From: a virus
Strand: one strand, 5' to 3'
Virus record (IMG/VR): IMGVR_UViG_3300022225_000007
Coordinates: 1 to 23,649 of that record
Length of the DNA stretch: 23,649 nt
This document shows positions 1 to 23,649 of this stretch, piece after piece; position 1 is the stretch's first letter, and each line of letters opens with the position of its first letter. Below the pieces are notes generated by a model. It worked only from the letters and a program-made list of their open reading frames with translations. It had not been told where the DNA came from and made no database searches. The position numbers were made by a program, and so were the translations under genes.

Positions 1-1
1 T

Positions 2-607
2 GTCGGGAGTAAGGTAGCCATAGAGTTGGCTTGTCTTGGTGTGGAGCACGTAACTGTATACGATATGGATTTCATTGAGCCACACAATCTCTCGAATCAG
101 GCTTATCATGAACTCCAAGTTGGTATGAGGAAGTCGTCTGCTCTCGAAGAACTCATTGGTCACAAAGTTGGGCATGAACAATGGCTGAAATGGCAGTTCA
201 AGTCCCAAGAATTCACGAAAATGATTCCGCACTCACATAAAGTGCTTATCTCGGCATTGGATACGAGGAGCGGGAGACAGGAAGTGATGTGGAGTGGCAT
301 GACCAACAGTTCTACTCTTGTGATGGACTGTCGCATGGACGCGATGCAGGGCGCAGTTCACATGTACAATCCCGGAGACCCGAAAGAGCGAAAGGTCTAC
401 ACAGAAAACCTACCTTCCGAAGATTACGAGGGGGAGAAAACTGCCTGTGGATTGCCAATCAACTGTGGCACAACGTCTGGATTTGTAGCGAGCACGGCAG
501 TAGCGATGCTCATAAATTGGTGGAGCTTTGGTATTCGGGAGAACATCCACTTTAACTTACGAGCCATGGAAACGTGGCGAACCCCTGTGATGGAGGGAAC
601 AACATGA
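2..607 (+). CDS. ThiF/E1-like adenylyltransferase (5' end cut by window)
   Basis: This is a ubiquitin-activating-like (ThiF/MoeB/E1 superfamily) adenylation domain. The frame is open from base 2, so the start lies upstream. Visible residues begin VGSKVAIELACLGV, the end of the Rossmann glycine-rich ATP loop, followed by VYDMDFIEPHNLSNQ (about residues 19-33), which matches the family DxDxVExxNLxRQ motif. ALDTRSGRQ (Asp about 87) matches the conserved metal-binding Asp segment. Cys149 and Cys155 lie in a loop before a hydrophobic helix, where thioester cysteines often sit. The usual Arg of NLxRQ is Asn here. Known members adenylate the C-terminus of a ubiquitin-like protein; no such protein is visible in the window. 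The TGA overlaps the ATG of the JAB gene, so the two are probably translated together. The family call is firm; substrate and pathway are unknown. Confidence 0.88.
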   Translation, partial: VGSKVAIELACLGVEHVTVYDMDFIEPHNLSNQAYHELQVGMRKSSALEELIGHKVGHEQWLKWQFKSQEFTKMIPHSHKVLISALDTRSGRQEVMWSGMTNSSTLVMDCRMDAMQGAVHMYNPGDPKERKVYTENLPSEDYEGEKTACGLPINCGTTSGFVASTAVAMLINWWSFGIRENIHFNLRAMETWRTPVMEGTT

Positions 608-1323
608 GACAGATAGACTCAACGGAACCTATGGTCACGATTGACGCTGAAACGTGGGGGCAGATTATGTTCGCCACTCAGGCTGTCGATACGGAGATCA
701 CGGGATGGCTTAATGTGAAACGTGATGAAGATTGTTTTCATATACATGGCGATCTCGTAATTCCCAAGCAAGAAGTAGGCTCAGCCAGTATTGATGTGGG
801 TGCGCCAGAAATGGCATTGATGTTAGATCAGCACGACAACGTGCGTTGTTGGTGGCATAGTCATGTAGACATGGCTACGAACCCATCCTCGACAGACGTT
901 ACGCAAATGGATGGGTATGCAGAAAATCTACCCTTCTACCTAATGCTAATCACGAATAAGAGTGGTAACTATGGTCTCGAAGTTTGGGATATGGAAAGCA
1001 ATCTGATTTGGGAAGGCATCGAGTTAAGCTCTGTTCCGACTCGTGATGTAGAGAAATTGGCAGACATCATTAAGGATAACGTGAAGGAGAAAACCTTTTC
1101 GGTACACCATTGGGGGGAAAAGAATGGTATTTACCATCCGGGGAGTACGTCAATTTATGAGAATGGCAACGGAAGGGGGAACACGTACCCGTATGATCTC
1201 GATGGGGTAAGTGCTGTGCATGGTTGGTGTGATCCTACGCAAATGGAAGTCGAACGCCTGATGTTGAAGGAAGGTATAGACGAGGACGAAGCCTTAGAAT
1301 GGTTTGAGAAAGGATTAGCATAA
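604..1323 (+). CDS. JAMM/JAB (MPN) metallopeptidase
   Basis: A 239-residue protein of the JAB1/MPN/Mov34 family, zinc isopeptidases that remove ubiquitin-like modifiers. The complete JAMM motif is visible: Glu31 (EITGWL), His85 and His87, seven residues, then Ser95 and Asp98 (HSHVDMATNPSSTD). All metal ligands and the catalytic Glu are therefore present. After the peptidase domain (about 1-140) comes a linker rich in Gly, Asn and Tyr, then a charged helical tail (about 208-239). I chose ATG 604 because GGAGGG precedes it and it overlaps the E1-like stop as ATGA; an upstream GTG at 574 is less likely. Pairing with an E1-like enzyme recalls CBASS Cap2/Cap3, Bil and phage ubiquitin-like cassettes. 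It could process a modifier precursor, remove a host-made conjugate, or cut a virion protein. No signal peptide, so it should act in the cytoplasm. Confidence 0.93.
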   Translation: MRQIDSTEPMVTIDAETWGQIMFATQAVDTEITGWLNVKRDEDCFHIHGDLVIPKQEVGSASIDVGAPEMALMLDQHDNVRCWWHSHVDMATNPSSTDVTQMDGYAENLPFYLMLITNKSGNYGLEVWDMESNLIWEGIELSSVPTRDVEKLADIIKDNVKEKTFSVHHWGEKNGIYHPGSTSIYENGNGRGNTYPYDLDGVSAVHGWCDPTQMEVERLMLKEGIDEDEALEWFEKGLA

Positions 1324-1355
1324 ATTGTCAACACGTTTTGAAAAGGAGAATTGAA

Positions 1356-1622
1356 ATGACAGCTTCTAGTAGACATCCCAACAAGCTCACCAACAAGGAA
1401 GAAGTGAGACTAACCGAGAGACTTAGGAAGATCGAAAGCGAACAGGCAATTGCTTGGGGATTACACCGATTAAGCGGTGGATTTGTGAAGGCTGAATATG
1501 ATGAGTGCGATGAAGATAGAATATATATCACCCTCACTGACGGCATACAAAGCGACTGTTATATACAAAAAAATATCAGCCATCTCTCTCTCTGGAGAAA
1601 TACTCTGGAATGGACAGATTAA
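1356..1622 (+). CDS. Small hypothetical protein (88 aa)
   Basis: An 88-residue acidic/basic mixed protein that I do not recognise. The N-terminal half (about 12-40) looks helical, with alternating Lys/Glu/Arg; the second half has strand-like stretches (RIYITLTDG). There are no cysteine pairs, signal peptide or membrane segment. ATG 1356 is preferred over an upstream TTG at 1338 because AAAAGGAG lies at the right distance before it. It sits 32 bases after the JAB gene, in the same direction and probably in the same transcript, and could be an accessory partner of the E1-JAB pair, but nothing in the sequence shows this. It does not end in a Gly-Gly, so it is not an obvious ubiquitin-like modifier. 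Confidence 0.72.
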   Translation: MTASSRHPNKLTNKEEVRLTERLRKIESEQAIAWGLHRLSGGFVKAEYDECDEDRIYITLTDGIQSDCYIQKNISHLSLWRNTLEWTD

Positions 1623-1649
1623 ACTCACCCCTATTGAAAGGAGTAGAAA

Positions 1650-1859
1650 ATGAAACCAAAACGTATTCGATTCACGCCGGAAAATCCCAAACAAATAGTT
1701 GAACACGCCCAACTGGAATATATTCATCATGTGTTACAAGAATGTGGTAATGGGAACGTAGACAACTCAATGGTTGACCAAGCACTAGAATATGTTGAAG
1801 ATATTAGAGAACAATTTGGATGGAAGGGTTGTTCGTATGGAGATTTTTGGGATGATTGA
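1650..1859 (+). CDS. Small hypothetical protein (69 aa)
   Basis: A 69-residue protein, probably mostly helical (about residues 15-55), with an aromatic acidic end (SYGDFWDD). It has two isolated cysteines and no recognisable motif. AAAGGAG six bases before ATG 1650 is a strong ribosome binding site, which makes this a convincing gene despite its size. It lies 27 bases after the previous small gene and runs in the same direction. Function unknown. Confidence 0.72.
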   Translation: MKPKRIRFTPENPKQIVEHAQLEYIHHVLQECGNGNVDNSMVDQALEYVEDIREQFGWKGCSYGDFWDD

Positions 1860-1865
1860 TATAAA

Positions 1866-2153
1866 ATGCCTTTATCGATTTGTCAGGTTCGCAGGGAAAC
1901 GCCTTTTGGTAATGACAACGCAAAGTGCAACGCCATGAGCATTTCTTACATTCATACCACGACTAATCGCGCCTGTCCTCGTTGTGGGTCTGTCAATATC
2001 GTGATTGATGTCACCTGTGTTTGGGACGTAGAAAGCCAACAGTGGGAGATGGACGGAGATCCAGACGAGCATGGCGGGAGCATGACTTGCGCTGACTGTT
2101 CGAGTGACCACTGGTTCTTGGATCATCCCAAAATCATAAAATGGGAGACCTAA
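1866..2153 (+). CDS. Small zinc-ribbon protein
   Basis: Up to 95 residues, with a zinc-ribbon pattern: CPRCGS at about 35-40 and CADCSS at about 76-81, separated by strand-like sequence. This fold usually binds nucleic acid or another protein. The start is uncertain. ATG 1866 follows closely on the previous gene but has only a weak GGATG before it; ATG 1935 (MSISYIHTTTNRACPRCGS) would give a tighter 72-residue zinc-ribbon protein. The first 23 residues of the longer form look unlike a folded domain, which favours the shorter one. It is the last gene before the long hairpin at 2170-2217. Function unknown. Confidence 0.62.
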   Translation: MPLSICQVRRETPFGNDNAKCNAMSISYIHTTTNRACPRCGSVNIVIDVTCVWDVESQQWEMDGDPDEHGGSMTCADCSSDHWFLDHPKIIKWET

Positions 2154-2169
2154 TCACGAGTAGCAAACT

Positions 2170-2217
2170 TTGGTTGTTACGCCCTAACTACTTTAGTAGT
2201 TAGGGTGTAACAACCAA
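2170..2217. repeat. Long perfect-stem hairpin (22-bp arms, UUUA loop)
   Basis: Arms 2170-2191 and 2196-2217 pair over 22 base pairs with a single G-T(U) wobble and a four-base TTTA loop. It lies between the first gene block and the MoxR promoter. A run of eight T begins only 26 bases later (2243-2250), after two direct copies of GGTCGGCT (2224-2231 and 2236-2243), so it is not a textbook intrinsic terminator. It could end or attenuate the upstream transcript, be an RNase III-type processing site, or be a protein-binding site in DNA. Confidence 0.85.
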
Positions 2218-2262
2218 GTAGGTGGTCGGCTAGTTGGTCGGCTTTTTTTTGGCTTTTAACGA

Positions 2263-2299
2263 GTGTCAATTTGACACCAAATGGAGTATGCTATATGAT
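2263..2299 (+). promoter_or_regulatory. Sigma70-type promoter with palindromic operator over the -35 box
   Basis: TTGACA at 2271-2276, a 17-base spacer and TATGAT at 2294-2299 form a near-consensus promoter for the MoxR-VWA pair. The -35 box is the right half of the palindrome GTGTCAA-T-TTGACAC (2263-2277, perfect 7-bp arms), placed where a bound repressor would block RNA polymerase. The 5' leader is short, about 20 bases to the ATG at 2327. Confidence 0.78.
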
Positions 2300-2326
2300 A
2301 CACACAGTCAACACAGGGGAGTGTCT

Positions 2327-4465
2327 ATGACCAAGAAGATAGTTTGTGAGCAGATGTTGTTGGAGATTCAGAAGGCTATCCTTCTGTCAACACAGACAAA
2401 ACGTCGGGGCGCTATGCGTGCGGTATTGGGTCGAATTGCCGATTCATCAGAGTGTGCCGGACTCACACGCCATACATTAATCGAGATCATTGCAGATAGT
2501 CCAATGGTCGGGAGTAAGGACAAGCAAATCAAGATTCGCCCCGCCTTTTCAGCACTTCGTGATTGCCTGAGTTACGCCACCGTTATGGCTATGCTCTACG
2601 AAACCTTTAAGTCCTACCACCCCCCTTCCATTCCGAAAGGGACGGTGACCTTCGATCTTAAAGAGGCTTGGGCGGTTGCCATGGGTGATTTCTCACAAGC
2701 GGTGATTCGCCCAAGTGCGTGCGGTGTCGTGAGTCCGAGGGGTAAAACGGGTTTCGTGATTGGGTACAACAAGCGTTGGTTGATGCCCAAGAAAGGCACG
2801 TCCATGAAGCCATCGTATGATATGGCATCGTTACTGAGGTATAGAGCAGAGAAACAGCGTCAATGGTTTCTTGCACAGACCATTCCTTGTGGTTTTTTGG
2901 AAGGTGGTTTGCTTGATGTCAAGGAGGATGGTGATGAGGCGTTGGTTGCCGTTCCGCTTTCCACGGGGTTGGATATCGTTACCGGGTATCTCGCGACTAA
3001 ATGGGCAGATGATGGCACGATTTTCAGTGAAGTCCGTTCCCATGATGATGGCGGGGCGATGGAAGTCTGGAAATCCGCTGTCTCACACTGTGGGATTGTT
3101 GAGAATTGGGATGACACAACCATAAGTGCTGTGATGACGGCGATTTTCGCGAGAGAAAAAGCCAAGCCAACCGTGATGTCCGAAGTGCCGTTGTCCACAG
3201 AGGCGGATGTGAAGAGTGCATTGGCACGTATTCACGGTGATGCAGGAACTCTCGAAGATGCTGAAGCCAAAGCGGGAGCGCCTAAGTTCAACATCGAAGG
3301 GCCATTGAAGTCATCGCTTGAGGGATTGCTTGACGCGGCAACAGGCGGGACGCTGAAGGATATGGCATCGTTGCAGAAGATGCTTAACGAAGGCGTCGAA
3401 GCCAAAGACAAAGCCAAGAAGTTAGAAGAGCAGGTCGCGAGGGCTGTGCGCCCTGCATCCACGAGGGTTGTGGCTAAGCCGGGTGAGGAACTGCCTGACG
3501 GTGATGTGAAGTACGACAAGGCTTACAACGTCCTTGGTATGCGTAAGCGTGGCTCGATGGACTTTGATGTGCCTGTGTTCGAGTGGAAGACTCCGCATCC
3601 GATGGTTCCTGAGATCGATCCTGATTACATCTTCCGACCGGAACCCACACTAAAGGCGTTGATTGGTCTTGTGAAAGGCATTAACACCTACGCTGTGGGC
3701 CACACCGGAACAGGCAAGACAACCCTATTCTTGCAGTTAGCGTCACGTATGAACTGGCCCGTGATACGGATTAACTTTGATTCGGAGATCACGAGGTTGG
3801 ATTTGATTGGTCGTGACATACTCAAGGCTGATAGCGCAACAGGCGTTACGGTTAGTGAGTTTGTTGAAGGTGTGTTGCCGACTGCCATAGCAGGGCCATT
3901 CATTCTGCTGTGTGATGAGGTGGATCGTGTCAGACCAGAGGTGAGTTACGTGTTCCAGAGGGTGCTTGAGGATCAAGGCATCATGCTCAACGAGGATGGT
4001 GGCCGTCTCGTGAGTCCACATGATTGGCATCGGGTTGTGGCTACAGCCAACACGGTGGGGCAGGGTGATGAGTTTGGCTTGTACCAAGGCGCGAGACACC
4101 AGAGTCAGGCGTTTCTCGATAGGTTCACAAACTGGATCGAGATTGGATATCTCGGTAAGAAGGACGAGACGAAGTTGCTGAAGTCTAAAGCACCGGGTAT
4201 TGATGATAGTGGGACAGAAGCCATTATGAATTACGTGGCTGAGCATCGTTCGGCGTTCGTTAATGCGGAGATCCTGCAACCCATTAGTGCGAGGGCGATT
4301 GAGCAGTTGGGTATGCAGTATGTATCGTACAGGTCGTTGCTTCCCGATTCAGCCAAGGCGTTGAAGATGGCTTTCGATAGCGTGGTGTTGGTGCGTGGCA
4401 GTGCGACTGATCGTGCAGTGATGACGGGGTTGCTTGACCGAGTGACAAAGGGAGAGAGCGAATGA
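2327..4465 (+). CDS. MoxR/CobS-type AAA+ ATPase with long N-terminal extension
   Basis: A 712-residue AAA+ ATPase of the MoxR/CobS/midasin-like group. Walker A is GHTGTGKT (458-465), Walker B FILLCDE (525-531), sensor 1 ATAN follows, and LDRF supplies the likely arginine finger. Proteins of this group form rings that use ATP to remodel partners, normally with a VWA protein, which is the next gene here. About 400 residues precede the ATPase domain. They are not recognisable to me and include an Ala/Lys/Glu-rich, probably coiled region (about 290-375); most MoxR proteins are only about 300-350 residues long in total. ATG 2327 is chosen because GGGGAG precedes it and the promoter lies just upstream; the open frame extends to 2234 but would cover the promoter. 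Phage copies are often labelled cobalt chelatase, but no cobalamin genes are present. Confidence 0.9.
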   Translation: MTKKIVCEQMLLEIQKAILLSTQTKRRGAMRAVLGRIADSSECAGLTRHTLIEIIADSPMVGSKDKQIKIRPAFSALRDCLSYATVMAMLYETFKSYHPPSIPKGTVTFDLKEAWAVAMGDFSQAVIRPSACGVVSPRGKTGFVIGYNKRWLMPKKGTSMKPSYDMASLLRYRAEKQRQWFLAQTIPCGFLEGGLLDVKEDGDEALVAVPLSTGLDIVTGYLATKWADDGTIFSEVRSHDDGGAMEVWKSAVSHCGIVENWDDTTISAVMTAIFAREKAKPTVMSEVPLSTEADVKSALARIHGDAGTLEDAEAKAGAPKFNIEGPLKSSLEGLLDAATGGTLKDMASLQKMLNEGVEAKDKAKKLEEQVARAVRPASTRVVAKPGEELPDGDVKYDKAYNVLGMRKRGSMDFDVPVFEWKTPHPMVPEIDPDYIFRPEPTLKALIGLVKGINTYAVGHTGTGKTTLFLQLASRMNWPVIRINFDSEITRLDLIGRDILKADSATGVTVSEFVEGVLPTAIAGPFILLCDEVDRVRPEVSYVFQRVLEDQGIMLNEDGGRLVSPHDWHRVVATANTVGQGDEFGLYQGARHQSQAFLDRFTNWIEIGYLGKKDETKLLKSKAPGIDDSGTEAIMNYVAEHRSAFVNAEILQPISARAIEQLGMQYVSYRSLLPDSAKALKMAFDSVVLVRGSATDRAVMTGLLDRVTKGESE

Positions 4466-6342
4466 GATTTGAAGAGTTCAGAGACGAGGCAGAGGGTACG
4501 AGTAGGACGTTGGGACGGAACTTTGGCACGAGACTGACGTTCGAGGGCGAAGGTGCGTTCACGGATAGGAAGAGAGTGAATCTACCTATGTTGCCCGAAG
4601 GCGCAGAGTTGACCAAGGAACAGGTTCGGATGACACGAGGCTACATAGATCATGAGGCGGGTGGGCATCAGCGTCATACCGATATCGATTCAATGGAGTT
4701 CATCCAAGAGTGGTCACAAACGGAAGGCAAGCCTGCTGTTCCTAAGATTACAAACGCGATGGAAGACATACGCATTGAGCCAAAGGTGATTCGAGAGTAT
4801 CCGGGTGCGAAGAAGAACCTTGAGGCAACGACCGATGCCGTGTGCCGGATGTTCTTGGATGAGTATGTTGCTGAAGGCGGGGAGAACTATGACCCCGAAG
4901 TGCTTAGCGATAGGCAGAAGGTGTTGCCATTGGTGGTGACATGGGTAGGGCGCAAGAAGAAGGGGTATGAGTCTAAAGCACTTGATGAGTGCATTGATCT
5001 CGTTGATGACGAGTTGGTTAAGGAGGCGCAGGTATGGGCAGATGCGGCAATGGCGTGCAAGGATACGTGGAGCGTGTTCGAGTTAGCGAAGAGGATGAAC
5101 TTGGAAGTATACGAAGAAGAGGAAGAGGAAGAACACGAAGGGCCAACGGGAGAAGGGGATGGAGGTTTGCCTGTAGGTGAAAAGTCTGGCGAGAAGGGCG
5201 ACGGCGAGAAGGGGATGGAGGCTAAAGCGCCGGGTGGTGACATACGAGAGAGTTCGGATGACAAGCCAGAACCTATCGAGATCACAATGAAGGAAGCGCT
5301 TGAGAATGCGTTCCGAGAGGCTTCAGATGGTGCGCCTGATAGTGAGTTCAGAAGTTATACATCAGCAACTGATATAGAAGTTACGCGAGATGGGATCACC
5401 TATCTTGATGGGACGCCATGCCGTAAGAGTAAGCATTACATTGAGCGGATCAACAGTAAAAGTGTTGCCGATTACATAAAGCTGACCAAGCAAATGCGGG
5501 GAATCATCAGTACGATGAAACGAAAGTTGGAGCGTGGCTTGGAAGATATGATGAGGCGTGGCAGGGATGATGGCAAGGAGTATGGGTCGCTTGATACGAG
5601 GCGTCTGGTACAGGCGTACAACCGAGCGCCCAATGTATTCTGGATGCCGGATGAAGCGCCTGATATGAACACTGCGGTTGAAGTGTTGATAGATATGAGT
5701 GGGTCGATGAGTGGTCGGAAACTTGGTCTCGCGATGTTGTCGTCCATCTGTTTGGCTGAAGCCATGAACACGATTGGCGTGCCATTTGAGGTGACGGGAT
5801 TCTTTAGTGATGGGACGAATGATGAGATACCGCACGGTTCGGGCAAGATCAGGGGTTACCACAGGTATCAGGGAGAGACCTACTTCATCTTCAAGAGTTT
5901 CAAGGATTCATTACGCGAAGCCAGAGGGAATCTGGCGTCCATCATCAAGTGCTGTGGTTTCGAGAACTGTGATGGTGTGAGTGTGCGTTGGGTAGGTAAG
6001 CGTCTCATGAAGAGGCCAGAGAATAAGAAGGTTCTCATGGTCTTGAGTGACGGGCATCCTGCGTTCTTGATTGGAAGGGGTGCGGACAGGAAAGTGGCTC
6101 ACCAGTATCTTCCCGATGTGATTAAGGGGTTGAGTGATACGGGGATGCACGTAGTTGGTATTGGGATATGCAGTGATGCGGTGAAGAGGTATTACCCGCA
6201 TTGGGTGGTGCTTGATGATATCGAAGGGTTACCGGGAGCGGTGATGTCTCAGGTGGCGAAAATCCTCATGGGTAAGCGCGTTGTCTTGGATAATAGCGAA
6301 CTCATGAAGGCTTCCTCACTTGGTCGTCGTCGTGTGGCGTAA
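4462..6342 (+). CDS. CobT-like VWA (MIDAS) protein
   Basis: A 626-residue partner of the MoxR ATPase, overlapping its stop as ATGA. The C-terminal third is a von Willebrand factor A domain with the metal-binding MIDAS motif DMSGSMSG (Asp411, Ser413, Ser415) and a later LSDGHP segment. The N-terminal region has DHEAGGHQRHTD (His64, Glu65, His69, His72), as in CobT-like proteins, which resembles a metalloprotease HExxH motif but with an extra residue. A highly acidic Glu/Gly/Asp-rich linker lies at about 214-275. In chelatases the AAA+ ring and a VWA subunit act together on a third partner; the partner here is unknown. A chaperone-like role in virion or replication-complex assembly, or action on E1/JAB substrates, is inference only. 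Confidence 0.88.
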   Translation: MRFEEFRDEAEGTSRTLGRNFGTRLTFEGEGAFTDRKRVNLPMLPEGAELTKEQVRMTRGYIDHEAGGHQRHTDIDSMEFIQEWSQTEGKPAVPKITNAMEDIRIEPKVIREYPGAKKNLEATTDAVCRMFLDEYVAEGGENYDPEVLSDRQKVLPLVVTWVGRKKKGYESKALDECIDLVDDELVKEAQVWADAAMACKDTWSVFELAKRMNLEVYEEEEEEEHEGPTGEGDGGLPVGEKSGEKGDGEKGMEAKAPGGDIRESSDDKPEPIEITMKEALENAFREASDGAPDSEFRSYTSATDIEVTRDGITYLDGTPCRKSKHYIERINSKSVADYIKLTKQMRGIISTMKRKLERGLEDMMRRGRDDGKEYGSLDTRRLVQAYNRAPNVFWMPDEAPDMNTAVEVLIDMSGSMSGRKLGLAMLSSICLAEAMNTIGVPFEVTGFFSDGTNDEIPHGSGKIRGYHRYQGETYFIFKSFKDSLREARGNLASIIKCCGFENCDGVSVRWVGKRLMKRPENKKVLMVLSDGHPAFLIGRGADRKVAHQYLPDVIKGLSDTGMHVVGIGICSDAVKRYYPHWVVLDDIEGLPGAVMSQVAKILMGKRVVLDNSELMKASSLGRRRVA

Positions 6343-6370
6343 GCGGGGAAAGCGGAGTCCGACATTGAGA

Positions 6371-6526
6371 ATGGCTTGGTGTGGCTGGTATCCGGCAAGG
6401 TCGGCAAAGGATTTCGCTTTCTGGTATCGAGTGGCTGAGCGTGTGAGGGATAAGCGCATACGTCACAAGAATATGGAGCGAATTATTCAAGTGTGTATAG
6501 ATATAGATAAGGAGACTCGAACATGA
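6371..6526 (+). CDS. Small hypothetical protein (about 51 aa)
   Basis: A short basic protein beginning MAWCGWYPARSAKDFAFW, rich in Arg and aromatic residues, with a helical second half (about 25-45). Its TGA overlaps the ATG of the next gene (ATGA at 6523), and it fills the space after the VWA gene, so it is probably real. The start is uncertain: ATG 6371 has GGAG 13 bases upstream, which is far; GTG 6332 or TTG 6320 would overlap the VWA gene and add 13-17 residues. Function unknown. Confidence 0.5.
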   Translation: MAWCGWYPARSAKDFAFWYRVAERVRDKRIRHKNMERIIQVCIDIDKETRT

Positions 6527-6993
6527 GTAAGACAATTGATAAGTCTTTAACGAAGAAGTTGTTGGACGATGTAATCGTGAAGGATGAGCCAGAGGTGGAT
6601 GAGTACAAGTCCACTTATCCCGAACCATCTTATGTGGAGGGTGGAGTCCCCGGCGGGAGAAGTTCAGGCGCGTATCACCGGGGCGGGAGTTGGATGGATG
6701 ATTGTGACCTCGGGTTGGGTTTTGTTGGCTTGGGGAAGGATTATACAAGTGCAAGGGCTGTTGTTGATGGGAACCGTAGTGGTGGCAAGGTGATTGAGTT
6801 GGATCGTCACGATACCGATGAGATTATCAGGTTGTTGGCGAAGAAGATGGAGAATGTTTTACAGAAGGAAGGGTTTGTCATGACCCCCGACTCTCGTGAT
6901 GAACTTGAAAATAGTATGTTGGCTGTTGTTGACTTGTGCAAGTGGAAGTCGGAAACGAGTCCGACTTCTTTGTACGTTCTTAAACTACGATAA
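6523..6993 (+). CDS. Hypothetical protein (156 aa)
   Basis: A 156-residue acidic protein, not recognised. The N-terminus is charged (Lys/Asp/Glu), followed by a Gly/Ser-rich stretch (about 40-75) that looks disordered, then a helical region (about 95-140) with HDTDEIIRLLAKKMENVL. Hydrophobic helix faces suggest an oligomerising or partner-binding segment. GGAGACTCGAAC before ATG 6523 gives a reasonable binding site. It overlaps the preceding small gene by four bases and ends 13 bases before the winged-helix gene. Confidence 0.75.
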   Translation: MSKTIDKSLTKKLLDDVIVKDEPEVDEYKSTYPEPSYVEGGVPGGRSSGAYHRGGSWMDDCDLGLGFVGLGKDYTSARAVVDGNRSGGKVIELDRHDTDEIIRLLAKKMENVLQKEGFVMTPDSRDELENSMLAVVDLCKWKSETSPTSLYVLKLR

Positions 6994-7006
6994 CGCGGAG
7001 GTATAT

Positions 7007-7471
7007 ATGAAATCGCTTGAGTTAGTTGGTATTGATAGACCGTTGCTAACGGTAGTTGTTCCGTTTGATGTGAAGAAGGGGACAACGATGATTGTTGATG
7101 CAAAAAATGGCGGGTTGTTTGCGGTGTGGCGTAAGATTATTGATGGGCCTGAGCCAACCTTTGAAATACCCAAAGGTGCGTGGAATGATGTAGGAAATGT
7201 TCCTCGGATGACAGAGGGTAGGGTGCAGGCACTTGAGGCGATCTGGCGGCAGGGAGCACTGGCGCATGTAAAAAGCGTGGTGAGTTATCTTGGGGTTGAC
7301 GGTGGAACAGCGCGGAGACACCTTCGTTTCCTGACTGCCAATGGCTTTGCTACGAGAAGCAAGTGCAAGCCAAACGGGAAGATGGGGAGAAGGCCGTTCA
7401 AGTATTCAATCACGAAGAAGGGGATGGAAAGATTGGAGTCCTCAGCCCTAAAGTTCTCTTTGAACCTGTAA
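7007..7471 (+). CDS. Winged-helix DNA-binding protein
   Basis: A 154-residue protein whose C-terminal half (about 70-145) reads as a winged helix-turn-helix: ALEAIWRQGALAHVKSVVSY, then LGVDGGTARRHLRFLTANGF as recognition segment, then a basic wing (KPNGKMGRRPFKYSIT) and KKGMERLE. This matches the general MarR/ArsR/PadR-like pattern, so it probably binds DNA and regulates phage or host genes. The first 65 residues are strand-rich and not recognised; they could sense a ligand or form a dimer. ATG 7007 is preferred because GGAGG lies just upstream; the frame is open further 5' but would overlap the previous gene heavily. Confidence 0.78.
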   Translation: MKSLELVGIDRPLLTVVVPFDVKKGTTMIVDAKNGGLFAVWRKIIDGPEPTFEIPKGAWNDVGNVPRMTEGRVQALEAIWRQGALAHVKSVVSYLGVDGGTARRHLRFLTANGFATRSKCKPNGKMGRRPFKYSITKKGMERLESSALKFSLNL

Positions 7472-7514
7472 GGGTGTCGTTCACGGGAGAGGGTTGGAGT
7501 TCAGCTACTCTAGC

Positions 7515-7546
7515 CCCCTCCGGTTTTCTTTCACATAAAGGAGGGG
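7515..7546 (+). promoter_or_regulatory. Inverted repeat that could hide a ribosome binding site
   Basis: CCCCTCC (7515-7521) is perfectly complementary to GGAGGGG (7540-7546), which is the ribosome binding site of the Cys-rich gene starting at 7549. The loop is 18 bases. In RNA this would place the Shine-Dalgarno sequence in a seven-base-pair GC-rich stem and could limit translation unless opened by a ribosome or factor. Confidence 0.45.
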
Positions 7547-7548
7547 AT

Positions 7549-7899
7549 ATGAAAAGGGGAATACCAATGAACAAAGATGTAGGGGAGAAGTGTATCTTTT
7601 GCTTTAGGGATACCTCCTTTGGCTCTGGCAGGTTTGTTAATAGGATACCAGCCAGCGATGATGAGTATGATGGTTGGGCTTGTCCAGAATGTATGGCGTA
7701 TGAATGTGATCGGTGCAATAAACCGATTGGTCTGGATTGTGATATCGATTGGGAAGATGAGAAGATACATGAAGAATGTCTAACTCCAGAGGAGCATATA
7801 AAATACGAGAAGGAATTAGACCCATGGATATCACCAAACAAGAAACATGCAAGGCGGCACGGTGCGGTGAAACTCGGTATTTTAAGGAGAGGATTATAA
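7549..7899 (+). CDS. Cys-cluster (zinc-binding) protein, 116 aa
   Basis: A 116-residue protein with several metal-ligand pairs: CIFC (15-18), CPEC and CDRC in the middle, and a later Cys in HEEC. This resembles two linked zinc knuckles or a LIM-like treble clef, folds that mediate protein or nucleic-acid contacts. A basic C-terminus follows (KKHARRHGAVKLGILRR). ATG 7549 is preceded by a very strong AAAGGAGGGG, itself part of an inverted repeat. An upstream in-frame start at 7363 would overlap the winged-helix gene and is rejected. The TAA overlaps the ATG of the next tiny open frame (TAATG). Function unknown. Confidence 0.75.
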   Translation: MKRGIPMNKDVGEKCIFCFRDTSFGSGRFVNRIPASDDEYDGWACPECMAYECDRCNKPIGLDCDIDWEDEKIHEECLTPEEHIKYEKELDPWISPNKKHARRHGAVKLGILRRGL

Positions 7900-7952
7900 T
7901 GAGTAGCCTTTGTGACAAGGAGTTAGTCAACGCGGTGTGTAGAGCAAGCTGA
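7899..7952 (+). CDS. Possible 17-residue leader peptide
   Basis: A minimal open frame, MSSLCDKELVNAVCRAS, with a good AAGGAGAGG seven bases upstream. It starts on the stop of the gene before (TAATG) and ends on the start of the next (TGATG at 7950-7954). The following gene has no ribosome binding site of its own, so this frame may serve mainly to deliver ribosomes to it. Whether the peptide itself does anything cannot be told. Confidence 0.4.
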   Translation: MSSLCDKELVNAVCRAS

Positions 7953-8164
7953 TGAAGGGGTACATGATTAGAAGGCCAAGAGGGGGAGGTCACGAGTACA
8001 TTTGTTATAGAGGGGGTGGCGTTCGGGTGTTCGGGTCGAAGTCAGCGGTGATTCGATACCTACATTTGCGTGGCTTGGATATGAAAATTAATTCACGAAA
8101 CATTCACGAGTTGACGACAATTCAAATACAGGAGTGCAAACGTAATGGCAAAAATGAAGGATAA
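7952..8164 (+). CDS. Small basic hypothetical protein (70 aa)
   Basis: A 70-residue basic protein. Its first 40 residues are strand-like with glycine turns (RRPRGGGHEYICYRGGGVRVFGSKSAVIRYL). The rest is helical. The pI should be high, so nucleic-acid binding is possible but not shown. It begins on the stop of the 17-residue frame and overlaps the next gene by 20 bases. Not recognised. Confidence 0.58.
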   Translation: MKGYMIRRPRGGGHEYICYRGGGVRVFGSKSAVIRYLHLRGLDMKINSRNIHELTTIQIQECKRNGKNEG

Positions 8165-8372
8165 GCTGTTGTTGAAGACAAAACAGGGGTCAGTGTCGTT
8201 TACGCCAGAGAAGCTGGCTTGCTTTCGTGATGCTTTCGAGAGCGCGGAGGATACAATCTTTGTGTTCGAGGGGAAGCATTACCTGAAGGGGTACGCTAAG
8301 TATATGATTGAATACATGGAGGGCTTGTGGTCTACGGACGACAGAAATAAGCAGGAGAGGCATGATGGTTGA
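8145..8372 (+). CDS. Small hypothetical protein (75 aa)
   Basis: A 75-residue protein with CAGGAG ten bases before ATG 8145. The sequence reads as two strands (KLLLKTKQGSVSF), a helix, a strand pair (TIFVFEGKHYL) and an acidic helix. It resembles small phage accessory proteins in size and setting, but I recognise no family. It overlaps its neighbours on both sides by a few bases, so it is part of the same small-gene run. Confidence 0.6.
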   Translation: MAKMKDKLLLKTKQGSVSFTPEKLACFRDAFESAEDTIFVFEGKHYLKGYAKYMIEYMEGLWSTDDRNKQERHDG

Positions 8373-8580
8373 TGTGAAATGTCTTAAATGTGGTGGTGAA
8401 GAATTTTGGGGAGTCGAGTTCGATGGGTACTGTCTTCAGTGTAAGACGTGCAAGAATACATGGAACTCAAAGTATTCATTCTTCTTAGCGAGAAACAATG
8501 ATGAAGAAGATCAAACCAAGAAGGATCAAGCCAAGAAGGGGGGTGATACCGCTACTACGGAAGGGAGGGCCGCATCGTAA
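8365..8580 (+). CDS. Small zinc-ribbon protein (71 aa)
   Basis: A zinc ribbon with Cys6/Cys9 (CLKCGG) and Cys26/Cys29 (CKTC), followed by NTWNSKY and a charged, probably disordered tail rich in Lys, Gln, Asp and Gly. The pattern resembles TFIIS/RPB9-like or transposase-type ribbons that contact nucleic acid. ATG 8365 sits seven bases after GGAGAGG; ATG 8362 is also possible. It is one of several tiny Cys-cluster proteins in this window. Confidence 0.66.
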   Translation: MVDVKCLKCGGEEFWGVEFDGYCLQCKTCKNTWNSKYSFFLARNNDEEDQTKKDQAKKGGDTATTEGRAAS

Positions 8581-8627
8581 AACGCGCAAGGCGGAGCGGA
8601 GGGCTATCAAAATAAAAGGATACAACT

Positions 8628-8939
8628 ATGACCACTGACCCTCTTTTTGCCGTGACTATAAACGACAAGGGTGAAATGAATGTTATCGTTCGTAAAGATT
8701 TTTGGGAGCAGGATGATAAGGACGTATTGTTTGCGGTCGTTACGATTGCGACATTTGTGTTGAGTGCTAACGACTCAGTGTTGGAAGCCAAGCAGAGGTT
8801 TATAGATGCTTGCAGTGATGCAGTAGATCTTGGGAATGAGGATGTTGTTCCGAGCGAACTGATTGAGTTGCGAAAAAGTCTGTTCGACTTTGACGACATC
8901 CCGGATTTCATACATCCATCGAGTAAGGGGATTCATTAA
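8628..8939 (+). CDS. Hypothetical acidic protein (103 aa)
   Basis: A 103-residue acidic protein with AAAGGA before ATG 8628. Strand-like start (LFAVTINDKGEMNVIV), then a hydrophobic helix (VLFAVVTIATFVLSA, about 33-47) that is borderline for a membrane segment but flanked by acidic residues, then helices and a Phe/Asp-rich end (FDFDDIPDF). I do not recognise it. It is the last gene of the accessory run and lies 39 bases before the integrase. Confidence 0.6.
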   Translation: MTTDPLFAVTINDKGEMNVIVRKDFWEQDDKDVLFAVVTIATFVLSANDSVLEAKQRFIDACSDAVDLGNEDVVPSELIELRKSLFDFDDIPDFIHPSSKGIH

Positions 8940-8978
8940 TCGGTAATAAATCCATGTTGTAATCAAACAGGGGGGGTT

Positions 8979-9980
8979 ATGTTAAAGATCACATCCCGTG
9001 GGGGGATTCTATATGTAGTTGGCTCAGTCAATGGCAATCGTGTTCGCCAGAGTACGGGGCTTAGTGTTGGGAATAAGGCGGAGGCTGAACTTGTTAGAGC
9101 CAATATGGAGTTGGCTTTGTTTAGGGGTGATTCTTTGTGCGGTGGCGTGGGCGCTAAGAGTTTCAAGTCGGTATGCGAATCGTATGAGAAGCGGAGAGGT
9201 GGGATTAGTAAGACGCAAAAGGGGAACATCGACAGGCTGTTGCGTTACTGGGGTTCCACCCATGTTGATGACATCAATCAGTTCTTGGTTGATAGGTACG
9301 TTGCTGATGTGCATTGCAATAATAAAGATGGAACTATTCGGCGTGAGTTGAATACGATGAAGGCCATCTTGAACTACGGTGCGGAGCGTGGCTTGTGCAA
9401 GGAAGCCAGATTTGGGTTACCGCCTGATGGGGAAGGGCGCACTCGGTACTTGAGTAGTGACGAGAGGAGCGAGGTTCTGGCGTGCTTGGGTGGTATCGAG
9501 GAACTTAGTGACAAGGTAAGTCCTATAAAGAGGGAGCTTATATTCCTGCTTTACTGTGGCGCACGGCTGTCGGAGATGCGAACCTTGTTATGGGGTGCTG
9601 TGGATGAGGACTCTGTAGTGCTTGTGAGTATTAAGGGGAACAAGCGTAAGAAGAAGACGAGAAGAGTGCCACTGCACCATAGGGTTGTTAATACTTTAGG
9701 CGTGCGTGGTGAGCCAACTGAACTTGTGTTTACCAAGGGGGGCGGGAATATGTGGGATAAGACAGCGTTCTATCACGAGTTTCATAAGGTTATGAGTTGT
9801 GCAGGTATCAGTGACTTTACTCCGCATGATTGCAGGCATACGTTCGCAAGCCATTTGGTGATGGGCGGGGCAGACTTGCGTACTGTCGCTGAGTTGTTGG
9901 GGCATAGCACCATGAGTATGGTGATGCGTTATTCACACTTATCAAGGGGGCATCTTGAAGATGCTATTAAAAAATTATGA
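8979..9980 (+). CDS. int: Tyrosine recombinase / phage integrase
   Basis: A 333-residue tyrosine recombinase that would integrate and, with helpers, excise the phage DNA. The catalytic set is complete: Arg196 (GARLSEMR), a lysine in the KRKKKTRRVPL beta-hairpin, His283 and Arg286 (HDCRHTF), His309 (LLGHS) and nucleophile Tyr318 (MRYSHLS). The N-terminal part contains an arm/core-binding domain (about 55-150) with SKTQKGNIDRLLRYW and TIRRELNTMKAILNYG. Length is normal for a compact phage integrase. GGGGGGG precedes ATG 8979. The stop overlaps the next gene as ATGA. An attachment site is expected nearby, most likely just downstream, but I could not identify a core. Confidence 0.95.
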   Translation: MLKITSRGGILYVVGSVNGNRVRQSTGLSVGNKAEAELVRANMELALFRGDSLCGGVGAKSFKSVCESYEKRRGGISKTQKGNIDRLLRYWGSTHVDDINQFLVDRYVADVHCNNKDGTIRRELNTMKAILNYGAERGLCKEARFGLPPDGEGRTRYLSSDERSEVLACLGGIEELSDKVSPIKRELIFLLYCGARLSEMRTLLWGAVDEDSVVLVSIKGNKRKKKTRRVPLHHRVVNTLGVRGEPTELVFTKGGGNMWDKTAFYHEFHKVMSCAGISDFTPHDCRHTFASHLVMGGADLRTVAELLGHSTMSMVMRYSHLSRGHLEDAIKKL

Positions 9981-10297
9981 CTGATAAAGAAAATATCGAT
10001 TTTGCGAAACAAGCATTCGTTGATGACGAGACCCATCAGAAACTCCAAGCCATGAGGTATGAAGGGTGGTTGGATAGAGAGATCTTAGAGTATGCGGGGA
10101 TGTTGATCGAGCAGATCAAGTTCCTTGAGACGCAGTACAATCACAGTGAGTCAGAGAATACGAGGGATGCACTTGTTGACAGCATCGATGATAAGAAGGG
10201 GATGTTGGTTTCTTGTATATCAGAATTATCTGGAGCAAATCACATCATCGAGATCGATGCACTCGCGAAAAAACTGATGACCACCGACACCTCGTAA
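9977..10297 (+). CDS. Hypothetical helical protein downstream of integrase (106 aa)
   Basis: A 106-residue acidic, almost wholly helical protein with probable coiled coil (about 40-100). It starts on the integrase stop (ATGA), so it is translated from the same message. Small proteins in this position are sometimes recombination directionality factors, but those are usually basic DNA binders and this one is acidic with no visible helix-turn-helix. Function unknown. Confidence 0.68.
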   Translation: MTDKENIDFAKQAFVDDETHQKLQAMRYEGWLDREILEYAGMLIEQIKFLETQYNHSESENTRDALVDSIDDKKGMLVSCISELSGANHIIEIDALAKKLMTTDTS

Positions 10298-10326
10298 AGC
10301 TAATCCCGCATCTGCAGGATTAGCTT
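10297..10326. terminator. Inverted repeat between convergent operons (possible bidirectional terminator)
   Basis: AAGCTAATCC (10297-10306) pairs perfectly with GGATTAGCTT (10317-10326) around a ten-base loop. It begins at the last base of the integrase-operon gene and faces the leftward lipoprotein genes, the right place for a shared terminator. Neither strand has a T-run right after the stem, so it may need a factor, or may instead belong to the phage attachment region. Confidence 0.5.
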
Positions 10327-10364
10327 CCCGTTGGGGGCGTGAGGTGATGTCCGAGAGGAGAAAA

Positions 10365-10583
10365 TTAGTTTGTCGAGTTGTCGTTGTCCTCATCCCCATC
10401 ATCTGATGTGTTGCCATCATCTCCATCATCTGACGAGTTGTCATCATCCCCATCATTTGATGTGTCGGAACAATCCAAGGTATCTTGTCCAACACAAATA
10501 TTTGTACCGCCTGAGCTAACCTCTACCTTCGTACAGCCAATCGCAAAAAGCGCTATCAAAATAATAAAAAATAATCTCATCAT
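10365..10583 (-). CDS. Small lipoprotein with acidic repeats (72 aa)
   Basis: A 72-residue predicted lipoprotein. It begins MMRLFFIILIALFAIGC, a hydrophobic signal with a lipobox ending at Cys17, so it should be lipid-anchored after signal peptidase II cleavage. The mature part has CVGQDTLDC (possible disulfide) and then three copies of a nine-residue Asp/Ser/Gly/Asn repeat encoded by 27-bp tandem DNA repeats. The acidic tail could bind cations or act as a flexible spacer. AGAGGAGAAAG precedes the start, and its ATG overlaps the stop of the next upstream lipoprotein gene. Phage lipoproteins of this size are often spanin subunits or superinfection-exclusion proteins; a Pro-rich Rz1 pattern is absent. 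Confidence 0.75.
   Translation of the reverse strand: MMRLFFIILIALFAIGCTKVEVSSGGTNICVGQDTLDCSDTSNDGDDDNSSDDGDDGNTSDDGDEDNDNSTN
10387..10467. repeat. Three tandem 27-bp repeats inside the lipoprotein gene
   Basis: Units at 10387-10413, 10414-10440 and 10441-10467 are near-identical and in frame, each coding nine residues of the pattern x-x-S-x-D-G-D-D/E-x on the minus strand. In-frame tandem repeats of this kind can gain or lose copies. Confidence 0.85.
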
Positions 10584-10705
10584 AATTCTTCTTTCTCCTC
10601 TAATCGTATTGAAGCTCCTAATTCCCAATCAATAAAGTCAATTGCCACCATCGTAGAACATCCAGACAGCAGAACTACTAACAGCAGTAATATTGATATT
10701 TTCAT
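10580..10705 (-). CDS. Tiny lipoprotein (41 aa)
   Basis: A 41-residue lipoprotein gene, easily missed because of its size. It begins MKISILLLLVVLLSGC, a short signal with a classic LSGC lipobox at Cys16, and the mature part is only 26 residues, ending in charged residues (RLEEKEEL). GGGAGAAG lies just before ATG 10705, and its TGA overlaps the ATG of the next lipoprotein (ATGATGA), so the two are translationally coupled. Size and position fit an outer-membrane spanin (Rz1-like) or an exclusion lipoprotein; neither is proven. Confidence 0.72.
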   Translation of the reverse strand: MKISILLLLVVLLSGCSTMVAIDFIDWELGASIRLEEKEEL

Positions 10706-10727
10706 CTCTTCTCCCGAAAAAACTTTG

Positions 10728-10934
10728 CTAAACAGTCCAATAATCCCATACAGCTATTAAACCACTAATCAAAATAAAAATAAACAGTCCGACAGTGGTA
10801 AGAAGTGCAAAAAAAGTGGTGAAAACAGAGTTTGATGGTAGGAAAAATGGCTTGGCGTCCCGCAGACCAAAACGGAAGCCCAAGTCTGCTTCCGTAAAAG
10901 CCTCCGCAGGCTTCCGCAAACCCTTAAAATACAA
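10728..10934 (-). CDS. Possible small membrane protein (68 aa)
   Basis: A 68-residue frame with one convincing membrane segment near its end (TVGLFIFILISGLIAVW). It starts with TTG directly after the stop of the 24-residue frame upstream, with AAGG as a weak binding site; no in-frame ATG exists, so the start is doubtful. Its first third is encoded partly by one copy of a 24-bp direct repeat. Position between a basic peptide and two lipoprotein genes, on the same strand, would fit a holin or inner-membrane spanin role, but the pattern of one C-terminal helix is not typical. Low confidence. Confidence 0.4.
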   Translation of the reverse strand: MYFKGLRKPAEAFTEADLGFRFGLRDAKPFFLPSNSVFTTFFALLTTVGLFIFILISGLIAVWDYWTV

Positions 10935-10973
10935 TCACTTGGCCTTAGCCTGCTTCCGTAAAAGCCTCCGCAG
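10886..10973. repeat. Pair of perfect 24-bp direct repeats
   Basis: Identical 24-base copies lie at 10886-10909 and 10950-10973, 64 bases apart start to start; each begins CTGC and ends GCAG. The first copy is also bracketed by the inverted pair CGGAAGCC (10873-10880) and GGCTTCCG (10909-10916). They could be recombinase or replication-protein sites, or the trace of a local duplication of the small basic frame. Confidence 0.85.
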
Positions 10974-11009
10974 TTTTGTTTGGCTTGGGGTCGGCAGGTA
11001 CGTTACCAT
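10935..11009 (-). CDS. Possible 24-residue basic peptide
   Basis: A 24-codon frame starting MVTYLPTPSQTKLRRLL and ending in RKQAKAK, strongly basic and likely an amphipathic helix in its second half. ATAGGAGAG lies nine bases before ATG 11009, and the ATG overlaps the end of the YkgJ-like gene, as with other coupled genes here. It fills the gap to the small membrane gene. A tiny nucleic-acid-binding or membrane-active peptide is possible; so is a chance frame. Confidence 0.4.
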   Translation of the reverse strand: MVTYLPTPSQTKLRRLLRKQAKAK

Positions 11010-11221
11010 GGGATGCGCTCTCCTATTGAACACTTAGCGACAGCGCAGTGGATTAAGCCAACTTCTTTTGGTAATGTATCATCTAAGCGACAGGCTATGG
11101 GTCGTATATCGTAGATGCCACATAGATCCTCGTCTGTTAGGTATTGGCATCTTATGATTTCGTGTGTCTTTAGGTCTACGCGCTTACAGCACGCGCCGTT
11201 GCAATCAGTGCAGTCAGCCAT
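11003..11221 (-). CDS. YkgJ-like Cys-cluster protein (72 aa)
   Basis: A 72-residue member of the YkgJ / UPF0153 type of Zn/Fe-cluster proteins. The signature C-x2-C-x3-CC is at residues 4, 7, 11 and 12 (CTDCNGACC), followed by the conserved CQYLTDEDLCGIYDIRPIACR. Family members bind metal or Fe-S clusters; their reaction is not known. Typical proteins are 85-130 residues, so this is a short version. Its ATG lies inside the end of the nuclease gene (8-base overlap) with no separate binding site, implying coupling. Confidence 0.82.
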   Translation of the reverse strand: MADCTDCNGACCKRVDLKTHEIIRCQYLTDEDLCGIYDIRPIACRLDDTLPKEVGLIHCAVAKCSIGERIPW

Positions 11222-11591
11222 CGGAGCTAATGGAGGTGGAGTTAAGCCAAGCCAGATATAGCTCGATGAAATCTTCGAGGCGGATCAGTGTGTATGCGTC
11301 CTCGATCTTTTGGCGATTACGCCTATTGATGACAACGGGAATAGCATCAGGCGGCGAGTTGGCTTGGGCTTGGCGGAGAGCACCTGGAAAGTCCAGCTTC
11401 TCGACGCGCTTAGCCTCTATCGATAGGTGGGGCAAGCCAGTTAGATCTTCCTGCCCTTGAGCGCGGTCGTGAAATTGCTGGGTCAGGCAGGTACGGTGTA
11501 CTTCTAAGCCAGTGTGGTCGCGGAAGAACTTGGCTAGTTCACGCTCGAATGCGTGGCCTTTGGCTCGTATGGTCTTGATATTAGGGGGCAT
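11214..11591 (-). CDS. PD-(D/E)XK nuclease, Holliday-junction-resolvase-like
   Basis: A 125-residue nuclease of the restriction-endonuclease-like fold. Visible catalytic pattern: Glu16 (HAFEREL), Asp49 (EDLTGLP), then Glu59-x-Lys61 (SIEAKRVEKL), followed by QAQANSPPDAIPVVINRRNR. This order matches phage resolvase-like proteins that cut branched DNA during recombination or packaging. The protein is cytoplasmic and of normal length for this small class. ATG 11591 overlaps the end of the HTH/zinc gene by 11 bases; GGGTGA upstream is a usable binding site. Other PD-(D/E)XK roles, such as host-DNA degradation, cannot be excluded. Confidence 0.82.
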   Translation of the reverse strand: MPPNIKTIRAKGHAFERELAKFFRDHTGLEVHRTCLTQQFHDRAQGQEDLTGLPHLSIEAKRVEKLDFPGALRQAQANSPPDAIPVVINRRNRQKIEDAYTLIRLEDFIELYLAWLNSTSISSDG

Positions 11592-11886
11592 CTAGGTCAC
11601 CCGTGAGCTGTCGTTTCTTGCATCTATCGCATACGTACTGCCATTTAGGGCGTGGCTTATCTGAAGCGCAGACAACACAAGGCCGCGTCCACTTTTCCTG
11701 TCGAAAGCTCTCAGCTACGACATATTTAGCGGCTTCATAGTGGGCGAGACCTTCTCTCATTAGGATTCGCCTTAGTGTGTCAACGCAACAGCCAATGTGG
11801 ATGGCTAATTCTTGGTCAGTGAGTTTATCTTTGTTCTTCCTAAGCCAATCACGTTGGGTGTTTGAGATATGTATTCTCTGTGCCAT
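11581..11886 (-). CDS. HTH plus zinc-finger DNA-binding protein (101 aa)
   Basis: A 101-residue protein with an N-terminal helix-turn-helix-like region (about 8-50: TQRDWLRKNKDKLTDQELA, then HIGCCVDTLRRILMREGL), typical of small phage DNA-binding proteins that start with a WLxxN helix. At the C-terminus are two Cys pairs (CVVC and CDRC, about 70-93), a likely zinc finger. It probably binds DNA, as a regulator or as an accessory to the nuclease gene it overlaps. ATG 11886 is preferred: it begins just downstream of the predicted leftward promoter, whereas GTG 11922 would lie upstream of the expected transcript start. No clear ribosome binding site is seen. Confidence 0.7.
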   Translation of the reverse strand: MAQRIHISNTQRDWLRKNKDKLTDQELAIHIGCCVDTLRRILMREGLAHYEAAKYVVAESFRQEKWTRPCVVCASDKPRPKWQYVCDRCKKRQLTGDLDAP

Positions 11887-11920
11887 CGATAACGTGGTGG
11901 TTGGTGTTAAATCCCGGCGC

Positions 11921-11949
11921 ACTGTACCCGAAAGAGATTAGCATATCAA
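11921..11949 (-). promoter_or_regulatory. Leftward sigma70-type promoter
   Basis: On the minus strand, TTGATA (11949-11944), a 17-base spacer and TACAGT (11926-11921) would start transcription near 11914, about 28 bases before the HTH/zinc gene. It would drive the leftward nuclease-lipoprotein operon. Confidence 0.5.
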
Positions 11950-12040
11950 ACACATTAGCGTATTACTATGGTCTAATAGTACGTGGGGAGCCACCCACCA
12001 AGGGTGGCGAGCCACTAAACCCCAAGCCATTTTCATCGGT

Positions 12041-12067
12041 GTCACACCTGTCACACCTGTCACACCC
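12041..12067. repeat. Three tandem 9-bp repeats, iteron-like
   Basis: GTCACACCT occurs at 12041-12049 and 12050-12058, then GTCACACCC at 12059-12067. Related TGCCAC and TGTGACA words and the palindrome CTGTCACAG follow over the next 110 bases. The spacing of just under one helical turn suggests protein binding, at an origin or operator. Confidence 0.7.
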
Positions 12068-12215
12068 TATTTCAACTACATGTTTTTAACAAACACGCGA
12101 AGTAAAAGAGGTGTGCCACCCGTGCCACCTGTGACAACTGTACTAAGTGATTGTATTTTCGATATTTTCTGTCACAGCATGTCCCGGCTTGGCACACCAC
12201 TCCCACGTTACTCAC

Positions 12216-12243
12216 TTGACTTTTCAAAAATCCATGATAAACT
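12216..12243 (+). promoter_or_regulatory. Promoter for candidate small RNA
   Basis: TTGACT (12216-12221), a 16-base spacer and TAAACT (12238-12243). Transcription would start near 12250, followed by about 148 bases to the terminator and no gene in between. Confidence 0.5.
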
Positions 12244-12249
12244 CGCTTT

Positions 12250-12397
12250 TGCTTCACCACCGCAGAGACAGACAACCATCTCTGCTTATCCCTAACGGGA
12301 ACACAGAGATAAGTACCAGATACATAAAGTAAAAGCAAAAGCCACAGATTTCCTCCTAGTAGTCATTGACCCGCGCTAAATACGCGGGTTTTTTTTT
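12250..12397 (+). ncRNA. Candidate structured small RNA (about 148 nt)
   Basis: Between a promoter-like sequence and a strong terminator lies a segment with nested pairing and no reading frame that looks real. A closing stem joins GCTTTTGCTT (12245-12254) to AAGCAAAAGC (12333-12342); transcription from about 12250 would keep at least its inner part. Inside are a hairpin GCAGAGA/TCTCTGC (12262-12268 with 12279-12285) and a small hairpin TCCC-TAAC-GGGA (12289-12300). An alternative pairing, CTTATC with GATAAG (12285-12290 with 12308-12313), would compete with the second. A pyrimidine-rich single-stranded stretch TTTCCTCCT (12350-12358) just before the terminator is complementary to ribosome binding sites. 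It could act in trans on messages or as a leader. I know of no matching RNA family. Confidence 0.5.
12369..12397 (+). terminator. Intrinsic terminator
   Basis: ACCCGCG (12369-12375), a seven-base loop and CGCGGGT (12383-12389), followed by nine T (12389-12397). This is a textbook rho-independent terminator for rightward transcription and the best one in the window. Confidence 0.93.
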
Positions 12398-12410
12398 GCG
12401 TGTCTAAAAG

Positions 12411-12443
12411 GTGTTGACAACACACCCGAAAGTGTCTTACATT
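12411..12443 (+). promoter_or_regulatory. Promoter with palindrome over the -35 box
   Basis: TTGACA at 12414-12419 and TACATT at 12438-12443 (18-base spacer; TTACAT at 17 is the alternative) lie before the zinc-ribbon and endolysin genes. The -35 box is inside the perfect palindrome GTGTTG-A-CAACAC (12411-12423), a likely operator. The design matches the promoter at 2271, where a different palindrome covers the -35 box. Confidence 0.6.
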
Positions 12444-12560
12444 TCGTACTGCTCATGCTCAGGTTAAGCCAGATGGCCAATCCTTATGTAAGTGTTATCC
12501 TTCTCGCGAGCGCCGAGATTCTGGTCGCGCTCACTTATTCAACTAGATCGGAGATAGCAA

Positions 12561-12833
12561 ATGCCTGATGAAAACACGTTCGTATGTCGGGCCTGCGGTT
12601 CTCGACAGTTCTTTCACGCGGGGGTAACAAGTAGGGCTTTCCAATCCAGAAAGGAAGGGGAAGAACCTAGTCTTAATTACGAGACAGTTCATTACTACGC
12701 ATGTGGTGGATGCACAAGCCTCTTCCTCATGCCCCCTGCGTTTTCAGTGGCCAACTCAATTGAGAGTGTGCCTGTGAATGAAGAGGAACTACCACCCACT
12801 ACCCATCCACATTTTGAAGCGGAGGATGATTGA
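12561..12833 (+). CDS. Zinc-ribbon protein upstream of endolysin (90 aa)
   Basis: A 90-residue protein with CRACGS (9-14) and CGGC (about 48-51), a two-pair zinc ribbon, then an acidic Pro/Glu-rich tail that is probably disordered. CGGAGATAGCAA before ATG 12561 is a good binding site. The TGA overlaps the endolysin ATG (TGATG), so the two are made together. No signal or membrane segment, so it is not a holin. Function unknown. Confidence 0.75.
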   Translation: MPDENTFVCRACGSRQFFHAGVTSRAFQSRKEGEEPSLNYETVHYYACGGCTSLFLMPPAFSVANSIESVPVNEEELPPTTHPHFEAEDD

Positions 12834-13513
12834 TGAAGTCCAAATGGTTGCCCGGAGAAGGTAAGCCCACCATATCTAGGTTAGGCGTCGCGCTAGGCAT
12901 CAAACCCGTCGCCGACCGACAACAAGCTCGCGCTCAAGCCTACTACAAGATGCTGGAGGAGAACGAGGGGGACAGGGATTATATCTACCCCGATACCTCA
13001 ACGGTAGTTGACAAAGTAACCGGCAAAACAATCAAGAACCCCCAGCCTACAACCGGGATTGGGTTCAACTTGAACGCCGCTCATAACCAAAAGTTCCTGG
13101 AGGATAACAAAATAGACAAGCAAGAGCTAAGGGTAGTTGACGAAGATGGCAAAACAATACGCAAGGGGCGTAACCTTACTCAGAACGAGAAACTGCTAAT
13201 GTACAATCACAGCCTCAGACAAGCCTTCAAGGACGCTCGTTTGTATGATCCAAGGTTTGACCAACGCCCTGAGTCCGTTCAGATGGGTCTAGTCGATATG
13301 GCTTTTAACTTGGGGCTAACGAAGTTGAAGAAATTCGTGAAAATGAAGAAAGGGCTGGATGCCGATGACTACACCACGGTAGCCAAAGAAGCCAAAGACA
13401 GCGATTGGTTCAGACAGCACCAGGCGTTGGCAGGTCAAAGAGACCACCGTGGCAAACGCACAGTTGCTCTGTTCGAGAAAGTTATCTATCCTGAAGGCTG
13501 GGGGGATAGATAG
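12833..13513 (+). CDS. Endolysin, T4-lysozyme-like muramidase (GH24)
   Basis: A 226-residue peptidoglycan hydrolase of the T4 lysozyme type, expected to break host cell wall at the end of infection. The catalytic triad pattern is visible: Glu45 (MLEENEG), Asp54 (YIYPD) and Thr73 in TTGIGFNLN. Between Asp and Thr is an insertion of about 12 residues compared with T4 lysozyme. QMGLVDMAFNLG and RGKRTVALF match the C-terminal helices of the family. The first 35 residues are a basic extension without a signal peptide or SAR segment, so release would need a holin. ATG 12833 follows GGAGG; TTG 12830 just upstream is less likely. It ends four bases from the convergent gene. Confidence 0.88.
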   Translation: MKSKWLPGEGKPTISRLGVALGIKPVADRQQARAQAYYKMLEENEGDRDYIYPDTSTVVDKVTGKTIKNPQPTTGIGFNLNAAHNQKFLEDNKIDKQELRVVDEDGKTIRKGRNLTQNEKLLMYNHSLRQAFKDARLYDPRFDQRPESVQMGLVDMAFNLGLTKLKKFVKMKKGLDADDYTTVAKEAKDSDWFRQHQALAGQRDHRGKRTVALFEKVIYPEGWGDR

Positions 13514-13517
13514 GTAG

Positions 13518-13817
13518 TCAAAGCTCCTTAACAACTTTCATTTTCTGAGCTAAAACCCAAGTCCCACCTTGAGATTCAGGTCTGTCGTATAACTCACAAT
13601 CATCTACTTCAACTTCCACCCAAACCCTTCCCCTCTCAGATAGGTGTGGTGCATTTTTTTCAAGTGTGCAATGCCATCCCTTTCTTTCAGCGAAACCTTT
13701 TTTTGGGTGGAACTCTGCATCCATCCATACACCTATTGGTATTCTACTTTTTTGATTTATAAACAGAGGGGATAAACTACTGTCTTTCATTTTTCTTATC
13801 AACTTATATGCTTTCAT
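13518..13817 (-). CDS. Conserved phage hypothetical protein (99 aa)
   Basis: A 99-residue strand-rich protein with a pattern I have seen in many phage and bacterial genomes as a hypothetical protein: MKAYKLIRKMKDSSLSPLFI, then KKGFAERKGWH, APHLSERGRVWVEVEV, and RPESQGGTWVLAQKMKV near the end. The invariant Trp, Gly and His residues suggest a small folded domain. No reaction is known to me. It starts four bases after the preceding gene's stop with a short AAGGA very close to ATG 13817. It is the last gene of the leftward replication operon and faces the endolysin gene tail to tail. Confidence 0.8.
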   Translation of the reverse strand: MKAYKLIRKMKDSSLSPLFINQKSRIPIGVWMDAEFHPKKGFAERKGWHCTLEKNAPHLSERGRVWVEVEVDDCELYDRPESQGGTWVLAQKMKVVKEL

Positions 13818-13821
13818 TTCC

Positions 13822-14019
13822 TTATTTTTCAGTCATCATGTTGACGTGGCATCGTAGCTGTTTAAGGAATTGGACTAATTTATCCTTCACATCCTGCCGC
13901 AAAGGTGGTTCCACCTGTTCCCATTGATGAAGAAGCGCATCCAAAGAGGAAATCAATAGCCAGTAGTCATCCTCACTGACATCGCTTATCGTGAACCTTT
14001 TCTCGCTGGCTATATCCAT
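13822..14019 (-). CDS. Small helical hypothetical protein (65 aa)
   Basis: A small acidic, helical protein starting MDIASEKRFTISDVSEDDYW, with SSLDALLHQWEQVEPPLRQD in the middle. The start is taken at ATG 14019, four bases after GGGAGG; the adjacent ATG 14022 and a TTG at 14031 are alternatives. It is probably in the same leftward transcript as the primase, with about 110 bases of apparently empty sequence (14020-14128) on its upstream side. Not recognised. Confidence 0.66.
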   Translation of the reverse strand: MDIASEKRFTISDVSEDDYWLLISSLDALLHQWEQVEPPLRQDVKDKLVQFLKQLRCHVNMMTEK

Positions 14020-14128
14020 CATCCCTCCCAAATCGGCTTGTATTGAGTTCTAAGACACTTTTATTAAATACAGGTACATGGTAAAGGGTAGAGAATTGAA
14101 TTAACCTAAGACTAGCACACTCGCCGAC

Positions 14129-14326
14129 TTACGATATAGAGCCATTACGCTCTCCCCTTTTCACCTCCATACTTGCTATCGCAAACCTGATTGCGTCCTC
14201 TCGCGACTGCTTATGGCTTATAACACTCATGAATTTCTTGTCTGTGTCCGTGACAATACACCCCCACTCACCGTGATTGTCTTGAAAATCTTCTACTCGA
14301 TACTGCCCAATAAGTGCTACGCTCAT
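14129..14326 (-). CDS. Small hypothetical protein (65 aa)
   Basis: A 65-residue strand-helix protein: MSVALIGQYRVEDFQ, GEWGCIVTDTDKKFMSVI, then SREDAIRFAIASMEV. ATG 14326 overlaps the stop of the primase-helicase gene as ATGA with GGATAG upstream; ATG 14338 would add four residues. The coupling suggests production together with the replication protein, but no function is visible. Confidence 0.65.
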   Translation of the reverse strand: MSVALIGQYRVEDFQDNHGEWGCIVTDTDKKFMSVISHKQSREDAIRFAIASMEVKRGERNGSIS

Positions 14327-16245
14327 GTTTCTATCCATTTTTTTATTGTTGTGTACGGCAGTTGTAGAGCATCAGAGATCTCTTCAAGCGCCTTCCCATC
14401 CGCTAATGCGGCTCGTGCTTTGGCTTTCGGAGACTTAGAACCAATTACGATCTCCGTGCCATAGTTATCTTGTGCAAATGCGATGTACTGAGTCCATTGA
14501 TGGTTGTCAGTCCACTCCCGCACCTTCTTGTATCGGAACTCAATAAGCATACGAATGCGAAATCCTTCGGGAAGTTTGTCTTCCATTCGATTCCACACTG
14601 GTCGCTCCATTTTTATATCCCACAGCCCTGCGTTTTGCTTGGCTGTCTCCTCATGTTTATACACCTGTGTAATTCGTACCTGGGTATCGAGAACCGTCAG
14701 TTGGTTTGTTGAACCAGCCTCCCTACCCAAGCCAGACTCGCCGGGTTTATTCGAGTGATGTGCGAACACCACCGCTAGTCCAATGTTGCGTAGGCGAATC
14801 AACAGATGGTTCACTCGTGACCACGCCTCTGCATTGTTCTCATCTAAGCCAAGGAATGCACTGCGTACGGTATCAAGGATGACAACATCCGGCTTCTCTG
14901 CCTTGATATAGTCTTCGAGTAAGGACAAGCCCTGCTTCGTGGTTAAGTTCATATCCTTCTCATCTAAGAAGGACGCCCACACCTTGAATGCCTCTCCCGC
15001 ATCCCCGTGTATGGCTTGTAATGTTTTCATCCGCTTACCAATTACGCCACGCCCGTTCTCATAATCAAAATACAGAACATTCAATGGGCCTGCCAACTCG
15101 AAAGGGCCGAAGTCGTTCTGCCCTGCGGCAATGGCGTAAGCCAAATGCTGGAGGAACATTGACTTACCTGAACCAGAGTAGCCGTGGATTTGTGTAATAG
15201 ATCCACGCCATAGGAAGGGGTCAGCGAAATAGGCGGTGGCCTCGCTCTCTGAAACGAGGGCGTCGGCATCATAGACAGTTAGTAGGCGACGACGCTTCCC
15301 CGGAATAACATCTGAAATGGCTTGGGTTGTGTCGCCGTACACATACTCACCATTTACCCAGCGTTCTGGGTGATTCTCTTTCTCCATGCGCTCAACGCTT
15401 GCCGCAGTCGCCTCGAACTCATAGTCGGGTAGATCATTCTCAAAGAACCGCGCCATAAATGCCCGACCTTTCTGGCGTAGATCGTCACCCCAGTACCCAT
15501 CCAACACCATGTCAGATAGATGGCGCATCACTCGGTCGTTGCGACCATTGCCAGCACCTGTCGGTATCTTTCCGCTTGGAAAATTTTCCTTTACAAATGC
15601 TTCGGTTGAGTCCCACTCAGGGATTCGAGATCGAGTCTCGACTGATGACAGGTCTAGGGAGTTGAAGTCAACGAGATCGCCTGTAGATATGTCAATGACA
15701 TTAGGGCTGTCGTATGAAGGTGTAGAAGGTGTCCAATCACGCCATAAAGGTAGATCGGTTTGGTCAAATGGGTATTCAATATCCCACTCGTATCCTTGGC
15801 TTGGAGGTAGAAGAGCGTAGGAGCCATCACCCCGGAAATCTATGCCATCGAACTTGGGCCAGTCAGTACCTCTGGAATTCCCGCCAACCCGTGGGCCTCT
15901 ACGCTTACCGTCTTTGGGATGCTCGAAATAATGATGTACGCCGCGCTTGGTTGTTACCCGAACGGGTGAGGACAAGCCTTCCTCTATTGCAAATTTGTGC
16001 GCCTCGGCACTGTCACAGTCCACGATACATATTCCCGATAGCTCTCCTGTAACGACTGCGAGGCGAGCATCGGGCCAGTCGCGAAACCATTGTTCGACCT
16101 CACCCTCGGTAGGGCGTCTAGCTTGGAACCTTTTCCAACTGATGTATGGTTTTTTCGATGTCGGATTGATTGGAATAACGGGCCAACCCAACTCAAGATA
16201 TTCAATCGCCGCATCAACTGACCCTCTCTCCGCTTTTTGACTCAT
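14323..16245 (-). CDS. Bifunctional primase-polymerase / RecA-fold helicase
   Basis: A 640-residue replication protein in three parts. Residues 1-160 are an archaeo-eukaryotic-type primase/polymerase (Prim-Pol) domain: Asp76 and Asp78 (IVDCDS), His104/105 (RGVHHYF) and Asp135 (FDGIDFRG) form the expected catalytic set. Residues about 340-560 are a RecA/RepA-like ATPase: Walker A GYSGSGKS (355-362), Walker B PDVVILD (about 450) and VVFAHHS (sensor-like). The last 35 residues (ARAALADGKALEEISDALQL, then PYTTIKKWIE) form a helix-turn-helix. Such proteins unwind and prime phage or plasmid DNA at an origin. ATG 16245 follows GGAGAG; a longer form from 16275 is unlikely. It overlaps the regulator gene upstream, so both share a leftward message. 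Confidence 0.92.
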   Translation of the reverse strand: MSQKAERGSVDAAIEYLELGWPVIPINPTSKKPYISWKRFQARRPTEGEVEQWFRDWPDARLAVVTGELSGICIVDCDSAEAHKFAIEEGLSSPVRVTTKRGVHHYFEHPKDGKRRGPRVGGNSRGTDWPKFDGIDFRGDGSYALLPPSQGYEWDIEYPFDQTDLPLWRDWTPSTPSYDSPNVIDISTGDLVDFNSLDLSSVETRSRIPEWDSTEAFVKENFPSGKIPTGAGNGRNDRVMRHLSDMVLDGYWGDDLRQKGRAFMARFFENDLPDYEFEATAASVERMEKENHPERWVNGEYVYGDTTQAISDVIPGKRRRLLTVYDADALVSESEATAYFADPFLWRGSITQIHGYSGSGKSMFLQHLAYAIAAGQNDFGPFELAGPLNVLYFDYENGRGVIGKRMKTLQAIHGDAGEAFKVWASFLDEKDMNLTTKQGLSLLEDYIKAEKPDVVILDTVRSAFLGLDENNAEAWSRVNHLLIRLRNIGLAVVFAHHSNKPGESGLGREAGSTNQLTVLDTQVRITQVYKHEETAKQNAGLWDIKMERPVWNRMEDKLPEGFRIRMLIEFRYKKVREWTDNHQWTQYIAFAQDNYGTEIVIGSKSPKAKARAALADGKALEEISDALQLPYTTIKKWIET

Positions 16246-16444
16246 GCTCACTGCTCTCCTGTACGTACTTCTCAATTTTAATCTGAGGGAATGCGCTCAA
16301 CATTCGCTCAAGCGTTCGCAACGTGATGTTACGGGTACGACTCCATCGATATGGGGCGGTTCTAGGAACACCAATGGCTTCAGCAACAGCCCTTGCTCCC
16401 CCTTGGTCGCTGACCATTTTTCGGATATCGATAGTTTTTTTCAT
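16214..16444 (-). CDS. C1/Cro-type HTH regulator (76 aa)
   Basis: A 76-residue helix-turn-helix protein: GGARAVAEAIGVPRTAPYRW then SRTRNITLRTLERMLSAF, the usual Cro/C1 arrangement, with a charged tail. It has no peptidase or dimer domain, so it is Cro-sized rather than a full repressor. GGAGG lies six bases before ATG 16444. It is the first gene of the leftward replication operon, and the rightward recombination operon starts 108 bases away, so it is likely to control one or both promoters. Its end overlaps the primase gene by 32 bases. Confidence 0.85.
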   Translation of the reverse strand: MKKTIDIRKMVSDQGGARAVAEAIGVPRTAPYRWSRTRNITLRTLERMLSAFPQIKIEKYVQESSEHESKSGERVS

Positions 16445-16491
16445 GATACCTCCGTTCCAGAATAAAGGCGTCCCTCAGACACCGAAAGATA

Positions 16492-16520
16492 TTGACAACC
16501 CACCAAAGACCGTATAATAT
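16492..16520 (+). promoter_or_regulatory. Rightward promoter of recombination operon
   Basis: TTGACA (16492-16497) with TAATAT (16515-16520, 17-base spacer) or TATAAT (16513-16518, 15-base spacer). It lies in the 108-base divergent gap opposite the HTH regulator gene and would start the recombination genes from about 16526. No equally clear leftward promoter is seen in the gap. Confidence 0.72.
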
Positions 16521-16552
16521 CCGTTACTCTTCAGTCGGTCAAGGGGGATAAA

Positions 16553-17032
16553 ATGCCGAAGAAACCAGTGTTATCTGCTGTCGTCTCCGATGAATGGGAT
16601 GATTGGGAGAGGATACCTGTAGACACCCTTCAAACGCCCTGTGGTGTGCGATGGATGGAGGCGAAGGAGCGGGTGAAAGCCGCTGAGTCAATCCTTGAAG
16701 ATGTGGAGAAGGACGTGCGGGGTATGTTTCCTGAATCCATGGAACCCGGTAGTACGAGGGCTGTTCGTTTGGATGGACAAGTATGTGCAGTCCTGAAAAC
16801 ACACTCTCGTATGAATTGGGATTCAGATATTCTGAAGGGGATGATCGAAGACAAGATGCTATCGGAAGCGCTGAAGCTCTCGATCCATCGCAAAGAGTTT
16901 GATCGATTGCCAGAACCATTACGTAAGGCTCTGGAACCCGCGATGAAACGCATACCGTACGAACGCTTAACTCTTGCCCCGTTTTCAACGGAAGAAGAGG
17001 CAGGAAGAATCATGGAGCAGAGCGATGTTTGA
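16553..17032 (+). CDS. Hypothetical protein of recombination operon (159 aa)
   Basis: A 159-residue soluble protein. It has a central helical, probably coiled segment (about 35-60: MEAKERVKAAESILEDVEKD), then a strand pair (TRAVRLDGQVCAVLKTHSR) and a helical C-terminal half. Similar uncharacterised genes sit before Sak4-type ATPases in other phages, but I cannot name the family. AAGGGGG lies before ATG 16553, and the promoter is about 30 bases upstream. Its end overlaps the ATPase gene by eight bases. A helper of the annealing ATPase is a reasonable guess. Confidence 0.78.
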   Translation: MPKKPVLSAVVSDEWDDWERIPVDTLQTPCGVRWMEAKERVKAAESILEDVEKDVRGMFPESMEPGSTRAVRLDGQVCAVLKTHSRMNWDSDILKGMIEDKMLSEALKLSIHRKEFDRLPEPLRKALEPAMKRIPYERLTLAPFSTEEEAGRIMEQSDV

Positions 17033-17849
17033 AACGAAAAAGACGAATGAGACGAAGTTTATTAAGGATAAGACTTTAGTGATGGGGCATCACGGGTGGG
17101 GGAAAACACACCAGTGTAGGCACTATCAGGAAGCGTACGGGAAAGGTCTGATCTTATCAGGTGAGGGGGGTCTAAAATCTCTCGAAGACACAGACATAGA
17201 GTACGTGGATTTCAAAACGTGGGACGGAGACCATAGGCCAGAAGATGGTGTGTACTCGTTTCGTGGTATTACACGAATGATGTCCACGCCAGAGTTTAAG
17301 AAGCTAGGTTATAACTGGCTCGCAGTGGACAGCCTGACCGAACTTTCCGATCAACTGATGGAACACATCGATGTTGAGTTCAAAGATGTGACTAATGGAT
17401 TCGTTAAATGGGGTGAATATTCACGCCTCATGATTGGCGCACTGAAGTGGCTTCGAGACGTAGACATGCACATATATATGACATGTCTGGTATCTGAAGA
17501 GGCTGATGACAACGGCAACGTGAACTACTGGCCGCTTGTTAAAGGCAACAAGATCGCGAAGCAACTACCCGCGCTGTTCGATCACGTTTTCTGTGGCGTG
17601 AGAGTGACCGATGGTGACAAAACTGCACCTACGATCAAGCGTTTGGTTATCACAGAGGAAGTACGTGGATGGCACGGGAAGTCCCGTGATCCACGGGGGA
17701 GGCTCAAACCAGTTGAGCAATGCGATAACGTAATTACGCTTCTCAAGTTGATAAGATCAGATGAAGCCAGCTACGAGAAATATCGCAAAGCGCAAACGAA
17801 ACGAAAGCCTACTGAAGTTAAGAAATCAACTACGGAGAAAGCCGCATGA
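17025..17849 (+). CDS. Sak4-like RecA-fold ATPase (single-strand annealing/recombination)
   Basis: A 274-residue ATPase with Walker A GHHGWGKT (21-28) and Walker B YNWLAVDS (Asp102), then LKWLRDVDMHIYMTCLVSEE and a WPLVKGNKIAKQLPALFDHV segment typical of the phage AAA_24/Sak4 group. Sak4 proteins are single-domain RecA relatives that bind ssDNA and promote annealing together with a phage SSB, and the next gene here is an SSB-like protein. The C-terminal tail is Lys-rich. ATG 17025 lies inside the end of the previous gene; the frame from 16974 would overlap it more and lacks support. The stop overlaps the SSB gene as ATGA. Confidence 0.85.
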   Translation: MFETKKTNETKFIKDKTLVMGHHGWGKTHQCRHYQEAYGKGLILSGEGGLKSLEDTDIEYVDFKTWDGDHRPEDGVYSFRGITRMMSTPEFKKLGYNWLAVDSLTELSDQLMEHIDVEFKDVTNGFVKWGEYSRLMIGALKWLRDVDMHIYMTCLVSEEADDNGNVNYWPLVKGNKIAKQLPALFDHVFCGVRVTDGDKTAPTIKRLVITEEVRGWHGKSRDPRGRLKPVEQCDNVITLLKLIRSDEASYEKYRKAQTKRKPTEVKKSTTEKAA

Positions 17850-18334
17850 GTACATTTGCAAGTTTTTCAGATCTCGATCTGAGTAGTGTTAAAGAAGCGA
17901 GGGGCGTCAGCATCCTACAGCCAGGTAGGTATGATGTGAAAGTCCTAAACGCTGAGTGGCAGGAGATGGCAAACGGTAATGGCAACCAAGTCATGGTTGA
18001 ACTGGAAGATATTGATGGTTCTGGATCGATCAGGCACTGGATTAACGTGAAGCATAAGACGAGCGACATGGCGCAAGAGATTGGTCAACGCCAACTCAAA
18101 AGCCTGTTGCAGTTTGGCGGTCATCCCGATCCAGATCATCCGGGCGACATCAATTCAATACGTGGTCTGTATGTCGGTGTGGTTGTGGGTATGTCTAAAG
18201 AACGACGCAACCCAAACACGGGCAAGGTGATGGAGTCCCGGCCAGAGGTGAAGGGTTATCGGCTACCAGCGAATGATAGCGCCCGTGTACCCGAAGCTGA
18301 AGACAAGTTCGATGATTCACTACCGGACTTCTGA
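17846..18334 (+). CDS. DUF669-like single-stranded DNA-binding protein
   Basis: A 162-residue protein matching DUF669-type phage SSBs: LQPGRYDVKVLNAEW, QVMVELEDIDGSG, LKSLLQFGGHP and RGLYVGVVVGMSKERRNPNTGK. The end, EDKFDDSLPDF, is the acidic, phenylalanine-terminated tail used by SSBs to contact partner enzymes. It would protect ssDNA and work with the Sak4-like ATPase, whose stop it overlaps as ATGA. This pairing is common in phage recombination modules and strengthens both calls. Confidence 0.85.
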   Translation: MSTFASFSDLDLSSVKEARGVSILQPGRYDVKVLNAEWQEMANGNGNQVMVELEDIDGSGSIRHWINVKHKTSDMAQEIGQRQLKSLLQFGGHPDPDHPGDINSIRGLYVGVVVGMSKERRNPNTGKVMESRPEVKGYRLPANDSARVPEAEDKFDDSLPDF

Positions 18335-18335
18335 T

Positions 18336-18416
18336 ATGAAACTATCTTGGGAACTTATCTTAATAGTGATATTTTTTACGCTTGTGTTTGCAGTTTTCGC
18401 TTCATTGTTCCTATGA
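18336..18416 (+). CDS. 26-residue membrane peptide
   Basis: A tiny frame, MKLSWELILIVIFF followed by TLVFAVFASLFL, that is almost entirely one hydrophobic helix. It starts one base after the SSB stop, and its TGA overlaps the ATG of the nuclease (ATGA at 18413-18416), so it exactly bridges the two genes. The nuclease has no binding site of its own, so translation through this frame probably feeds it. Its own binding site is weak (GGAC). It may be a functional membrane peptide, such as a small holin-like or host-membrane protein, or only a coupling device. Confidence 0.5.
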   Translation: MKLSWELILIVIFFTLVFAVFASLFL

Positions 18417-19216
18417 TTGCCCAAGAAATTCTGAGCGCTCTCGAAGAAGAGGGCGCTCAGATTCGCTACAAGGCACGCTCCTACATAGGGGCGTCAATCA
18501 TTGGTAACGACTGTACTGCGTATCTGAATTATTCGTTACGCGGGTTTCCTGAAAATTCCCCTAGCCCTAAACTCCTGCGTATCTTTAATGTAGGACATGC
18601 TCTTGAGCCGATGGTCGTTGACGACCTAAAGAAGAAGGGCGGGTATGGCGTGAGTGAGGTGGACGAACTCACGGGAGATCAGTACGAGTACACAGCACTA
18701 GGCGATCATGTGGTATGTCATCTGGATGGGATCATCTATGTAGATGAGGAACCATGTGTTTTAGAAATCAAGACGATGAACAAGAGTAAGTTCAACGCCT
18801 TTGAGAAGAAGGGCGTGAAGACCTCACACCCGCAATATTTTGCACAGTGTATGTTGGCTATGCACCTGAGCGGAATGCACAAATCTTTTCTCGTAGCAAT
18901 CTGTAAGGATGACTGTCGATATCACATAGAGGTTATAGAATACGATGAGTTTGAAGCGTCTGCTCTGAAGCAAAAGATATGGACGGCGGTGACGGAACCG
19001 GAACGCATCTCTCCGGTGGAATCAGATTGGCGTTGCCGTGGATGCTTTAAGCGTACATCGTGTTGGCACCCGGAGGAATTGGATGCTCCACCCAAATGCT
19101 CTATGTGTAAGCACGCCAAGCCAGATATATACGCACAAGATAAGCAATGGCATTGCGGTAAACATGACCGTCCTGCGGTCGATCCATGCGAGGATTACGA
19201 AATGCTATTAGCGTGA
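18413..19216 (+). CDS. Cas4/RecB-like PD-(D/E)XK exonuclease
   Basis: A 267-residue nuclease. The core shows His62-x2-Glu65 (GHALEP), Asp105 (CHLDGII), Glu118-x-Lys120 (LEIKT) and Gln145 (QYFAQC), the RecB/Cas4/YqaJ order. Cys34 near the N-terminus and CRGCFKRTSC in the C-terminal part could hold a Cas4-type Fe-S cluster; a further Cys/His set follows (CSMC, WHCGKH, DPC). It probably resects double-stranded ends to give ssDNA for the SSB and Sak4-like ATPase. ATG 18413 is chosen because it overlaps the stop of the membrane peptide; the longer frame from 18347 reads through that peptide in another frame and looks unnatural. Its stop overlaps the giant leftward gene tail to tail by nine bases. 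Confidence 0.85.
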   Translation: MIAQEILSALEEEGAQIRYKARSYIGASIIGNDCTAYLNYSLRGFPENSPSPKLLRIFNVGHALEPMVVDDLKKKGGYGVSEVDELTGDQYEYTALGDHVVCHLDGIIYVDEEPCVLEIKTMNKSKFNAFEKKGVKTSHPQYFAQCMLAMHLSGMHKSFLVAICKDDCRYHIEVIEYDEFEASALKQKIWTAVTEPERISPVESDWRCRGCFKRTSCWHPEELDAPPKCSMCKHAKPDIYAQDKQWHCGKHDRPAVDPCEDYEMLLA

Positions 19217-22200
19217 GTATTTGCGCCTGTAGCGAGTGTTTGATCCCCCACCTGTCTTCTTCTCTCCTGCCCATAAGTCAGTCAACGATTCTTTCGCGGC
19301 TTTAATGCCGCCAACTACTGGGATGCGCTGTATTACTTCACGCGCCGCCTGTCGTGCTTGCCCATTGGGGCCATCGTCTTCGCCGAAAAGTACATTGCCA
19401 AGACCTTGTGCCACGTTCCAAACGCCTACGGTCTCTCCAAACGACGGGCCAAGTATGTTACCCATTGTGCGCGTGTAGCCATAGTATCCGTTATCAGCCT
19501 GTTCGACAGCGTTATGAAGTAGTTCTGCGTACAAGCCAAAGCCACCCAAGTGTAACATGCCCTCGAAATACCACCCGGCAAAATCGTTCGGGTCTGTGCC
19601 GTGTATTTCCGGGTCATAGCCGACTGCTTTAAGCCATTCCCTCATGCTTGTTACGTTACGATCTCGGACAATCCCCTCTTCCTCGCTTCCGCGCATCTGA
19701 ATTATGTCTTTGGCTGTTAAAGCCATTGCGCCACCCGCTGGCCCCATAGCCGCAAGCATTATCATTGGCTTGTAGGAGTGCCAGTTCTTTGGATCTTTCC
19801 AAATCTCCATCATGTTGTCTTTACCCAGCCTTGCCATCATCATGGGAAAGGACTTCAACTGCCACATCATTGCACCCGCTGGTGCCTGCGCCCATAGAGG
19901 TGTGTCGTTAGTGTTAGGCGCGAAAATAGTATCGTTCGCAAATTTAATGAGCGCGTCTCTTAGCTTTTCATTTTCAATGATGAGCCGAGGATCAATAGCT
20001 TCATCATACTCTACCCCAAGATGACGACGACTTTTTATCAAGCCCTCTATGGATGGGCTGTCAGGCCGCGCATAATCGTCGAGACCATACGATTCAAGAA
20101 CACGCTTTGCTCTGCGCCCCGCTCTACTATTAAGGCCGTGACGGGCAATACGTTTCTGTTCAGTCTTAAACCACTCTATTGCTACTATGCCCGCGAGGTC
20201 ACGCATTGAGTCAGTCCAAGGTGTGAGCATGGATGCGTTAAAGAAAGCGGTCGTAAGTTTGGATGCGTCTACACCGTACATACCAACGAGCCGATTGTGT
20301 ACGTAGTTTTCAATCGACAGACCAGCATCTTTAATCATCGCCCTGTAGTCTGGGTCAGAGGCGTACCGTCTTATTCCACGAAGCCATGAACCCATCTCGC
20401 CTGATCGTATAAGGAGGATAAAGGGGTCAGTTAATGACGTAACCGTGGTGAAACTCAGCTTCGTTAGTGCGTTGAAGTTGCGTAGGAATCTGGAGATCTT
20501 CTTTCGCGCTGTATATGCGTACGAATCTGTACCCCACTGCTTCCTTTGCGAAGCCATGAGGAGATGCTCCATTATTTGTATCTCTGCTGGCGGTAGCTCG
20601 CCACGCAAGTTCATCTCCAAGCCAGCCACAATGGCCTCGGCTTGGCGATCCCATTGGAATTTCTTACGTTCGGACAGCGGGAACTTGTGTAATCCTGGGT
20701 TCTTGAGGATGCGTTCAGCTTCTACAACTCCGCCACGAGCAGGATTGTTCAGTACATCCACTAGGTTGGCGACTAATTGCTCTGCGGCAACCCTGTTCTT
20801 TCCAAATGGTGCGGGTATTTCGTCTTTGGTCTGCACCGTTTCTACTTCTCCATCGACTATACCTCTACGGGTTCGCCTGATCTCTCTCGGTCTTGTGAGC
20901 GCATTGATTGCCGCTTCGTTACCCTCTCGGAGGATACGCATGTACATCATTGCGCCGCGGTTACCATGTCCAAATCGTTTAGCGAATTCAATCTTTCTTG
21001 ATGAGCCATCCAGATATTTAGCTAGAATAGAGGAGAGGTCTCCTTCAAGAAACTCTTCCAGTTCTTTCAGGTTCCCTCGGAACTCAGGCTTCTGGAGCAT
21101 TATCATTCTCTGATAATCCACGTTATCAAGACCCGGCTCGTTCTTGGATGCGTATTGCGGTGGAAAGTGAACGCCGTCATCATCCAAGATTTTAGAGATC
21201 ATCCTCTTGGCAATGCCCTGAGCTTTCTCACGAGACAAGACCTCATCTCTTAGTAAGGCTTCCTGTTGAAAGTAGTCGGCAAGTTTCTCTCTAGCCCGTA
21301 CAATATTTCTTGATATACGCGTGGGTGACCATATTTGCGGGACATAGTTCCTAGCGATACCGCCGTGCATGATCCCGTAATGTATAAGTTGTTCTTTTTC
21401 AGACTCAAATGTTTCCCTGATTCGTCTGTAAGCCAAACGCTCTCCATCTGTTTTCAGGAAGGTTTCCTCTCCCGTGCGTAGCGCCCACATTACATTGTAT
21501 TCGGCTTCTGTTGGGCGACTGCGATGTCGCACATCTATTGAGCGCTTAAACCAGCGCTGGAAAGCGTTACTGCTTCCCGGCAGGGCGTTGAGTGCGCGAA
21601 CAATCGGCATAAGTTTGCGGCCAATCTCGCTATCAACTCTTTCAAATATGCCCGTGCCTTTATCTTTCTGGAAGAAGTCAGAAAAGTACCTGTCGCCAAT
21701 CATACGTAAGCGGCTTGATCCTTTGCGTAAGTAGAATGTCGGCCCCTTACGGTGAGCCTCAACAATAGACTCTGGCTTGGGTTTTCCGCGTACGCGTACA
21801 CGTAAATCATCAACAAACCGATCAGTTGGTTCTGACCCACCACGCTCTATTGTGTGGGCAACGCCTACGTTACTTCCATCGCCCCCTTCAATGATGTCTC
21901 GCACAATTGGTGTAACGATGGTTGCGTCTTCAGGCGCTGTGTTGAATGTCAGCACATCGTCTTCATCAAAGCGTGGATCATCCAAGCGACGCACGTTATC
22001 TTTATTGAAAATCACGTATTCAGTGTGCTGATCTTTTGCGCCACCCCTTAGTCGATGAGACCCAGTGAACTTGATGCCGTCATACCCCATGTCTTTGAGT
22101 ATTTCATTAACACGAGCCTTCGCTGACACAACACCGTTTGTGGCCCACTCAGGGATCTTATCGCTCGCCAGCGACCTCCACATTGCGTCGTATAAAGCAC

Positions 22201-23649
22201 GCCCCCTATCTTCAACACCGGGTCTATTTTGAGCGCCCATAATTTTCGCGCTTACCGCTATAGTATCTCCTTCTTCGACAACGCGATTCATAAATTCCCT
22301 AATAAGCCAATCTTGTGATTTGTTATCAGATGCGTGTGATAGGTCTGCATATTTCTTGCTGTTGCTTACCACCGGAGATACTTGGTCGTAATGTCGACCA
22401 GTTACTTTATGCAAATCAGATGCAAGTCCGGCTTCGATTTCGAACAGTTCCGTCATTAAACTATCTAAGTCTGCTTGTCCAACTCGGGCGACCCCATTCA
22501 GATCGTGCCATTCAGCAGTGGCACGAGCGTCTGAAATATCTGAGCGTACATCAGATAGTCTTGTGGCGAGAGAGTCTGCGGTTGCTATCTTTTCTGCCGG
22601 AGCCTCTACCTCGTTGAGATGTTCAGCAACAATTTCATTTAGTGATTTTGCGTATGGCTTGGATCTTGTAGAGGCGTACACGCCGGGGCCAAAGTCTCCA
22701 TCTACTGGGAGGACGGCGGCTGTGTCTCCATTGGATCTAACGAAGTAAGGGATAACACCGTTAGCGGTTCTTGCTATACCAGTGCCAATGAACGCATGAA
22801 GGTTACGTTTCGTACGTACAGGCATAGCGTCAATGACATCCTTGGCGTACGGGCCAGCCATGTCTTGAGATACGGATTTCTTACCCCTCAAGCGTCTAGC
22901 AAAGTCTCGACTCTGTTTGGGCTTGTGTGCGAATAGTGGGTCTGCGAATTCAGCAAGGCGTGGGTGGGTGACATACCAATTATCAAAGGCATCTATCCCA
23001 TCCATGATATAAGCCACGCTTGATGTGATGTTATCCATAGCGGAATCAACATCCGGCAGAACTTCATCTCTTACACCACGTAATGGAGCGCGTCCTTCTT
23101 TTGCGTGAGCAACCCAGCGATCTAGGAACTGGCCTTCATCTTTGAAGGATAGTTTTACAGCCGCTAGTTCTTCAGCGTTTAAGACCCCAGCACGAATGGC
23201 AAACTGAGCCATCTTAACTACATCATTATTCTTTACTGCACTGCGAACTTGTGAGCGAAATGACTTGAACCCCTCGTCAGAAAAATCATTCAATGGTTTA
23301 TCTGGCGTGGATTCAACTGCTCGACCAGCCAGTGTGGCTATATGGTTGTTCGTTATCGGCTGTCTTGGGTCACTCAAGCCCGTCAAATTCATAATCCTGT
23401 AAGCCACAGTGCGAGTAGCAATCTGCTTTTCAGGAGTTCTTTCTGTAATTCTGAAAAGTATTTCCCTCAGATGCGAGCGAGTGTTGTGCGGAATGCCGTC
23501 TACGACAGGGCGATTTCCAATATCTCGCACTTCGCCGTGTACAGATTTGTCTGTTCGGGGTGGAGGAGGTTTATTGAGCTTGTTCCGCTTATTATTTGCA
23601 CGCCGTATGAGTTCAGACTTAATCTGCCGAACCTCATCACGTTCAGCGG
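19208..23649 (-). CDS. Giant polyvalent-type phage protein with ADP-ribosyltransferase-like domain (5' end cut)
   Basis: A very large protein; the frame is open to the right edge, so the real start is outside the window. At least 1480 residues are visible, 39 of them before a GTG at 23530 (numbering from that GTG). An ADP-ribosyltransferase-like region spans about 245-515: LHAFIGTG, then FGPGVYASTRSKPYAKS (about 275-291), and YDGIKF with TEYVIFNKDNVRRL (about 500), as in ART domains of polyvalent phage proteins; a helical insertion separates them. The middle (about 560-1000) is highly charged and helical. The C-terminal part contains LTKLSFTTVTSLTDPFILL, QLKSFPMMMARLG (about 1225) and a hydrophobic stretch AAMGPAGGAMALTA that may enter membranes. 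Such proteins are packed in virions and injected to modify the host. The ART label is moderate; the large virion-type label is fairly safe. Confidence 0.72.
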   Translation of the reverse strand, partial: AERDEVRQIKSELIRRANNKRNKLNKPPPPRTDKSVHGEVRDIGNRPVVDGIPHNTRSHLREILFRITERTPEKQIATRTVAYRIMNLTGLSDPRQPITNNHIATLAGRAVESTPDKPLNDFSDEGFKSFRSQVRSAVKNNDVVKMAQFAIRAGVLNAEELAAVKLSFKDEGQFLDRWVAHAKEGRAPLRGVRDEVLPDVDSAMDNITSSVAYIMDGIDAFDNWYVTHPRLAEFADPLFAHKPKQSRDFARRLRGKKSVSQDMAGPYAKDVIDAMPVRTKRNLHAFIGTGIARTANGVIPYFVRSNGDTAAVLPVDGDFGPGVYASTRSKPYAKSLNEIVAEHLNEVEAPAEKIATADSLATRLSDVRSDISDARATAEWHDLNGVARVGQADLDSLMTELFEIEAGLASDLHKVTGRHYDQVSPVVSNSKKYADLSHASDNKSQDWLIREFMNRVVEEGDTIAVSAKIMGAQNRPGVEDRGRALYDAMWRSLASDKIPEWATNGVVSAKARVNEILKDMGYDGIKFTGSHRLRGGAKDQHTEYVIFNKDNVRRLDDPRFDEDDVLTFNTAPEDATIVTPIVRDIIEGGDGSNVGVAHTIERGGSEPTDRFVDDLRVRVRGKPKPESIVEAHRKGPTFYLRKGSSRLRMIGDRYFSDFFQKDKGTGIFERVDSEIGRKLMPIVRALNALPGSSNAFQRWFKRSIDVRHRSRPTEAEYNVMWALRTGEETFLKTDGERLAYRRIRETFESEKEQLIHYGIMHGGIARNYVPQIWSPTRISRNIVRAREKLADYFQQEALLRDEVLSREKAQGIAKRMISKILDDDGVHFPPQYASKNEPGLDNVDYQRMIMLQKPEFRGNLKELEEFLEGDLSSILAKYLDGSSRKIEFAKRFGHGNRGAMMYMRILREGNEAAINALTRPREIRRTRRGIVDGEVETVQTKDEIPAPFGKNRVAAEQLVANLVDVLNNPARGGVVEAERILKNPGLHKFPLSERKKFQWDRQAEAIVAGLEMNLRGELPPAEIQIMEHLLMASQRKQWGTDSYAYTARKKISRFLRNFNALTKLSFTTVTSLTDPFILLIRSGEMGSWLRGIRRYASDPDYRAMIKDAGLSIENYVHNRLVGMYGVDASKLTTAFFNASMLTPWTDSMRDLAGIVAIEWFKTEQKRIARHGLNSRAGRRAKRVLESYGLDDYARPDSPSIEGLIKSRRHLGVEYDEAIDPRLIIENEKLRDALIKFANDTIFAPNTNDTPLWAQAPAGAMMWQLKSFPMMMARLGKDNMMEIWKDPKNWHSYKPMIMLAAMGPAGGAMALTAKDIIQMRGSEEEGIVRDRNVTSMREWLKAVGYDPEIHGTDPNDFAGWYFEGMLHLGGFGLYAELLHNAVEQADNGYYGYTRTMGNILGPSFGETVGVWNVAQGLGNVLFGEDDGPNGQARQAAREVIQRIPVVGGIKAAKESLTDLWAGEKKTGGGSNTRYRRKYSR

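Follow-up and report, generated by a model that had tools for sequence, protein, structure and literature searches.

An E1-JAMM gene pair at the edge of a phage contig, a putative fragment of a ubiquitin-like conjugation cassette next to a separate CobS-CobT module

The ubiquitin-like protein (Ubl) pathways known in prokaryotes are mostly anti-phage defences of the host, or plasmid cassettes without a known role. In type II CBASS, Cap2 is an E2-E1 fusion that acts together with a CD-NTase. MoxR-VWA pairs, for their part, are known for the remodelling of protein complexes. The Bil system (BilABCD) is composed of four parts, namely a Ubl, an E2, a JAB protein and an E1. Specifically, the BilD E1 comprises an inactive and an active adenylation domain plus a Cys domain, and the BilB E2 carries a CEHH motif (PMC11354881). 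The PRTRC (ParB-related, ThiF-related) cassette of plasmids encodes a Ubl (C), an E2 (B), a JAB (A) and a ThiF protein, and appears to be operon type 6d of Iyer et al. 2006.

The window described here is an entire viral record, IMGVR_UViG_3300022225_000007 of IMG/VR (23,649 nt), whose left edge falls inside an E1 gene. Domain and motif analysis found all the elements that an earlier note on this DNA had listed, that is the E1, a JAB gene overlapping it by four bases, an intact JAMM motif, three small genes and an AAA+/VWA pair. These elements, and the promoter listed below, lie well beyond chance expectation. The features are the following:

2 to 607, plus strand: E1-like adenylating enzyme, 5'-truncated (PF00899; invariant residues)
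604 to 1323, plus strand: JAMM/JAB metalloprotease (E31, H85-S-H87, S95, D98)
1356 to 1622, plus strand: small ORF s1, 88 aa, no relatives found
1650 to 1859, plus strand: small ORF s2, 69 aa, no convincing relatives
1926 to 2153, plus strand: small ORF s3, 75 aa, weak zinc-ribbon-like match
2173 to 2250, plus strand: terminator made of a long hairpin, a second hairpin and a T-tract (hairpin z -7.5), downstream of E1-JAB-s1-s2-s3
2263 to 2277, plus strand: candidate operator, a perfect palindrome GTGTCAA-T-TTGACAC over the -35 box
2271 to 2299, plus strand: sigma-70-like promoter of the CobS-CobT unit, TTGACA-17-TATGAT (11/12 match)
2327 to 4465, plus strand: CobS-like MoxR-class AAA+ ATPase (phrog_249, 5e-53; TIGR01650, 5e-50, below the curated cut-off)
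4462 to 6342, plus strand: CobT-like protein with the VWA/MIDAS motif DMSGS (PF11775, 3e-33)

The E1/ThiF fragment, cut by the contig start, matches PF00899 with E=2.2e-12. Missing from it are the initial glycines of its nucleotide-binding loop; the invariant residues D, N, Q, K, D, R and R are all present, as is the invariant cysteine, C149 of the fragment. Its stop codon and the JAB start share the four bases ATGA at 604-607. The JAB protein scores 25.6 bits against Prok-JAB (cut-off 25) and its JAMM set is complete. The small ORFs s1 to s3 were considered as the missing Ubl or E2 and rejected, since Ubl and E2 profiles matched none of the window ORFs and no convincing relatives of the three were found.

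A direct search of viral contigs for close relatives of the window E1 found none; relatives of the cassette were reached via the JAB profile, giving a set of 120 loci with a JAB relative. An E1 is present in 117 of these, adjoining JAB, with a beta-grasp Ubl in 105 and an E2-like protein in 99. Because the relatives of E1 and JAB stand side by side so regularly, and in the company of E2-like and Ubl proteins, the pair can be assigned to a conjugation and deconjugation cassette carried by phages. Among the cassette loci, the E1 cysteine is invariant in all 105 relatives, and the JAMM residues are kept in 96-100% of 110 JAB relatives; the window shows the same combination of adjoining E1 and JAB genes, invariant E1 cysteine and JAMM residues by which the family is recognized. 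Its order, E1 then JAB, is common to 17-20 loci, many of them with the identical four-base overlap, and it is in these loci that the window E1 finds its best matches (L019, 4e-24; L055, 4e-22). The hosts of the cassette are mostly phage contigs, about a hundred others, including crAss-like Steigviridae. Judging from these sequence comparisons, the E1-JAB pair represents part of a Ubl-E2-JAB-E1 cassette that is widespread and carried mostly by phages.

The enzyme families point in the same direction. The JAB profile matches solved Rpn11-type deubiquitinases (6fju, 2.6e-8; also RPN11, BRCC36 and CSN5), which places the family as Rpn11/BRCC36-like by sequence, and the E1 profile matches UBA5 (5e-19) and UBA1 (4e-15). 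The E1s of the relatives have one ThiF domain and about 200-280 aa. The E2-like proteins of the phages are composed of a coiled coil and a core with an HPH...CLG motif, where conservation is limited to C and G and, almost, to P, H and D. Fold searches with the full-length E2 were swamped by the coiled coil, hence the core was modelled separately (pLDDT 90). Plain Foldseek of this model against the PDB gave no significant match, and UBC enzymes were listed only in a second look with VIA, in which the model aligns with them over the whole domain in nearly all of the 50 matches listed (best Z 6.4, Ubc13). The structural match is moderate, with Z under 8, and the core is predicted to have the UBC fold. 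Many phage Ubls are without the classical Gly-Gly end and have tails such as Lys-Gly-Asn or Lys-Ala-x-Asn, and some match ThiS (9e-8).

These last matches bear on a different chemistry, in which the product of a ThiF-ThiS-JAB-like set would be a thiocarboxylate, used for a modified base or a cofactor, and not a protein conjugate. Among the NCBIfam models, those for ThiF and MoeB score highest with the window E1, albeit below cut-off, and JAB proteins are known together with sulfur carriers (Iyer 2006, PMC1779556). On the other hand, most cassettes (99 of 120) carry the E2-like protein with its predicted UBC fold and an invariant cysteine, the JAB is nearest to Rpn11-type deubiquitinases, most Ubl tails are not Gly-Gly, and we noticed neither a sulfurtransferase nor a rhodanese partner in the neighbourhoods examined. 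We consider such a sulfur-carrier role quite unlikely. Similarly, the alternative raised in the earlier note, that the E1 belongs to thiamine or molybdopterin synthesis, finds no support: the window E1 passed none of the ThiF/MoeB equivalog models, lying far below their cut-offs (47/159, 39/152, 31/275 and 26/266 bits), and E2 and JAB proteins accompany the E1s in the loci.

Among the described systems, PRTRC has the same gene order as the commonest phage arrangement, a Ubl that ends in ...GAKG, as do many phage Ubls, and an E2 with a short G-x-x-C-x-G motif similar to that of the phage E2. The PRTRC E2, however, has FNxW and is without the HPH, PRTRC A has an N-terminal DUF2016 domain whereas the window JAB has only Prok-JAB, and the ParB/E/F partners of PRTRC set it apart from the phage cassette. 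Scores against PRTRC models stay well under their cut-offs, the window E1 reaching 34.3 bits against the PRTRC ThiF equivalog TIGR03736, for which 144.75 is required; comparison of the phage E2, JAB and Ubl with the PRTRC B, A and C profiles, made with small alignments, is weak. With respect to Bil, the E1s of the relatives have a single adenylation domain instead of two, and in their E2s the cysteine is preceded by HPH and followed by no conserved His, in place of CEHH; the window itself has no visible E2. The cassette is thus, on sequence features, similar to PRTRC and Bil yet short of defining features of each. Type II CBASS shares E1 and JAB chemistry with the phage cassette, and the E2 domain of Cap2 (7tqd, Z 5.0) is among the structural matches listed for the E2 core; in the relatives, however, E1 and E2 are separate ORFs accompanied by a Ubl gene. 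PADLOC models score at most 30.6 bits against the window E1, covering only the adenylation domain. Finally, eukaryotic and archaeal enzymes are the nearest profiles for JAB (Rpn11-like) and E1 (UBA5), and the HPH...CLG of the phage E2 resembles the HPN...CL of UBC enzymes, but the phage proteins are small and single-domain, and the Ubl tail is K-G-N versus Gly-Gly.

In relatives with the order of the window, the E2 gene follows JAB, whereas in the window no E2 follows it. E2-like and Ubl genes, sought within about 4.5 kb, gave no match in the window, the contig edge lying inside E1 and the upstream side off the contig. By analogy with the relatives, this phage's own Ubl and E2 are probably left of the contig end. 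In the phylogeny, long branches lead to both the E1 and the JAB of the window, so that the placement of the window is not firm, and these branches may reflect a divergent function. A rival reading is counter-defence by orphan genes, with a phage that kept only E1 and JAB, the JAB stripping Ubl tags attached by Bil- or CBASS-type systems of the host and the E1 serving as decoy or competitor. The 23.6 kb without E2 or Ubl and the intact JAMM motif are consistent with this, and the JABs of CBASS and Bil undo conjugation (PMC11354881 and general knowledge). Nevertheless, JAB is accompanied by E1, E2 and Ubl in nearly all relatives, a pure deconjugase would hardly need an E1 with its full catalytic set, and the contig ends inside E1, which leaves off it the side where E2 and Ubl would be expected. 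Orphan counter-defence therefore appears unlikely.

For the conjugation cassette, sequences and model document the enzymes with their catalytic residues, how they co-occur and the predicted fold of the E2; we infer an order of chemistry, covalent conjugation to targets and, in this phage, two missing genes. The missing 5' part would encode a Ubl of about 70 aa and a coiled-coil E2. JAB would trim the residues past the terminal Lys-Gly (or equivalent) of the Ubl, exposing a reactive end, which E1 would adenylate before loading the Ubl on its invariant cysteine; in the infected cell the E2, through HPH...CLG, would then hand the Ubl to amino groups on its target proteins, and JAB could also reverse the Ubl-target link. 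As to biological role, the chances seem to us about even that phages, crAss-like Steigviridae and many unrelated lineages alike, carry a complete pathway of their own that differs from PRTRC, Bil and CBASS and consists of a Ubl, a single-domain UBA5-like E1, a coiled-coil E2 and an Rpn11-like JAB. Its modifier would end in Lys-Gly-Asn or Lys-Ala-x-Asn, and its targets, in the course of infection, would be proteins of the host or the virion. If true, bacterial viruses would also use protein tagging, perhaps for cell takeover or exclusion of rivals, and the cassette offers small, single-domain E1, E2 and JAB proteins for biochemistry. In the open-access literature we found no paper describing a phage Ubl-E2-JAB-E1 cassette, and a prior description elsewhere is possible.

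The earlier note had suggested that E1-JAB and the AAA+/VWA pair could share one pathway, a joint machine in which E1-JAB tags or untags proteins and CobS-CobT unfolds or remodels the same targets. In the window the two pairs do lie close together with the same orientation, and remodelling of complexes is what MoxR-VWA pairs generally do. However, CobT is found in one of the 120 JAB loci and E1/JAB in one of 62 CobT loci, in both cases the window alone, and searches of whole records for joint occurrence gave 0/20 and 0/25. By these counts the idea fails on the refuting condition named in the earlier note, the two pairs being mostly apart in related phages. Moreover, a terminator and a separate promoter/operator stand between the halves. 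The terminator is conserved in position and structure in the two nearest relatives (L128 and L007), the palindrome is perfect in L128 (4469-4483) and differs by one base in L007, and the whole block is retained in both, a context that also upholds the promoter proposed earlier at 2271. On the co-occurrence counts and these separate conserved signals the joint machine was discarded as highly improbable; of the conjugation reading, the part that stands is the association of E1-JAB with E2 and Ubl in relatives, and the part that falls is an AAA+/VWA pair acting on common targets. The lesson is that adjacency in a fragment does not amount to one pathway, the ATPase/VWA pair being its own module.

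The explanation of the whole region that we regard as probable is one of two unrelated adjoining modules, the E1-JAB of the cassette and a separate CobS-CobT. Owing to its own conserved terminator and operator/promoter and to the lack of co-occurrence with E1-JAB, CobS-CobT is read as an independent unit, and we propose a separately transcribed AAA+/VWA protein-remodelling pair as its candidate function; in the equivalog test for the aerobic cobaltochelatase CobST, CobS (170.6 bits, cut-off 558.55) and CobT (108.3 bits, cut-off 759.05) both fell short. Eleven window genes match genes of the Roseobacter phage CRP-810 in the same order and on the same strand, the conserved order being CobS, CobT, integrase, HJ resolvase, prim-pol, AAA and nuclease. 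By gene content, the contig belongs to the CRP-810-type phages, almost all of which carry cobS and cobT (PMC11288001), and CobS-CobT is a core module there. In CRP-810, by contrast, no ThiF match exceeds the cut-off, and other small genes fill the left slot.

The position of E1-JAB at the contig edge, and its absence from every other CobS-CobT phage locus, might suggest that the left 2 kb are an assembly chimera and E1-JAB foreign to this phage. Strand, skew and general G+C range are nevertheless the same on both sides, and at the junction the block of terminator and promoter is native to this lineage, which makes a chimera very unlikely. In the relatives, too, the slot left of CobS is a variable stretch of small genes, and it is into this stretch that E1-JAB, by gene order, is inserted.

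The window covers the entire IMG/VR virus record of 23,649 bases, which lacks end repeats; its left edge falls within the E1 gene and the record offers no further sequence. The earlier note had read an E1-type gene, a JAMM gene, three small genes and an AAA+/VWA pair in a row, and profile matches and coordinates bear this out:

2-607, plus strand: E1/ThiF-type adenylating enzyme, first residues missing (PF00899, 2.2e-12)
604-1323, plus strand: JAB/JAMM protease (Prok-JAB, 25.6 bits; cut-off 25)
2327-4465, plus strand: CobS-like AAA+ ATPase
4462-6342, plus strand: CobT-like VWA protein

The E1 and JAB genes overlap in a shared ATGA, and to the right of JAB follow three small ORFs, a terminator, a promoter and the CobS-like and CobT-like genes. 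The terminator, which separates the two pairs, is strong (-47 kcal/mol, z -7.5). The promoter preceding CobS-CobT (11/12 matches) has its -35 box overlapped by a perfect 7-1-7 palindrome, GTGTCAA-N-TTGACAC, the two together spanning 2263-2299. This block is kept at the equivalent place in L128 and L007, the nearest relatives of the window phage (CobT 60% and CobS 58% identity, respectively), in agreement with the earlier suggestion that the second half can be expressed separately. The palindrome occurs once in the window, once in L128 (4469-4483) and, with one base different, in L007 at about 9908-9922; in this lineage of phages it is a candidate for the operator.

A single system comprising E1-JAB and the AAA+/VWA pair, as proposed earlier, would be expected to recur, and it does not. 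A JAB profile search recovered 179 relatives from viral contigs, of which 80 were kept, and another 30 from contigs of cellular genomes. Among 120 JAB loci, E1 is found in 117, an E2-like gene in 99 and a Ubl gene in 105, with CobT in one, the window itself. Conversely, a CobT profile search gave 58 loci, and JAB or E1 accompanies CobT in one of 62 loci in total, again the window; in 43 of the remaining 61, the sequence upstream of CobS is longer than 3 kb. Whole records gave the same picture, with CobT_C in 0/20 E1-JAB records and ThiF above cut-off in 0/25 CobT records, most records being fragments and the scans reaching only relatives with conserved peptides in common. Owing to this near-zero co-occurrence, and to the terminator/promoter block between the pairs, also present in L128 and L007, E1-JAB and CobS-CobT are separate units.

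CobS-CobT is a core component of the CRP-810-type phage family, since cobS and cobT are reported in almost all of 251 CRP-810-related genomes (integrase in 217; PMC11288001) and 11 window genes match those of Roseobacter phage CRP-810 in order and strand: CobS, CobT, integrase, Holliday junction resolvase, a small HTH gene, primase-polymerase, a small gene, AAA ATPase, DUF669/ssDNA-binding, nuclease and a large virion-region gene. The last, at 19208-23647 on the minus strand (1,479 aa), has 35% identity to its CRP-810 counterpart and no Pfam match. E1-JAB is absent left of CobS in L128 and L007; other small genes lie there, in what is an exchangeable slot to the left of the block.

The E1-JAB pair belongs to a Ubl/E2/JAB/E1 cassette, ordered Ubl-E2-JAB-E1 in 53 relatives, Ubl-E1-JAB-E2 in 17 (plus 2 with two Ubls), JAB-E1-Ubl in 14, E2-JAB-E1-Ubl in 11, and in other orders elsewhere. 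E1 followed by JAB with a 4-base overlap is the arrangement of the Ubl-E1-JAB-E2 group, from which the best matches of the window E1 come; the E2 that follows JAB in that group is absent from the window, and a rival reading takes the two genes as a stripped counter-defence pair. Phylogeny places the window within the JAB/E1 family, on long branches and in a position that is not firm.

In E1, the cysteine and D, N, Q, K, D, R and R are invariant in 105/105 proteins and all kept in the window fragment, and the profile matches UBA5 (5e-19) and UBA1. Among 110 JAB proteins the catalytic H, H, S and D are present in 100% and E in 96%, with profile matches to Rpn11-like 6fju (2.6e-8), RPN11, BRCC36 and CSN5. 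The E2-like proteins, not recognized by Pfam, have invariant C and G and nearly invariant P, H and D; their HPHxxxxxxxxCLG motif is reminiscent of HPN...CL in the E2s of ubiquitin. The full-length model (pLDDT 93) shows a long helical hairpin and a core, and of the 50 alignment rows shown for the core model (pLDDT 90), nearly all are to UBC enzymes (best Z 6.4, 121 residues, 4.0 A). Because Z stays under 8, a moderate score, and a Foldseek search by itself gave no significant match in the PDB, the putative UBC fold is assigned jointly on motif, domain-wide alignment and gene context. The Ubls are beta-grasp proteins of about 70 aa, one matching ThiS (L002, 9e-8) and with weaker matches to further beta-grasp families; at the C-terminus many have ...KGN, others have ...KADNA and few have Gly-Gly (loci L015-L124; e.g. 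L055 8718-8930, L095 6697-6927).

Catalytic residues and gene co-occurrence are observed directly; the chemistry, targets and role in infection are inferred. By homology, JAB would trim the Ubl, E1 would then activate it, E2 would transfer it and JAB would reverse the attachment. Sulfur-carrier chemistry is the rival to such conjugation; most likely, the cassette serves to modify proteins of the host or of the virion in the course of infection.

The cassette is a variant of an already known kind of system, which we did not find described in the open-access literature, our coverage of which is incomplete. All four parts are also present in plasmid PRTRC, arranged as in the commonest phage cassettes, and its C proteins (Ubl) end in ...GAKG, an end in common with many phage Ubls; however, the phage proteins fall below PRTRC model cut-offs, lack DUF2016 and carry HPH where PRTRC B has FNxW. 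On a Sulfuricystis plasmid (L125, 1022-7811) the PRTRC genes come after dnaN, which encodes the DNA polymerase beta-clamp, an arrangement suggestive of a connection with replication. Bil is alike in its four parts, whereas its two-domain E1 with Cys domain and CEHH E2 (PMC11354881) are missing from the phage proteins, and CBASS differs in using an E2-E1 fusion. For bacteria, operon types of this sort were described by Iyer et al. 2006 (PMC1779556), whose phage examples were only tail-assembly Ubl-JAB genes.

In crAss-like Steigviridae (L008, L009, L011, L012), JAB and E1 of this family are annotated 'metalloprotease' and 'thiamine biosynthesis'; since an E2-like protein with an HSH...CxGxGPI motif and a protein with a weak Ubl match precede them, these phages probably carry the whole set. 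In gut contigs such as L027 and L042 (JAB-E1-Ubl), a gene of about 435 aa matched by no model precedes JAB and may be a divergent E2. Finally, a contig binned as Lokiarchaeota (L113) encodes a Ubl-E2-JAB-E1 cassette that clusters with phage contig L005; the L113 contig may represent an archaeal virus or a binning error.
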